Shown one piece after another: positions 1 to 64,000 of a stretch of 64,000 nucleotides of DNA; within the stretch, counting starts at the first letter, position 1, and every line of letters starts with the position of its first letter. Below the pieces are notes generated by a model. The model did no database searches. It saw only the letters and a list, made by a program, of their open reading frames with translations, and was not told the origin of the DNA. Both the position numbers and the translations under genes were made by a program. The DNA is taken from the NCBI RefSeq assembly GCF_003172875.1, contig NZ_QGKM01000007.1, positions 1 through 64,000 of the forward strand, given 5' to 3'. The stretch comes from Leucothrix pacifica. GTDB lineage: Bacteria; Pseudomonadota; Gammaproteobacteria; Thiotrichales; Thiotrichaceae.

Positions 1-1523
1 TAGTCGACCCTGAAAAACCATCAAAGCCCTTGATAGTTAAAGGAAAACCCTCTTTAAAGCATGGTCATTTCGACCAGAAAGGGTAAAATGAACGCTCTTT
101 TCTGGTCGAAAGGTTCAAGATGCTCACACCTGACTCTCCCCACCACCAAACCAATTTATTTGGCCCGGATCTGTTGCTACAGCTTGATCCCAACGATCCA
201 TTGCTCGCCTTAGCGACTAAGATCCCTTGGTCAGTGTTTGATGAGGCGTTTGCCAAGCACTACAGTAAAACCACGGGTGCGCCTGCTAAGCCCATCCGGT
301 TGATGGTCGGTCTGCTGTTGCTTAAGCAGCTGGAGTGCCTGAGCGATGAAGTGGTTGTGTTGCAATGGAAGCGCAATCCTTACTATCAGGCATTTTGTGG
401 CATGACCGAGTTTCAGCAAACCCTGCCCTGCGATAGCACAGAGCTGGTCAAATTCAGACAACGGATTGGCAAAGCAGGCGTCGAATTGGTTTTTCGCATG
501 AGTGTTGCCCTGCACGGGAAGGCAGCACTCGAGGCTAACGTCAATATTGACACCACCGTACAAGAGAAGAACATTACCTATCCCACTGACAGTAAGCTGG
601 CGATTAAAATTATCAAGCGCCTGAACAAACTGGCTAAGAAACAAGGCATTCAACAACGTCGCACCTATGTAAAGGAGGTCAAGCATTGCCGGTTAGCGAT
701 ACGTAACTTTCGCCATCCCAAAAAACGAGGCCAAGCTAAAAAGGCGTTGAAACGATTGCGTACCATCGCAGGCAAGTTGATCAGAGAACTCAGAAGAAGG
801 TTACCGGCTGAGGCGTTATTTGAGCAGTATCAGAAAGACTTTCTCTTTTATGAGCGGGTGCTGGCTCAGCAGCCCAAAGATAACAACAAAATCTACTCCC
901 TGCATGAACCGGCAGTTTATTGTATTGGAAAAGGCAAGGATCACGTGCAATACGAGTATGGCAATAAGGTCTCCATCGCCAGTACGGCTAAAGGCAATAT
1001 TATTGTGGGTGCGGTGAGCCATGAGCAGAACCTTCATGATGGTCATACGTTGCCGGACATACTCGCTCACATTAAGCGCAGCCGTGGCAAGAAAGTCAAA
1101 CAAGCGACCTGTGATCGAGGTTATCGCGGCAAACGCCGGGTGAATGGTACGGAGATCGTGCTGCCCAAGCCGCCACTAAAACGGGATAACCGCTATCAGC
1201 GTGATAAGAAACGCAGGCAGTGCCGAAGACGGGCAGCGATAGAGCCTATCATTGGTCATCTGAAATCAGACTTTCGCTTATCCCGAAATTACCTCAAGGG
1301 TGTAATGGGTGATGAAATCAATCTGTTGATGGCAGCCGCTGCCTGGAATCTAAAAAAGTGGTTAGTGGCTGCTTCAGCGGCGGCAAAATACTACTTTTGC
1401 CTTGTTATTGTGTTGGTATTAGCGAGGGGGAGTCGTGTTCAAGCCCAATTTCGAATAAGTCTGGCACACAACTAAACAGTCTGAAAAACGTATAAGTCGG
1501 GCGGAGTTTTTCAGGGTCGACCA
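1..1523 (+). mobile_element. IS5-family insertion sequence, apparently intact
   Basis: The element is bounded by inverted repeats. Bases 3-18 read GTCGACCCTGAAAAAC and the exact reverse complement lies at 1506-1521; one or two further imperfect bases may belong to each end (TA on the left, TG on the right). It encloses one transposase gene transcribed toward the right end. The left end coincides with the window edge, so the target-site duplication cannot be seen. Length (about 1.5 kb) and the single DDE transposase are typical of the IS5 family. The inner part of the left end also carries a short repeat of its own near 73-116 (the phrase TTTCGACCAGAAA and its inverse), which could fold in the leader of the transposase mRNA. 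Confidence 0.85.
120..1475 (+). CDS. IS5-family DDE transposase
   Basis: A 451-residue transposase. The N-terminal part (about 1-115) is the DUF772/InsH-like domain that precedes IS5-type catalytic domains. A Lys/Arg-rich insertion follows at about 165-230. The likely acidic triad is the Asp in NIDTTVQ, the Asp in TCDRGYRG and the Glu in AAIEPIIGHLKSD, the last being the conserved C-terminal signature of IS5/IS1182-type enzymes. The gene is uninterrupted and sits between matching terminal repeats, so the element may still be active. The last 35 residues are hydrophobic and less conserved-looking. The exact IS subgroup is not assignable by eye. Confidence 0.9.
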   Translation: MLTPDSPHHQTNLFGPDLLLQLDPNDPLLALATKIPWSVFDEAFAKHYSKTTGAPAKPIRLMVGLLLLKQLECLSDEVVVLQWKRNPYYQAFCGMTEFQQTLPCDSTELVKFRQRIGKAGVELVFRMSVALHGKAALEANVNIDTTVQEKNITYPTDSKLAIKIIKRLNKLAKKQGIQQRRTYVKEVKHCRLAIRNFRHPKKRGQAKKALKRLRTIAGKLIRELRRRLPAEALFEQYQKDFLFYERVLAQQPKDNNKIYSLHEPAVYCIGKGKDHVQYEYGNKVSIASTAKGNIIVGAVSHEQNLHDGHTLPDILAHIKRSRGKKVKQATCDRGYRGKRRVNGTEIVLPKPPLKRDNRYQRDKKRRQCRRRAAIEPIIGHLKSDFRLSRNYLKGVMGDEINLLMAAAAWNLKKWLVAASAAAKYYFCLVIVLVLARGSRVQAQFRISLAHN

Positions 1524-1551
1524 CTTAGAAACGACGTTCAATTCGTATTAA

Positions 1552-1656
1552 AAGCCATCACTGGCCGCAGCAAAGACTAAAAACTGGGCAATTGTCTATG
1601 CCGACCCATCGCTTGAGTTGGACAATAACGATATGCGAAGAGTCATCAATAAATAG
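1552..1656 (+). pseudogene. possible IS66-type transposase scrap
   Basis: A short open fragment without a start codon ends in the phrase YADPSLELDNNDMRRVI. The dipeptide-rich LELDNN...R.I resembles the C-terminal LEIDNN-AERAIR signature of IS66-type transposases. Nothing upstream continues the homology; the frame is closed by a stop at 1549. It lies immediately beside the intact IS. This is a weak motif match, and chance resemblance is possible. Confidence 0.3.
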
Positions 1657-1978
1657 TTGAACAGAAGCTTATCTTCCCACTTAGCAATTGGATCTGGTAT
1701 CTCTCTGACCAAAGAGGAAGCGAATCACAGAAAGACTACTGAAGCCATAGGAATGTCGTGAATTGCCATTAAAGCATCCGACACTACCTCTCTGGCACAT
1801 CCGATGTTGTATCAGCAGCAAATATATTAGCGAAACTCAATTCTATAAATAGCTCACAACAAATAGGGCGAGCTCTATCAGTACTGGATGCTCTCCCTAG
1901 GTTCGGTCCCCATAAAGCTAATAATATGGGTATTCGGCAAACTGCTATCGTGTATCCAACCTGCATGACAAAAGCCGA
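1657..1978. other. gap with no recognisable gene
   Basis: About 320 bp between the transposase scrap and the DUF4143 gene. A plus-strand frame is open from 1773 to 2048 (antisense to the end of the DUF4143 gene) and has protein-like composition, but it has no good start or ribosome-binding site and I do not recognise it. It may be a gene fragment left by insertions at this junction. No terminator or promoter stands out. Confidence 0.4.
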
Positions 1979-3145
1979 TTATAATTCATACAATAGCCCA
2001 CAAAGTTCCACCAATCCAATAGCTTCTACACCCCCTCCTTTCGGGTAGCGCTCCAATCCCGTATAAACCACAAATGCTTTACTAGGTTTAATATCATCCA
2101 CGGATATATGAAACCCTTTAGTAACCTTAGGCGCAAGACTACGTTTTATCTCTATCGCCCAAACGCCATGCTTACCGCCCAAATCCAAAAGCAGGTCAAT
2201 CTCAGCACCCGCTGAGGTACGGTAGTAACTCACTTCTGCTCGATCTGGTGCTGCCCGAATCAAACTTTCAATGACAAAACCCTCCCAACTTTCACCCGTA
2301 ATCGGGTGACTGAGAATTTCATCATAATCATCGAGCCGTAACAAAGTGTGTAACAGCCCACTGTCTCGCAGGTAAACTTTAGGGCTTTTTACCAAGCGTT
2401 TGCCTACGTTAGCGTGATAAGGCTGTAAGCGCCTGATGAGCAACAAATCAACCATTAGATCGAGATAACGTGCAACAGTCTTACCATCAACGGAAAGACT
2501 TTTCGCCAAGTTTGCAGCATTCAGTGGTGACCCCTGTAAATGCGCTAACATCGTCCAAAAACGCCTCAATGTTTCGGCAGGTATACGCGGCCCAAGTTGC
2601 GGAATATCTCGCTCCAGATAGGTTTGAATAAAGTTATTACGCCAAGTCACACTTTGCTCTTCATCAGCTGCTAGAAAACTACGGGGAAAACCGCCACGAA
2701 TCCAAAGCTCATTGATTGAAGCAGGGTCAATCTCGGCCACCTCTAAAGGTGTTAATTCGAGATATGCAATTCTTCCAGCCAAGCTTTCACTGGATTGTTT
2801 GAGTAGCTCTATAGAAGCTGAACCTAAGAGTAAAAACTGACCCGTCGTAAAACCCAATTCAATACCTTCATCGATTAAACCTCTTAAAATCTGAAATAGG
2901 TTTGGTAGGCGTTGAACTTCATCAAGAATGATCAGCTTTCCTCGGTGATGGAGTAGGTACTCACGTGCATCTGAGAGTTTTTCCAGATCTTCAGGATTCT
3001 CTAGATCAAGATAGATGCTATCGGTTTCTTTACCCAGACTTTTAGCGAGGGTTGTCTTACCTACTTGTCGAGGTCCAAGCAGTGTTACGGCAGGAAACTG
3101 GTTTAGACGCTTCCTGACTGTGGCTGTGAGTTTTCTAGATATCAT
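1979..3145 (-). CDS. AAA-type ATPase with DUF4143 domain
   Basis: A 388-residue ATP-binding protein of the AAA_14/DUF4143 family. The P-loop is visible near the N-terminus (LLGPRQVGKTTLA) and a Walker B-like stretch follows (KLIILDEVQRLP). The C-terminal half is the DUF4143 region, ending in a nuclease-like patch (TSAGAEIDLLLDL...AIEIKRS) that resembles the core of PD-(D/E)XK folds. Members are abundant in bacteria and archaea, often next to mobile DNA, and their physiological role is unsettled. The start chosen is the ATG encoding MISRKL, the usual beginning of the family; a TTG 27 bases further up (3172) is the alternative. Neither has a strong ribosome-binding site. It stands alone on the minus strand. 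Confidence 0.85.
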   Translation of the reverse strand: MISRKLTATVRKRLNQFPAVTLLGPRQVGKTTLAKSLGKETDSIYLDLENPEDLEKLSDAREYLLHHRGKLIILDEVQRLPNLFQILRGLIDEGIELGFTTGQFLLLGSASIELLKQSSESLAGRIAYLELTPLEVAEIDPASINELWIRGGFPRSFLAADEEQSVTWRNNFIQTYLERDIPQLGPRIPAETLRRFWTMLAHLQGSPLNAANLAKSLSVDGKTVARYLDLMVDLLLIRRLQPYHANVGKRLVKSPKVYLRDSGLLHTLLRLDDYDEILSHPITGESWEGFVIESLIRAAPDRAEVSYYRTSAGAEIDLLLDLGGKHGVWAIEIKRSLAPKVTKGFHISVDDIKPSKAFVVYTGLERYPKGGGVEAIGLVELCGLLYEL

Positions 3146-3227
3146 CCTTGTAATTATGGACTTTAGTGCCAAATTTGCAAGGTAGTTGTAATATCACTAC
3201 TGAAAAACTTGAGCGCAGCAGCACTAA

Positions 3228-3683
3228 TCACCCAGCAATCCCCATAATAAACTCCCACTCTGACTTCTCGACTGGCATGATGGAGAGTCTGTTGCCTTTT
3301 TTCAGCAGCCTCATCTCAGCAAGTTCTGGCATGGTTTTGAGCTCAGCCAGACTAATCACCTGCTCCAGTTTTTTAACAAACTTCATATCAACCAATATCC
3401 ATTTCGGCTTGTCGGGATCACTTTTAGGGTCGTAGTAGTTTGCCTCAGGATCAAACGCTGTGGGGTCAGGGTATGGCTCGCTGGCGACCTCACAAATCCC
3501 GACAATACCTGGCGCTGCACAGCTGGAATGATAGAAAAACACCTGATCACCAACCTTCATTTGATCACGCATAAAATTACGCGCCTGATAATTCCGGATA
3601 CCATCCCACGGTTCAACATTCGCCGCTTGCAAATCATCGATTGAAAACGCGTCGGGCTCACTTTTGATTAACCAGTACTGCAT
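3228..3683 (-). CDS. EVE domain protein (thymocyte nuclear protein 1 family)
   Basis: A 151-residue EVE-domain protein. The whole length matches the family: the N-terminal YWLIKSEPDAFSIDDL, the central WDGIRNYQARNFM, and the FYHSS motif lining the ligand pocket. EVE domains share the PUA-like fold and are proposed to bind modified DNA or RNA bases; human THYN1 is the best-known relative. The start is set at the ATG before QYWLIKSEP because a GGAGAG ribosome-binding site precedes it and because this is where family members begin; the longer frame upstream is not needed. It appears to be a single-gene unit, followed by the separately oriented DUF4143 gene. Confidence 0.92.
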   Translation of the reverse strand: MQYWLIKSEPDAFSIDDLQAANVEPWDGIRNYQARNFMRDQMKVGDQVFFYHSSCAAPGIVGICEVASEPYPDPTAFDPEANYYDPKSDPDKPKWILVDMKFVKKLEQVISLAELKTMPELAEMRLLKKGNRLSIMPVEKSEWEFIMGIAG

Positions 3684-3815
3684 TGGACTCTCCAGACATT
3701 CAAGTCTCTCTATCATATCGGCTGAATCTGAAGCAATAAAGGGTGATGCGTTGCTAAGTATTAGCAACTAAAGCGCTGAGGTTAGTTAGCTTACAGGTGG
3801 TCTGGCCGGGAAAGC

Positions 3816-4196
3816 TTATAACAGCCCTTCTTCTTCCAGGACCTTACGCGCTACCCGAAAACACTCCAGCGCCTGTGGCACGCCACAATAAATCCCCACC
3901 ACATGAATAATCGAGCGGATTTCTTCTTTAGTTACGCCATTGCTAATCGCGCCACGACAATGAATTTCCCACTCGTGCATTTTGCCCAACGCCCCGATCA
4001 TGCTGAGATTCATCATAGAACGCGTCTTAGGATCAATGGTGTCATCCCCCCAACCAAAGCCCCAGCACCACTCGGTCATAGCTTCCTGAAACGGCAGAGT
4101 AAAATCATCCGCTGCTTCCAGATTTTTTTGCACATACTCTGCGCCTAAGGTGGCTTTGCGCTGCGCCAGACCTTTCTCAAATAGCTCCTTATCCAT
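3816..4196 (-). CDS. carboxymuconolactone decarboxylase family protein (PcaC-like)
   Basis: A 126-residue all-helical protein of the CMD/AhpD superfamily. The C-terminal half carries the PcaC-like pattern HCRGAISNGVTKEEI then YCGVPQA; the CxxC pair of AhpD peroxidase partners is absent, so a decarboxylase or hydrolase-like role fits better than redox chemistry. True PcaC acts on 4-carboxymuconolactone in the protocatechuate branch, but no other pca gene is present here, so the substrate is unknown. It overlaps the end of the GntR gene by 8 bases and is presumably co-transcribed with it, away from the catabolic operon that starts at 4957. Likely an accessory enzyme of the same pathway. Confidence 0.88.
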   Translation of the reverse strand: MDKELFEKGLAQRKATLGAEYVQKNLEAADDFTLPFQEAMTEWCWGFGWGDDTIDPKTRSMMNLSMIGALGKMHEWEIHCRGAISNGVTKEEIRSIIHVVGIYCGVPQALECFRVARKVLEEEGLL

Positions 4197-4869
4197 CTAA
4201 TACATCCTCTTTGGGTTTCTGTAATTCATTGAGTGCGATCGTCATCGCTTGCTGTAAATGTTTTGCACAGGCTTCTGCTGCTGTGTCGGGGTCTTGTTGC
4301 TTAATGGCTGCGGTAATCGCCCGAAGGTTGCGCGGGCCTGCAGTAGAGCGTCCTTTTGAGCTGAGTGTGACGGCGCGTAACTGTCCAATGCGTCCGTTCA
4401 GGCGCTCAACCAAGTCCCAGGCTACCCATTTTTCACCTTCGGAGAATATCGTATGGTAGAACATGCGGGTATCTACTAATGCCTGTTTGATATCATGATC
4501 TAGCAGTGATCGGGCAATCTTATCGCAGTACGCTTCGAGTGTGGCTACCGTTGTTTCGCTGGCGATAGCGGCACAACTGGCGATCGCAGCACTTTCCAGC
4601 ATAGTACGGATTTCATAAATTTCCTGTACCTCATGCGGATTCAAAGTAGCCACTGAAGGGCCGGCATTTGGCACAACTGTAATCAGCTGCTCACTCTCTA
4701 AATGTTGAATACACTCACGAATTACCGTACGACTAACACCTAATTGTTCACAAAGCGTTCGTTCAACCAAACGCTCTCCGGGTAAAAAATAGCCCATAGT
4801 AATGGCTTCACGCAGTCGTTCCAATGAGGTTTCTTTTAAGGTTTTTGGTCGTTCTAAGCTGGTTAACAT
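4189..4869 (-). CDS. GntR-family transcriptional regulator (FadR/FCD type)
   Basis: A 226-residue regulator. Residues about 10-75 form the GntR winged helix-turn-helix (LREAITMGYFLPGERL, then EQLGVSRTVIRECIQHLESEQLI). The remaining 150 residues are helical and match the FCD ligand-binding domain (EIYEIRTMLESAAI; Asp/His metal-site type positions such as MFYHTIF). FCD members typically sense small organic acids that are pathway intermediates and repress the adjacent operon until induced. The gene diverges from the DUF1185-to-aldehyde-dehydrogenase operon, and an inverted repeat sits in the 87-bp gap. It is therefore the probable local repressor; the inducer is unknown. Confidence 0.92.
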   Translation of the reverse strand: MLTSLERPKTLKETSLERLREAITMGYFLPGERLVERTLCEQLGVSRTVIRECIQHLESEQLITVVPNAGPSVATLNPHEVQEIYEIRTMLESAAIASCAAIASETTVATLEAYCDKIARSLLDHDIKQALVDTRMFYHTIFSEGEKWVAWDLVERLNGRIGQLRAVTLSSKGRSTAGPRNLRAITAAIKQQDPDTAAEACAKHLQQAMTIALNELQKPKEDVLDG

Positions 4870-4912
4870 CTGTCGTTATCACCCATTCATTAATTGTTTG
4901 CGTTTTTGCATA

Positions 4913-4930
4913 TTGTATACCATCATACAA
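4913..4930. promoter_or_regulatory. candidate GntR operator
   Basis: TTGTAT and its exact inverse ATACAA are separated by six bases (ACCATC) in the divergent promoter gap between the GntR gene and the catabolic operon. Half-sites of this type and AT-rich spacing are typical of FCD-class GntR regulators. A GTATAC palindrome overlaps the left half. Position and symmetry are seen; binding is inferred. Confidence 0.5.
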
Positions 4931-4956
4931 AAAACAGCGACCACGAGTATTTTTGA

Positions 4957-5556
4957 ATGACACCCGATATTAGAAAAATCGTTACTTTTGAAGAAGAAGT
5001 GTTTAGCGAAGGTTTTCGTAAAGCAGACACGCCATGGCGCCTCTACGCGGTTGCAGCCGTAATCACAAACCCTTGGGCAGGTCGTTTTGTTGAGGATCTG
5101 ACTCCGGAAATTCGTGCATATGGCCCAATACTGGGTGAAATGCTAACCGAACGCATCGTCAGCTTGGCAGGTGGTGGTGATGCTATTGAAGCCTATGGGA
5201 AAGCAGGCGTCGTTGGGACTAATGGCGAGATTGAACACGCTTCCGCCCTAATTCACACGCTGCATTTTGGTAATCATTATCGCAATGCAGTGGCAGCCAA
5301 AAGCTATTTATCATTCACGAATACCCGCGGTCCGGCCAATGCGCCCATCAGCATTCCATTGATGGATAAAAATGACGCCGGGCGCCGTTCTCACTACCTG
5401 ACGATCCAATTCGCCATTCCTGATGCACCTGCACCGGATGAGGTAGTGATTGTATTGGGTGGAGCATCAGGCGGGCGACCACATCACCGCATTGGTGACC
5501 GTTACCAAGACTTAAAAGAGCTGGGTCATGACCTCGATAATCCTGCCTCGGTCTAA
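4957..5556 (+). CDS. DUF1185 / amino acid synthesis (AA_synth) family protein
   Basis: A 199-residue protein matching PF06684 (DUF1185, named AA_synth). Recognisable parts are the N-terminal TPWRLYAVAAVITNPWAGRFVEDLTPEI, the glycine-rich EAYGKAGVVGTNGEIEH, and the ending VVIVLGGASGGRPHHRIGDRYQDLKEL. Structures of this family show a variant of the Bacillus chorismate mutase fold, the fold class that also includes RidA/YjgF proteins; no biochemical activity is firmly assigned. It is the first gene of the operon and overlaps the hydrolase gene by 29 bases. The ribosome-binding site is weak. In a Rut-like scheme it could take the place of RutC; that is inference. Confidence 0.88.
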   Translation: MTPDIRKIVTFEEEVFSEGFRKADTPWRLYAVAAVITNPWAGRFVEDLTPEIRAYGPILGEMLTERIVSLAGGGDAIEAYGKAGVVGTNGEIEHASALIHTLHFGNHYRNAVAAKSYLSFTNTRGPANAPISIPLMDKNDAGRRSHYLTIQFAIPDAPAPDEVVIVLGGASGGRPHHRIGDRYQDLKELGHDLDNPASV

Positions 5557-6382
5557 AACCGACCAAGGCATCGCCTATCACCACAGTGGGAATGCAAATG
5601 GCATACCGCTGTTATTGATTCATGGCGTCGGTTTGCGCGCTGAAAGTTGGTATCAACAAATTGATGCGCTAGCACCTGACTACGATGTCTATGCAGTGGA
5701 TATGCCCGGCCATGGTGAAAGTAATATCTTGTCAGTTGAGTCAAAAGAACCGACATTAGCTGATTTTACAGACTGTTTAGCACAGTTTATGACGCAGGTC
5801 ATTGGTAAACCAGCAGTGATTATTGGTCACTCTATGGGTGCTTTACTGGCATTATCACTGGCTAAATCCTACCCTGATTTATCTCTGGCTATTGTGCCGA
5901 TGAATGCGATTTATCAGCGGAGTGATGAGGCTAAACAAGCAGTACTCAGCCGTGCCAAACACTTGCGGGAACAACCACAATCAGACCCGACTGCGCCGGT
6001 AAAACGCTGGTTTAGCGAAACGCCTTCTGCACAGGATCAGTTACACGCAGCGATGTGTTGTGAGTGGCTGCAGGGAGCCAATTTACAGGGCTATGCGGAT
6101 GCCTATACAGTATTTTCTGAAGACGATGGTTTAGCAGAATCAGAGCTACAGGCGCTTGATTTACCGTGTTTGTTCATCACCGGTGAACTGGATGCTAATT
6201 CAACACCCGATATGAGTGATACCATGGCACAGCAGCTACAACATGCAGAGTCGCTGGTGATTCAACACTCCCGCCACATGACTCCGCTCACCCACGCTGC
6301 ACCAGTAAATGATGCATTAATGATGTTTTTGCATCGGCATGTGGCCACACAAAAGACTACCCGCACGGAGGTTTCATCATGA
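5528..6382 (+). CDS. alpha/beta hydrolase
   Basis: A 284-residue alpha/beta-hydrolase-fold enzyme. The oxyanion segment LLIHGVGLRAESW is near residue 30, the nucleophile elbow GHSMGA places the catalytic Ser at about residue 102, and the late HSRHMTPLTHAAPV supplies the catalytic His. The acid is probably the Asp in TGELDANSTPD. Length and layout resemble RutD-type and 3-oxoadipate enol-lactonase-type hydrolases, so it could cleave an ester, lactone, amide or carbamate made by the monooxygenase downstream. It overlaps the previous gene by 29 bases and the next by 4, indicating translational coupling. Confidence 0.9.
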   Translation: MTSIILPRSKTDQGIAYHHSGNANGIPLLLIHGVGLRAESWYQQIDALAPDYDVYAVDMPGHGESNILSVESKEPTLADFTDCLAQFMTQVIGKPAVIIGHSMGALLALSLAKSYPDLSLAIVPMNAIYQRSDEAKQAVLSRAKHLREQPQSDPTAPVKRWFSETPSAQDQLHAAMCCEWLQGANLQGYADAYTVFSEDDGLAESELQALDLPCLFITGELDANSTPDMSDTMAQQLQHAESLVIQHSRHMTPLTHAAPVNDALMMFLHRHVATQKTTRTEVSS

Positions 6383-7308
6383 GTAATTTGGACCCCAAGG
6401 CCTTACGACAGGCATTCGGCACTTTTTTAACCGGTGTCACCGTCGTCACAGCAAAAAGCGCAAGCGGTGAATTAGTTGGCTTTACTGCAAACTCGTTTAC
6501 CTCAGTGTCGATGGAACCACCCTTATTATTAGTCTGTCCGGGAAAATCACTGGGCAGTTATCCGGTGTTTGAAAATTGCAGCCACTTTGCGGTGAATGTA
6601 CTGGCACAGGATCAACAAGATATTTCCAATCATTTCGCAAGCTTTGATGGAGATCGCTTTGCCGATGTTGACTGGCAAGCCGATGAGTTTGGTACACCAA
6701 TCCTCACGGGTGCAAGCACACACTTTTCCTGCAGTACTCACCAACGCGTCGATGCCGGTGATCACATGGTGCTGTTCGGCGAAATTCAGGCTTTTAGCAG
6801 CACGGGTGACGAAGGCTTAGGCTACTCCAACCAAGGGTATTTCAGCTTAGGTTTAGAGCGTGGTGCTGGTGAAGCGCCTGCCACTGTGCGCTCCTTTAGA
6901 GTGGGCGCGATTGTTGAGGCAGATGGCGCCATTCTGGTGAAGGGGTCAGAACAGGGGCTGCGCCTGCCAACCGTGGAAGTACAAAGTCGTACCGGTGCCT
7001 TAGCTGCGATTCGTGAGCATTTTAAACAGGCTAACCTGCCCGTCGAACTGGGCCCTGCGTATTCTATCTTTGATAACCCGAAAACGGGTGACTACTCTGT
7101 GTATTTTCGCGCAAGTTGCGATGAAGCAGTGGCAACTGACTATGGCACCTTTACCCCGTTGGATTCACTGGCTGATGCCAAACTGGCCTCTGAGCCAGTT
7201 AAAAATATGTTAAATCGATATGCGCTGGAACGCCATACCGGCGTGTTTGGCTTGTACTTGGGTGATGAACAAGACGGAGAAGTACACACCCTGCATCCCG
7301 GAGGTTAA
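6379..7308 (+). CDS. flavin reductase with extra C-terminal domain
   Basis: A 309-residue protein. Residues about 8-165 are a flavin reductase of the HpaC/RutF type (ALRQAFGTFLTGVTVVTAKS, then VGFTANSFTSVSMEPPLLLVC and FAVNVLAQDQQDISNHFAS), which supplies reduced FMN to a partner monooxygenase. Stand-alone reductases of this type are about 160-180 residues, so the remaining 140 residues are an additional domain; its GAILVKGSEQGLRLPTVEV start vaguely resembles a Nudix-like fold without a complete Nudix box. It lies directly before the luciferase-like oxygenase, its expected partner, and overlaps the hydrolase gene by ATGA. Confidence 0.9.
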   Translation: MSNLDPKALRQAFGTFLTGVTVVTAKSASGELVGFTANSFTSVSMEPPLLLVCPGKSLGSYPVFENCSHFAVNVLAQDQQDISNHFASFDGDRFADVDWQADEFGTPILTGASTHFSCSTHQRVDAGDHMVLFGEIQAFSSTGDEGLGYSNQGYFSLGLERGAGEAPATVRSFRVGAIVEADGAILVKGSEQGLRLPTVEVQSRTGALAAIREHFKQANLPVELGPAYSIFDNPKTGDYSVYFRASCDEAVATDYGTFTPLDSLADAKLASEPVKNMLNRYALERHTGVFGLYLGDEQDGEVHTLHPGG

Positions 7309-7311
7309 CTC

Positions 7312-8349
7312 ATGAAATTCTCACTGTTTGCGCACATGGAGCGTGTCACTACGGGCGCGACTCATCGTGAGCTCTACAATGAATTTGTAACTCTGTGTGA
7401 AATGGCAGACCGTGGCGGTATGCACGCCATATGGACTGGTGAGCACCACGGCATGGAATTCACCATTGCCCCCAACCCGTTTACGACACTGGTGGATTTA
7501 GCCCATCGCACAAAGCAGGTTCGACTAGGGACTGGCACGGTGATCGCACCATTCTGGCATCCCATCAAACTTGCCGGTGAAGCCGCTATGACCGATGTAT
7601 TGACAGGTGGACGATTAGATGTCGGCATTGCCCGCGGCGCTTATAGCTATGAATACGAACGCATTATGCCCGGTATGGATGCCTGGGAAGCGGGTCAACG
7701 CATGCGTGAGATCGTGCCTGCCGTACAGCAGCTATGGAAGGGCGACTATGCGCATGACGGTGAATTCTACCAATTTCCTGCCAGTACCAGCGCACCCAAG
7801 CCATTACAGGATGGCGGACCACCTCTGTGGGTTGCTGCACGAGACCCTAATAGCCATGAGTTTGCTGTAGCCAATGGCTGCAATGTGCAAGTCACCCCCC
7901 TCTGGTTAGGGATCGAAGAAATAGAGAACCTAATGAAGTGCTTCAAAGATGCTTGTGAAAAGCATCAGCAAGTCGCTCGCCCAAAAATCATGTTATTGCA
8001 GCATACTTATGTTGGCAAAGACGAAGCCGCTGTGATTGCCGCCTCCAAACGCTTAAGCCGTTTTTATTGTTACTTCGGCTCATGGTTTAGAAACCAGCGC
8101 CCGGTCACTCAGGGTCAAATCAAAACCTTATCGCAAGAAGAAATGGATGCGATGGAAATGTATAGCCCTGAAAACATGCGTAAAAACCTACTGATCGGCA
8201 CCTCACAACAAGTGATTGACCGACTCAAGCATTATGAAGATTTAGGCTATGACGAATTCTCATTCTGGATTGATTCCGGCATGAGTAGTGCCGACAAGCG
8301 CGAATCCTTAGCCCGTTTTATTGATGAAGTTATGCCAGCCTTTAGCTGA
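7312..8349 (+). CDS. LLM-class flavin-dependent monooxygenase
   Basis: A 345-residue luciferase-like (bacterial-luciferase TIM barrel) enzyme. Characteristic segments are WTGEHHGMEF near residue 45, LGTGTVIAPFWHPIKLAGEAAMTDVLTGGRL at about 72-103 and a C-terminal LIGTSQQVIDRL. Such enzymes use FMNH2 delivered by a reductase and O2 to oxidise small substrates, including oxidative ring opening (RutA) and desulfonation (SsuD). The reductase ends three bases before this gene, and a GGAGG site precedes the ATG. The substrate cannot be read from the sequence. It is the presumed first enzyme of the pathway. Confidence 0.93.
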   Translation: MKFSLFAHMERVTTGATHRELYNEFVTLCEMADRGGMHAIWTGEHHGMEFTIAPNPFTTLVDLAHRTKQVRLGTGTVIAPFWHPIKLAGEAAMTDVLTGGRLDVGIARGAYSYEYERIMPGMDAWEAGQRMREIVPAVQQLWKGDYAHDGEFYQFPASTSAPKPLQDGGPPLWVAARDPNSHEFAVANGCNVQVTPLWLGIEEIENLMKCFKDACEKHQQVARPKIMLLQHTYVGKDEAAVIAASKRLSRFYCYFGSWFRNQRPVTQGQIKTLSQEEMDAMEMYSPENMRKNLLIGTSQQVIDRLKHYEDLGYDEFSFWIDSGMSSADKRESLARFIDEVMPAFS

Positions 8350-8375
8350 AACCACCGCCCGCAGGAGCACCCACT

Positions 8376-9863
8376 ATGAGCACACAATTACCGATGTTTC
8401 AGTTATATATCGATGGCCAATGGACGGATGGCAGCACCGGACAAACCATGAGCAGCATCAACCCTGCCACCGGCGAGGCGTGGGCAAACTTTGCCTGCAC
8501 CAGTAAGGAAGATGTCAATCGCGCCATTAGCGCTGCACGTCGGGCACTCAATGAAGGTGAGTGGCCAGCAATGACCGCCACACAGCGCGGGAAATTGCTG
8601 TACAAATTAGCGGATTTAATCGAAGAACACGCGCAAGCACTCGGTGAATTAGAAACCAAAGACAGCGGGAAATTACTGGCTGAAACCAAAATGCAAACTG
8701 GTTATGTCGCGGACTACTACCGCTATTACGCCGGTCTCGCTGACAAGATTCAGGGTGCAACCTTACCGATTGATAAGCCGGACATGCACGTCTTTACCTC
8801 ACGCGAACCGATTGGTGTGGTGGCTGCGATTGTGCCATGGAATGCACAGATGTTTTTAACCGCTACAAAGCTTGGACCAGCTTTAGCGGCAGGCTGCACG
8901 GTGGTACTTAAAGCCTCAGAAATCTCACCGGTTTCTATGCTGGAATTTGCACGTTTAATTGAGCAGGCAGGCTTTCCGGCAGGTGTGGTATCAGTGATTA
9001 CCGGTGATGCTGAGAACTGTGCAATTCCACTGACTAGTCACCCGGATATTGACCGTATTGCTTTCACTGGTGGCCCTGATACAGCGCGTCATGTGGTACG
9101 CAACTCAGCGAATAACTTTGCCGTCACTACACTGGAATTAGGCGGCAAGTCACCGATTCTGGTGTTTGATGATGCAGATTTAGACAGTGCAGCGAATGGC
9201 CTAATTGCCGGTAATTTCGGAGCATCCGGTCAGTCTTGTGTGGCAGGTTCGCGTGCTTTTGTGCAGCGCTCGGTGAAAGACAAACTCATCGCCCTGATTA
9301 AAGAAAAAGCAGCGTCTATTGTTATAGGTGATCCGCTGGATGCCAACAGTCATGTCGGACCACTTTGCACTGAAACACAGGTTGAGCGCATTGAAGACAC
9401 ACTAGAAAAAGCCCAAGCGCAGGGAGCCAATATTGTGTTTGGTGGCATGCGTCCTGAAGGCTTGGAGCAGGGCAATTACTTTAGCCCGACACTAGTGGAG
9501 TGCCCTGATGACCAAACTGAAACGCTGACCGTTGAGATGTTTGGGCCGGTGATGTCAATCGTGCCGTTTGATAACGAAGACGAAGCCATTGCCATGGCCA
9601 ATGACAGTGTTTACGGGCTTGGTTCAGGCATCTTTACGCAGAACTTGGCACGGGCACACCGTGTGTCAAAGAAGATTAAGGCAGGGATTTGCTGGGTAAA
9701 TACGTATCGGGCGATATCACCAATTGCGCCATTTGGGGGTTATGGTGACTCCGGTTATGGGCGTGAGGCAGGGTTAGATGCGGTGTTGGATTACACCAAT
9801 ACTAAAACGACCTGGATTAATACCTCGGATGCGCCGATGGCTAATCCGTTTGTGATGCGGTGA
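8376..9863 (+). CDS. NAD(P)-dependent aldehyde dehydrogenase
   Basis: A 495-residue ALDH-superfamily enzyme of normal length. The general base Glu254 is in TLELGGKSP and the catalytic Cys288 in GQSCVAG; the cofactor-binding segment PWNAQMFLTATKLGPALAAGC and the C-terminal FGGYGDSGYGREAG are present. It would convert an aldehyde released by the monooxygenase/hydrolase steps into a carboxylate for central metabolism. Last gene of the operon, 26 bp after the monooxygenase, with an AGGAG ribosome-binding site. General sequence style is that of betaine-/semialdehyde-type ALDHs; the actual aldehyde is unknown. Confidence 0.94.
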   Translation: MSTQLPMFQLYIDGQWTDGSTGQTMSSINPATGEAWANFACTSKEDVNRAISAARRALNEGEWPAMTATQRGKLLYKLADLIEEHAQALGELETKDSGKLLAETKMQTGYVADYYRYYAGLADKIQGATLPIDKPDMHVFTSREPIGVVAAIVPWNAQMFLTATKLGPALAAGCTVVLKASEISPVSMLEFARLIEQAGFPAGVVSVITGDAENCAIPLTSHPDIDRIAFTGGPDTARHVVRNSANNFAVTTLELGGKSPILVFDDADLDSAANGLIAGNFGASGQSCVAGSRAFVQRSVKDKLIALIKEKAASIVIGDPLDANSHVGPLCTETQVERIEDTLEKAQAQGANIVFGGMRPEGLEQGNYFSPTLVECPDDQTETLTVEMFGPVMSIVPFDNEDEAIAMANDSVYGLGSGIFTQNLARAHRVSKKIKAGICWVNTYRAISPIAPFGGYGDSGYGREAGLDAVLDYTNTKTTWINTSDAPMANPFVMR

Positions 9864-9896
9864 AGTAAAAACTCCCACAGCTGCTAGCGCTTATTG

Positions 9897-10058
9897 ATGA
9901 TGTCGCCAGTGCTGGCTGCAGTGTTATTACTCCCCATTTACATACTGTCAGACATTGTCAGTGAGAAGGTGTTTTTCTTAGCGGTGCAATTAGCCCTGTT
10001 TGCGATTTCATTGAAACCTGTTTATGGCGGGTCTGTAGGGTTATTCGGTGCTAACTAA
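9897..10058 (+). pseudogene. internally deleted TauE/SafE-type permease remnant
   Basis: A 53-codon frame starting with two ATGs. Its first half (MSPVLAAVLLLPIYILSDIV) looks like an internal helix of sulfite-exporter TauE/SafE permeases. Its second half (FLAVQLALFAISLKPVYGG) looks like their last helix, so the middle and ends of a roughly 250-residue protein would be missing. It follows the aldehyde dehydrogenase by 33 bp and may once have been the operon's exporter. No other TauE pieces were found nearby. The resemblance was judged by eye, and a chance hydrophobic frame is possible. Confidence 0.35.
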
Positions 10059-10140
10059 TAGTGATAGAAACCTAATCTTGTAAGCTCGCCTATGCTATCT
10101 TCTGCTCTTGCTAGCTACTCTTCCAGGGACTTAACACTTC

Positions 10141-10806
10141 ATGCAAAACACACTGACACCCTCAGGTTCCAGACGCTCCCAGTTACTTCTGGTCTTTGGC
10201 GTCGTTTTACTATTACTAGTCATTTATGCGCTAACTTTTAGTTTAGATGCATCAGGCAGAGATTTTTGGCTGAGTGAAGGGGGGATTGTTGAGAGCTTGT
10301 CAGCACTGGGCTATTTCGTCTGCGCGGCACTTATGCTCCTGATGGGAGGTTGGCATTATGTAAAGAAATATCATTATCTTTTCATGCTGGTGCTGCTATT
10401 TGGCATGCGTGAGCTGGATTTTGATAAACGCTTCACTACCATGGGGATTTTTAAAAGTAAGTTCTATGCCAGTAGCGATGTACCAATGATTGAAAAAGTT
10501 ATTGGTTTAATCGTTATCGCCATCTTTTTCTATATTGTTTTTCGTCTGGTCAAAAACCATCTAAAAGACTTCATCACGGGTGTATTGCGCTTTTCTCCGG
10601 CTCATTTGGCAGTCTTTTTTGCCATGTCCTTTATTTTTATTTCAAAGACTCTGGATGGTATTGCCCGAAAACTCGGTGGCTTTGGTATTACTATTGAACA
10701 GAGTGCGTCTGTTTATTTCCAAGCACTGGAAGAGATTTTAGAAATGGGTATTCCTGTCTTGCTAATGCTATCGGTTTACCTGTTTTTATCACGCCATAAA
10801 CAGTAA
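10141..10806 (+). CDS. uncharacterised multi-pass membrane protein
   Basis: A 221-residue protein I do not recognise. It shows five or six hydrophobic segments, at about residues 15-35, 55-72, 78-88, 118-138, 155-172 and 198-213. Between them lie a charged loop (RELDFDKRFTTMGIFKSKFY) and an ESLSALGYFVCAALMLL segment. The RELDFDKRF stretch is the most conserved-looking soluble part. It has its own leader (9864-10140) and is followed by the converging ahpF gene. No functional inference is possible from context. Confidence 0.75.
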   Translation: MQNTLTPSGSRRSQLLLVFGVVLLLLVIYALTFSLDASGRDFWLSEGGIVESLSALGYFVCAALMLLMGGWHYVKKYHYLFMLVLLFGMRELDFDKRFTTMGIFKSKFYASSDVPMIEKVIGLIVIAIFFYIVFRLVKNHLKDFITGVLRFSPAHLAVFFAMSFIFISKTLDGIARKLGGFGITIEQSASVYFQALEEILEMGIPVLLMLSVYLFLSRHKQ

Positions 10807-10839
10807 TTCCCACTTTCATTGTGGTAAATGATCAAGCAT

Positions 10840-10888
10840 AAAAAATGCGGCCTGTGGGTACCTAAGCTAAGGCAAACACAGACCGCAT
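10840..10888 (-). terminator. terminator of ahpCF region
   Basis: On the minus strand, downstream of the ahpF stop, ATGCGG-c-CTGTG (10845-10856) pairs with CACAG-a-CCGCAT (10877-10888). This makes an 11-bp stem with one internal mismatch and a 20-base loop, followed on the minus strand by a run of five T. Consistent with an intrinsic terminator, though the loop is long. Confidence 0.55.
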
Positions 10889-10909
10889 CGATTCAGTCAG
10901 TCGATCAGA

Positions 10910-12499
10910 TTAAGCCGCTTTAGTCACCGCTTCTTCTTCAGCAACCGGCGTACGCATCATGTAATCAAATGCGCCCAAGGCAGCGGTAGACCCCGCTCCC
11001 ATCGCAATAATGATCTGCTTGAACGGAACCGTTGTAGCATCACCAGCGGCAAACACACCCGGTACATTGGTTGCACCACGATCATTGATCACGATCTCAC
11101 CGCGCTGGCTAAGCTCAACACTGCCTTCAAGGAACTCGGTGTTCGGCACTAAACCAATCTGTACAAAGACACCTTCCAGTTCAATATCATGGCTTTCACC
11201 TGTCACACGGTCGGTGTAGGTCAAGCCAGAGACCTTCTCACCGTCACCAGTGATTTCAGTCGTCGCTGCTTCTTTGATGATCGTGATGTTAGACATTGAT
11301 TCTGCCTTACGAACCAATACCGCATCAGCCAGCAACTTATCTGCAAATTCCAGTACCGTGACATGACCCACGATACCCGCTAAGTCGATCGCCGCTTCAA
11401 TACCTGAGTTACCACCGCCGATAACAGCAACACGCTTGCCTTTAAACAAAGGGCCATCACAATGAGGGCAATAAGCAACTCCCTTACCAGTGTATTCCTT
11501 TTCACCAGGTACATTGATCTCCCTCCATCTTGCGCCTGTTGACAGAATGACTGAACGGCTTTTCAGTACCGCACCATTTTCCAGCTCAACCGATACTAAG
11601 CCACCAACTTGCTCCGCAGCCACCAGTTTACTGGCGGTTTGGTCGTTCATGATGTCTACATCGTAATCACGAACATGTTCTTCAAGGTGCGCAACAAGCT
11701 TTGGACCTTCGGTTTTCTTAACCGAGATAAAGTTCTCAATGCCGACCGTATCCAGTACCTGTCCACCAAAACGAGAGGTTACAATACCCGTACGGATGCC
11801 TTTACGGGCTGCATAAATTGCAGATGACGCACCAGCAGGGCCACCGCCTACGACTAATACATCGTAAGGTTCTTTTTCATTCAGCGCAGCCGCCTGACGC
11901 TTCGCTGCACCGGTATCAATCTTGTTAACGATCTTCGCTAAGCTGGTACGGCCTTGTGTAAACTGCTCACCATTCAGGAATACCGTTGGTACCGCCATGA
12001 CCTTGCGTGAATCAGCTTCCTCAGGGAAGACGCCACCATCGATCATCACGTGTGAAATATTCGGGTTAATCACTGCCATCATATTCAAGGCCTGAACCAC
12101 ATCAGGACAGTTTTGGCAGGTTAACGATATAAAGGTTTCGAATTTAAACTCACCTTCTAAATTGCGGATCTGCTCGATCAGCTCAGGTTCCACTTTCATG
12201 GTGTGGCCACCGCTGTGCAGTACCGCCAAAATCAACGAGGTAAACTCGTGACCCATTGGTACGCCTGCAAAGAAAATGCTGCTGTCAGAACCTTTACCTT
12301 GCACCTGTAATGACGGCGCTCGCTCGCCATTTGATCCCTCTTCAACACTGATCAACGAAGACAACTCCGCCATGTCGTTAGCAAGTGTTACCAGCTCTTT
12401 CGACTTGTCAGTATCGTTTGCAAATACTCGTAGCACGACATCAGTTTTTAGATTGCCAAATGTCTGCTTTAGCTGTTGTTGTATGTTTGAATCTAACAT
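10910..12499 (-). CDS. ahpF: alkyl hydroperoxide reductase subunit F
   Basis: A 529-residue flavoprotein that passes electrons from NADH to AhpC. The N-terminal tandem thioredoxin-like domain carries the CQNC dithiol (near 129-132). The FAD site [19 protein letters not shown] follows near 215, then the NAD site [10 protein letters not shown] and the second redox pair CPHC (near 345). It ends with [19 protein letters not shown], the FAD-clamping motif of thioredoxin-reductase-like enzymes. Length fits the family (about 520). It lies downstream of ahpC on the same strand with a 90-bp gap, the usual order. Confidence 0.97.
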
Positions 12500-12589
12500 T
12501 TTTATGACCTACTGATTGATGCTTAAAGTGGCTGCCCGACACGAGGAGGAGTATCGGGCTGCCTTTTTCTATTAGCGATTAACGCGCTA

Positions 12590-13153
12590 TTAGATCTTAC
12601 CTACTAGATCCAATGATGGCGCTAGTGTCTCTTCACCTGGTGTCCATGCAGCTGGGCAAACTTCATCAGGGTTAGCAGCGATGTGCTGTGCAGCCTGAAC
12701 TTTACGAACCAACTCAACCGCTGAACGACCGATACCCAGATCGTGGATCTCAGCAACTTTCACTTCACCTTCAGGGTTGATCACGAACGTACCACGTAGT
12801 GCCAGACCGTCTTCTTCGATCATTACGTCGAAGTTACGAGTGATTGCGCCTGTTGGATCGCCGATCATTGGATACTCGATCTTACCAATAGTGTCAGACG
12901 TGTCGTGCCATGCTTTGTGAGTGAAGTGAGTGTCAGTTGATACTGAGTAAACTTCAACGCCCATCTCTTTAAGCTGTGCGTAATGATCAGCAAGGTCACC
13001 TAGCTCAGTCGGACATACGAATGTGAAATCTGCAGGGTAGAAAAATACGATAGACCACTTACCCAGCATGTCCTGCTCTGATACATCAACAAACTCGCCG
13101 TTGTGGTAAGCCGTTGCTTTGAAAGGTGCTACTTTAGAGTTAATGATTGACAT
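12590..13153 (-). CDS. ahpC: alkyl hydroperoxide reductase subunit C (2-Cys peroxiredoxin)
   Basis: A 187-residue typical 2-Cys peroxiredoxin that reduces H2O2 and organic hydroperoxides. The peroxidatic Cys47 lies in FTFVCPTELGD and the resolving Cys in EVCPAAW near residue 165. The start has a strong AGGAG site. Codon use is noticeably more biased than in neighbouring genes, as expected for a highly expressed protein. It diverges from oxyR across a 169-bp gap containing a plausible OxyR site and is probably OxyR-activated together with ahpF. Confidence 0.98.
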   Translation of the reverse strand: MSIINSKVAPFKATAYHNGEFVDVSEQDMLGKWSIVFFYPADFTFVCPTELGDLADHYAQLKEMGVEVYSVSTDTHFTHKAWHDTSDTIGKIEYPMIGDPTGAITRNFDVMIEEDGLALRGTFVINPEGEVKVAEIHDLGIGRSAVELVRKVQAAQHIAANPDEVCPAAWTPGEETLAPSLDLVGKI

Positions 13154-13235
13154 AATTGTCTCCTGTTAAATGAAAATTGTTACGGGTTTCTATAAAATCT
13201 GGGAGTATATTATCCCCACCCCATAAATAGATAAA

Positions 13236-13272
13236 GTCACTTGAATCTATCTTTGCGATTGATATCATCTAT
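13236..13272. promoter_or_regulatory. candidate OxyR binding site
   Basis: Between ahpC and oxyR, CTAT at 13247, ATTG (one change from ATAG) at 13258 and CTAT at 13269 are spaced exactly 11 bases apart. This matches three of the four half-sites of the ATAG/CTAT OxyR consensus; the fourth position (13236) is poor. The site lies within the shared promoter gap, as expected for OxyR control of ahpC and its own gene. Confidence 0.45.
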
Positions 13273-13322
13273 TGATATACCGTCAACGATTATATATCAA
13301 CTTCATAGAGTGAGATAACTTT

Positions 13323-14225
13323 GTGGTTAAATTACGCGATTTAGAATACTTAGATGCTATTGAACGCTATAAGCACTTTGGTAAAGCAGCCGATGCCTGT
13401 CATGTCAGTCAACCCACCTTAAGTGCTCAAATCAGAAAACTGGAAGAACAACTGGGCCTGACATTAGTTGAACGACATCCCAGAAACGTTATGCTGACAA
13501 AAGCCGGTGCCTTACTCACTGAGCAAGCCCGCAAAGTACTCAACAGCGCCAAAGAGTTTGAAACCGCTGCTAAAAACCTGGCTGACCCTCTCGCGGGTGA
13601 TTTACATATTGGTCTGATTCCCACCCTGGCACCTTATTTGTTACCACAGATTATGCCTGCGCTGACCAAGTCCATGCCTAATGTGAATTTGTTTCTTTAT
13701 GAGAAGCAGACAAAAACTCTGCTAGAGGATCTCGACAACGGCGCGATGGATATCCTGATACTGCCGTGGCTTGATGATGAAATGAAACGTTTTGACCGCT
13801 ATAAACTCATGGATGAGCCGTTAGTACTGGCTGCACCACCCGACCACGCAGTTAGCCAAAAATCGCCTCTGACACTGGACGATTTAAAGGATGAAACGAT
13901 TCTTACTCTGGAAGATGGTCACTGTCTGAGAGATCAGGCCATGGGCTATTGTTTCATCGCAGGTGCTGAGGAGGATAAGCGCTTTAAAGCAACCAGTCTG
14001 GAGACTCTGCGCTATATGGTCGCCAGTGGCTCAGGCGTGACTTTAATGCCTAAACTGGCAGTCATGAATCAAGCAGAATCCGACATGATTTGTTATCGTG
14101 AATTTGCAGAACCCCAACCAACACGCGAGATTGCAGCGGTTATCCGGGCAAATTACCCAAGAATGGAGGCCGTGCGAAAGTTAGTGTCGACCATCAAGGC
14201 ACTGGATTTATTTAAATCCGCTTAG
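13323..14225 (+). CDS. oxyR: hydrogen-peroxide sensor OxyR (LysR family)
   Basis: A 300-residue LysR-type regulator. The N-terminal HTH contains FGKAADACHVSQPTLSAQIRKLEEQLG. The redox-sensing cysteines are in LEDGHCLRDQAMGYC, nine residues apart as in E. coli Cys199/Cys208, which separates OxyR from generic LysR proteins. Oxidation to a disulfide activates transcription of peroxide-defence genes. The start codon is GTG (or the TTG just before) and follows GAGTGAGAT. Divergence from ahpC supports the assignment. Confidence 0.96.
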   Translation: MVKLRDLEYLDAIERYKHFGKAADACHVSQPTLSAQIRKLEEQLGLTLVERHPRNVMLTKAGALLTEQARKVLNSAKEFETAAKNLADPLAGDLHIGLIPTLAPYLLPQIMPALTKSMPNVNLFLYEKQTKTLLEDLDNGAMDILILPWLDDEMKRFDRYKLMDEPLVLAAPPDHAVSQKSPLTLDDLKDETILTLEDGHCLRDQAMGYCFIAGAEEDKRFKATSLETLRYMVASGSGVTLMPKLAVMNQAESDMICYREFAEPQPTREIAAVIRANYPRMEAVRKLVSTIKALDLFKSA

Positions 14226-14250
14226 TTACTACTATCATCAGGAACCTCAA

Positions 14251-14646
14251 ATGTTCGGATTACTACTATTTTTCGTTGCGCTGTTTGCCAGCATCACATC
14301 AATCACCGTTTTGTATCGCCGCAAACCTTATAAAACGCTAACACCTGAAAAACCACGCATCGTCTTTTTCCCAAAGTACTTGGCAAGTTATCAGCGTGAT
14401 GATGCGGATGTTGAGCACACCATTACCCAGTTGGGGTTCTCAAGAGACCCGCTGACCGGTTTGTATAGACGTGGCTTGGTACGTTCCGGATTGACCACCA
14501 AATCAGTCAAACTCACTATTTCAGTGGATCGCGAGAAGAAGGAGATAGCGGTTTACTCTACTTTTTTCGGTATTTTATTGGATAACGGCGACCTCTGGCA
14601 GGTTACTCATGACATCGTTAACGGCTTAGAGCCCCAGCCTGACTAA
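14251..14646 (+). CDS. hypothetical membrane-anchored protein
   Basis: A 131-residue protein of unknown function. Residues 1-22 form one hydrophobic segment (LLLFFVALFASITSITVLY), followed by a basic stretch (RRKPYK) and a soluble domain of about 100 residues. The topology suggests an inner-membrane anchor with the soluble part in the cytoplasm (positive-inside rule). Phrases such as ITQLGFSRDPLTGLYRRGLV and STFFGILLDNGDLWQ have no motif I recognise. It sits 25 bp after oxyR and 68 bp before the MscS gene, on the same strand. Confidence 0.7.
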   Translation: MFGLLLFFVALFASITSITVLYRRKPYKTLTPEKPRIVFFPKYLASYQRDDADVEHTITQLGFSRDPLTGLYRRGLVRSGLTTKSVKLTISVDREKKEIAVYSTFFGILLDNGDLWQVTHDIVNGLEPQPD

Positions 14647-14713
14647 ATGCAAGCTGATATAAACTGCACTGACACCAGCGATACCATCTCCCCAAGACAC
14701 TTAAGGATCAACA

Positions 14714-15580
14714 ATGGAACCGATTTCAATCTTACTCACCCAACTGCGTGATATGGTTCGTGAAACCATTGCTTTGTTACCGCAGCTAATGATTGCTGTT
14801 TTAGTGATGGTGCTCACATACTTTGCCGCCTCATTGGTCCGTCGACTGGTGCGTCGCATCTTCAGAAACAGTCGTCTGCGCGCCAGTCTGGTGAATCTCA
14901 TCGTGATTCTTTCCTCCATGGGCGTTTGGGTGCTCGGCATCATGGTGGCCGCGATCATCGCGTTTCCAAACCTCACCCCCACCAAAATGCTTGCCGGACT
15001 CGGTATTGGTTCGGTCGCCATCGGATTTGCCTTCAAAGACGTTTTCGAAAACTTTTTAGCCGGAATCATAATCCTGTTGCGCCGCGAGATGCGTATTAAC
15101 GATTATATCGAGTGTGTAGGCCTGGAAGGTAAAGTGGAGAATATACTGGTGAGAGAAACGCATGTTCGGCAAGCAGATGGCCAATTGGTGATTATCCCCA
15201 ACAGCATGCTGTTTAAAAATCCGGTCACAATTCGCACGGATCTTGACCAGCGCCGAACAACCATTATCTGTGGTGTCGCCTATGGAGAAGATATCGAGCA
15301 ATCCCGCTCAGTGATTCGCGAAGCTGTCCTGAGTTGCCCGAGTGTGGCCAGTGATAGCAAGCCCGTGCAGATATTTGCACAAGAATTCGCAGACTCTTCA
15401 ATCAACTTTGAAGTGACCTGGTGGACAGGCTCTAAGCCACTGGATATTCGTCAGTCACGCGATGAAGTGATTCAGTCGATTAAGTCTGCTCTGGATCAGG
15501 CGAATATTGAAATTCCATTCCCGTATCGCACGCTGACATTTAATGAGTCATTAAAAATCGACACACAATCCGACAGCTAA
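14714..15580 (+). CDS. small-conductance mechanosensitive channel (MscS family)
   Basis: A 288-residue MscS-type channel. Three hydrophobic segments (about 20-40, 60-85, 92-125) precede the beta domain. The pore-lining TM3 is ...MLAGLGIGSVAIGFAFKDVFENFLAGIIILL, with the Gly/Ala packing pattern of MscS, followed by the NSMLFKNPV segment of the beta domain. The length equals that of E. coli MscS. It should open on membrane tension during hypo-osmotic shock and release solutes. It begins a same-strand run with the antiporter (36-bp gap) and DUF2254 gene. Confidence 0.94.
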   Translation: MEPISILLTQLRDMVRETIALLPQLMIAVLVMVLTYFAASLVRRLVRRIFRNSRLRASLVNLIVILSSMGVWVLGIMVAAIIAFPNLTPTKMLAGLGIGSVAIGFAFKDVFENFLAGIIILLRREMRINDYIECVGLEGKVENILVRETHVRQADGQLVIIPNSMLFKNPVTIRTDLDQRRTTIICGVAYGEDIEQSRSVIREAVLSCPSVASDSKPVQIFAQEFADSSINFEVTWWTGSKPLDIRQSRDEVIQSIKSALDQANIEIPFPYRTLTFNESLKIDTQSDS

Positions 15581-15616
15581 ACACCCATAGCACTTTATTA
15601 AGGAGCTACAGTCACT

Positions 15617-17449
15617 ATGCATCATCATGTCGCCGAACTTATCGCCTCTATTCTTATCGTTGGTATCGCCTTGCAATGGGTGGGTTGGCGTTTAAAAATT
15701 CCCGCACTGATATTGCTGATTGCGGCTGGCTTTATTATGGGACCAATCACCGGCTGGCTAAAACCCACCGAGGACTTTGGTGAGTTGCTACAACCCATGG
15801 TGTCATTAAGTGTAGCGGTGATTCTGTTTGAAGGTGGCCTGAGCTTGCAGTGGCATGAGTTTAAGAAAAACTCACGTGTCATCTACCGCTTGGTGACGTG
15901 GAGCGTTGTGATCACCTTTGGGACAGGTAGTCTGGCAGCGCACTATCTGCTCGGGCTATCCTGGCCGGTGGCGTTAGTCTTTGGTGCCATCATTATCGTG
16001 ACAGGACCGACGGTCATCATGCCGCTACTGAAACAAGCGAATCTGCGCAAGCAACCCTCATCGCTCCTGCGCTGGGAAGGTATTGTCAATGACCCTATCG
16101 GTGCCTTACTTGTGGTACTGATTTACGGCTATTACGTGTTATCGGAAAGTGATGCCTTAGCCATCAACATAGCCAGTGGTTTATTGATTAGCCTAGTGGT
16201 GGCATCCGCACTTGGCGTCGGCGTAGGACTTTTGTTAGCCCGCGCGTTTCGTCAGGGAAAAGTGCCGGAATACTTAAAATCCCCTTTGATACTGATCGCA
16301 GTATTACTGGTATATACCTTATGTAATCGCGTACAAAGTGAGGCAGGATTACTGGCTACAACCATACTAGGTATTACACTGGCAAACCAACAACTTAATA
16401 CCCTGCATGAGCTGAAACGTTTTAAAGAATACGTAACGATTCTGCTGGTTTCATCGACCTTTATCGTACTCACGGCAGACATCAATCCGGAGATTTTGCA
16501 ACGTTTGGGCTGGCAGAGTTGGTTATTACTGGCGCTGGTTATTTTTGTATTTCGTCCGCTGTCGATTTATCTGTCGACAATAGGTACTGATATCAATAAA
16601 AAAGACAGAATGCTGATTGCATGGATTGCCCCCCGAGGCATTGTGGCGGCAGCCGTTGCCGGACTATTCGGCGCGGAGTTAACCGACAAAGGTTATGAGG
16701 GTGCAGAGCTGTTACTGCCATTGATTTTTGCCTTGATCATACTCACCGTGGTGATGCATGGCTTAAGTATTGGCTGGGTGGCGCGAAAACTTGGACTCGC
16801 TTCTTCTCATCCGGATGGTGTCATGATTGTCGGTGCTTCATCGTGGAGTACCGCATTGGCGAATGAGCTGCATAAAAATGATATCCCTGTAGTGCTGATC
16901 GATACCAATTGGGACGCGCTGAAAGCTGCCAGAATGAATAATATTCCCACGCACTATGGTGAAGTCTTATCCGAACGAACCGAGGAAGTGCTGGAGCTCT
17001 CACACATCACTAAGCTGCTGGCAGTCACACCCAATGAAGCCTATAACACGCTGATCTGTAGTCGCTTCGGGCCTGAGCTGGGTCATCGCCATGTTTACCA
17101 GATGGGTTGGAAAGCGGATACCGGTCGCGGCACTAACAAAGCCACAGAAGGTAAGTTACCGAGTCAGTCAATTCGCGGTGAAACACTGTTTGGTGAGGCT
17201 ATTTACTACAACGATTTCGCACAGTCGTTTAAGGATGGCTGGCAGTTTGAAAGTACCGGTTTATCTGAGCAATACACACTTGAAAACCTCACCAGTGACA
17301 AACCCGAAGCCACTGAATTAATCGCGGCCATTGACGAGTCAGGTAACATCGTTTTTTACCCATGGGATGAGAACTTAGACACTCAAACGTTCAAACAGAT
17401 CATCAGCTTTGTTCCTCAGGACAACAATACAAAACAGGGTGATGCATGA
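15617..17449 (+). CDS. cation:proton antiporter, CPA1/NhaP type with TrkA-N domain
   Basis: A 610-residue transporter. About 12 transmembrane helices span residues 1-395, with FEGGLSL (near 75) and the charged VNDPIGALLV of CPA1 antiporters, whose Asp is the ion-binding residue. Residues about 400-505 form a TrkA-N/RCK nucleotide-binding domain (GVMIVGASSWSTALANELHKNDIPVVLIDTN), and the last 100 residues are an unassigned cytoplasmic tail. It exchanges Na+ or K+ for H+; the RCK domain suggests gating by NAD(H) or a related ligand. It overlaps the next gene by ATGA. Confidence 0.93.
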   Translation: MHHHVAELIASILIVGIALQWVGWRLKIPALILLIAAGFIMGPITGWLKPTEDFGELLQPMVSLSVAVILFEGGLSLQWHEFKKNSRVIYRLVTWSVVITFGTGSLAAHYLLGLSWPVALVFGAIIIVTGPTVIMPLLKQANLRKQPSSLLRWEGIVNDPIGALLVVLIYGYYVLSESDALAINIASGLLISLVVASALGVGVGLLLARAFRQGKVPEYLKSPLILIAVLLVYTLCNRVQSEAGLLATTILGITLANQQLNTLHELKRFKEYVTILLVSSTFIVLTADINPEILQRLGWQSWLLLALVIFVFRPLSIYLSTIGTDINKKDRMLIAWIAPRGIVAAAVAGLFGAELTDKGYEGAELLLPLIFALIILTVVMHGLSIGWVARKLGLASSHPDGVMIVGASSWSTALANELHKNDIPVVLIDTNWDALKAARMNNIPTHYGEVLSERTEEVLELSHITKLLAVTPNEAYNTLICSRFGPELGHRHVYQMGWKADTGRGTNKATEGKLPSQSIRGETLFGEAIYYNDFAQSFKDGWQFESTGLSEQYTLENLTSDKPEATELIAAIDESGNIVFYPWDENLDTQTFKQIISFVPQDNNTKQGDA

Positions 17450-18798
17450 AAACGCGCCTGCGACACTTTATGGAATTAGCGAGTGCCAATATCTGGATGG
17501 TGCCATCGTTATTTTTAATCGCGTCCGTGCTGATTGCTTTTCTTAATTTTTACCTGGATAAAACCCTGTTTGCGCAGCATGTTCAGTTTCCCAAGTTATT
17601 TTTATACTTCAATAACTCTGAGAATATCCGTACCTTGCTGAGTGTTTCGGCCTCCTCAATTTTGGGCGTTGCAGGTGTATCGTTCTCCATCACTATCGCC
17701 TCTTTAACGCTGGCATCACAACAGTTTGGCTCGCGATTATTACGTAACTTTATGATGGACCGCTTTAATCAGCTTGTGTTGGGAGTGTTTATCGGTACCT
17801 TCCTGTACTGCATCATGATGCTGCAATTCACCAGCTCGATGGATTTAGAGAAGACCACACCCCTTATCTCGATGATTGGTCTATTAATACTCATCGTGAC
17901 GAATCTGCTGATGTTGGTGTTTTTTATTCACCACACCGCAGTATCCATTCAGGCTGAGAGCGTGATTGCTGATGTCAATGGATCACTCCAGTCACAACTC
18001 AACACCTTCTTTCCAGATAAATACACTGAGACAGAGCACCTTCCCGAATCTGTCACCGAACACGCTGACGACCCGTTTGAGGGTATCGATAATTATATCT
18101 ATACCAAGCAGTCTGGCTACCTGCAGGCTATCGACATGGAGAGTTTAATCGCATGGGTAAGCGATGAGGATATTTCGCTGAAGCTCACCGTCAAACCTGG
18201 CGACTTTTTGATTAAACACAGCCTGATCGGTGTTTGTTTGATTAGTGATGAGCAAAAAGAGGATTTTAAAAAGACCATCAGCGACCCGGTTAATGACCGT
18301 TTTCTGATTGGAGCGAAAGGCACTGCCAGCCAAGACCCTGAGTTTGCGGTGAGACAGCTGGTTGAAGTGGCGGTTCGCGCCTTATCACCGGGCATCAATG
18401 ATCCATTTACCGCCATCACCTGTATCGACCGCTTAGGTGATAATATTGCTTTTCTGATTGACCGGGAGTTTCCGTCTGATCAGCACTTTGACGAAGAAGG
18501 GCGACTGCGTCTGCAAACCAAGCCATTTACCTTTGAGGGGATTGTAGAGGTATCGTTTAACCAAATTCGTCAACACGGCCGTGCGGATGTATCGGTGACG
18601 ATTCGTCTGCTGGAAACCATGTATTGCCTGACCCAACAAGTCAGAAGCCAAGCGCAGGCTGAGGCCATTGGTGTGCAGGTCAATGCGATCTATTCAGCGT
18701 GTGATGAGAACTTTAAAGCCACTAAAGACAGGGATGATATTGAAACCTTGTATCAGAAAATTACAGCACTACTGGAGGAGCGATTTAGTAAAGGATAG
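17446..18798 (+). CDS. DUF2254 domain-containing membrane protein
   Basis: A 450-residue inner-membrane protein of the DUF2254 family. Four hydrophobic segments occupy about 20-40, 63-90, 108-130 and 140-165. Between the first two lies the family's AASTILGVAGVSFSIT-like stretch, here SASSILGVAGVSFSITIASL. The long C-terminal part is soluble and contains RALSPGINDPFTAITCIDRLG, the other family hallmark. Function is unknown. The 4-base overlap with the antiporter and the nearby MscS suggest a part in ion or osmotic homeostasis. Confidence 0.92.
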   Translation: MKTRLRHFMELASANIWMVPSLFLIASVLIAFLNFYLDKTLFAQHVQFPKLFLYFNNSENIRTLLSVSASSILGVAGVSFSITIASLTLASQQFGSRLLRNFMMDRFNQLVLGVFIGTFLYCIMMLQFTSSMDLEKTTPLISMIGLLILIVTNLLMLVFFIHHTAVSIQAESVIADVNGSLQSQLNTFFPDKYTETEHLPESVTEHADDPFEGIDNYIYTKQSGYLQAIDMESLIAWVSDEDISLKLTVKPGDFLIKHSLIGVCLISDEQKEDFKKTISDPVNDRFLIGAKGTASQDPEFAVRQLVEVAVRALSPGINDPFTAITCIDRLGDNIAFLIDREFPSDQHFDEEGRLRLQTKPFTFEGIVEVSFNQIRQHGRADVSVTIRLLETMYCLTQQVRSQAQAEAIGVQVNAIYSACDENFKATKDRDDIETLYQKITALLEERFSKG

Positions 18799-19063
18799 GG
18801 ATCTTTTTCGTTGAAGATATCGCCATCATCGAATCAATTATAACGGTATCCAAGTTTAGAGATAGCAGGTTATTGCCTCCTTATCTAATTGATTTATTTA
18901 AAATACTTTAAACCAATATAGCAAATGGTTAATTGACTTAAGAGATGATCAACCCTAGGCTAGAGAGTAATGATTTCAGTCACCGCCCCCGGTCTTTTCT
19001 ATCGGTGACTCAGTGATAGTACAGGCAATTTTCATTTTCAATCCAATTTAGTAGAGGTTATTT
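18799..19063. other. intergenic region with hairpin
   Basis: A 265-bp gap. AGTCACCG (18978-18985) pairs perfectly with CGGTGACT (19003-19010) across a 17-base pyrimidine-rich loop. The second arm is also the centre of an imperfect palindrome, CTATC...GATAG, at 18999-19019. The structure could be a terminator for the upstream DUF2254 gene lacking a clear U-run, or a 5'-leader element of the stress gene at 19064. No promoter is assigned. Confidence 0.35.
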
Positions 19064-19348
19064 ATGCCAGCATCAAAAGCCACTCAAGCGACAGAAGATC
19101 TACGTGAAGAAATTGCAACACTACGCAAAGAATTTGCTGAAATGATGGAGCTAGTGAAAGACAAAAGCGGCTCTTACGCGGAAGATATTAGTGAGACTGT
19201 AGAAAAAAGTGCAGAGGCCGTTTACGAAAAAGGCAATCTCGGGCTGGAAGAAATCAATGAACGGGTGCGTAAAAACCCTGTTGCCAGCTTGGCCATCGCT
19301 TTCGGTGTGGGTTACATCATCTCTAAACTATTTAGTAGTGATAAATAA
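19064..19348 (+). CDS. DUF883 family protein (ElaB/YqjD-like)
   Basis: A 94-residue protein of the ElaB/YqjD family. A long amphipathic coiled-coil (about 10-60, rich in Glu/Lys) is followed by a single C-terminal membrane segment (VASLAIAFGVGYIISKLF) introduced by RVRKNP, the family hallmark. E. coli YqjD is a tail-anchored, stationary-phase protein that binds ribosomes. It starts a three-gene run resembling E. coli yqjD-yqjE-yqjK. Confidence 0.9.
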   Translation: MPASKATQATEDLREEIATLRKEFAEMMELVKDKSGSYAEDISETVEKSAEAVYEKGNLGLEEINERVRKNPVASLAIAFGVGYIISKLFSSDK

Positions 19349-19365
19349 GTTCAGGTGATAAGACG

Positions 19366-19647
19366 ATGAAAATGCTGACAGAAACCATTGTCAGTATCTG
19401 TGATCTGGCAGAGGCCGAAGGTCGGCTGCTAAAGCACAAGGTAGTGCAAACAATATCGGTGGGTCTTTTGTTGCTTATCGCTGCTGCTATGCTACTGGCT
19501 GCCTTAGCGCTTCTGATCACCTCGCTATATCATCTGTTAGCTAACTGGATGCCACCTAGTGCGGTATTCCTGATTCTATCGCTGTTTTCTTTGCTGTTAG
19601 CCGGAGGTATTTTATGGACCGCTATACGCCTAAACCGCAAACCGTAA
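19366..19647 (+). CDS. YqjE-like / phage holin superfamily III membrane protein
   Basis: A 93-residue small membrane protein with two hydrophobic helices (about 27-50 and 60-85) after an N-terminal amphipathic region containing AEAEGRLLKHKVVQTIS. This is the arrangement of YqjE-type (Actinobacterial holin-like, DUF1469) proteins. It is 17 bp downstream of the YqjD-like gene and overlaps the next gene by 34 bp. Function is unknown, probably in membrane stress. Confidence 0.85.
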   Translation: MKMLTETIVSICDLAEAEGRLLKHKVVQTISVGLLLLIAAAMLLAALALLITSLYHLLANWMPPSAVFLILSLFSLLLAGGILWTAIRLNRKP

Positions 19648-19838
19648 CAGAGGCTAAACAACGTTTATTGGCAGTCCAGCCAAAAAAGCCAGACTATCTG
19701 GAGTCCATTAAAAAGCATCCAGCAGCCAGCGTCGGTGTAGCAGTCGCTGCCGGCATCATGGCGAGAAGTGTCGTTAAGAACAAACGCCTGCCACCCGGCT
19801 TCTGGAGCTTGGGTATGTTTCTGCTCAAGAAGCTGTAG
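19614..19838 (+). CDS. YqjK-like small protein
   Basis: A 74-residue basic protein. VTEAKQRLL near the N-terminus and the HPAASVGVAVAAGIMARS weak membrane segment in the middle recall YqjK-like proteins that accompany YqjD and YqjE. The start at 19614 has GGAGG upstream, inside the previous gene, so the two frames overlap by 34 bases. Assignment rests mainly on order and on the small, Lys/Arg-rich character. Confidence 0.7.
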   Translation: MDRYTPKPQTVTEAKQRLLAVQPKKPDYLESIKKHPAASVGVAVAAGIMARSVVKNKRLPPGFWSLGMFLLKKL

Positions 19839-19976
19839 TGGCGGAAGGGGGGTTACCCCGCGGTGCTTTCATTATCCCACATAACAACTTCTTGATCCGC
19901 TTTTGCCATTTCCAATAACTTTATCAACGGAGCATTCAGTCTACCAGCTGCTAAAGCATGGGTGTTTAATAATAGA

Positions 19977-20336
19977 TTACAGCAACTCGAAATTTACCAG
20001 TCTGTTCACCGCCTCACGTACCTTTTTAAAAGCGGCATTGATCGCAGTTTCGATAGCAATATCCTTCATTCCTCCGAATTCAATCATCAGCATTTTGATA
20101 TTGAGCTGTTGGAATTCGATCAGCTCACGGGCAGACTCCTCAGTAAGCTCACCAGCTATCTGTAACTCGTTGATGTAGTCGATACTCGCACGCACTTCCA
20201 TGACCTGCTTTTCCATATCTGGTCGGATTTTTACCCAATCAGCGCCTAGTGAGTCTTTAAAAATCACTAACATCTCTTTACTGACCGTTTCCAAATCTGG
20301 CTTGCCGGCATCACCCTGATCTATTGTGTACGTCAT
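19977..20336 (-). CDS. hypothetical protein
   Basis: A 119-residue soluble, helical, acidic protein that I do not recognise. No signal peptide or membrane segment. The middle (INELQIAGELTEESARELIEFQQLNIKMLMIEFGGMKDIAIETAIN) looks like a coiled, amphipathic helix pair. It lies 16 bp downstream of the lipoprotein gene on the same strand, so the two probably form a small operon and may act together at the envelope. Confidence 0.65.
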   Translation of the reverse strand: MTYTIDQGDAGKPDLETVSKEMLVIFKDSLGADWVKIRPDMEKQVMEVRASIDYINELQIAGELTEESARELIEFQQLNIKMLMIEFGGMKDIAIETAINAAFKKVREAVNRLVNFELL

Positions 20337-20352
20337 GTTATGTCACCGTGGG

Positions 20353-20808
20353 CTAATTATAAGAATGTGAAGAATCACGTTGTTTGGCTTCTTCAAAGCG
20401 TAAAATGCTATCAAGCAAACCACTTAACGATTTACTCAAAATTGCGATTTCAACTTTAGTGAGACAGGCTTTTTTGTGCTTTTTCTGTAGCTTTTTCAGG
20501 CCTTCGTCAAGTACGCCAACCTGCAATGCCGTCGTCTTATTTTTATGCTTTGTGCGCTCACGCATGGCAAGCAGATCAAACTCTACCCAGAGTTGTTTGT
20601 AGGCTTCAGTATGATTCTGGTAACGACAATCTGGCTCTATGCCCGCCAGCTCATCTAGCTCAAAGAATAATCCGGTCAATTGCTCTCGCATATTCAGGAC
20701 TGACTTTTCAGTGCGGGAATCATACTTGCTAACCAGTTGAACCGTGCAGCCTGAGATAGCGAACAGCAACAACAGCAACAGGCCATTACGTCTGAATTTA
20801 TACTTCAT
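20353..20808 (-). CDS. hypothetical lipoprotein
   Basis: A 151-residue predicted lipoprotein of unknown function. A basic N-terminus (MKYKFRRNG) precedes a hydrophobic core and the lipobox AISGC; the residue after Cys is Thr, which favours outer-membrane sorting. The mature part is helical with Lys-rich segments (KKLQKKHKKACL) and three further Cys. The ATG giving MKYKF was preferred because MGEIMKYKF would add only four residues and the GGGG-like site upstream (CCCCCAT on the plus strand) suits the downstream start. First gene of a two-gene unit. Confidence 0.7.
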   Translation of the reverse strand: MKYKFRRNGLLLLLLFAISGCTVQLVSKYDSRTEKSVLNMREQLTGLFFELDELAGIEPDCRYQNHTEAYKQLWVEFDLLAMRERTKHKNKTTALQVGVLDEGLKKLQKKHKKACLTKVEIAILSKSLSGLLDSILRFEEAKQRDSSHSYN

Positions 20809-20960
20809 TATTTCCCCCATTATTTTATCTGGAAGTCATGCTATCACAATATGTGTATTTTTAGAGCATATTACCGCATTATTATCGATTAAAAGTCATA
20901 GTGTTCCCATTGCGAAAAGCCTATCCTGTAACGCTGTTTCACTCCATTGGAGATCACACC

Positions 20961-21881
20961 ATGTCATCTTTACGACAGGATCAAACCCGCGGTATTCAAC
21001 TCATGTTACTGGGCTGTATTCTGTTGCCTCTGATGGATGCCGCTGCAAAGTATATGGGGGAAACAATTTCATCAGGACTCATTGTGCTAGGGCGCTTTGC
21101 CTTTCAGAGTTTATTCCTGCTGCCCTTTGTATGGAGCACACTGTATTTACCCAAAGGCAGAGAATTAGCACTTCATCTGATGCGGTCTTTTAGTATCGCG
21201 GTTGCGACAGTCTGCTTCTTCACCGCCATCCAAGTCATGCCCATTGCGGATGCGCTGGCCATTTTCTTTGTAATGCCCTTAATCGTGACACTGCTGGCCC
21301 CTTGGGTACTCGGTGAATCTGTGGGGTGGCGGCGGTTAGTTGCGGTATTTGTGGGTTTATTGGGTGCGGTTATCATTATTCAACCCGGACATGCCTTATT
21401 CGGCGCACGCGCCTTGCTGCCTTTAATGACTGCACTTGCCTTCTCGTTTTACCTGATGTTTACCCGTAAATTGGCGCGAGTAGGCAGTGAAACTCATCAA
21501 GGCAGCGGGGTTGCACCACTTACCATGCAGTTTTATTCCGGTTTATTCGGCTCCTTAATCATGATTACCATCATTACAGTGATGCAGCCGTTCGAGGTGT
21601 CGATGTTTACGATATCCCTGCCAGAGCCTTGGCAATGGAGACAACTAGTACTGGTTGGCTTTCTGGCTGCTGTTGGGCACTTGGTGGTAACCACGGCGTT
21701 TAAATATGCCGATGCTTCAATTCTGGCACCGTTTCAGTATATCGAACTGATTAGTGCGGCATTGCTTGGTTGGTGGTTGTTTGATGATATTCCTGCGGTT
21801 ACCACCTGGATTGGTGCAACCATTTTAGTTGCTTCCGGACTGTATATCTTCCACCGGGAACGTGAAGCAGCCACACTCTGA
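20961..21881 (+). CDS. EamA (DMT) family transporter
   Basis: A 306-residue permease with ten predicted helices and two EamA repeats, beginning GIQLMLLGCILLPLMDAAAKYM and, in the second half, AVGHLVVTTAFKYADASILAPFQYIELISAALLGWWLF. The latter is the end of repeat 2 seen in RhaT/RarD-like drug/metabolite transporters. The substrate is unknown. The start ATG at 20961 has a good GGAG site; a longer frame from 20901 lacks one. It is a single-gene unit divergent from the lipoprotein gene. Confidence 0.9.
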   Translation: MSSLRQDQTRGIQLMLLGCILLPLMDAAAKYMGETISSGLIVLGRFAFQSLFLLPFVWSTLYLPKGRELALHLMRSFSIAVATVCFFTAIQVMPIADALAIFFVMPLIVTLLAPWVLGESVGWRRLVAVFVGLLGAVIIIQPGHALFGARALLPLMTALAFSFYLMFTRKLARVGSETHQGSGVAPLTMQFYSGLFGSLIMITIITVMQPFEVSMFTISLPEPWQWRQLVLVGFLAAVGHLVVTTAFKYADASILAPFQYIELISAALLGWWLFDDIPAVTTWIGATILVASGLYIFHREREAATL

Positions 21882-21942
21882 CGCAGCTTATGCAAGGTTG
21901 AAGGCATTGTTTCACAAGCAATGTAAGGGGTATGTTAAGAGT

Positions 21943-21970
21943 GTAAGTTTATTGTAAAACAATCACTTAC
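21943..21970. promoter_or_regulatory. inverted repeat upstream of DUF2202 gene
   Basis: GTAAGT (21943-21948) and ACTTAC (21965-21970) flank an inner ATTGT/ACAAT pair, giving an 11-bp interrupted palindrome. It lies 90 bp before the DUF2202 start codon. It could be an operator or a hairpin ending the upstream permease mRNA. There is no U-run, so I prefer a regulatory reading. Confidence 0.35.
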
Positions 21971-22060
21971 GCGGTATCAATTTGATATTTCGCAATGTTT
22001 GATCAGTGGCTAAGCCTTACTCTGAAAGCGTGAAATCAATAACGCAATCGGAGCAAAACA

Positions 22061-22873
22061 ATGAAAAAACTATTCACTGGCACAGCCATCGCAGCGGTAT
22101 TAGCAGGAAGCTTCGCAGCCACAAGTCAGGCTGCTTCAACACTGACAGAAGCTGAATCAAAAACACTTCAGTTCATGCATGAAGAAGAAAAACTGGCTAA
22201 AGATGTTTACCTGACGCTTTATGATAAATGGAATATCCGCTCATTCAGTAACATTGCAGGTGCTGAGCAACGTCATCAGAATCAGCTAAAGGCACTACTG
22301 GATAAGTACGGTGTTCCTTCGGCTATTCAAAGCAGCACAGTCGGTGATTTTGCTAACCCTGAACTGGCGAAGATGTATAAGGATCTGACGACTCAAGGTT
22401 TGGCTTCTTTAGAGGGTGCGCTCAAAGTTGGCGGTATGATTGAAGAGCTGGATATTATGGATCTTCAAAAAGCCATTGCAGAGTCCGATAAAGCAGACGT
22501 TGATAGCACTTATGAAAATCTGATGCGTGGCTCCCGTAACCATTTAAGAGCCTTTGCCAAGCAGTACAACAAAAACATTGGCAGTGTTTATCAGGCGCAA
22601 CTCATGCCAGCGGCCGAAGTGAGTGCCATTATAAACTCAGAACAGGAACGCGGTGGTGGGACAGGTGGCCAAGGTCATGGCGGTAAAGGCAAGGGTGGTG
22701 GACATGGTCAAGGACAGAATATGAGCCAACATGATGGTCACGGTATGCAACAAGGTCGTGGTCAAGGCAGAGGACAAGGTCATCGTTTTGGTAAAGGTAA
22801 CGGAGCTGGTTACGGTAAACAAGCCGGACAGGGAAAGCGCTGGGGTCAGCAAAACCGGGATCACCAGACATGA
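22061..22873 (+). CDS. secreted DUF2202 (ferritin-like) protein with Gly/His/Gln-rich tail
   Basis: A 270-residue exported protein. A clear signal peptide ends at SQAAS (about residue 25). Residues 30-190 are the DUF2202 domain, a predicted ferritin-like four-helix bundle with FMHEEEKLAKDVYLTLYDKW, AEQRHQNQL, MIEELDI and RGSRNHLRAF, whose Glu and His residues are placed as in di-metal sites. The last 70 residues are a low-complexity tail of Gly, Gln, His, Lys and Arg. Metal binding is inference; the family has no settled role. It stands alone between two permease genes. Confidence 0.88.
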   Translation: MKKLFTGTAIAAVLAGSFAATSQAASTLTEAESKTLQFMHEEEKLAKDVYLTLYDKWNIRSFSNIAGAEQRHQNQLKALLDKYGVPSAIQSSTVGDFANPELAKMYKDLTTQGLASLEGALKVGGMIEELDIMDLQKAIAESDKADVDSTYENLMRGSRNHLRAFAKQYNKNIGSVYQAQLMPAAEVSAIINSEQERGGGTGGQGHGGKGKGGGHGQGQNMSQHDGHGMQQGRGQGRGQGHRFGKGNGAGYGKQAGQGKRWGQQNRDHQT

Positions 22874-22986
22874 CTTTCTGATTTAACATAATCTGTAAAT
22901 CGCTCACAAGGCAGGCATGATTATCATGTCTGCTTTTCTTTATTTGGGCTACACTGACCGCCTCTTAATCCATAGCGGATCGCACC

Positions 22987-23868
22987 ATGGAAAACTCACG
23001 CGGTAGTGCTTACATGATACTGGCAATGGCATTCTTCGCCTTGGAAGATATGTTTATCAAGGCCGCATCCAGTTCGGTCCCGGCAGGTGAAATTCTCATT
23101 TTCTTTGGTATCGGCGGCAGTATTGCCTTTATGCTGATGACCCTGAAGCGTGGTGAAGCTATTCTTCATCCGGCAATACTCACACGAGCAGTGTTGATAC
23201 GCGCCCTCAGTGAAATTATCGGTCGCTTAGGCTTTACGCTGGCACTGGTATTAACTCCGCTTTCCAGCACCTCTGCAATCTTGCAAGCCACTCCCTTAGT
23301 CGTTGTCATGGGTGCTGCAATATTCTTTGGCGAAAAAGTTGGCTGGCGTCGCTGGAGTGCTATTTTGATTGGCTTTATCGGTGTATTAATGATTATTCGC
23401 CCCGGCCTTGAAGGATTTCAGGCGAACTCACTGTTAGCGGTCGTCGGTATGCTGGGGTTTGCCGGACGAGATTTGGCGACACGTGCAGCCCCCAAGGTAT
23501 TATCCAATGTACAACTAGGTGTTTACGGCTTTTTGGTGCTGATTCCAACCGGGATAGGGTTGCTACTGTATAGTGGTGGGGCGGTCATTCCTGATTTGCT
23601 AGCCAGCGGCCAGATACTGGGAGCTATCGTGTTTGGCGTCATTGCCTATTACGCCCTGACACTGGCTATGCGCACAGGTGAAATATCCGTGGTGACGCCT
23701 TTTCGCTATACCCGCTTAGTATTCGCCTTACTATTAGGCTTTCTGGTGTTTGGTGAACGACCCGATGCGATGACACTATTGGGTAGTGCCATTATTGTGG
23801 CTGGTGGCATATACACACTCCTACGCAATCGTCAGGTACGCCAAGCGACACTCAACGCTAACACTTAA
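22987..23868 (+). CDS. EamA (DMT) family transporter
   Basis: A 293-residue ten-helix permease with two EamA repeats (MILAMAFFALEDMFIKAAS at the start; ISVVTPFRYTRLVFALLLGFLVFGERPD in repeat 2). The TPFRYTRLVFAL phrase is the hallmark of the S-adenosylmethionine-uptake/RarD-like branch seen in many alpha- and gammaproteobacteria. The substrate is not assignable. It is not a close copy of the EamA gene at 20961, so this is not a recent duplication. Start at 22987, 23 bp after a poorly defined promoter region. Confidence 0.9.
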   Translation: MENSRGSAYMILAMAFFALEDMFIKAASSSVPAGEILIFFGIGGSIAFMLMTLKRGEAILHPAILTRAVLIRALSEIIGRLGFTLALVLTPLSSTSAILQATPLVVVMGAAIFFGEKVGWRRWSAILIGFIGVLMIIRPGLEGFQANSLLAVVGMLGFAGRDLATRAAPKVLSNVQLGVYGFLVLIPTGIGLLLYSGGAVIPDLLASGQILGAIVFGVIAYYALTLAMRTGEISVVTPFRYTRLVFALLLGFLVFGERPDAMTLLGSAIIVAGGIYTLLRNRQVRQATLNANT

Positions 23869-23933
23869 GCTTCACAAAAACCGCAAACATTATCAGTTCA
23901 CCCGCCGTATTATTCCTAACAAGAGGTAATGAT

Positions 23934-24812
23934 ATGAAACAGACAACCGGACAAAACTATCGCCAACGACTCACTCAGGTCATTGATTATATTTACAATA
24001 ATCTTGACGGAGACTTGAGTGTTAATGCACTGGCGGATGTCGCGATTATGTCTCCGTATCATTTTCACCGGATCTATCGCGGCTTGGCTAAGGAGCCAAT
24101 TAACGCCACAATTCGCCGGTTGCGCCTCCAACATGCTGCAGCGGAATTGATTCGCTCGGAGCAGCCAATAGCCAACATTGCAAAAAAGGTTTCATACGGC
24201 AGCGTGGAAGCGTTTAGCCGCGCTTTCACCGCCCACTTTGGTGAGCGCCCTCGTGATTATCGCGAAGGCCGCCAAACCGATGGAAAGGCCTGTGTTCCTT
24301 ACATTGCAATGCTTCCGGCAGATAATCAGGAGTATACAGATATGTTTGAAACAGAAATTATGGAGTTTGACGCGATTGACTTGGTTGGATACCAGCACCA
24401 AGGCGACTATATGAATATTGGTGGCGTATTTGAGAAGTTGTTTATTTACGCAGGTAGCCACGGCCTTGTAAATGACAGTACGCTCTCTATCGGCTTGTAC
24501 TATGGTGATCCACAATCCACACCCGTCGATGAGTTGCAATCGATGGCTTGTATCACCGCAAGTGTCGATGACATTCCGGCTGACGATGATGCACCGACGC
24601 CAATGCAAATACCCGCAGGGAAGTACGCAACACTGCTGTTTAAGGGTTCTTATGCGGAGCTGGAAAAGCCGTATTCCTGGCTATTTGGGCAGTGGTTGCC
24701 ACAAAGTGGTTATGAAGCGGCTGACTTTCCTCCGTTTGAGGAGTATTTAAATGATCCCAAAGATACGCCACCGAATGAGTTACTGACGCGGATTCATTGT
24801 AAGTTGACCTAA
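23934..24812 (+). CDS. AraC-family regulator with GyrI-like ligand domain
   Basis: A 292-residue regulator. Two AraC helix-turn-helix units fill residues 10-110 (LSVNALADVAIMSPYHFHRIYRGL and PIANIAKKVSYGSVEAFSRAFTAHFGERPRDYR). The C-terminal 170 residues are a GyrI-like (SOUL/GyrI fold) domain, which in Rob, SbmC and BmrR-type proteins binds hydrophobic small molecules. The AraC-N/GyrI-C order is that of Rob. AGAGG precedes the start. The controlled genes are unknown; a role in drug or stress response is likely. Confidence 0.92.
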   Translation: MKQTTGQNYRQRLTQVIDYIYNNLDGDLSVNALADVAIMSPYHFHRIYRGLAKEPINATIRRLRLQHAAAELIRSEQPIANIAKKVSYGSVEAFSRAFTAHFGERPRDYREGRQTDGKACVPYIAMLPADNQEYTDMFETEIMEFDAIDLVGYQHQGDYMNIGGVFEKLFIYAGSHGLVNDSTLSIGLYYGDPQSTPVDELQSMACITASVDDIPADDDAPTPMQIPAGKYATLLFKGSYAELEKPYSWLFGQWLPQSGYEAADFPPFEEYLNDPKDTPPNELLTRIHCKLT

Positions 24813-24893
24813 ATCATCCGATGAAGCCATGCGTGAGTGATATCTTATTGATAAAGCACGCATGGTTTCTCTAATGAATACGAGGGTTTAGCA

Positions 24894-25808
24894 ATGATCG
24901 AAACGCCCTGTCGAAATCCAGCCCTTGGAAAGTCACTCAAAATTATCGGCTTTCTGATGATTGTACTTGGCGCAGCTGGCATACCGGTATTTGGAAGTGC
25001 GCTGGATGGACTCGGCTGGATAGTCGCTATTGTCATTATGATGCTTGGTGTGGCGATTTATCTTTATGCTTCCCGACTTGGATCGGTTTCCGCAGGTGAT
25101 CTGCTTGCCAAAGACAAACGCGCACCGATTGTATTCGTTCGCTCCTTTCAGGATGAACAGGACGACTACTCACTTACTGGTTACAACAAATCACTCAAGT
25201 CGATGGATACGGATGCCCTGAGCAATAACAACGTTTGGGGGCCGGGGGTTCAGCTACAATTCAACACCCTACTGGAATCCATTGGCCCTTATATCGCCAT
25301 CGGTCGACCTGGTGAAAATTTAGCAGGAATAGGAGCGGCACGTGTTTATGTCTCTGACGATGACTGGCAGGACAAAATTCTGGAATACTTTCATCGTTCC
25401 CAGATGGTTATCATGCGAGCCGGAAAAACACAGGGTTTGCGCTGGGAGCTGGAACAGCTGGTAGAGATGCAAAAGCCACAAAGCATATTATTGATCCTGC
25501 CGCACACGCAAGCGGATTACCAAGAGTTTAGGCAATGGGCTAATGACGTACTGCCCAAGCCATTGCCTGCGGATAAACCGGATGCACGCTTTCTATTGTT
25601 TCGTCAGGATTGGACACCACAACCGTTAACCCCACAACGCTTTTTGTTCAATACGCTGGAGCCGTTCTTCAAGCAAAACCAGATTGAGCGTAAAGATATT
25701 CGACTATCCTATTTTTTGAAGTATGACTCTTGGTTGAATTATCTTGTGGGCATTTCCGTACTAATTGCTGCAGGACTGGGACTTTATTTCATCGCTCAGT
25801 TATTTTAG
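24894..25808 (+). CDS. membrane protein with TIR-like soluble domain (uncharacterised)
   Basis: A 304-residue protein. Two N-terminal helices (about 15-38 and 42-62) and one C-terminal helix (about 280-300) bracket a 210-residue cytoplasmic domain. The domain contains PIVFVRSFQDE, IAIGRPGENLAGIGAARVYVSDDDWQ, MVIMRAGKTQGLRWELEQLV and SILLILPH. This order of a beta-strand ending in RSF-DE, a charged loop, and a late GL-WEL motif is found in a widespread uncharacterised family, and it suggests a Rossmann/TIR-like fold in which RSF-DE and WEL would line a pocket. No enzymatic role is established. Confidence 0.75.
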   Translation: MIETPCRNPALGKSLKIIGFLMIVLGAAGIPVFGSALDGLGWIVAIVIMMLGVAIYLYASRLGSVSAGDLLAKDKRAPIVFVRSFQDEQDDYSLTGYNKSLKSMDTDALSNNNVWGPGVQLQFNTLLESIGPYIAIGRPGENLAGIGAARVYVSDDDWQDKILEYFHRSQMVIMRAGKTQGLRWELEQLVEMQKPQSILLILPHTQADYQEFRQWANDVLPKPLPADKPDARFLLFRQDWTPQPLTPQRFLFNTLEPFFKQNQIERKDIRLSYFLKYDSWLNYLVGISVLIAAGLGLYFIAQLF

Positions 25809-25821
25809 TTAAGCATTTTAT

Positions 25822-26835
25822 CTAATCCCAAATCAATGGTTCTTCATCAAGCAAGGCTGACTGCTCTTTCAATGCAAGGATATGATCATCCCAATATCTG
25901 GCAGTATAAAACCACGGGAACGCCAACTGAAACGCCGGATCTTCCGCACGCTTTGCCAACCACCCTGCATAATGAATCATTCGCAATGTGCGCAGCGCTT
26001 CGACTAAATGCAGCTCTTTGGGGTTAAAATCGCGGAACTGCGTGTAACCAATCAATATATCCATTAAACGCGCTTGCTGATACGGGCGCTCACCGGACAA
26101 ATACATCCATAAATCCTGAATCGCGGGACCCATGCGGGCATCATCAAAATCAACGATGTGCGGCACTTCATCCCAGTACAAAATATTACCGGGGTGGCAG
26201 TCGCCGTGAATGCGTAATTGCTGTACTGAACCTGCCGCACTGAAGTGGTCATTAATCTTTACCAGTAAGTCATCAATTAAGTTGCGGTAAGCCACTTCCA
26301 TTCCCGCAGGGAGCTTTCCCTCGCTTAATAAATACTGCGAAGGGGCAGCTCCGTAACTCTCAATATCTACGGCGGGACGATGCTTGAAATCAGCCTGTTC
26401 GCCATGCAAATGAATGCGCGCTAAAAATCGCCCAATGACCTCTAATTGGTCTGGATTATCCAGCTCTGGTGTGCGACCAGACACTCGTGGGTAGAGCGAA
26501 AAACGGAATTCACCATGCTGATGGATGCTTTCGCCCTGTGCGTTGTAAAGTGGCGCAACAACAGGTAATTCGCTGTCGACCAGCTCACGGGTGAAATCAT
26601 GCTCTTCCTGAATGGACTCATTATCCCAGCGAGCAGGGCGATAGAATTTAGCAATGAGCGGCGCACCGTCCTCAATCCCTAATTGGTAGACTCGGTTTTC
26701 ATAGCTGTTGAGAGCCTGGAAACTACCCGAGCAGAAGTAACCCTGACTTTCAACAGCGTCGAGAATTTCATCAGGTGACAGATTCTGGAACGCGCTGATT
26801 TCGGGTTCTGAGGCTGCTGGTTCGAGGATATTCAT
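25822..26835 (-). CDS. srkA: stress response kinase A (SrkA/YihE/RdoA)
   Basis: A 337-residue Ser/Thr kinase of the choline/APH-kinase fold. The catalytic loop HGDCHPGNILYWD and the metal-binding IVDFDDARMGP are intact, as are the N-terminal ENRVYQLG and the WLAKRAEDPAFQLAFPWF ending characteristic of SrkA. E. coli SrkA counteracts MazE/MazF-linked cell death and protects under stress. In E. coli it is followed by dsbA; here the downstream neighbour is converging and unrelated. Length is normal (about 330). The gene forms a one-gene unit. Confidence 0.93.
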   Translation of the reverse strand: MNILEPAASEPEISAFQNLSPDEILDAVESQGYFCSGSFQALNSYENRVYQLGIEDGAPLIAKFYRPARWDNESIQEEHDFTRELVDSELPVVAPLYNAQGESIHQHGEFRFSLYPRVSGRTPELDNPDQLEVIGRFLARIHLHGEQADFKHRPAVDIESYGAAPSQYLLSEGKLPAGMEVAYRNLIDDLLVKINDHFSAAGSVQQLRIHGDCHPGNILYWDEVPHIVDFDDARMGPAIQDLWMYLSGERPYQQARLMDILIGYTQFRDFNPKELHLVEALRTLRMIHYAGWLAKRAEDPAFQLAFPWFYTARYWDDHILALKEQSALLDEEPLIWD

Positions 26836-26918
26836 GGTGTTTTGGATTCCAAATGGATTTACACTCTCACTAATGCTTTAACGATTACATAACTCGAAAC
26901 TATCACAAGCACTTACAC

Positions 26919-28103
26919 TTAAAACCCCGAACGCAGCACCTCATAACAAGCGCCCATTGTGTGATAATCCGTCTTTCCTGCCGGAGATTTAAGATCATCA
27001 AACTTCTGGTTATCCTGCGTCAAAATACGATACCAAGCCCCATACTCATGATCCACCATATGCTGCCAACTGTATTCCCAAATCTTCTCATACCACTCGG
27101 AGTATTTCGCATCTCCGGTCGCTTCAGCCAGTAACGCTGCAGCCGCAAAACTCTCAGCTTGTACCCAGAAATACTTATCGCCATCGCACACCGAACCATC
27201 GGGCGCAAAGCCATAACAAATACCACCGTTCACCTCATCCCACGCAGGCGCTAAAGCACGGTCAAACAACTCTTTGGCACGTGGTATCAACCAATCCATC
27301 GGGCGATGACGATTTAGAATAAGCAGTAACTTCGCCCACTCTGTTTGATGACCCGGTTGAAATCCCCAAGGGCGGAATAAGTGCTTCGGATCATCCTTGT
27401 TGTAGTCCCAATCAACCTCCCAGTTAGCATCATAATGCTCCCATACCAAGCCATCCGCTTTGGCTGCCTGACGCTGGGTAATATTGCTTGCCAACAACTC
27501 AGCACGATCTAAAAAGCGCGTCTCGCCAGTTGCTTCATAAGCCCATAACATGGCTTCGCAACTGTGCATATTGGCATTTTGCCCACGGTAATCACCAACT
27601 ACAGAGAAATCGGCATTAGCCTCATCACGATACAGACCCGCCGCTTCATCCCAAAAGTGCGCTTCCATCAAATCCCATGCCGATTGCAATGTGTCACGAC
27701 CCGCTTCAACACCGGCTAATAACGCGGTAGCACCTGCCACAATGACAAACGCCAAGCCGTAACAGTGATTGGTTGCATCCTCTACGCCATTTTTGCCAAT
27801 CAACCAAATATAGCCTTGGCTTTCCGCTTGACGATGTGCAGTTTCCAGGTAGTTCAGACCGTGCTCAACCCACGGCAATAAGCTGTCATCTTTAAAATAA
27901 CGCGCTGCCATTGCGTAATTAAATACGAAGCGTGTGCTACTGACTAAGTGACGGGTGTCGGCATCGTAAATGCTGCCATCATCGCGAAAATGCTGAAAAA
28001 ATCCACCGTTCTCATCAAATACATTGGGCTGATAAAAAGCCAGTGTGGTTTGGATGTGCTTTTCCAATGTGGAAGCTGATTTAAAGTCTGGGAAGGTCAT
28101 CAT
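26919..28103 (-). CDS. AGE-family sugar epimerase/isomerase (YihS / mannose isomerase-like)
   Basis: A 394-residue (alpha/alpha)6-barrel enzyme of the N-acylglucosamine 2-epimerase family. Landmarks are GGFFQHFRDDGSIYDADTRHLVSSTRFVFNYAMA at the N-terminus, the central NANMHSCEAMLWAY, and WGFQPGHQTEWAKLLL, whose His residues are placed like the catalytic His of YihS and mannose isomerases. Such enzymes interconvert aldoses and ketoses (mannose/fructose, sulfoquinovose/sulfofructose). No sulfoquinovose genes are present, so D-mannose or a related sugar is the default. The start is one of two adjacent ATGs following GAGAGAG; TTG 9 bases upstream is less likely. Confidence 0.9.
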   Translation of the reverse strand: MMTFPDFKSASTLEKHIQTTLAFYQPNVFDENGGFFQHFRDDGSIYDADTRHLVSSTRFVFNYAMAARYFKDDSLLPWVEHGLNYLETAHRQAESQGYIWLIGKNGVEDATNHCYGLAFVIVAGATALLAGVEAGRDTLQSAWDLMEAHFWDEAAGLYRDEANADFSVVGDYRGQNANMHSCEAMLWAYEATGETRFLDRAELLASNITQRQAAKADGLVWEHYDANWEVDWDYNKDDPKHLFRPWGFQPGHQTEWAKLLLILNRHRPMDWLIPRAKELFDRALAPAWDEVNGGICYGFAPDGSVCDGDKYFWVQAESFAAAALLAEATGDAKYSEWYEKIWEYSWQHMVDHEYGAWYRILTQDNQKFDDLKSPAGKTDYHTMGACYEVLRSGF

Positions 28104-28253
28104 CTCTCTCAATTACTAAGCGTAAACAAATGGCTATTCAGTCTAGCGCAGTCTTTTACTGTCGGTTTACAAATTACACCCTTATTCCGAGGAGTGTCTG
28201 TAAAAGCTCACAGTATACTCTTTATATCAACATTATCTGCAGAGGAAATAACG

Positions 28254-28835
28254 ATGTCTGAACAGGCTATCAGTAACTACCCCATACCTAAACTTGAGGA
28301 TATGCCAGATGATATTCGCGCGCTGATTTTAGAGGTACAGGAAAAATCCGGTTTTATTCCGAATATTTTTTTGGCATTAGCGCATCGCCCCGCAGAGTTT
28401 CGGGCGTTTTTTGCCTATCACGACGCTTTAATGGAAAAGGATGAGGGCTTGACCAAGGCTGAGCGTGAAATGATTGTGGTCGCGACCTCTGGCTTGAACC
28501 AATGTCAATATTGTGTGGTGGCACATGGCGCTATTTTACGAATCCGTGCGAAGAACCCGTTGATCGCAGATCAGATCGCCGTGAACTATCGCAAGAGTGA
28601 TATTAGCGAACGTCAAAGGGTGATGTTGGATTTTGCAGCCAAAGTTTGTAAGCAAGCAGAAGAGGTGTCTGAGGAGGATTATCAATTGCTGCGCGAGCAT
28701 GGTTTTACGGAAGATGATATTTGGGATATCGGCGCGATTACAGCTTTTTTTGGGTTATCAAATCGTATGGTGAATATGGCCAGTATTCGGCCTAATGATG
28801 AGTTTTATATGTTGGGGCGGGTGCCACGGAAGTAG
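28254..28835 (+). CDS. AhpD-like peroxidase-related protein (CMD family)
   Basis: A 193-residue protein of the uncharacterised peroxidase-related (CMD/AhpD) family. The active-site motif is QCQYCVVAHG, a CxxC with a following His as in AhpD, in the segment REMIVVATSGLNQCQYC. AhpD-type proteins shuttle electrons to peroxiredoxins or have weak peroxidase activity. The start chosen (MSEQAIS) follows AGAGGA; the frame is open for 20 codons upstream without a site. It is not linked to the ahpCF locus, which lies 15 kb away. Different subfamily from the PcaC-like gene at 3816. Confidence 0.9.
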   Translation: MSEQAISNYPIPKLEDMPDDIRALILEVQEKSGFIPNIFLALAHRPAEFRAFFAYHDALMEKDEGLTKAEREMIVVATSGLNQCQYCVVAHGAILRIRAKNPLIADQIAVNYRKSDISERQRVMLDFAAKVCKQAEEVSEEDYQLLREHGFTEDDIWDIGAITAFFGLSNRMVNMASIRPNDEFYMLGRVPRK

Positions 28836-28840
28836 CTAAT

Positions 28841-28858
28841 TTCCGTTCTTGAACGGAA
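28841..28858. terminator. short perfect hairpin after AhpD-like gene
   Basis: TTCCGTTC and GAACGGAA are exact inverses separated by two bases, starting six bases after the stop codon. An 8-bp stem with almost no loop is more stable as a four-base-loop hairpin (six pairs). There is no U-run, so it may be an mRNA-end stabiliser or operator rather than an intrinsic terminator. Confidence 0.4.
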
Positions 28859-29002
28859 TCACTAATATGGGATTCATGCATCATAAGCGTTCTTAACAGC
28901 TATCACTGCGGGTTATCTGGCTTAAACCAGAACTCGCAAAAGCGCTACCGAAGCCTGACAAAGTTTTGCTAAACTGGCCCTATCACAACAAGGACCCAGA
29001 TC

Positions 29003-29608
29003 ATGAATCATCTACTCAATTACAGGGCCCTGAATAACCGTTATTTCATTATCAGACACGGACAAAGCCTCGCTAACCAACAGGGGCTGATTGTCAGCAC
29101 ACCTGAAAATGGTGTGAATGGCTATGGCTTAAGTGATCACGGCAAAGCGCAAGTTAAAAACAGTCTCAGCCAATGCCGGAGTATTTCAGATGTATCCTGC
29201 ATTATTAGTTCTGATTTCAAACGTGCTTATGAGACCGCACAAATTGCACTGGATTACTTACAAGGTACGGTTGCGGATATTGTCCTTGAGGAAGCACTTC
29301 GTGAACGAAATTTTGGTGATTTTGAGTTATCGAAAAGTGGCCACTACCAAGCAGTCTGGGATGCCGATGCTTTGGACTCCACACACACTCAGTATCAGGT
29401 AGAAAGCGCAGCGTCGGTAATGTCACGGGTCAGTCAATTGATTCTAACGCTCGAGGAACGTTACACAGGTCAGAGTATTCTGCTGGTTTCTCATGGTGAC
29501 ACGCTGCAAATATTACAGATAGCGTTTGGTAAACAGCCTGCTTCAACTCACCGCCAATTAGCGCCTCTGGAGACGGCTGAGATCAGGGAATTACACTTAG
29601 CAGATTAA
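29003..29608 (+). CDS. histidine phosphatase family protein
   Basis: A 201-residue phosphatase of the phosphoglycerate-mutase-like superfamily. The catalytic RHG is in YFIIRHGQSLANQQG, with the second conserved Arg in SSDFKRAYETAQIAL, the acid in EALRERNFGDFE and the late His in LVSHGDTLQIL. Such enzymes dephosphorylate small phosphometabolites, but the substrate is not predictable. It lies in the place where mnmG would be expected beyond mnmE, on the opposite strand and convergent with mnmE. Confidence 0.92.
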   Translation: MNHLLNYRALNNRYFIIRHGQSLANQQGLIVSTPENGVNGYGLSDHGKAQVKNSLSQCRSISDVSCIISSDFKRAYETAQIALDYLQGTVADIVLEEALRERNFGDFELSKSGHYQAVWDADALDSTHTQYQVESAASVMSRVSQLILTLEERYTGQSILLVSHGDTLQILQIAFGKQPASTHRQLAPLETAEIRELHLAD

Positions 29609-29799
29609 AAGTTCGAGTCCCTGAAAGTTCAGATCCGCTAATAAATATTTTTTACTAACCAAAGTGTTAGCAGTGTATGTTTCATGTGAAACACTTATGC
29701 AGCTGAGCCTTATTTCAAGGTTGAGTATCACATCAGTCACTTGGCGGATGCAGGATACCGAGAGGTAATTCGAGTCTGTCTAAGAATGGCGGCGGGGGT
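29609..29799. other. gap between histidine phosphatase and mnmE
   Basis: A 190-bp convergent gap. It contains the parS-like palindrome at 29678-29693. The phrase AGTTCGAGTCC at 29612 resembles a tRNA T-loop but there is no acceptor stem or other arm around it. Nothing else is recognisable. Confidence 0.5.
29678..29693. other. parS-like site (one mismatch)
   Basis: TGTTTCATGTGAAACA differs from the bacterial parS consensus TGTTTCACGTGAAACA only at one central base. It is about 4 kb from oriC in the convergent gap beyond mnmE, close to where parA/parB lie in most relatives. It probably binds ParB, perhaps weakly. See also the perfect copy inside recF. Confidence 0.6.
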
Positions 29800-31137
29800 T
29801 TACTTGCCAATACAAAACGAACTAAAAATCTCACCCAGAAGATCATCAGGTGTAAATCGCCCTGTAATCTGCCCTAAGGCATCCTGTGCCAGCCTTAGTT
29901 CCTCTGCCATGAGTTCACCTGCATTAAACACTTTGAGTTGTTCTGAGGCATTATCAACCGCTATCTGAGTCTCTTCCAATGCTTGCAAGTGTCGACGACG
30001 AGCGATAAACAAGTCTTCACTATCTGCCTGATAACCCATGCGCTGTTTCAAGACTTCACGTAGCGCATCAATCCCTAAGCCTTGTTTAGCAGAGATATAC
30101 AGATGCTCGCCATGTTGCCCCACCTCATGACCACTCTTATCAATTTTATTATGAACGGTTAGACGCGGTAGATGCTCTGGCATTTTCTCCAGTAAACCAT
30201 GATGAGTCTGGTCTGCTGCTTCTGTATCATCGACTAGAAACAGAATGAGATCTGCTTTATCAATCGCTTGCCATGCGCGTGCTATACCAATCTTCTCAAC
30301 CGGATCATCGCTGTCGCGTAGACCTGCTGTGTCGATAATATGCAGTGGCATACCGTCCAGATTAATGGATTCGCGAAGTACGTCACGTGTTGTCCCGGCA
30401 TGCTCAGTGACGATAGCCGTATCCTGACCCGCCAAAGCATTCAGCAAACTAGACTTACCAGCGTTGGGTTTACCTACGATAACCAATTGCATGCCCTCAC
30501 GTAGCAAACTGCCTTGTTTGGCTTTATCAAAAATATTGTGGAGTTGTTGCTGGATAGCGTCTATGCGATCAACAACACGTTGGTCGGCCAAAAAATCGAT
30601 TTCCTCTTCCGGAAAGTCTAATGCCGCTTCCACATACATTCTAAGCTCGGTGACTTGTGTTAGCAGTGAGTTGATTGCAGCGGAAAAATCACCTTGTAGT
30701 GATCTTAAGGCAGAACGAGCGGCTTGCTCACTACTGCTGTCAATCAGATCTGCAATGGCTTCAGCCTGAGCCAGGTCTAGCTTGTCATTGAGAAATGCTC
30801 GTTCTGAGAATTCACCGGGTCTTGCTAATCTGGCACCGTTTTGTAGACAGGCTTGTAGCAACATATCCATGACGATCTTACCGCCATGACCTTGTAATTC
30901 AAGAACATCTTCACCGGTAAACGAGTTAGGCCCGGGGAAATAGATAGCGACGCCGTCATCCAGAACTTGTTTATCTGTTCCGAGAAATTGACGATGTGAG
31001 GCGCGATGCGGTTTAGTGAGTTGGCCGAGCATGGCTTCTGCAATTTGTGAAACCTTGGGGCCGGAGAGGCGTATTATGCCAACACCACCGCGACCTGCCG
31101 GAGTGGCAATGGCCGCGATGGTGTCATTTGTGTACAT
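29800..31137 (-). CDS. mnmE: tRNA modification GTPase MnmE (TrmE)
   Basis: A 445-residue GTPase that with MnmG installs the cmnm5 group on U34 of several tRNAs. The N-terminal folate-binding domain begins [23 protein letters not shown]. The G1 motif [14 protein letters not shown], the G3 DTAGLRDS and the G4 NKID lie in the middle, and the invariant C-terminal CIGK closes the protein. Length is normal. It follows yidC by 11 bp on the same strand, the usual rpmH-rnpA-(yidD)-yidC-mnmE order. MnmG is not downstream in this window. Confidence 0.98.
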
Positions 31138-31148
31138 CAGGCTAAGTC

Positions 31149-32801
31149 CTAGCTTAGTACAGGGGCTGCATCACCCACGATTTTCTTTGTAATTACGTAC
31201 TGTTGTGCTATTGACAACACGTTGTTGACCACCCAGTACAGTACCAGACCAGCAGGGAAGAACAGGAACATAACCGTAAATACGACCGGTAAGAACTGGA
31301 AGATCTTCTGCTGCATAGGATCAGCCATCTGTGGTGGATTCAGACGCTGTTGGATGTACATACTCGCGCCCATTAGTAACGGTAGTACGAAGTACGGGTC
31401 CATCACTGATAAGTCTTTAAACCACAGAATCCATGGTGCTTGACGTAGTTCCACACTTTCTAAAAGCACCCAGTACAGTCCCATGAATACCGGCATCTGG
31501 ATCAGGATCGGTAAACAACCACCCAGTGGATTAATCTTTTCCTTACGGTAAAAATCCATGGTTGCTTTCTGCTTAGCCTGTGGGTCAGCTTTATGTTTTT
31601 CGTTGATCTCTTTGATCTTTGGTCCAAGCTTCTTCATTTTTGCCATGGAGCGATAACTGATCGCAGATGGATAGAAGAAAATAATTTTGATCAGAATGGT
31701 CATCAAAATGATGGTCCAGCCCCAGTTGCCTACCACATCATGGATTTTGTTCATCATCCAGAAAATGGGTTTGGAGACGAAACTGAAGATTCCATAATCT
31801 ACGGTCAGGTCTAAACCAGGAGACATTTTTTCAAGTTTTGCCTGGGTCTTCGGGCCAACATAAAACTGACTTTTAAAGACTCCGGCTTTACCGTCAGGCA
31901 CGGTTAACAGTGGAGAGCTAACGCCCAGAATATGGTTGCTATTGTTAGGTATGAACTTGGTGTAGTAGTTGTTGGTCGCTTCAGGTCCCGGAATCCATGC
32001 ACTAATGAAATAGTGCTCCAGCATTGCTGCCCATCCGCCTTTGATCGGTTGTTTCAGGTCAGTATCTTGTATGTCACCGAAGTCTACTTTGACGTATTTG
32101 TCATCATAGTAAGCACCACCAACATATGAAACAGAGGTTAATCCCATACCTTCACTTTCATGTACACCGTGGGTTAACTGGTGATATTCACTACCCACCC
32201 ATGTTTCACCGGATTGGTTGTTAATCGTCTGGTTCACGTCGACTAAGAACTTGCCTCTGGTAAACGTGAAGGTCTTGATAACGTTAAGGCCATTAGGTGA
32301 GGTCCACGTCAGTGGCACTACTAATGTGTCACTATCGCCTAAATCGAACTCTGCTTTCTCGGTAGTAAAAGCAGCGTAGTGATTAGGTGCTTTCTCAGGA
32401 CTACCATCCGTTGCTACCAGTCCGGATTGAGCGGCATAGCTTTTCGCGATATCTAATACACGTACCGGATTATCGGGTTCGTCCAGACTAACAGGGTAGG
32501 TCAACAGATCTGCCTGAAGTATGGTACCGCCCGTTAGACTAATTTCAAGATCCAGTACGTCGGTTTTAACCCGGATATTCTTTCCGCTAACAACATTACC
32601 AGCCGTTGCACCGTTAGCTGAAGCGGCAGGTAAACCTTGTGCTTGTGGCACATCAAGCTGTGCGGTGTTCGTCGCAGCTATCCCTTGAGTCGTTGGTGTG
32701 TTTGCAACCGGAGGAGGGGCATTTCTTTGCTGCCAGGTTTGCCAAATCATGAAGGTAATGAAAGCCAACATGAGGTAGAGAAGTGGGCGTTGTTGTTCCA
32801 T
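31149..32801 (-). CDS. yidC: membrane protein insertase YidC
   Basis: A 550-residue insertase of the Gram-negative type. TM1 ([18 protein letters not shown]) is followed by a periplasmic P1 domain (about 55-345) and a C-terminal 60KD_IMP core with five helices, including [23 protein letters not shown]. The conserved Arg of the hydrophilic groove lies in the [14 protein letters not shown] region. It inserts membrane proteins alone or with SecYEG. The start codon follows rnpA by only three bases and uses an AGGA site located in the rnpA 3' end. There is no room for yidD, which usually overlaps both genes. Confidence 0.98.
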
Positions 32802-32804
32802 GGA

Positions 32805-33158
32805 TTATCCTGGGAGTTTTTTGCAAATGTATCGCCACTGAGTATCCAGCTGCGTGCGAATTTCTTGGCTCGGCAATTCTACCGCGCCCTTGCGACACAT
32901 GGCAATAATATCTATGGAGGGAAGCTCCGTCTGGTGACGAAAGCTTTCGCGGATGAGCCGTTTGATGCGATTGCGATCAACCGCAAGTCTTACACTTTTT
33001 TTTGCGATAGCAAGACCCAATCTAGGATAACCCAGATCGTTTTCTCTCACTAGCAGGGTAAAATTGGGGTTACCAAATCGTCTTGCTTTTGCAAAAACAA
33101 ATTGGTAATGCTCTGCGGTAAGGAGTCTTCGTTCCCTACTAAAACTTTGCCCTGTCAT
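32805..33158 (-). CDS. rnpA: ribonuclease P protein component
   Basis: A 117-residue basic protein that helps RNase P RNA bind pre-tRNA. The conserved basic motif AVDRNRIKRLIRESFRHQ is intact, and RERRLLTAEHYQFVFAKARRFG opens the protein as in other RnpA. Length is typical. It lies 45 bp downstream of rpmH and just before yidC on the minus strand. Confidence 0.96.
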   Translation of the reverse strand: MTGQSFSRERRLLTAEHYQFVFAKARRFGNPNFTLLVRENDLGYPRLGLAIAKKSVRLAVDRNRIKRLIRESFRHQTELPSIDIIAMCRKGAVELPSQEIRTQLDTQWRYICKKLPG

Positions 33159-33203
33159 TGCGTTTTCCGCACAGGGCTTAAATAAAGCCCCGAGCCGAAA
33201 AAA

Positions 33204-33338
33204 TTATGGACAAAGTAGTGCGCGACCTTTTGCTCTACGAGCTTTAATCACCTTACGTCCGCCAACAGTACTCATACGTGCACGGAAACCGTGAGTACGT
33301 GCGCGCTTCAGATTGCTGGGTTGAAATGTTCTTTTCAT
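33204..33338 (-). CDS. rpmH: 50S ribosomal protein L34
   Basis: A 44-residue protein read directly from the sequence: it begins [18 protein letters not shown], continues [20 protein letters not shown] and ends RALLCP. This is the complete L34, small and strongly basic, except that the C-terminus is a variant of the usual LTA/LSA-type ending. First gene of the rpmH-rnpA-yidC-mnmE run, with a well-formed promoter upstream. Confidence 0.97.
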
Positions 33339-33409
33339 GGTAGTAAACCTGGGTTCAACGTTATTAGCTTGCCAGTCAGCGATTTCTCTGACATGGCGGA
33401 AGGGCGAAG

Positions 33410-33438
33410 AAAATAATGCAATGTTCGGATGATGTCAA
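33410..33438 (-). promoter_or_regulatory. sigma-70 promoter of rpmH
   Basis: On the minus strand, TTGACA (33433-33438) is followed by exactly 17 bases and then TATTTT (33410-33415). The -35 box is perfect and the -10 box has two changes. It lies 72 bp upstream of the rpmH start and is expected to drive rpmH-rnpA-yidC-mnmE. Confidence 0.7.
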
Positions 33439-33439
33439 T

Positions 33440-34000
33440 CTTTTTTCAAATCTGTTTCTGATTTAAACCGGACAAGACATCTATAGCCTGTGCTTGGTTG
33501 TTATTTATATCTTATATATATAAAGATAAAAGTAATAATAAGGGCGCTTGTTTTATGTGGATTAGTTCAGTTCTCCATTGTGATTCAATGACTTATTAAT
33601 TAACGCTGCTCTGTACCAGTTATGTTTAATTCAGGGAAAAAATGTTGATGATATGTGGATAACTTAAGTATGGGTATTTATCCACAGTTTATTCAGCAGT
33701 AGTCCTCTTAGTTACGCTATGTGTTATGCACAAGTCTTTTTTTGTGGGGGTTAGAGGTTTTTTTCCCGTTAAATACTAAGCGTAACAAGTATTTAGCCGC
33801 GATTTCATTTTTTCTGTGAATAAAAACAGATTAAAAAACGATCAGGTTATTATGGGGGATTCCTCTGCTTGGTTAAAAATATCAATAAAAACAAAAGTTT
33901 AAATTGGTTTTAGTCATCACTAGGAAAAAAATATAATTTTCTAGTTGTGGATAAAACAAGGTTTCTAGTAAACTAGTTAGCCCTCGTTTGTGAACCCTCC
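33440..34000. other. chromosomal replication origin oriC
   Basis: The AT-rich gap between rpmH and dnaA. Five sites match the DnaA box TTATNCACA: TTATCCACA at 33654-33662 (minus), 33678-33686 (plus) and 33946-33954 (minus); TTATGCACA at 33724-33732 (plus); TTATTCACA at 33815-33823 (minus). A near match (one base off) is at 33556-33564. The stretch 33500-33545 is almost pure A/T and is the best candidate for the unwinding element. Only one GATC was noticed (about 33839), unlike the Dam-rich enterobacterial origin. Position between rpmH and dnaA is the classic location in Pseudomonas-like gammaproteobacteria. Confidence 0.85.
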
Positions 34001-34019
34001 TACCGGTGTACATCGTCTT

Positions 34020-35402
34020 ATGCTTTGGCCTGACTGTTTGAAAATATTTGCCAATCAACTCACTGATCATGAGTTAAATACCTGGCTTCGAACACTTCAT
34101 GGTCAGGAGCACGATGACATACTGCTTCTGCTCGCACCAAATGATTTTGTGCTCAAGTATGTCCATAATTACTATCTGGAACGGATCGTCACTGTCGTTC
34201 GACAGGTCACAAAAAACGATAACTTTCAGGTTCGTCTGCAGATAGGCAGCGCAGACTCAATACCACCACCACCGGCCTCGCCGCCGGACATACCGGAGGT
34301 GCCGACACCACCACCTCAACCGCCGTTTGAGCCACCGCCTCCTCCTCCGGTGCCGGATAGTGAGTCCCAGCTGATATTTGCTAACAATCTGAATCCTGCT
34401 TTAACGTTTGATAACTTTGTTGAAGGTAAGTCAAATCAACTGGCAAGGGCATCGGCTTTGCAGGTCGGGGATAACCCCGGGCTTTCCTATAACCCATTGT
34501 TTATTTTTGGTGGGGTTGGTCTGGGTAAAACTCACCTGATGCATGCGGTGGGGAATCAGATCAAAGCGCGTAACCCAAATGCTAATGTGGTTTATTTGCA
34601 TTCTGAGCGATTTGTAAATGGTATGGTTGCAGCGCTTCGCCATAACAAGATAGAAGAATTTAAGACCTATTACCGCTCTGTTGATGCCTTGCTCATCGAT
34701 GATATTCAGTTTTTTGCCAATAAGACGCGAAGTATGGAAGAGTTTTTTCATACCTTTAATGTTCTGTTGGAATGCCAAAAACAAATCATCATGACGGGTG
34801 ACCGATTGCCTCGTGAGGTAGAAAATCTTGATGACCGTTTACAGTCTCGTCTGGTGTGGGGCTTAACCGTTGAGGTTGAACCACCGGATGTCGAGACGCG
34901 AGTTGCTATTCTGAGAAAGAAAGTTGAACACTTGGGTTTGGATATACCGAATGATGTTGCGTTCTTCATTGCCCGACGCTTTCGTTCCAACATTCGGGAT
35001 CTTGAAGGTGCGTTGCTGCGTGTTGTTGCAATTTTGAGATTGCGAAACACCACCACGATTACCCTTGATTTTGTTCAGGATGCATTGCGCGACCAGTTAG
35101 CCGTCATGGATAAGATGGTCACGATAGAGCGGATCAAAAAACTCGTAGCGGAATATTTTAATATTCGGGTGTCAGATCTGGATTCAAAGAGCCGCGCACG
35201 CAATATCACGCGGCCCAGACAGTTAGCGATGGCGCTGTCTAAAGAGTTGACTAACCACAGTTTACCGGAAATAGGTGACAAATTCGGCGGACGTGATCAC
35301 ACTACCGTATTACACGCATGCCGAAAAGTGAGAGAACTGGTACAATCTGACAGTCCTTTTGAAGAAGCACACCGGATACTTTCCAGAACCTTACGAAGTT
35401 AA
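34020..35402 (+). CDS. dnaA: chromosomal replication initiator DnaA
   Basis: A 460-residue AAA+ initiator. Domain I (about 1-75) begins WPDCLKIFANQLTDHELNTWLRTL. Domain II (about 85-125) is a proline-rich linker with many Pro-Pro runs. The AAA+ domain III has the Walker A GGVGLGKTH and the Walker B LLIDDIQFF. Domain IV ends with the DnaA-box-binding signature DHTTVLHACRKV. The ATG before LWPDC matches where homologues start; a GTG 30 bases upstream (33990) is the alternative, and neither has a strong ribosome-binding site. First gene of dnaA-dnaN-recF-gyrB. Confidence 0.97.
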   Translation: MLWPDCLKIFANQLTDHELNTWLRTLHGQEHDDILLLLAPNDFVLKYVHNYYLERIVTVVRQVTKNDNFQVRLQIGSADSIPPPPASPPDIPEVPTPPPQPPFEPPPPPPVPDSESQLIFANNLNPALTFDNFVEGKSNQLARASALQVGDNPGLSYNPLFIFGGVGLGKTHLMHAVGNQIKARNPNANVVYLHSERFVNGMVAALRHNKIEEFKTYYRSVDALLIDDIQFFANKTRSMEEFFHTFNVLLECQKQIIMTGDRLPREVENLDDRLQSRLVWGLTVEVEPPDVETRVAILRKKVEHLGLDIPNDVAFFIARRFRSNIRDLEGALLRVVAILRLRNTTTITLDFVQDALRDQLAVMDKMVTIERIKKLVAEYFNIRVSDLDSKSRARNITRPRQLAMALSKELTNHSLPEIGDKFGGRDHTTVLHACRKVRELVQSDSPFEEAHRILSRTLRS

Positions 35403-35428
35403 TATCGTTAACGGATGAATCAGACACT

Positions 35429-36541
35429 ATGAAATTTACAGTTTCCAGAGATACTCTTGTTGAGCTGCTGACAAATGTTGTTGGTGCGGTTGAAAAAAAG
35501 CATACCTCCAAAATTCTTGAGAATGTATTGCTCAGTGTTTATAACGATCAGTTACGCTTAGTGGGAACTGACCTTGAAATTGAATTGAGTGCCAGTATTA
35601 ATATTCAGGTTGACAGAGAAGGTGCGATTACAGCGCCCGCCCGTAAATTATTGGATATTACAAAAGCATTGCCTGCCGACTCCTTTATTCTGATTGAGCA
35701 AGATCTGGAAAGTTCACGTTTGTTGATAAAAGGCGGACGTAGTCGTTTTGAATTAGCGACTTTGCCTGCTGAAGACTTCCCTGAATTAGATGAAATTCCT
35801 CTCGAAACTGAAATCACCATTACTGAGAGTCAGTTTAAGCGTCTACTGGATAAGACATCATTTTGTATGGCCAATCAGGACGTGCGGTATTATCTGAACG
35901 GTTTACTACTGGATATCGAAGCGGGTGCTATTAATACAGTATCAACGGACGGTCACCGCCTTGCTCTGTGTGAATTCAAAGACGAAGCCATTAAAGTCAA
36001 TGAGCGCTCAAGCATTATTGTTCCCAGAAAAGGTGCGTTGGAATTATCACGCATATTGGAATCCAGTGCCGATGTCTCAGTTAAAGTGCAAATGAGTGGG
36101 AATCACATTCGCGTTGAAAAAGATAATGTACGCTTTACTTCAAAGTTAATCGATGGAAAGTACCCTGACTATCAGGCAGCGGTACCCTCTTCAACGACTA
36201 TTTCTATCCAACTGGATCGCATTGTTTTTCGCGATACATTGGCTCGTGTTGCAATCTTATCTAATGAGAAATTCAGAGGTATTCGTCTTCGTCTGAGTGA
36301 AGGCGTGATGACATTAATGTCTAATAACCCTGAGCAAGAAAGTGCTGAGGAAGAAATTGATATTAACTACAGTGGTGATGTCTTCGAAATTGGATTTAAC
36401 GTCAGTTATGTCCTCGAGGCTGTCAATCATCTGGAAGGGGAAATGATCGACTTCAATTTCACCAGCTCTGCAGCCAGTGCGTTGCTATCTTCTGCTGAAG
36501 ACAGTGGTGTACGCTACGTGGTAATGCCGGTTAGATTGTAA
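35429..36541 (+). CDS. dnaN: DNA polymerase III beta sliding clamp
   Basis: A 370-residue clamp subunit with three repeated clamp folds; it forms a ring dimer around DNA and tethers polymerases. It begins MKFTVSRDTLVELLTNVVGAVEKKHTSKILENVL and ends YVVMPVRL, the conserved ending whose Met/Pro/Arg residues line the partner-binding cleft. Length is normal (about 366). It lies 26 bp after dnaA and 7 bp before recF. Confidence 0.98.
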   Translation: MKFTVSRDTLVELLTNVVGAVEKKHTSKILENVLLSVYNDQLRLVGTDLEIELSASINIQVDREGAITAPARKLLDITKALPADSFILIEQDLESSRLLIKGGRSRFELATLPAEDFPELDEIPLETEITITESQFKRLLDKTSFCMANQDVRYYLNGLLLDIEAGAINTVSTDGHRLALCEFKDEAIKVNERSSIIVPRKGALELSRILESSADVSVKVQMSGNHIRVEKDNVRFTSKLIDGKYPDYQAAVPSSTTISIQLDRIVFRDTLARVAILSNEKFRGIRLRLSEGVMTLMSNNPEQESAEEEIDINYSGDVFEIGFNVSYVLEAVNHLEGEMIDFNFTSSAASALLSSAEDSGVRYVVMPVRL

Positions 36542-36548
36542 TTTCTGT

Positions 36549-37643
36549 ATGTTGCTAGAACAGCTATCGATCAATCATTGCAGGATTATCGATAGTGCAG
36601 AGCTGATGTTGTCGCCAGGTGTAAATTTAATTAGCGGTGATAATGGTTCAGGTAAGTCCAGCATCCTTGAGGCTGTGGCAATTCTGTCCAGAGGACGTTC
36701 TTTTCGTAGTCCCAGAATTGTGGATGTGATTCAGCATAAGCAAGATCATTTACTCATTCGTGCCAAGACGACTGATGATGATAATGCCTTCAGTATCGGT
36801 ATTCAGAAAAGTCGTACCTCAACCCGAATTCGCGTTAATCAACAAGATATTAATACGCAAGCGGCACTCAGCCGTTACCTGCCAGTGACCATTATTGATC
36901 CGAACTCAATTGAGTTAGTGACTGGTTCCCCTTCCTTACGACGTGCCTATATTGATTGGATTGCTTTTTACTTATTTCCTGAATTCCATAAAGTCTGGCA
37001 AAACTACCAACGTGTACTTAAGCAGCGCAATCTCTGCTTGCGTGTCCCATCCTATCTGTCTGCATTACCCGTATGGACGGATGAGCTGATTAAGGCTCAG
37101 ATCCGTATTCAGGACTATCGTGAGCGCTCGCTATTGGTCCTGAAGCCACAGCTAGAAAGGCTGTGCGAGCGATTGCTTGGTGATCATAGTATTAGTATCA
37201 AGCTAACAACTGGTTTTGCTCAGGCAATGGATTTGAGTGCTGAGTCACAAAAGGCCTTCTATCTTGAAAAACGAGATAATGAAATTAAATCAGCCAGAAC
37301 CTTGTCGGGTGCACACCGTGCTGATTTACAGATTATGTTTAACCAATCATTGGCACAGCAAAGTGCATCCAGGGGGCAGCTAAAGCTAATAGCAATCTCC
37401 ATGCTGCTTGCGCAAAGTCGTAGCATTGATACGAATAATCAAGGTAAAGGAATTATTGCCATTGATGATTTAGCTGCTGAGTTGGATGGTGAGAATAAGC
37501 ATAAACTTTTGGCGACATTGCGCAGTTTAAATCAGCAGCTTTTACTCACCACAACTCAGTCAGATCTAATCCCATTAGAGGCAGATGATCGAATGTTTCA
37601 CGTGAAACAAGGAAAGGTATTTCTTAAAAATTCAAGTGTTTAG
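36549..37643 (+). CDS. recF: DNA replication and repair protein RecF
   Basis: A 364-residue SMC-like ATPase that loads RecA at gaps with RecO and RecR. The Walker A is GDNGSGKSSILEA near residue 35, the ABC signature is ASRGQLKLIAI and the Walker B is IIAIDDLAAELD. The C-terminus contains MFHVKQG, encoded by a perfect parS palindrome. Length is normal. Third gene of the origin operon. Confidence 0.97.
   Translation: MLLEQLSINHCRIIDSAELMLSPGVNLISGDNGSGKSSILEAVAILSRGRSFRSPRIVDVIQHKQDHLLIRAKTTDDDNAFSIGIQKSRTSTRIRVNQQDINTQAALSRYLPVTIIDPNSIELVTGSPSLRRAYIDWIAFYLFPEFHKVWQNYQRVLKQRNLCLRVPSYLSALPVWTDELIKAQIRIQDYRERSLLVLKPQLERLCERLLGDHSISIKLTTGFAQAMDLSAESQKAFYLEKRDNEIKSARTLSGAHRADLQIMFNQSLAQQSASRGQLKLIAISMLLAQSRSIDTNNQGKGIIAIDDLAAELDGENKHKLLATLRSLNQQLLLTTTQSDLIPLEADDRMFHVKQGKVFLKNSSV
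37594..37609. other. parS centromere site inside recF
   Basis: TGTTTCACGTGAAACA is a perfect 16-bp match to the bacterial parS palindrome bound by ParB. It lies within the last 12 codons of recF and encodes part of MFHVKQG, about 4 kb from oriC, where parS sites cluster in most chromosomes. Confidence 0.85.
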
Positions 37644-37666
37644 CTGTTCTTCGTAAGACAAAGTGC

Positions 37667-37672
37667 TATAAT
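37667..37672 (+). promoter_or_regulatory. extended -10 promoter of gyrB
   Basis: A perfect TATAAT preceded by TGC (TGN extended -10) lies in the recF-gyrB gap, 28 bp before the gyrB start. No good -35 box is seen at the normal spacing (best TGTTCT), which an extended -10 can tolerate. It suggests gyrB can be transcribed apart from dnaA-dnaN-recF. Confidence 0.5.
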
Positions 37673-37685
37673 CTTGCGAGTATAA

Positions 37686-40112
<2,427 letters not shown>

Positions 40113-40187
40113 CTGTCAGGAGGACGGATAAGCAGTAGGAGCCAGGATAGCGATACGGAAAACCTAAACAATCGCTAGGGAAATAAA

Positions 40188-41771
40188 ATGAAAACAATAG
40201 GGAATATTAGTAGCATTGCTGTGTATGCGGCAGTTGCTACCGTCCTTGCTGCATGCTCAGCAAACCCAGTAGAAGATACTAATAATAAGAAACCAGTTGT
40301 TGCCGCTAAGGCAGCTAACAATGTCAAAGCACCTGTAAAGGTGGCAGCAGTTAAGAAAGAGTCGGTTTCTAAAAAGAAGACTATCGCAAAAGTAGCTACA
40401 CCTGCAAAGCCATCAAGGGCTGAAGCTCTTGCAAAGAAGAAGTCGATCATTGCAATGGCTAAAGTACAGAAAGCTCAACAGGCGGCAAAAGTTCAACAAG
40501 CAAGGGCGAGAGCCCAGCAGGCTAGAATTCGAGCGGCTAAAGCGCAGGCTGCTAAGGTTAAAGCCAGACAAACTGTTAGTGTGGCGAGGGCTGTTTATAA
40601 AAAGCCAGTGGTTAGTAAAACAACGTATAGAAAACCAGTCAGCAATATTAGGTCGCCACAACCAGTCGGTGTTAGGTCCCCGCAACCTGTTGGTACAAGA
40701 GGAAACGCTGTTTCAAAGCAGTATGCCCAGAGACGTGCGCCACAAAAAGTTGCTCAGGCCAGGCCTGTTGTCAGGAAAGTCGTTCATAGAGCAAAGACGG
40801 CGCAAAGCAGACCCGCTGTAAGGTTAGCATCCAGAACGCAAAAGCCAGTTCAGAGAACGGCTTACCGTAAGCCAGCAAAAACAGCCTATCGTAAAGCAGT
40901 TTACAGAAAGCCAGTAGTAAATAGAGCAGCGCCTAAAAGAGCTATTCCTCGTATAGATCCGAATAACTCATTTGGTTATGCGCTTTCAAACGCTGCTATC
41001 GAGAGAACAAAACATCGGGTTCGTTACGATGGACGCTATCTGAAGATTGGATACCCTTGGGGGGACGTGCCAAAATCAATCGGTGTCTGTACAGATGTTG
41101 TGATACGCGCTTATCGCAAACTGGGCATTGATTTGCAGTCCGAAGTTCATAAAGATATCAGTAAAGACTTTTATGCTTACCCTAACCTGACAAAATGGGG
41201 CTTGGATAAACCTGATCCGAATATAGATCATCGTCGTGTTTATAACTTACAAGCATTCTTCAAGCGACATAAAGCAGAGTTACCACGTTCGCGTAATCCG
41301 CGTGATTATAAACCTGGTGACTTGGTTACGTGGATGGTGGGACCAACCTTCCCGCATATCGGTGTGGTGGTAAATAAGCCTTCTCCATCAGACCCTAACC
41401 GTTTGATGATTGCTCATAACATTGGTGCAGGTCCGGTTATAGAGGATATTTTGTTCCGCTACCCAATGACAGGTCATTACCGTTACACACCGGAACATCG
41501 TAAAGTGAATCCAGCACTCCATTTTGCTAAGACACCACCACCTGCGTCGGTGCTTAAGAAGCGCAGACAGCAACAAGCTAGCTACGCTCAACTATTGCAG
41601 GCGAGTAAGTATCTGAACGCTGCGAAACCAGCAACTCCGGTAGTTGATACGCAAGCTAAGTCGAACAGTAAAAAGCCAGCAAGAATCTATCTGGCACAAC
41701 TTGATTCAGTGTTGGCAGCAGGCAGTAGCAATTTAAACTCTGCTGCGGTTCAGGCGCTACTGAAAAAGTAA
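40188..41771 (+). CDS. DUF1287 lipoprotein with long basic linker
   Basis: A 527-residue envelope protein. A signal peptide ends in the lipobox VLAAC (Cys about 23), followed by Ser-Ala. Residues 25-265 are low-complexity, rich in Lys, Ala, Arg, Gln, Val and Pro, with tandem RSPQPVG units and repeated YRKP motifs. Residues about 270-430 are the DUF1287 domain (VRYDGRYLKIGYPWGDVPKSIGVCTDVVIRAYRKLGIDLQ; FPHIGVVV), a probable NlpC/P60-like fold with Cys in GVCTDV and His in FPHIGV. Typical DUF1287 proteins are about 200 residues, so most of this one is extra. The basic linker could span the periplasm or bind peptidoglycan or teichoic-like polymers. Single-gene unit 75 bp after gyrB. Confidence 0.88.
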   Translation: MKTIGNISSIAVYAAVATVLAACSANPVEDTNNKKPVVAAKAANNVKAPVKVAAVKKESVSKKKTIAKVATPAKPSRAEALAKKKSIIAMAKVQKAQQAAKVQQARARAQQARIRAAKAQAAKVKARQTVSVARAVYKKPVVSKTTYRKPVSNIRSPQPVGVRSPQPVGTRGNAVSKQYAQRRAPQKVAQARPVVRKVVHRAKTAQSRPAVRLASRTQKPVQRTAYRKPAKTAYRKAVYRKPVVNRAAPKRAIPRIDPNNSFGYALSNAAIERTKHRVRYDGRYLKIGYPWGDVPKSIGVCTDVVIRAYRKLGIDLQSEVHKDISKDFYAYPNLTKWGLDKPDPNIDHRRVYNLQAFFKRHKAELPRSRNPRDYKPGDLVTWMVGPTFPHIGVVVNKPSPSDPNRLMIAHNIGAGPVIEDILFRYPMTGHYRYTPEHRKVNPALHFAKTPPPASVLKKRRQQQASYAQLLQASKYLNAAKPATPVVDTQAKSNSKKPARIYLAQLDSVLAAGSSNLNSAAVQALLKK

Positions 41772-41852
41772 TAAACCCATGCTAAATGTGACTTGGCGAA
41801 TCAGGAAAAATAGGTAAACTGATTCGTCTAGTCATTTTTCATGGAGTAGGAT

Positions 41853-42428
41853 ATGGCACGTACGCCTTCCACAATGTTAGCACTGGGCACCAAAGCCCCT
41901 GATTTTTCACTACCAGAGCCACTCACTGGTAAACGCGTTAGCCTTAATGATTTTGAAGGCAAACCACTTCTGGTTGTATTCACCTGTAACCACTGTCCCT
42001 ATGTCATTAACCTTCGTGCTTCATTCACTGAGTTTGTAAAGAGTAACCAGGCTAAGGGTTTAGCTGTGGTTGCGATCAACTCAAATGATGTCGAGAATTA
42101 CCCAGCGGACAGTCCAGAAAAAATGGTGGTTGAATCGACGGAACATGGCTTCACATATCCTTACCTTTACGATGAGGATCAGCAAGTAGCTGCAGCTTAT
42201 CAAGCGGCATGTACACCAGATTTCTTTTTGTTTGATAGTGATAAATCGCTTTATTACCGAGGTCAGTATGATGACTCACGACCGGGGAATGGTATAGAAG
42301 CGACAGGAAAAGACATGCAGGAAGCCGTTGATCAACTGCTGGCAGGACACCCGGCGCCTAGTGAGCAAAAAGCATCACTAGGCTGCGGGATTAAGTGGAA
42401 AAGTGGAAACGAACCTACGTACGGTTAA
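41853..42428 (+). CDS. thioredoxin-like (AhpC/TSA redoxin) family protein
   Basis: A 191-residue redoxin with the family start LGTKAPDFSLPEPLTGKRVSLNDFEGKPLLVVF and an active site of CNHCPYV, a CxxC unlike the single Cys of classic peroxiredoxins. CNHCPYV proteins form a common but poorly characterised thioredoxin-like group. There is no signal peptide, so it is cytoplasmic. Its stop codon overlaps the leuA stop on the other strand. Confidence 0.92.
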   Translation: MARTPSTMLALGTKAPDFSLPEPLTGKRVSLNDFEGKPLLVVFTCNHCPYVINLRASFTEFVKSNQAKGLAVVAINSNDVENYPADSPEKMVVESTEHGFTYPYLYDEDQQVAAAYQAACTPDFFLFDSDKSLYYRGQYDDSRPGNGIEATGKDMQEAVDQLLAGHPAPSEQKASLGCGIKWKSGNEPTYG

Positions 42429-44074
42429 GCAGTAGTACTTTGAGAGTACGCTGTTAGTAGTGCTTGCAGTGCCGCTGTTGAGATATCGTCATTGATTGCA
42501 ACAGCGGTGTACGTGCTTCCTTCAATGGATAATGCAATACATGCTTGTGCTTGTGCAGTAGTACCTCGGGAAAGAGAGTGCTCATCAAATTGAGTCACTT
42601 CTATCGCTTTACCATAAGTAGCGGTTAGCGCATCACAAAGCGCTTCTACAGCCCCGGTACCTTGCCCTTTAATGACAGGACCTGACTCTCCCAGAGCAAA
42701 CTGACCCCATATTTGACCCGCCTCGGTATGGAGATCGAAGCGATCAAGTAACCACTCTTCGTTTGTGCGGATGAAATGCTCGTCAAATAATGATTTAATT
42801 TTTTCTGAAGATATCTCTTCACCGCTAGCCTCAACAGCCTTTTGCACTACACGGCTTAATTCAATGTGCATCCATTTCGGTAGCTCAATACCATAGTCAC
42901 GCTCTAATACAAGTGCTACGCCACCTTTACCACTTTGACTATTGATGCGTACAATCGCTTCGTAGTGTCTGCCAAGATCTGCAGGATCGATGGGAAGGTA
43001 TGCAACATTCCACTTCTCATAACCGTGCTGCTCATGATGCTTAATTGACTTGCGAATCGCATCCTGATGGCTACCAGAGAAGGCAGTGTAGACCAACTCG
43101 CCTGCCCAGGGGTGACGGGCGTGTACTTTTAACTCAGTACTGTATTCAACGACGTCAATGATCTCCTGAATATTGGAAAAGTCGAGTTTAGGATCAATGC
43201 CCTGAGAATAAAGATTCATTCCCATGGTGACGATATCCATATTCCCCGTCCGCTCACCATTACCTAGCAGTGTACCTTCAACCCGGTCTGCACCTGCCAT
43301 AACGGCCAACTCGGCTGCGGCGACAGCACAGCCCCGATCATTGTGTGTATGCAAACTGATACGAACATGATTACGTTGCTTTAGGTGACGACAGAACCAT
43401 TCGACCTGATCTGCAAAGATGTTCGGGGTCGACATTTCTACTGTTGCAGGCAAGTTTATAATTACTTCACGCCCACTCTCTGGTGACCATTGTTCGATGA
43501 CTGCATCACAGACCTCAACCGCATAATCCATCTCAGTACCTGTAAAGCTTTCTGGAGAATACTGGAATACCCAATCAGTCTGAGGATACTTTGATGCATA
43601 GTCTCTAACGTGACGAGCGCCCTCTACCGCAATAGATTTAATACCGTCACGATCAAGTGCAAATACCTGTTCACGTTGTACTGTCGATGTTGAGTTGTAG
43701 ACATGGACGACTGCTCTTCGCGCACCAACAAGCGACTCATAAGTTCTGGCAATCAAGGACTCTCTGGCTTGTGTTAACACCTGTATGGTGACATCATCCG
43801 GAATCATATTCTCTTCAATCAGCTTTCTGACGAAATCAAAATCAGGTTGGGATGCTGAAGGAAAACCTACTTCAATTTCTTTAAATCCCATTTTCACCAA
43901 GTGCAGGAACAGGCGTGTTTTTTTCTCGACATCCATTGGGTTTATGAGTGCCTGATTACCATCACGCAGATCAACACTGCACCAGTCAGGCGCTTGAGTA
44001 ATTTGTTGATCCGGCCAGCTACGGTCGGTCAATTTGATTGGCTGAAATGGAATATATTTGTTGTGGTCAAACAC
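42425..44074 (-). CDS. leuA: 2-isopropylmalate synthase (long type 2 form)
   Basis: A 549-residue enzyme condensing acetyl-CoA with 2-oxoisovalerate, the first committed step of leucine synthesis. The catalytic HMGL-like barrel carries the metal-binding DLRDGNQAL near residue 35 and HTHNDRGCAVAAAEL (His-Asn metal ligands). A C-terminal LeuA dimer/regulatory domain (about 430-545) would bind leucine. The extended N-terminus (KYIPFQPIKLTDRSWPDQ) and length are those of LeuA type 2 enzymes rather than the E. coli form. The gene is alone; leuBCD are not nearby. It diverges from an Lrp-type gene. Confidence 0.95.
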   Translation of the reverse strand: MFDHNKYIPFQPIKLTDRSWPDQQITQAPDWCSVDLRDGNQALINPMDVEKKTRLFLHLVKMGFKEIEVGFPSASQPDFDFVRKLIEENMIPDDVTIQVLTQARESLIARTYESLVGARRAVVHVYNSTSTVQREQVFALDRDGIKSIAVEGARHVRDYASKYPQTDWVFQYSPESFTGTEMDYAVEVCDAVIEQWSPESGREVIINLPATVEMSTPNIFADQVEWFCRHLKQRNHVRISLHTHNDRGCAVAAAELAVMAGADRVEGTLLGNGERTGNMDIVTMGMNLYSQGIDPKLDFSNIQEIIDVVEYSTELKVHARHPWAGELVYTAFSGSHQDAIRKSIKHHEQHGYEKWNVAYLPIDPADLGRHYEAIVRINSQSGKGGVALVLERDYGIELPKWMHIELSRVVQKAVEASGEEISSEKIKSLFDEHFIRTNEEWLLDRFDLHTEAGQIWGQFALGESGPVIKGQGTGAVEALCDALTATYGKAIEVTQFDEHSLSRGTTAQAQACIALSIEGSTYTAVAINDDISTAALQALLTAYSQSTTA

Positions 44075-44140
44075 GGTACGGTTCCTGTTATGAGTGATTG
44101 AGTGAGAAGTATATGCCTCTGTAGACGCAATGAGTTTGTT

Positions 44141-44208
44141 AATTTATCTATATATCTACGATTTGCACAAAAATAGATTAAGGAATAGACTTTTTAGTTA
44201 GATAAATT
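44141..44208. promoter_or_regulatory. paired inverted repeats in the leuA-lrp gap
   Basis: AATTTATCTA (44141-44150) and its exact inverse TAGATAAATT (44199-44208) are separated by 48 bp within the 152-bp divergent promoter gap. The distance is about six helical turns centre to centre, suitable for looping or wrapping by an octameric Lrp-type protein. Other TATCTA/TAGATT-like half-copies lie between. Confidence 0.45.
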
Positions 44209-44226
44209 GCGAAGTAACTGTCAGTT

Positions 44227-44715
44227 ATGAAAACAAATACCAATATCGATAGTTTTGATCTAAAAATATTGCGTGAGCTACAAAGCGATGGCTCTCTGAC
44301 TAATCAAGAGCTTGCGGATCGTGTTGGACTAACTGCAGCACCCTGCTCAAGGCGTGTTAAACAACTGGAGGAATCAGGGGTTATTGCAGAACGCGTTGTG
44401 CGTATTGATGAGCGTAAAATTAATTTGAATATGATTGTGCTGCTATACATCAGCATGGATAAGCACATACCGGAACGGTTTGAAGCGTTTGAAGAAACGG
44501 TAAAGAACATTCCTGAAGTGATGGAATGCTACATGATTACGGGTAATAGTGCAGACTATCAATTGAAGGTAGCTGTGCCAGATCTTGAGAACTACTACGA
44601 GATATTGTTAGGCAAGATTACCCGAATAGAAGGAGTAACGGGGGTACACTCATCATTCATTCTTCGTAAAATCATTGATAGTACTGCGTTACCTTTGGGT
44701 TATATAAATCAATAA
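44227..44715 (+). CDS. Lrp/AsnC-family transcriptional regulator
   Basis: A 162-residue Lrp-type regulator. The HTH (LKILRELQSDGSLTNQELADRVGLTAAPCSRRVKQLEESGVI) is followed by the RAM/effector domain (about 75-155). The TAAPCSRRV recognition helix resembles that of Lrp proper and of BkdR. Members sense amino acids, commonly leucine. Its position divergent from leuA across a symmetric site argues for control of leuA and itself. Whether it is the genome's global Lrp cannot be told. Confidence 0.93.
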   Translation: MKTNTNIDSFDLKILRELQSDGSLTNQELADRVGLTAAPCSRRVKQLEESGVIAERVVRIDERKINLNMIVLLYISMDKHIPERFEAFEETVKNIPEVMECYMITGNSADYQLKVAVPDLENYYEILLGKITRIEGVTGVHSSFILRKIIDSTALPLGYINQ

Positions 44716-44720
44716 TCAGA

Positions 44721-45089
44721 TCACTCTTGAAGCTCAGTATCAGTTTGGGTTTGTTGCTTTAGTGTGGCCTCGATGCGCTCTAAGGTATCACCGACACGAT
44801 CCAGCTCATCGTTGTAATTGGTCTCGCGCACATACCCCGAAACGATGTCTTCAACATCTTGCGCATACTCCCCTACCAGAGGAACCTTGGTAAAAAGACT
44901 CAGCAGCCAAATGATAATGGCGATAACAATAGAAGCGCCAATGATCGTCCCAAGTCCTCTGAAAATACCCGCAATAAAATTAACCCATACCACACGCCAT
45001 GGGCTTGAGACATAGAGTACAAAATTCTCCATGCTTTGAGCGGCACGTTCGTGGTGATTCTCAGTAAGACTTTTCGGTTTGTTATTCAT
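44721..45089 (-). CDS. DUF5665 family membrane protein
   Basis: A 122-residue protein with one strong hydrophobic helix (IIGASIVIAIIIWLLSLF, about 49-67) after an N-terminal region containing YVSSPWRVVWVNFIAGIFRGLG, the DUF5665 hallmark. The C-terminal 45 residues are acidic and helical (YNDELDRVGDTLERIEATLKQQTQ), a likely coiled coil. Function is unknown. It ends 6 bp from the Lrp gene, converging with it. Confidence 0.85.
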   Translation of the reverse strand: MNNKPKSLTENHHERAAQSMENFVLYVSSPWRVVWVNFIAGIFRGLGTIIGASIVIAIIIWLLSLFTKVPLVGEYAQDVEDIVSGYVRETNYNDELDRVGDTLERIEATLKQQTQTDTELQE

Positions 45090-45169
45090 AACATGTGGGC
45101 CGGGACAAACGTTTAGTATAAACGAAGCACTTGGCTGCAGGCAGTGTGCATGATGAGAGACAAGGAGAG

Positions 45170-45592
45170 TTAGTCTCTGTTGCGGCAGAGATTCGCCGGA
45201 AAGCTTAGCTGCTTCATTAGGTAATCACGGAAGTCTTGCGGGTAGCTTGTTTGTAGCTCCAACGCTCTCTCCATGCACAGCAGCCAGGCGTCGCGTTCGG
45301 CGATACCAATATCAATATGATAATGTGCTCCGGGAATACTGATGCGCCCGTACTTCTCGTCATAAAGCGATGGCCCTCCCATCCACCCTGTTAGGAAGCG
45401 GGCGAGTTTATCGATAGATTCTTCCTGATCTGCAGGGTGCAGACTTCGGATGTGACTGGCCTCTGGCAGTGTATCCATCTGATGGTAAAAATCCGTGACC
45501 AATGCACGAATACCTTCAATACCACCTGCCGTTTTAAAGCTATGATCACCTTGACCATAAGTCTTTTCACCACTCACATTATCAATTTGCAT
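45170..45592 (-). CDS. group II truncated haemoglobin
   Basis: A 140-residue two-on-two globin. The proximal His is in GAHYHIDIG, with the F-helix region, and the conserved Trp (G8) of group II globins is in AERDAWLLCMERAL. The first part contains FYHQMDTLPEASHIRSLH, the B/E helices. Group II globins bind O2, CO or NO and are thought to scavenge NO or peroxide; no direct partner is in the neighbourhood. A plausible GGTCGC-like start context is weak, but length and fit are good. Confidence 0.92.
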   Translation of the reverse strand: MQIDNVSGEKTYGQGDHSFKTAGGIEGIRALVTDFYHQMDTLPEASHIRSLHPADQEESIDKLARFLTGWMGGPSLYDEKYGRISIPGAHYHIDIGIAERDAWLLCMERALELQTSYPQDFRDYLMKQLSFPANLCRNRD

Positions 45593-45674
45593 AGCGACCC
45601 TCTGGATTCATTGATGTATCGAAACAGGGTATAATTACAGAGCAGCAAACACAAAACAATAAGAGGCGATCACC

Positions 45675-46283
45675 TTGACTGAGCTTGCAACACTTAGCGT
45701 GACTGAAATACAGGAACGTTTATCAAGAACACTGAAAGCGACTCACGATGCACCAAGACAGACAAAGCCAGACGTCTTAAAGCAGGCAGCGGTGCTAGTC
45801 CCTTTTGTGGAAGTAGAGAATGAATGGCACCTGCTGTTTATCCAACGCAGTGAGCATGAAAATGACCGACACAGTGGCCAGGTTGCGTTTGCAGGTGGAC
45901 GTTATGAGGATAGTGATGACTCACTGAAAATGACTGCCCTGCGTGAGGCGCATGAAGAAGTGGGAATAGCCCCTGAACATGTCACAGTGCTTGGCGAACT
46001 CAATCATCATTACAGCATTAGTAACTATCAGATCACACCTGTTGTCGCGACCCTTCCATGGCCATATCGTCTTACCTTGCAGGAAAGCGAGGTGGCAGCA
46101 ACCTTCACGATTCCATTGCGCTGGCTTGCTGATAAAGCGAACTATCGATTTGAAAAACGTCAATACAATGGCGTTGAGATTCCTGTGGTGTACTTTAAAA
46201 AATATAACAACTACTTACTGTGGGGCGCCACGGCGAGAATGACCTTATCATTACTCACGTTACTCAATAGCAGCACGTCCTGA
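45675..46283 (+). CDS. CoA pyrophosphatase (NUDIX hydrolase, YeaB/NudL-like)
   Basis: A 202-residue Nudix enzyme. The Nudix box GGRYEDSDDSLKMTALREAHEEVGI differs from the ideal only slightly and is preceded by LLFIQRSEHENDRHSGQVAFAGG, the UPF0035 signature of coenzyme A diphosphatases such as human NUDT7 and E. coli NudL. It would cleave CoA or its derivatives to 3',5'-ADP and phosphopantetheine. Start codon after AAGAGGCG. A separate transcript upstream of rsmE is likely, with a short gap of 89 bp. Confidence 0.92.
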   Translation: MTELATLSVTEIQERLSRTLKATHDAPRQTKPDVLKQAAVLVPFVEVENEWHLLFIQRSEHENDRHSGQVAFAGGRYEDSDDSLKMTALREAHEEVGIAPEHVTVLGELNHHYSISNYQITPVVATLPWPYRLTLQESEVAATFTIPLRWLADKANYRFEKRQYNGVEIPVVYFKKYNNYLLWGATARMTLSLLTLLNSSTS

Positions 46284-46372
46284 TAAGATTTATAAGTATT
46301 TGTGAATTGTTGGCTGGTGCTAATCATCAAGCAGCACTATGATAGACCGCACAGTTATCCGGAGAACAGGCA

Positions 46373-47101
46373 GTGCGTATCCCTCGTTACTACATAGATC
46401 AGGCATTAGAGTGTGGCCAAATCATTCCATTACCTGATGAACTACACAGACACGCTGTGCAAGTATTACGGGGTAAAGTGGATGATGCGTTGATCTTGTT
46501 TAATGGTCGGGGCGGCGAATATCACGCAAAATTCTCTGAGGTAAATAAGCGCCATTCCAGCGTTGAAATCACCGAGTATGATGATGTAGACAGAGAGTCA
46601 CCGCTAGATGTCAGATTAGTGATTGCCCTGATTAAATCAGACAAATTTGACTTCGCGATTCAAAAAGCCGTTGAGATGGGGGTGACATCCATTCAGCCAG
46701 TGACAGCAGCCAGAACTGTTCTGAATCTCAAAGCAGGTCGTTTGGAAAAAAAGAGACTACATTGGCGAGGCGTTATCACCAGTGCCTGTGAGCAATCCGG
46801 GCGTACCCGTGTGCCCGAATTACTAGCGGTCCAATCCTTGAATGATTATTTACTTGAAGATGATGAGCGCTTGCGTTTGACCATGTTGCCGGAAGCAACG
46901 TCGACGTTTACTGAGCTAGACATTGAGAGTAAACCGGTATCACTGATCATTGGCCCTGAGGGTGGATTTCATGATGATGAGGTTGAATTAATGCGGCAAC
47001 AAACCATCCGCCTAGTTAAATTTGGTCCAAGAATTTTACGAGCTGAAACAGCAGTGGTCGCAGGCCTTTCACTATGTCAGAGTTACTGGGGAGATATCTG
47101 A
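46373..47101 (+). CDS. rsmE: 16S rRNA m3U1498 methyltransferase RsmE
   Basis: A 242-residue SPOUT methyltransferase acting on uridine 1498 of the small-subunit rRNA. The start is GTG (VRIPRYY). The N-terminal PUA-like domain contains HRHAVQVLRGKVDDALILFNGRGGEY. The SAM-binding knot is in LIIGPEGGFHDDEVELM and FGPRILRAETAVVAGLSL, both strongly conserved. Length is standard. Confidence 0.96.
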   Translation: MRIPRYYIDQALECGQIIPLPDELHRHAVQVLRGKVDDALILFNGRGGEYHAKFSEVNKRHSSVEITEYDDVDRESPLDVRLVIALIKSDKFDFAIQKAVEMGVTSIQPVTAARTVLNLKAGRLEKKRLHWRGVITSACEQSGRTRVPELLAVQSLNDYLLEDDERLRLTMLPEATSTFTELDIESKPVSLIIGPEGGFHDDEVELMRQQTIRLVKFGPRILRAETAVVAGLSLCQSYWGDI

Positions 47102-47231
47102 TAGAGTCCATCGCTGTTTCTCTTCCATAGGTCGGAAAAGCCTGCCCTCAGATAACGGCGCTGCTAGCATTGATATCTCTCACCGGAGTGTGAGTCATAA
47201 TAAAAATTACCCCCGAGATTCCCCGTCGTCT

Positions 47232-48359
47232 ATGAGAGTTTCTGATAAACCATTGTTGCAGCGTGTCCCCGGTATCATGATGCCTCTGTTAGTTATGGCG
47301 TTTTCAGCGTCATTAGCTAAACTAGTGTGGATAGTGTTTGCTCCACCTGAGGAGGTATCAGCGGCACCAGTTATTGGTAATCCGGTACAAATTACGACAA
47401 CTCAATCACCTAACTTGGGCCGGATTATTGCGGACAATCATTTGTTTGGTGAGGTAAAGCGTTTACCCCGACTCGCGCAGGCGACTCCACCAAAAGCAGC
47501 TCCCCGACCAGTAGAACCACCAAAGCCCGTCGTACCACCGTTATCACTAAATTTGCATGGTCTGTGGGCACAAAAACAATCAGAAGGACGTACCGAAGAC
47601 AGCTATAAATCCACACCTATTGATCAGACTAAAAATGTAGTCACACAGATTGCATCAGACCTGGACAGCTTGTTTTCAACTGAGACTGAAGTCATAAAAC
47701 CAAGCCCCAAAAAATCTAAAGCATATGCCATAATGTCACACTCTGGTGGTGATCAGCGGATGTACTCGGAGGGTGAAAGCATTGCTGAAGATGTGAAAAT
47801 AGTAGAGATTTTTACAGACAAAGTGGTGGTAGAAAACAGAGGTGTAACACAAGAAATCTTCCTGGCAGATGGTAAGAGTATGGCTTCAGCGGATTCACCA
47901 TCAGCACGACTTCCGGCTACTGCACGACAGCAACCACGTCCACAAACAATGCCAAAAGCGGTCTCAGCGAGTATTGCGGCGGGTCAACAACAAGGCACGC
48001 CCTCAGGCATGTCAGACCCACGTCGTGGTGGTGAAAATTTAGGTCAGCGTGACCTTCGTAAGTTGCGTGAGGATGTGATCAACGATGCATCGATTCTCTC
48101 ACAATACTCTGCACCGGAACCGCTGTTAATGGATGGCACAGTGAAGGGATTTAGATTGCATCTGAGCAATCGTTTGCGATTGTTGTATCAGGTCGGATTC
48201 AGACCGGGTGATGTTGTAACAGAGTTGAATGGCGTTCGCTTAAATGATCCTGCTACGGTTCAGCAAGCCTTGTACAACTTTATTGGCTCAGACCAGATGT
48301 CCATCAGTGTGATGCGTGGACAAAATGAGGAAACCTTCCGCTATAATTTTGATGGCTAA
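47232..48359 (+). CDS. gspC: type II secretion GspC-like protein, standing alone
   Basis: A 375-residue GspC-type protein. A short cytoplasmic tail, one membrane helix (IMMPLLVMAFSASLAKLVWIVF, about 15-35) and the start of the homology region (IIADNHLFGE) come first. A Pro-rich linker leads to the HR domain (LSLNLHGLW; RMYSEGESIAEDVKIVEIFTDKVVVENRG). A variable stretch is followed by a PDZ-like C-terminus (RPGDVVTELNGVRLNDPATVQQAL). In other bacteria gspC heads a cluster with gspD-O; here it lies between rsmE and the converging pbpC. The start is uncertain: ATG 47232 gives the usual tail; GTG at 47190 has a slightly better site. Confidence 0.85.
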   Translation: MRVSDKPLLQRVPGIMMPLLVMAFSASLAKLVWIVFAPPEEVSAAPVIGNPVQITTTQSPNLGRIIADNHLFGEVKRLPRLAQATPPKAAPRPVEPPKPVVPPLSLNLHGLWAQKQSEGRTEDSYKSTPIDQTKNVVTQIASDLDSLFSTETEVIKPSPKKSKAYAIMSHSGGDQRMYSEGESIAEDVKIVEIFTDKVVVENRGVTQEIFLADGKSMASADSPSARLPATARQQPRPQTMPKAVSASIAAGQQQGTPSGMSDPRRGGENLGQRDLRKLREDVINDASILSQYSAPEPLLMDGTVKGFRLHLSNRLRLLYQVGFRPGDVVTELNGVRLNDPATVQQALYNFIGSDQMSISVMRGQNEETFRYNFDG

Positions 48360-48362
48360 GAC

Positions 48363-50762
<2,400 letters not shown>

Positions 50763-50792
50763 AGGCTTTACTGTTGCTTCATAAAAGCCGGC

Positions 50793-53700
50793 TTACTCAG
50801 TGGTTTCAGCCTTTATCCACTTTTCAAGCACCTTAGTCCCTGCAAAGCGGATGAAATACCAAAGTGTGCCGTCAGCAGCTTTTACTTCAGAGAGTACGGT
50901 GACTTTGTCTCCGGCAATCACATACATCTTAGTCGCCTGCTCGTCACTACTACCATCATGCAAGATAGCTTTTGGAGCGGTGATCGTCTTGGTTTTCGTT
51001 TGTGGTTGAGCCGCTATCTCTTCTGGTTTAACAACATCAACCCACTTACCACGTTCACGGGCCTGTAAATGACCGTCATACATAGCTTCAACACTAACCG
51101 CTGGTACATAAAATTGACCAAGATAAGATGCATTTGCGACTAAGGTGAAGGTTTTCTCTTCACCCTTATTCAAATCAAAGTAGTAGATAATGCGATCATC
51201 TCGCTGATCCCTATGGGTATAAGCGGTAGAGGTACTCGACTGCTCAATATCATTCAATATTTCCCAGCCAGCGGCAACCGGTACAGTCAGCGCCAGATAT
51301 TCCGCTTTATCCGTATGATCATTCTTAACAGACACGGAGATTTTGACATCAGTACCCTGTGCAATCTTACTGCCACTGGGCAGATTACCCCAGTCTAGTG
51401 TGCTGTCTTTTTTGTTGTCCTCGTAGTTAGTGGTTAACGTCAGGCCTTTACTCATGCTTTGCTCTTGGCCTGTTTCAGGAACACCATGTGAAATGACACT
51501 CGCATACAGACGTACGCCACTGGTATTACTGATGGCTAACGGTGATGCCTGAGTCGCGCTTAGGTTGCTGGCAAATAATGGTTTAGCGCTGTCCACTTTA
51601 CGCGAGCCAAACTGCCCTAGTGTGTAGTTTGCAGTGAATATTTGCTTATCATCACCCAAGTAACGTGATGCGCCCATTAATGCCCATGCAATACCCTGTG
51701 TGCTCTGGAATTCATCTTTACCGAGTAATTCACCGATTTGCTCCAAAATTAAACTGGCGCCATCACGCTTATCTAAAGCAACCATATTCTCAAGCTGAAT
51801 CCCTAAATCACCGAGATGGGAACTGAAGGTTTCATCACGTTTCACGTCTTTTTCAACAACGGCTTGTAGGCCCTCGATAACACTGGAGGCAGCTTCTGCC
51901 TGCCCGACAGTTTGATAAGCTGAGGCTAACATCCAGCGCGCTTTCACTCTCAGTGTTTGTGATTCACGCAAGCGGTTCATGGCACCCATTTGTGGTTTGC
52001 CTGCGAGTGCTAATACATACAGACGATAGGCCTGCGTATGAGAGTCATTAGTCTCGCTTTGCTCCCAACGTTGTGCAGCAGAGCCTTGGTAATTTAGCCA
52101 ATTTGCTAACACTGTTGGTGGCACTCTATAACCGAGTTTCTTAGCTTCAACCAGGAAGTGTCCGGCATAAATACTCGCCCAGGCATTGTGAGAGTCAGCG
52201 CCGGGCCAGTAGTTGAACTCACCTTGCACGGTCTGGAACTTACGCATCTGCTCAATGGCCGCACTGACGTGTGCATCGATCGCTTTATTGCGCTCATCGC
52301 TCAGCGTCATCATGCGATTGATATACAGCTGCGGGAAGGCAGCAGAAGTTGTCTGCTCCAGACAGCCGTGCGGATAGCGCAATAAGTATTGAAGATGTCG
52401 GTCCAAATTCAATGGCGGCACAGCGGAAATCTCTAACGATGCACTATTAGTGCCTCGTAGCCCATAAGGCTTAAAGTCGTGTGTCCATGTTTTTCCCGGA
52501 TCAACTGCTTGTGTAACAACACGCGTTGTCTGGGTATTCGGACGACGAACATCGATGTAGATTTCCGACTCAGAACGATGCTCGCCGCTACTGGCCATAA
52601 ATGTCAACTTTGCACGACCAACATACTGTTTGGTCTTTAAGCGGATAAACCCAAGCTGTTCACCGGTTTTCTCAAAGGTTAAGGTCTTCGAGGCGTCACC
52701 GACGACTTCAAAATAGTCATCCGCAGAGACTTCGAGCGTAACATCGTTGATTTGATCATCCGTCACAAACAACGTCACAGGAACATCAAAGGTTTCCTCT
52801 GTGCCTAATACCTTAGGGAGGCTGGCTTGTAGAATCAGTGGTTGACGAACAAACACCTCCTCTTCAGCGCGCCCAAATGCACCGTTATTCGCAGCGACCA
52901 GCATCACGCGAACAGCGCCAATATAAGGGGGGAGCTGAACCTCGTGGTTACGAGTTTCGCCCGCTTTGAGTGTGAATGGTCCGAGTACTTTGACAACGGG
53001 CGGGAAACGACGCTTGCGGTTAGCATCTGGGTTTAACTCCGCCTTACCACCGCCAATTGCCAGCATTCGTTCTAAACTGCCGCTATATGCACCGACTACT
53101 GAGTCATATAAATCCCAGGTTTTAACGCCTAAAGCCTCTTTAACATAAAACTCACGGTGTAGATTAGGCGTACTAAAGTTGGTTAGCCCAAGGAGTCCCT
53201 CATCAACGACAGCCAGCGTATAATTCATCGCCTTGCCATTCTTTTCTGAGACTTTAATCATTTGTTTCGTTTCAGGCTTCCATTCACTGGCTGCTTCAAT
53301 GACCGGCTTGAGATAAGTCGCCTCATCAGAGACCTCTATAGGCACGATGCCATAGAGTCGCAGAGGTCGTTCGTTCTTCTTACCTTTGTGGGGTTGTAGT
53401 AAAGTGATGTGAACGTAAGCATTAGGTGCCATCGCCGAGGTAATGGGCAACTCAACTTTCGTTCGTTTCTCTGTAAACTCAATCCAACGTTGGCTGAGAA
53501 TTTCACTACCTGTTTCAACCGTCAGGAGTGCACGACCTTCAGTAGCGGCTGGTAATTGGACGACGGCTTTATCACCCACTAAATATGCCTGCTTATCAGT
53601 AAACAGGTTCAGGCGACTGGCGGCACCACTCCCTTCTTCCTGAGCGCGACCAGCCCAACCAGGCCAGTCCACATACACAATTTTACCGCTGCAGTGCTCG

Positions 53701-56639
53701 CCATTTAAATCGCATGCGCGCACCAGATAGCGCCCCCAGCTAGGGTACTTAATTTCAAAGTCCCACTGGCCGACCCCATCTTTGGTGTTAACGATGCTTT
53801 CTTTAAGCTTGGCAGCGTTCTCACTGTCCGCATAGCGTGCTAATGATTCTGATGACTTATCCCACCACCATTTCCAGTCGATTTTGTAGAGTGACACCTT
53901 CACTTTATTCAAGCTAACAGGTTCACCCTTGGCATTCAGACTACCCAGTTCAACGGTGTGCTTGGTATCGGTGAGTAACATGCCTCGTTCAGCATCACCT
54001 TTGGGAAGCTTGATGCCGATGTAGTTCTCGTAGGGATGATAATCGATCGATTGTTGGCTAATGCTAAATGCACCACTGTTCTCAAACACACGACTGGTAA
54101 ACCGCGCATTGAGCATACCGGGTGGCAGTGTCTTTGGTGCAAAGTCTTTAGCAAACTGTAGCTTGCCGTTCTTGTCCAGACGACCTTCCAAAACGGCTGA
54201 CTCACCCGCACTAAATTCACGCACCGGATCATCAAAACTATAATCACTAAAGCGTGTAAATTTGGTGGTCTTTGGGCTGAACCGCACAGAGATATCTGCT
54301 TTTAAATCTTGAGCTGTTGCACCATGTAACCATTGACTACTCAAGGTACCTTTGGGAGTACCGTCAGCCTTGTAAATCGTCTCAGCCCCAAAGTCCAACT
54401 CTACTTTCAGGCGATTGGGACGAACTGTTTCAATGCTTAAGTTTTTACTAAAACGGCTGCCACCCAAATGTGCACGTGCAATCCAGTTACCGGTCGGGTC
54501 TTTCTCATTGGTTTTAAACACAAAGGGATACAGGTCACCGACTGACTTTGTACTGGTTTTGGTTGCCGCTACACGCCCACGAGGGTCAATCAATTGCATT
54601 GTTACGGGGTGGTTATCTGGCAGGCTGTTATCTTTGTCAAATAGCGCAAAGGTCAGGTACATTTGATCGCCCGGACGCCATACACCACGCTCTCCGTAAA
54701 TACTCCCCTTGAGACCCTTCTCAAGTTTTTTACCACCTACATCAAAATGACTCACAGTCAAACTGGTACGGGCATTGAGCTTTAGGTAAGCCGTGTCAGA
54801 AAACTTCTTCGCCACTAACAGAAACGGTATGTTATCCAGTTTGATATTGGAAAAGCCATCCCGGTCAGTCGTTCCGGTAGCGATTTGCTGGCCCTGAAAA
54901 TTAAGCACTGTCAGCTCAGCACCGGTGAGTGGTGTGGCATCGCGTAAGTCTGTTGAGATGACATGTAAATTACCATGTCCATCTTGCTTGGCAATCAGGC
55001 CGATATTGCTGGCAATGAAGTTGTTCTTAGCTGTCACCATGTCTTCATGGTCAACGTAATACGAGTCCTTACAGGGGTCGTTACGCTCCTGCCAATTGTA
55101 ATTATTGTAGTTGTTTTCTGACCACTCGCTTATGCCATCCCAGCCGCTGGGTAATGTTCTGCCGTCATCTTCTGAGTTGAATAATGGGACCGGATTCGTA
55201 TTAATTGGCGCAGTTGCCCCACATTCGTAGGTTGAGTGTTGGCGTTTCACTTCAAGCTCAAGACGGATCAGGCTACCGTTGTGCTCCTTCATCATGTCCG
55301 TCACGTCAATCGAATAATTATTCCACTGATCATAATTTGCAGCATTCAGCGGCAAAGTTTTACGCCATAAATAACGCCCGACACGTCCCGTTTCTTCATT
55401 CTCGTTAATGCTATTAGCTTGTAAGAACTGCCCCATATTATCAGGGTAGATTTCAAAGGCTGTGACCTCGACTGCATTGACAGCGACTGCTTTAAACGGT
55501 ATTTCTAAACGACTGTCCTGTGGCATGATTGAGCCATTACCAACGAAAGCGACTTGCGGTTTTTGCAGGTCGAACTCCACCTCACGCGACAATTGATTTG
55601 TCAGTGACTTGCCGCCCTCACTACGAACACCGGGGTTGATATTGATGGTGTAACTACCGGATAAATTTTCTTTGGGGAAAATCTTAATCAGATTGCTTTC
55701 AGCGCTGACGGTAAACTTTTTATCCTCTTCGTACTCCTGACCTTTGATTTGAATCAGTCCTTGCAGATTGACTGAACTATCCAAAGGATCAGAAAAACCG
55801 ACTTGCACATACGGATTAGTGCCTACGTTATGAATCACTGCGACATCGATGACATCAAACTGATTCAGTACAGGAACCGAAATTTCTTGTTTAGCCTGTT
55901 GTTTCAGGCCGATAGGTGAGCCATCCCAGTTGAGCGTGACGTCACTAGCAAAGGTCTCACGTACGATATTCTCAATAGTGAACTGGTGCTGTTTGCCATT
56001 ATCAGAAAATGCCCAGTTAACCTCCAAAGGCTTGTTCTGAAAGCTGGCTTTTAGCATCTGCTTCACAGCATCCGGCATGACTTTGTCAGACGTCAATAAC
56101 TCACCGGTTAGCGTCATGCGTCTTCCTGTATCGGCAGCAGCCAGCAGCGCATTTGTTGTCACTTCAAATTTCAGAGGAACGACACTGAACTGGAAGCGAT
56201 ACGGTTTAGCATTCGCCGGGATATCTTTTAAATCATCCGGAGAGATATCAACGGTATACTGAGCGCCAGATTCTAAGGGATTTTCAGGAACGAATACGAG
56301 TTCGGTTGGAGAGACAAAAGTTGCAGCACCAGCAACTTTAGGACTGATTTGAATGATGTTCTTTTCACTTGTACCGACTCTGTCAGCGTTGACCACGTCG
56401 CGATTAAACTTAATGCGGATCGGAGAATGACGGGCAACCATGCCCTCGGTGTGTCTGCCACTGACTTCAGCCCAATTAAACGCTGCTTTTGGTGTGACAG
56501 CATCAGGCGTAGCCACATCAACTTGCTCGCTTGTGGTTTCAGTGACTTCCGTTTCGGCATCAACACCTTCACAACCAGCAAGTCCAAACCCGACTAATAG
56601 CGACAATGCCGCTGGTAAAATCCTACGACGTAATATCAT
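50793..56639 (-). CDS. yfhM: alpha-2-macroglobulin family lipoprotein (YfhM type)
   Basis: A 1948-residue periplasmic protease trap. A signal peptide ends in the lipobox GLAGC (Cys about 23). MG-like beta domains fill about 40-1200. The thioester motif GCLEQ places the reactive Cys at residue 1426 and the Gln just after, so the bait-and-trap chemistry is intact. A macroglobulin complement/TED domain follows. The last 60 residues (MYVIAGDKVTVLSEVKAADGTLWYFIRF) look like an SH3-type domain beyond the standard end; E. coli YfhM is about 1650 residues. It is thought to guard the envelope, with PBP1C repairing breaches. It is the first gene of a yfhM-pbpC pair. Confidence 0.94.
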   Translation of the reverse strand: MILRRRILPAALSLLVGFGLAGCEGVDAETEVTETTSEQVDVATPDAVTPKAAFNWAEVSGRHTEGMVARHSPIRIKFNRDVVNADRVGTSEKNIIQISPKVAGAATFVSPTELVFVPENPLESGAQYTVDISPDDLKDIPANAKPYRFQFSVVPLKFEVTTNALLAAADTGRRMTLTGELLTSDKVMPDAVKQMLKASFQNKPLEVNWAFSDNGKQHQFTIENIVRETFASDVTLNWDGSPIGLKQQAKQEISVPVLNQFDVIDVAVIHNVGTNPYVQVGFSDPLDSSVNLQGLIQIKGQEYEEDKKFTVSAESNLIKIFPKENLSGSYTININPGVRSEGGKSLTNQLSREVEFDLQKPQVAFVGNGSIMPQDSRLEIPFKAVAVNAVEVTAFEIYPDNMGQFLQANSINENEETGRVGRYLWRKTLPLNAANYDQWNNYSIDVTDMMKEHNGSLIRLELEVKRQHSTYECGATAPINTNPVPLFNSEDDGRTLPSGWDGISEWSENNYNNYNWQERNDPCKDSYYVDHEDMVTAKNNFIASNIGLIAKQDGHGNLHVISTDLRDATPLTGAELTVLNFQGQQIATGTTDRDGFSNIKLDNIPFLLVAKKFSDTAYLKLNARTSLTVSHFDVGGKKLEKGLKGSIYGERGVWRPGDQMYLTFALFDKDNSLPDNHPVTMQLIDPRGRVAATKTSTKSVGDLYPFVFKTNEKDPTGNWIARAHLGGSRFSKNLSIETVRPNRLKVELDFGAETIYKADGTPKGTLSSQWLHGATAQDLKADISVRFSPKTTKFTRFSDYSFDDPVREFSAGESAVLEGRLDKNGKLQFAKDFAPKTLPPGMLNARFTSRVFENSGAFSISQQSIDYHPYENYIGIKLPKGDAERGMLLTDTKHTVELGSLNAKGEPVSLNKVKVSLYKIDWKWWWDKSSESLARYADSENAAKLKESIVNTKDGVGQWDFEIKYPSWGRYLVRACDLNGEHCSGKIVYVDWPGWAGRAQEEGSGAASRLNLFTDKQAYLVGDKAVVQLPAATEGRALLTVETGSEILSQRWIEFTEKRTKVELPITSAMAPNAYVHITLLQPHKGKKNERPLRLYGIVPIEVSDEATYLKPVIEAASEWKPETKQMIKVSEKNGKAMNYTLAVVDEGLLGLTNFSTPNLHREFYVKEALGVKTWDLYDSVVGAYSGSLERMLAIGGGKAELNPDANRKRRFPPVVKVLGPFTLKAGETRNHEVQLPPYIGAVRVMLVAANNGAFGRAEEEVFVRQPLILQASLPKVLGTEETFDVPVTLFVTDDQINDVTLEVSADDYFEVVGDASKTLTFEKTGEQLGFIRLKTKQYVGRAKLTFMASSGEHRSESEIYIDVRRPNTQTTRVVTQAVDPGKTWTHDFKPYGLRGTNSASLEISAVPPLNLDRHLQYLLRYPHGCLEQTTSAAFPQLYINRMMTLSDERNKAIDAHVSAAIEQMRKFQTVQGEFNYWPGADSHNAWASIYAGHFLVEAKKLGYRVPPTVLANWLNYQGSAAQRWEQSETNDSHTQAYRLYVLALAGKPQMGAMNRLRESQTLRVKARWMLASAYQTVGQAEAASSVIEGLQAVVEKDVKRDETFSSHLGDLGIQLENMVALDKRDGASLILEQIGELLGKDEFQSTQGIAWALMGASRYLGDDKQIFTANYTLGQFGSRKVDSAKPLFASNLSATQASPLAISNTSGVRLYASVISHGVPETGQEQSMSKGLTLTTNYEDNKKDSTLDWGNLPSGSKIAQGTDVKISVSVKNDHTDKAEYLALTVPVAAGWEILNDIEQSSTSTAYTHRDQRDDRIIYYFDLNKGEEKTFTLVANASYLGQFYVPAVSVEAMYDGHLQARERGKWVDVVKPEEIAAQPQTKTKTITAPKAILHDGSSDEQATKMYVIAGDKVTVLSEVKAADGTLWYFIRFAGTKVLEKWIKAETTE

Positions 56640-56799
56640 CTCAAACTCCCTTACAAGCTTTGAATGTTATCTTTTTCGAGCAGGTGGAGTTGTTTTTGTT
56701 CCATTTATACCTGCTGCCCTTTCTTAATATAGCAGCAAATTGTGACGCCCATGTTTGCTTTTTGTAATTATTGCCATGCAAAACATGCAGACACAAAAA

Positions 56800-56824
56800 A
56801 GCCCCGGCTCATAAAGCAGGGGCT
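56800..56824 (-). terminator. intrinsic terminator after 3D-domain gene
   Basis: AGCCCC (56800-56805) pairs with GGGGCT (56819-56824), with an inner partial GGCT/AGC pairing. On the minus strand the stem is followed by six T. It lies 31 bp past the stop of the 3D-domain gene. Confidence 0.75.
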
Positions 56825-56854
56825 CTTTCTCAGAATCCTTTCTGAACTAACTCA

Positions 56855-57487
56855 TTAGTTCCACTGAAGCTCAACCTTGCGGCGACCCCATTTGTAGGCC
56901 TTTTTTAAATCCATGCCCATATAGATATCGATCTTCTTTTTCCAACGTTTGTTCATTTTATCCAGAACAACGTACTCACCCTTCAGGCCTTTAATACGAA
57001 CCTTGGAGCGATGCTTCAAGCCATATTTGTTCAACATATCACGAGATACAGCAATGACCTTCATACCTGGCTCCAGGCGATCGCCCCAAGCTGCAATATT
57101 AGGAGTGCTGTCCGTTTGATTAACGTGAGAAGTGTAAGCAGTAGCCGTTACGGTCATTTGCTTCTTGAACTTAGCAGAAGATGTAGATTTCTTGCTTTTT
57201 GCCAATGTCGTTGGCTTACGCTTTTTCTTGGAAACTTTGGGCTTCACTGATTTTTTAGCAGTAACCACTTTTTTCTTCTTGGTGTCTTTAACTGCGACAT
57301 CTGTAGAAGGTGTTGGTTTAGCTGCTTCAGCCAGCTTGTGTTTCCGGTAAAGAATAGCAACATCACGAATCAGTTGCTTGGTGTCGTAGGTTTCCGATTT
57401 TGCCTGGGCAAAACCGACGTTCGCGAATGGTAAAAGAACTGCAATTAATACCAATACTAACGAACGCTTAACAGATAAAACATTCAT
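56855..57487 (-). CDS. exported 3D-domain protein
   Basis: A 210-residue secreted protein. A signal peptide (LVLVLIAVLLPFANVGFAQA) is followed by a helical part and a Lys-rich linker (about 70-105, with repeated KKKK/KKRKP). The last 100 residues are a 3D domain (MTVTATAYTSHVNQTDSTPNIAAWGDRLEPGMKVIAV; YVVLDKMNKRWKKKIDIYM), named for three conserved Asp and related to MltA-type lytic transglycosylase barrels. It could cut or bind peptidoglycan. The ATG at 57487 was chosen because it directly starts the signal peptide; a longer frame from 57541 adds 18 residues. Followed by its own terminator. Confidence 0.87.
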   Translation of the reverse strand: MNVLSVKRSLVLVLIAVLLPFANVGFAQAKSETYDTKQLIRDVAILYRKHKLAEAAKPTPSTDVAVKDTKKKKVVTAKKSVKPKVSKKKRKPTTLAKSKKSTSSAKFKKQMTVTATAYTSHVNQTDSTPNIAAWGDRLEPGMKVIAVSRDMLNKYGLKHRSKVRIKGLKGEYVVLDKMNKRWKKKIDIYMGMDLKKAYKWGRRKVELQWN

Positions 57488-58132
57488 AAACTCTAAAGCC
57501 CAGATTATCTTAGCGAGGGCTTCCAAACCAAAAGAGCGCAAAGCTTATAGCGGTAAAATTTTTGATACAAGTTGATTTTATCGGATTTAACGTATAAAAA
57601 ATAACCTTTAAGTATATAAAATAACCAATAAAACTTATTTTAAACTTTCTTAAAATCAGTTCATCAAAAACTTATCATTTTACCCAAATAAAAATGCTGC
57701 AACGCACCATAACAAAATAGTGAAAATGCCTGCCCCAATAGTCGGAATCTTTAGTCCCAATTTCCCTCGCGTAAACTGATCGCAATCCGTCGCAACCAGA
57801 ACAGTATTAAATGACCAGTGTGTTTTGGGAAAGGTTCATTTTGAAGGATGCAATCAGATGAATGGAATGAAAACTTTGGCTGCACTAAGGTAAATAGTCA
57901 GTTGTGGCCGTGATGTTGTTCGTATTGATTGCATGCCCTGAAATTGCCACTTTCCTGCCGTAGAATATCCGTCAAAGGTGAGGACAGTCAAAGCGCATCA
58001 CCAACCCTTGCATTTTGTCTGATCAGAACCATATTAATAGCTATTATTAGCAGTCAATGATCAGCAGTGTGAGGGTTATCAGCCCAATATCTTGTGCTAT
58101 CATGTGGCGATATTATTGAAGGCATGACGATT
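57488..58132. other. long AT-rich gap upstream of hisB
   Basis: About 640 bp without a confident gene. 57550-57690 is strongly A/T-rich. On the minus strand a frame ending at 57680 could encode a roughly 25-50-residue peptide ending KIPTIGAGIFTILLWCVAAFLFG, a single membrane helix, but it has no ATG start and no ribosome-binding site. The rest, 57850-58120, must contain the his-operon promoter and leader; I see no His-rich leader peptide or attenuator. Confidence 0.5.
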
Positions 58133-58726
58133 ATGGCAGAACGTACCGCAACCATTGAGCGCGATACTTTGGAAACACAAATCACGGTCTCCGTGAACTT
58201 AGATGGCACCGGTAAGGCGCGATTTGATACAGATATCCCATTTCTGGACCACATGCTGGAACAAGTTGCCCGCCATGGCATGATTGACCTTGAAGTCACG
58301 GCAAAGGGTGATTTGCACATCGATGCACACCACACTGTTGAAGATATCGGTATTACTATGGGTCAGGCATTTGCTAAGGCTATCGGTAATAAGAAAGGCA
58401 TCCGTCGTTATGGTCACGCTTATGTGCCATTAGATGAAGCACTGTCACGTGTAGTGATCGATTTTTGTGGACGCCCTTCACTGATCGATACGGTTGACTA
58501 TAAGCGTAGCCACATCGGTACCTTCGATACAGACCTATTCCACGAATTCTTCCAGGGATTTGTTAACCACGCACAGGTTTCACTACACCTTGATAACCTA
58601 CGTGGCCGCAATGCTCACCATATCGCTGAAACAATCTTTAAAGCGTTTGGCCGCACATTACGTATGGCGACTGAGCACGACGCACGAATGCAAGGCATTC
58701 TCCCATCGACTAAAGGCGCGTTGTAA
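58133..58726 (+). CDS. hisB: imidazoleglycerol-phosphate dehydratase
   Basis: A 197-residue monofunctional HisB (dehydratase only), step 6 of histidine synthesis. Metal-binding motifs [27 protein letters not shown] and, later, [18 protein letters not shown] are intact. It lacks the histidinol-phosphatase half of the E. coli fusion. The start at [12 protein letters not shown] is preferred over upstream ATGs because GAAGG is 8-12 bases before it. First gene of the his-tat operon. Confidence 0.95.
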
Positions 58727-58738
58727 GGGCTACGATTC

Positions 58739-59392
58739 ATGTCAATTATTGCGGTTGTAGATTACAACATGGGCAATCTGCGCTCGGTCACTCAGGCCTT
58801 GCAGCACGTTGCGCCTGCCAATACTGAAGTCAAAATCACCTCCAGCGCAGATGATGTGCTAAATGCTGACCGCGTGGTCTTCCCCGGCCAAGGCGCGGCA
58901 CGTGACTGTATGAGTGAGTTGCAGAAATGTGAGCTGATTGAGGTAGTCTCAGAAGCAGCAAAGACCAAACCGTTTCTCGGTATCTGTATGGGTATGCAAG
59001 TGCTGATGCAGCGAAGCGAAGAAAATGACGGTGTGGATTGCATGGGCATCTACAAGGGTCAGGTGCGCCATTTTGAAGGCGTGATTGGTCGTCGCGATGC
59101 AGCAGGTGAGCGTTTGAAAATCCCGCAGATGGGATGGAATCGTATCGAACATGCTCAGGATCATCCTTTGTGGAAAGGCATTGAGTCGGGTCGTCGTTTT
59201 TATTTCGTGCATAGCTACTTTGTAGAGCCGGACGATAAATCCATTATCGCCGGAACCACGGAATATGGCATCGAATACGCTAGTGCGATCGCTAAAGACA
59301 ATGTGTTCGCTATTCAGTCGCATCCCGAAAAAAGTGCGGATGACGGCCTGCAATTATTAAGAAACTTCACCCAATGGGATGGGCAAAGCTAA
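58739..59392 (+). CDS. hisH: imidazole glycerol phosphate synthase, glutamine amidotransferase subunit
   Basis: A 217-residue class I amidotransferase. The nucleophile Cys is in [13 protein letters not shown], and the catalytic His and Glu are in QSHPEKS near the end. It hydrolyses glutamine and feeds ammonia through HisF. Its TAA overlaps the hisA ATG by one base (TAATG), suggesting coupled translation. Confidence 0.97.
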
Positions 59393-60129
59393 TGTTATTG
59401 ATCCCCGCGATTGATTTAAAAGATGGAAAGTGTGTACGCCTGCGTCAGGGCTTGATGGATGATGTTACGGTGTTCTCTGATAACCCTGTTGATATGGCGA
59501 CACGCTGGGTAGATGCCGGTACTAAGCGTTTGCATCTTGTTGATTTGAACGGTGCTTTTGAAGGCAAGCCAGTCAACGGTGAAGTAGTTAAGGCGATTGC
59601 TCAGGCTTACCCTGATCTGCCGATCCAGATTGGTGGTGGTATCCGTGATGAAGAAACGGTGCAGGCTTATTTAGATGCAGGTGTTCAGTATTGCATAATC
59701 GGTACTAAAGCGGTTCAGGACCCACAGTTCGTGATTGATCTGTGTGCGAAATTCCCCGGTCATATCATCGTGGGCATTGATGCTAAGAATGGCATGGTTG
59801 CTACCGATGGTTGGGCTGAAGAATCAACCACCTCAGCGATTGATTTGGCACAGAAATTCGAAAAAGCTGGTGTGAGCGCCATTGTTTATACCGATATAGC
59901 GCGTGATGGCATGATGCAGGGTGTAAATATTGATGAGACCGTGCGACTAGCTGAAAGCATCTCTATTCCGGTCATCGCTTCTGGTGGTGTGACGAATATG
60001 GACGATATTAAAGGCTTATTAGAGGTTGAGTCTCGCGGTGTTAGCGGAACTATTCTGGGTCGCTCGATCTACGAGGGCACGATTGACCTGGCTGAAGCAC
60101 AACAATACGTAGACTCGGTGGCTAGCTAA
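59392..60129 (+). CDS. hisA: ProFAR isomerase
   Basis: A 245-residue half-barrel-repeat TIM-barrel enzyme that isomerises ProFAR to PRFAR. The phosphate-binding and catalytic segments are present: [19 protein letters not shown] with the catalytic Asp, [11 protein letters not shown], and [21 protein letters not shown] with the second catalytic Asp. The start overlaps the hisH stop; six codons of an upstream frame (MGWAKL) are inside hisH and are not part of HisA. Standard length. Confidence 0.97.
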
Positions 60130-60902
60130 TGGGTCTGGCAAAACGCATTATCCCTTGCTTAGATGTTGATAATGGGCGAGTGGTTAAAGGCGTTAACTTC
60201 GTTAATATCCGCGATGCAGGTGATCCGGTTGAAGTCGCGGCGCGTTACAACCGCGAAGGTGCCGATGAGATTACCCTCCTTGATATTACTGCCAGCTCAG
60301 ATGATCGTGAAACGACCGTTCACATGGTAGAGAAAATCGCTTCTGAAGTGTTTATTCCGCTGACAGTGGGTGGCGGTATTCGCGAATTAGAAGATATTCG
60401 CCGTATGTTGAACGCAGGCGCGGACAAGGTATCAATCAACACAGCAGCCATCCATAACCCTGAATTAGTGCGTGAGGCGACCAACTACTTCGGTTCTCAG
60501 TGCATCGTGGTTGCTATCGACGCCAAGAAAGTCAGTGAAGAAGGCGAACCGGATCGTTGGGATATCTTTACCCATGGCGGACGTCGTGACACAGGTATCG
60601 ATGCCGTGGAATGGGCCAAGAAAATGGCTGACTACGGCGCGGGTGAATTACTCGTGACCAGTATGGATCGCGATGGAACAAAGGCAGGATTTAATCTTCC
60701 CTTAACAAAAGCCATCACCGATGCTGTTAATATTCCGGTGATAGCATCCGGCGGTGTGGGCAATTTACAGCACTTAGCCGATGGTGTAACACAGGGCGGC
60801 GCGGACGCAGTATTGGCCGCGAGTATTTTCCATTTCGCAGAATATACCGTCGGTGAAGCCAAGCAATATATGGCTGATCAGGGCATTGAGGTTCGGCTAT
60901 GA
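60129..60902 (+). CDS. hisF: imidazole glycerol phosphate synthase cyclase subunit
   Basis: A 257-residue TIM-barrel cyclase. The catalytic Asp pair lies in [18 protein letters not shown] and [17 protein letters not shown], with phosphate loops VGGGIRE and ASGGVGN. Works with HisH. Overlaps hisA by one base and hisE by four (ATGA), so translation is coupled along the block. Confidence 0.98.
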
Positions 60903-61222
60903 CACAAAATACACTGAGTGAAGTAGCGGCGGTTTTAGAAGCGCGTAAATCCGCAGCGCCTGATAGCTCTTATGTGGCGAAGCTTTACCACAAAGGCACC
61001 GATGCTATCTTGAAAAAGGTAGGTGAAGAGGCCACTGAAGTCGTCATGGCCGCTAAAGATGGCGAGCCTGACAAAATTGTCTATGAGGTAGCTGACTTGT
61101 GGTTTCACACCATGGTGCTTCTGGCAGAACAAAATTTACATCCCGATGCAGTGTTGGAGGAGCTCCAGCGCCGCTTTGGTACATCCGGACTGGTGGAAAA
61201 AGCCAGCCGTAAAAACGATTAA
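60899..61222 (+). CDS. hisE: phosphoribosyl-ATP pyrophosphatase
   Basis: A 107-residue all-helical MazG-like enzyme, step 2 of the pathway. The metal-binding [14 protein letters not shown] and [16 protein letters not shown] are present. It is a stand-alone HisE without the HisI cyclohydrolase domain. It directly follows hisF; in many relatives hisI lies between, but no such gene is here. 15 bp before tatA. Confidence 0.96.
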
Positions 61223-61237
61223 TTAGGAGAGAAAATA

Positions 61238-61492
61238 ATGTTAGCTATTGGTATGCCTAGCGTAGCGTCACTGGTGATCATTCTGGTCATTGTATTAGTT
61301 TTGTTTGGTACTAAGCGTCTGCGTGATGCCGGTGGTGACCTCGGTGGAGCGATCAAAAACTTCAAGAAGTCCATGAGCGATGCTAAGAATGGCGTTGAGG
61401 ACAAGGTGGATGACGCTGTTGAGAAAGTAACAAAAGACGACCCAACGGTGATCGACGCAGAAGTAAAAGTGAAAGACCAAGACAAAGTTTAA
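61238..61492 (+). CDS. tatA: twin-arginine translocase subunit TatA
   Basis: An 84-residue subunit. A short N-terminal membrane helix ([17 protein letters not shown]) leads into the [22 protein letters not shown] amphipathic helix, the TatA hallmark, and an acidic tail. It polymerises into the transport pore for folded, cofactor-bearing proteins. A strong AGGAGA site precedes the start. The his-hisE-tatA link is common in proteobacteria. Confidence 0.95.
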
Positions 61493-61516
61493 AACCCCTC
61501 TTAGACAGGTATTGCC

Positions 61517-61858
61517 ATGTTTGACGCAGGTTTTCTTGAAGTCCTTATTGTCGGCATAATTGCGTTGCTGGTAGTTGGTCCTGAGCGTTTACCCGGTGTT
61601 GCCCGAAAAGTGGGTAGCTGGATTGGTAAGGCGCGTGCGTTTGTGGACACCACCAAGGCGGACATTGAGCGTGAAATAAACGCCAGTGAAATGCGCGAGT
61701 TGTTGCAAAGCCAGAAAAAGGAAATTGATGAGCTGCGTAACCTGATGGACGATACCACTAAAGATCTTGGTCAGCAGGCAGCAGATGTCAAAAGCAGCAT
61801 TCAGTCCGGTATTGACGATGCTATGAAACCAGTCAGCAAAGCGAAACACGATGAGTAA
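61517..61858 (+). CDS. tatB: twin-arginine translocase subunit TatB
   Basis: A 113-residue protein with the TatB start MFDAGFLEVLIVGIIALLVVGPERLP, whose conserved Glu8 separates it from TatA, then a long amphipathic and coiled helix. Together with TatC it recognises RR signal peptides. Overlaps tatC by eight bases. Confidence 0.95.
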   Translation: MFDAGFLEVLIVGIIALLVVGPERLPGVARKVGSWIGKARAFVDTTKADIEREINASEMRELLQSQKKEIDELRNLMDDTTKDLGQQAADVKSSIQSGIDDAMKPVSKAKHDE

Positions 61859-63071
61859 TACTGAAACTAGCGCGGAAGATTCAAAACTAACGAGCTTTGT
61901 CTCACATCTGATCGAGTTGCGTGACCGTTTGCTGAGAATGGTGATTGCTGTAGGTGCTGTGTTTATCATCCTCGCGCCTTTCGCTAAACACGTCTATGAC
62001 ATCTTTGCAGCACCACTGACTAATACTGGCGTACAGATGATCAGTATCAGTGTGGCAGCGCCATTTCTGGTTCCCTACAAGCTCACCTTGATGCTGGCCT
62101 TCCTGATTGCACTACCCTATGTGTTTTATCAGGCATGGCAATTTATCGCACCGGGCTTATACAAGCATGAAAAGCGCTTAGTTGTTCCGCTGTTGGGTTC
62201 CAGTGTCATCTTATTCTATCTCGGGGTGCTGTTCGCGTACTTCGTACTGTTGAAAATGATGTTCACCGTGATTCCAATGTTCTTACCGGAATCAGCTGTC
62301 TACAGCCCGGACATTGGGGAATATCTCGACTTTGTGATGATGATGTTCATCGCCTTCGGTTTCAGTTTTGAAATGCCAATTGCCACTATTCTCCTCATTA
62401 GTACAGGTACTACCACCGCAGAAAGTCTTGCTAAGAAGCGCCCTTACGTGATTGTTGGTGCGTTTGTGGTTGGTATGATTCTGACCCCACCGGATGTGAT
62501 TTCTCAGATTCTGCTGGCTGTACCGATGTGGCTGCTGTTTGAGTTGGGCTTATTCCTGAGCAAGTTCTTTAACCAACGCATTAAAGAAGCCGGTGAAGCG
62601 CGTGAAACCATGAACAAAGAGGCTCGTGAAAAAGCGGACCTTGAAGCGCTAGAGGCAGGTGATGATAGTTTAGACCGCAGTCCGGCTAAAGCGGCGGGTG
62701 CAGTGGCAGGTACTGCAGCGGCGACCAGTATTGCCGATCAAGCGAATGCTTTGTGGTCTGACAGCGATGAGTCTGGTGAAGACTACACTGACGCTGAGGA
62801 GCAGCGTGCTTACGAAGCGTTTGAAGAGTATAATCCTCGCTCTGAAGAAGATCTGGATGCTGAACTGGATGCGATCGAAGCGGAAGAGTTTGCGGCAGAG
62901 CAGGCAGCATTGGATGCTGAGCTGGCTGGCAAAGTGACTGATTCAGAAGCGGAACTGATTGAAAAAGTCGAATCAGACATCGAAGAAGCAAAATCTGAAG
63001 ATGCTGCATTATCAACAGACACGGATGATCAATCTGAGTCTGATAAGTCCGGTGATGATAAGTCGTTATAA
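61851..63071 (+). CDS. tatC: twin-arginine translocase subunit TatC with acidic C-terminal extension
   Basis: A 406-residue protein. The first 250 residues are a complete TatC: the N-terminal LIELRDRLLRMV, six helices, and conserved YKLTLMLAFLIALPYVFYQAWQFIAPGLYKHEKR. E. coli TatC ends near 258. The remaining 150 residues are hydrophilic, Ala-rich near 275-300 and then very acidic (many Glu/Asp with few Lys), without a helix-breaking core I recognise. Such extensions occur in a few proteobacterial TatC proteins; their role is unknown. Last gene of the operon. Confidence 0.95.
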   Translation: MSNTETSAEDSKLTSFVSHLIELRDRLLRMVIAVGAVFIILAPFAKHVYDIFAAPLTNTGVQMISISVAAPFLVPYKLTLMLAFLIALPYVFYQAWQFIAPGLYKHEKRLVVPLLGSSVILFYLGVLFAYFVLLKMMFTVIPMFLPESAVYSPDIGEYLDFVMMMFIAFGFSFEMPIATILLISTGTTTAESLAKKRPYVIVGAFVVGMILTPPDVISQILLAVPMWLLFELGLFLSKFFNQRIKEAGEARETMNKEAREKADLEALEAGDDSLDRSPAKAAGAVAGTAAATSIADQANALWSDSDESGEDYTDAEEQRAYEAFEEYNPRSEEDLDAELDAIEAEEFAAEQAALDAELAGKVTDSEAELIEKVESDIEEAKSEDAALSTDTDDQSESDKSGDDKSL

Positions 63072-63081
63072 GTAACAACTG

Positions 63082-63117
63082 ACGACGATCAGGCTAAATA
63101 TCGCGCCTGGTCGTCGT
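63082..63117. terminator. bidirectional terminator between tatC and the ankyrin gene
   Basis: ACGACGATCAGGC (63082-63094) pairs with GCCTGGTCGTCGT (63105-63117), 13 pairs including one G-T, with a 10-base loop. A T-rich run follows a few bases later on the plus strand. It sits between converging genes and probably ends both. Confidence 0.75.
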
Positions 63118-63126
63118 GTTTGCATG

Positions 63127-64000
63127 TTATTTTTGCGCCTTGCACTCTCGTGAAGACAGCGCATGATTATCCAGTAACAGGTCAATCACCCTATCTCTGG
63201 CATTTCTGAATGCCAAATCCAGCGCCATCGTTCCAAAGCAAACCTTACCGTCCATCCCCAGATTGGGATTAGCGCCGTTTTTGATGAGTATGCGAACAAT
63301 TGGGTAATGATCCTGTTCGACAGCCATTTGTATGGCAGGGCGACCGATATAGCGATTTGGATCCGCTTTGTAGGCTAGTAACAGTGAGACCGCCCGAAAA
63401 TCTCCCATCATCGCTGCAATTGCGATTGGGAACTCTGCCTCTTTGCCATTAGCAGCCACATTAGGATTCGCCTTGTTCTGCAATAAGAATTCCAGAAAAG
63501 CATAATTGGTATCTTTCTGTTTGATCAGCAAGCTGAGTAAGCTTTCTTCACCTTTTGCTAAAAAGTACGGCTTTGCACCATGTTTCACTAACAGTCGTGC
63601 TAGTTTCAAATCATTCTTAATGGTCGCGATATACAGCGGTGAAGACAGCAACCAGGGCGGTTGTACGGCAAGATTAGCGCCTTCCTTAATTAGTGTCTCA
63701 ACCAAACGTATATCTTGCTTTTCGGTTGCACGAAGTAAGGCGAGTGACAGTTTGTTTTGGCGGTTACGTCCCACGCCGGCGTAATTGAGAGTGGGACAAT
63801 TTGATAAGAAGCGGTCACGCATTGTCAGACGACTTTGCACATCTTTGCTACTCATCGACTGGCACTCGCGATTCCAGCGTTGAAAGTCATTTGACCAGTT
63901 AGATCCCCGGAAACCACACAGGTTGAAAACATTTTGCTCTTGCTGGGCAACACTGCGTTTGGCGTAGTCAGTACATTCAACAGCATAGGTCTTGCCAGCA
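63127..64000 (-). CDS. ankyrin-repeat protein, N-terminus beyond window
   Basis: A minus-strand frame open from the window edge to a stop at 63127, at least 290 residues. The C-terminal half consists of about five ankyrin repeats (LSLALLRATEKQDIRLVETLIKEGANL; SPLYIATIKNDLKLARLLVKHGA; FPIAIAAMMGDFRAVSLLLAYKADPN; PAIQMAVEQDHYPIVRILIKNGANPN). An internal ATG at 63855 would give a 242-residue protein. The frame stays open upstream and encodes a Cys-rich motif, CTDYAKRSVAQQEQN then CGFRGSNWSND...WNREC, a small module seen as C-x-Y-A...W...C units in other bacterial proteins. The true start is therefore outside the window. Function unknown. Confidence 0.85.
   Translation of the reverse strand, partial: AGKTYAVECTDYAKRSVAQQEQNVFNLCGFRGSNWSNDFQRWNRECQSMSSKDVQSRLTMRDRFLSNCPTLNYAGVGRNRQNKLSLALLRATEKQDIRLVETLIKEGANLAVQPPWLLSSPLYIATIKNDLKLARLLVKHGAKPYFLAKGEESLLSLLIKQKDTNYAFLEFLLQNKANPNVAANGKEAEFPIAIAAMMGDFRAVSLLLAYKADPNRYIGRPAIQMAVEQDHYPIVRILIKNGANPNLGMDGKVCFGTMALDLAFRNARDRVIDLLLDNHALSSRECKAQK

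Follow-up and report, generated by a model that had tools for sequence, protein, structure and literature searches.

The window, a 64,000-nucleotide stretch of Leucothrix pacifica DNA, hosts a seven-gene set that is probably a trigonelline-type (tgn) catabolic operon. Trigonelline is a widespread plant and algal osmolyte and, judging by the kinship of the encoded proteins, it is also the likely substrate of this operon. The enzymes of the trigonelline pathway were reportedly worked out in Acinetobacter baylyi by Perchat et al. in 2018, and are said to comprise a luciferase-like (LLM) oxygenase, an HpaC/C1-type reductase, an aldehyde dehydrogenase (ALDH), an alpha/beta hydrolase and a DUF1185 protein. 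An earlier note on this DNA had proposed a dedicated oxidative ring-opening or C-N/C-S cleavage route that ends in an aldehyde. We judge its outline to be right as regards a dedicated two-component flavin oxygenase pathway that would open a small N-heterocycle, pass an aldehyde to an ALDH and answer to a GntR regulator. The note also called the pathway unfamiliar, which no longer holds: at the level of sequence the window carries a copy of the operon type already described from A. baylyi, and the new addition is the subclade to which it belongs.

The seven reading frames are open, with coordinates, strands and overlaps as previously claimed, and their gene families are confirmed by Pfam scores that all lie far above the cut-offs. 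Two genes are on the reverse strand, encoding a CMD-family protein (3816-4196; CMD 67 bits) and a GntR/FCD regulator that is the counterpart of the tgn-cluster regulator (4189-4869; FCD 66 bits, GntR 53 bits). Five are on the forward strand: a TgnF-type DUF1185/AA_synth protein (4957-5556; PF06684 239 bits), an alpha/beta hydrolase in the TgnD position (5528-6382; Abhydrolase_1 85 bits), a flavin reductase with a C-terminal extension, corresponding to TgnA (6379-7308; Flavin_Reduct 137 bits), an LLM oxygenase of the TgnB type (7312-8349; Bac_luciferase 182 bits) and an ALDH of the TgnC type (8376-9863; Aldedh 540 bits). Neighbouring genes overlap by 8, 29 and 4 bp, the remaining gaps are 3 and 26 bp, and the divergent GntR-DUF1185 gap spans 87 bp (4870-4956). 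The hydrolase keeps a GHSMG nucleophile motif and the C-terminal His region. The description of the CMD protein as PcaC-like fits, though not as PcaC itself, since its 120 bits fall below the PcaC equivalog cut-off of 155.7.

A guide to this arrangement is a plasmid of Acinetobacter sp. PK01. There a gene for a DUF1185 protein (annotated 'amino acid synthesis family protein') and one for an alpha/beta hydrolase come directly before the RefSeq-named tgnA, tgnB and tgnC; the GntR gene is divergent, and genes for succinate semialdehyde dehydrogenase (SSADH) and a CMD protein lie downstream. The window proteins match this cluster in the same order, with full-length identities of 66% for the LLM oxygenase, 68% for DUF1185, 58% for the ALDH, 38% for the reductase and 37% for the hydrolase, and with 52% for the CMD protein and 42% for GntR. 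The ALDH is only 35% identical to the SSADH of the same cluster, as against the 58% to the RefSeq-named TgnC. Comparable values were found for A. baylyi DSM 14961 (LLM 67%, DUF1185 64%, ALDH 55%, GntR 45%, reductase 36%, hydrolase 35%), whose gene order is that of the window and whose GntR gene is likewise divergent from DUF1185, as it is in PK01. The window operon thus has TgnA-, TgnC-, TgnD- and TgnF-type genes in the tgn order, and resembles A. baylyi tgnABCDEF in gene families, order, regulator family, divergent layout and operator sequence. It differs in that neither an SSADH (TgnE) gene nor a transporter or DUF1330 gene is linked to it.

This gene set is widely conserved. A scan of genome contigs, with loci picked by similarity of the LLM protein and not by their neighbours, gave 80 named ones, A. 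baylyi DSM 14961 among them; all 80 have the LLM and ALDH genes, 79 the hydrolase, and 78 each the DUF1185 and reductase genes. In nearly all, the genes run DUF1185-hydrolase-reductase-oxygenase-ALDH, and a GntR gene mostly diverges from them. Among the 62 loci with both 8-kb flanks, DUF1185, hydrolase, LLM and ALDH are found in every one, the reductase in 61, GntR in 60 and a CMD gene in 25. The expectation that the five structural genes co-occur in other genomes is therefore borne out.

When 59 LLM proteins are arranged in a maximum-likelihood tree, the window oxygenase falls within a 43-row clade (support 100/99) that holds A. baylyi TgnB and its relatives, with two more distant groups outside. 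RutA and SsuD are remote. A place inside a characterised clade is the outcome that the earlier note had named as refuting its proposal. Within the TgnB clade the window belongs to a separate 9-row subclade (99/92), apart from A. baylyi, that is made up of the window's genus and family, two other genomes of the same class and four genomes of the roseobacter family. Because this is a sister subclade, and because its ALDH and hydrolase depart from the tgn proteins at many conserved positions (see below), trigonelline is a probable rather than an established substrate. Recognition of the subtype adds a further bacterial branch to the range of the tgn operon, and gene order together with the operator ATKGTATACCAT provides a marker that can be read from genomes.

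The regulatory region adds to this kinship. The 12-mer ATTGTATACCAT lies at 4912-4923 of the forward strand, within the divergent gap, and the identical 12-mer precedes the DUF1185 gene (tgnF) in A. baylyi. A GTATAC core precedes DUF1185 in 74 of 83 tgn loci, where shuffled sequences predict 4.1, although relatives share ancestry and these counts are not independent; the commonest form is ATGGTATACCAT. The sequence ATKGTATACMAT is confined to a single site in the 5-Mb genome, namely the window gap. The window holds both the tgn-type GntR regulator and this candidate operator, and the GntR/FCD protein may control the operon by binding at ATTGTATACCAT. Eight roseobacter loci share the window's subtype but have a LysR gene (Pfam-confirmed for one locus) instead of GntR, and all eight lack the GTATAC motif. 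A single divergent promoter had also been proposed; no sigma-70 consensus was found in the 87-bp gap, so such a promoter can be presumed rather than read from the sequence, although the gap does hold the conserved operator-like 12-mer.

These parts suggest a route, with chemistry that is reportedly assigned to the tgn steps by the same Perchat et al. 2018 study. The reductase (TgnA) would supply reduced flavin to the LLM oxygenase (TgnB), which would cleave the ring of N-methylnicotinate next to the nitrogen, with no prior hydroxylation, giving an N-methylformamido aldehyde or lactol. The ALDH (TgnC) would oxidise this to a succinate derivative, and the hydrolase (TgnD), probably assisted by the TgnF-type DUF1185 protein, would split it into methylamine, formate, CO2 and succinate semialdehyde. 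An SSADH encoded elsewhere in the genome could then feed the carbon into the TCA cycle, and the divergent GntR/FCD protein would regulate the set from its putative operator. The genome does encode an SSADH on another contig, which scores above the curated cut-off and is 59% identical to the SSADH of the tgn cluster; such a gene is linked (within 8 kb) in 21 of the 62 tgn loci with full flanks. The window operon itself has no transporter, SSADH or methylamine genes, which tells against the trigonelline reading. The transporter candidates, a 103-aa NCS1 permease fragment beside a DUF6444 reading frame on another contig and BCCT genes, are all unlinked and were rejected.

An unlikely alternative is that the same machinery acts on another N-methylpyridinium acid, such as homarine (N-methylpicolinate) or a different pyridinium betaine, whose ring would be opened in like manner, with an ALDH and hydrolase retuned to another skeleton. 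The distinct subclade invites this idea, as does the coherent divergence of these two enzymes. As a yardstick we used alignment columns with a conservation of 90% or more over 82-84 tgn loci, with leave-one-out counts for the members. The window departs at 18 of 195 such columns in the LLM protein (members' maximum 16), 9 of 104 in DUF1185 (10), 25 of 94 in the reductase (23), 31 of 92 in the hydrolase (26) and 56 of 269 in the ALDH (37). The members' own numbers are lowered by the choice of the yardstick group for its nearness to PK01 TgnB. These counts indicate that the ring-opening enzyme is near tgn proper, its positions being nearly as conserved as inside the tgn group, and this argues against a changed substrate; the ALDH and hydrolase have moved beyond any group member, so these downstream steps might process another product.

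The retention of the tgn regulator and operator in the window also argues against this alternative. A separate homarine pathway, in which N-methylglutamate dehydrogenase (Mgd) takes part, is reported for environmental bacteria (Ferrer-Gonzalez et al. 2026, as cited in PMC13390433), and this favours the alternative. Homarine is an isomeric N-methylpyridine carboxylate, and the chemistry is possibly related. The window's genome differs in that no clear or close Mgd homologue was found in it. Mgd-like genes adjoin the Acinetobacter cluster, and their nearest relatives in the window's genome, on contigs C110 and C2, are sarcosine oxidases by the curated cut-off (tested on the C110 copy), which would speak against the reported homarine route and also counts against the trigonelline reading.

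The distribution of the two subtypes bears on the same question. Among 296 roseobacter-family genomes, about 20 have an ALDH of the window type (70-77% identity) and about 30 one of the tgn type (57-60%). When split in this way, by identity only, no genome has both types, where about two are expected by chance (P about 0.1), and this mutual absence weakly favours an interchangeable function. No conserved neighbours that could point to a substrate were found beyond the core and LysR in the roseobacter loci of the window's subtype, a result limited by crude ORF calling in GC-rich sequence.

The DUF1185 protein deserves separate discussion. Solved structures exist for this family. DUF1185 corresponds to TgnF, which has been reported to stimulate TgnE-dependent oxidation of succinate semialdehyde (PMC7913881). 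Its gene adjoins the hydrolase gene in 61 of the 62 tgn loci with full flanks and the SSADH gene in none, hence the reported role deserves a second look and we infer that DUF1185 acts with the hydrolase. This linkage favours the hydrolase step over the oxidation of succinate semialdehyde, and makes the role of TgnF testable. By alignment, the window protein keeps counterparts of the glutamates, histidines and arginines reported as conserved in BB2672 (PMC2954203). A RidA-like enamine hydrolysis at the hydrolase step would be a chemically reasonable candidate activity. The linkage is also compatible with a bolder and rather improbable reading, that the subclade is a distinct functional branch in which a conserved oxygenase and a retuned ALDH and hydrolase would degrade another N-methylpyridinium acid, with DUF1185 resolving the N-methyl enamine or acid that the hydrolase leaves behind. 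An unrelated sequence family would then do the work of RidA. A survey of DUF1185 homologues, as the earlier note had advised, gave a divided answer. In 30 DUF1185 loci including that of the window, the hydrolase gene adjoins DUF1185 solely where the protein is 60% or more identical to that of the window, and it is absent beside a group at 36-41%; the entire Pfam family is therefore ruled out as a marker for operons of this kind.

To return to the trigonelline reading, it might be asked if the operon descends from tgn and has since lost or shifted its function, detoxifying N-methylpyridinium compounds rather than supporting growth. The lack of a linked transporter or SSADH and the patchy distribution (3 of 57 relatives) would fit such a history, which we nonetheless regard as very improbable: all reading frames are intact, the operator is kept, and a genome of the same genus has an identical gene order with 65-92% identity.

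Scarcely credible is the earlier proposal of a Rut-like, or otherwise unknown, oxidative route of C-N/C-S cleavage, which has in its favour the LLM oxygenase, flavin reductase and hydrolase superfamilies common to RutA, RutF and RutD of the E. coli uracil pathway, and against it the low partial identities (LLM-RutA 26% over 145 aa, hydrolase-RutD 24% over 119 aa, reductase-RutF 32% over 160 aa), model scores under the cut-offs (RutD 56 bits against 238.5, RutF 94 against 254.75), the tree and the far closer tgn relatives. No orthologues of RutA, RutB or RutC were found in the window set, which also differs from Rut in having no RutE or RutG, and by sequence the kinship is at the superfamily level only. 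DUF1185 had been cast in the place of RutC; by descent it belongs with TgnF, and the pairwise comparison with RutC gave no match.

Two-component systems of another kind offer a further comparison for the reductase, which matches PDB 3rh7 over its full length. It has the same layout as the C1 component of p-hydroxyphenylacetate 3-hydroxylase (5zc2), namely a flavin-reductase domain with a C-terminal extension in about 310 aa. The PDB similarity to C1 is limited to the N-terminal 157 residues, and the partner oxygenase of C1 is unrelated to LLM proteins.

That the operon is patchily distributed, being present in three of 57 relatives, and that its neighbour genes in a same-genus genome (locus L123) are unlike those in the window, suggests that it is mobile. 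Genes for a DDE transposase (120-1475) and a DUF4143 AAA ATPase (1979-3172) lie just ahead of it.

Most trigonelline-type (tgn) loci host a DUF1330 gene, found in 52 of the 62 with full flanks (from L041-L120, a set chosen by similarity of the luciferase-like oxygenase, LLM). The window operon has none. In both annotated examples (L035 and L039) this gene adjoins the GntR gene and is divergently oriented. NCS1 permeases adjoin the tgn genes in 22/62 loci. Contig C110 of the window's own genome (locus L174) carries a truncated NCS1 (cytosine/purine-type) permease of 103 aa (700-1011) next to a DUF6444 ORF; this fragment may come from a transporter gene that has been interrupted.

LLM proteins of a remoter clade, with 38-40% identity to the window LLM, are encoded at L034 and L185 (genome G701), L011 and L186 (G329) and L197 (G821), the last in a genome that also carries the window's subtype. 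These LLM genes are adjoined by DUF1185, hydrolase and ALDH genes of their own, most plainly in L011 and L034. A related N-heterocycle is a candidate substrate for this clade.

Another tgn-like operon lies on an Arthrobacter dokdonellae plasmid (L038, 4569-10068), with two consecutive DUF1185 genes, a tautomerase-family gene preceding the LLM gene, and cytosine permease, succinate semialdehyde dehydrogenase and riboflavin kinase genes close by. On a Mesorhizobium ciceri WSM1271 plasmid (L040, 7205-9004), the hydrolase and flavin reductase of a tgn-type operon are fused into a single 600-aa protein.
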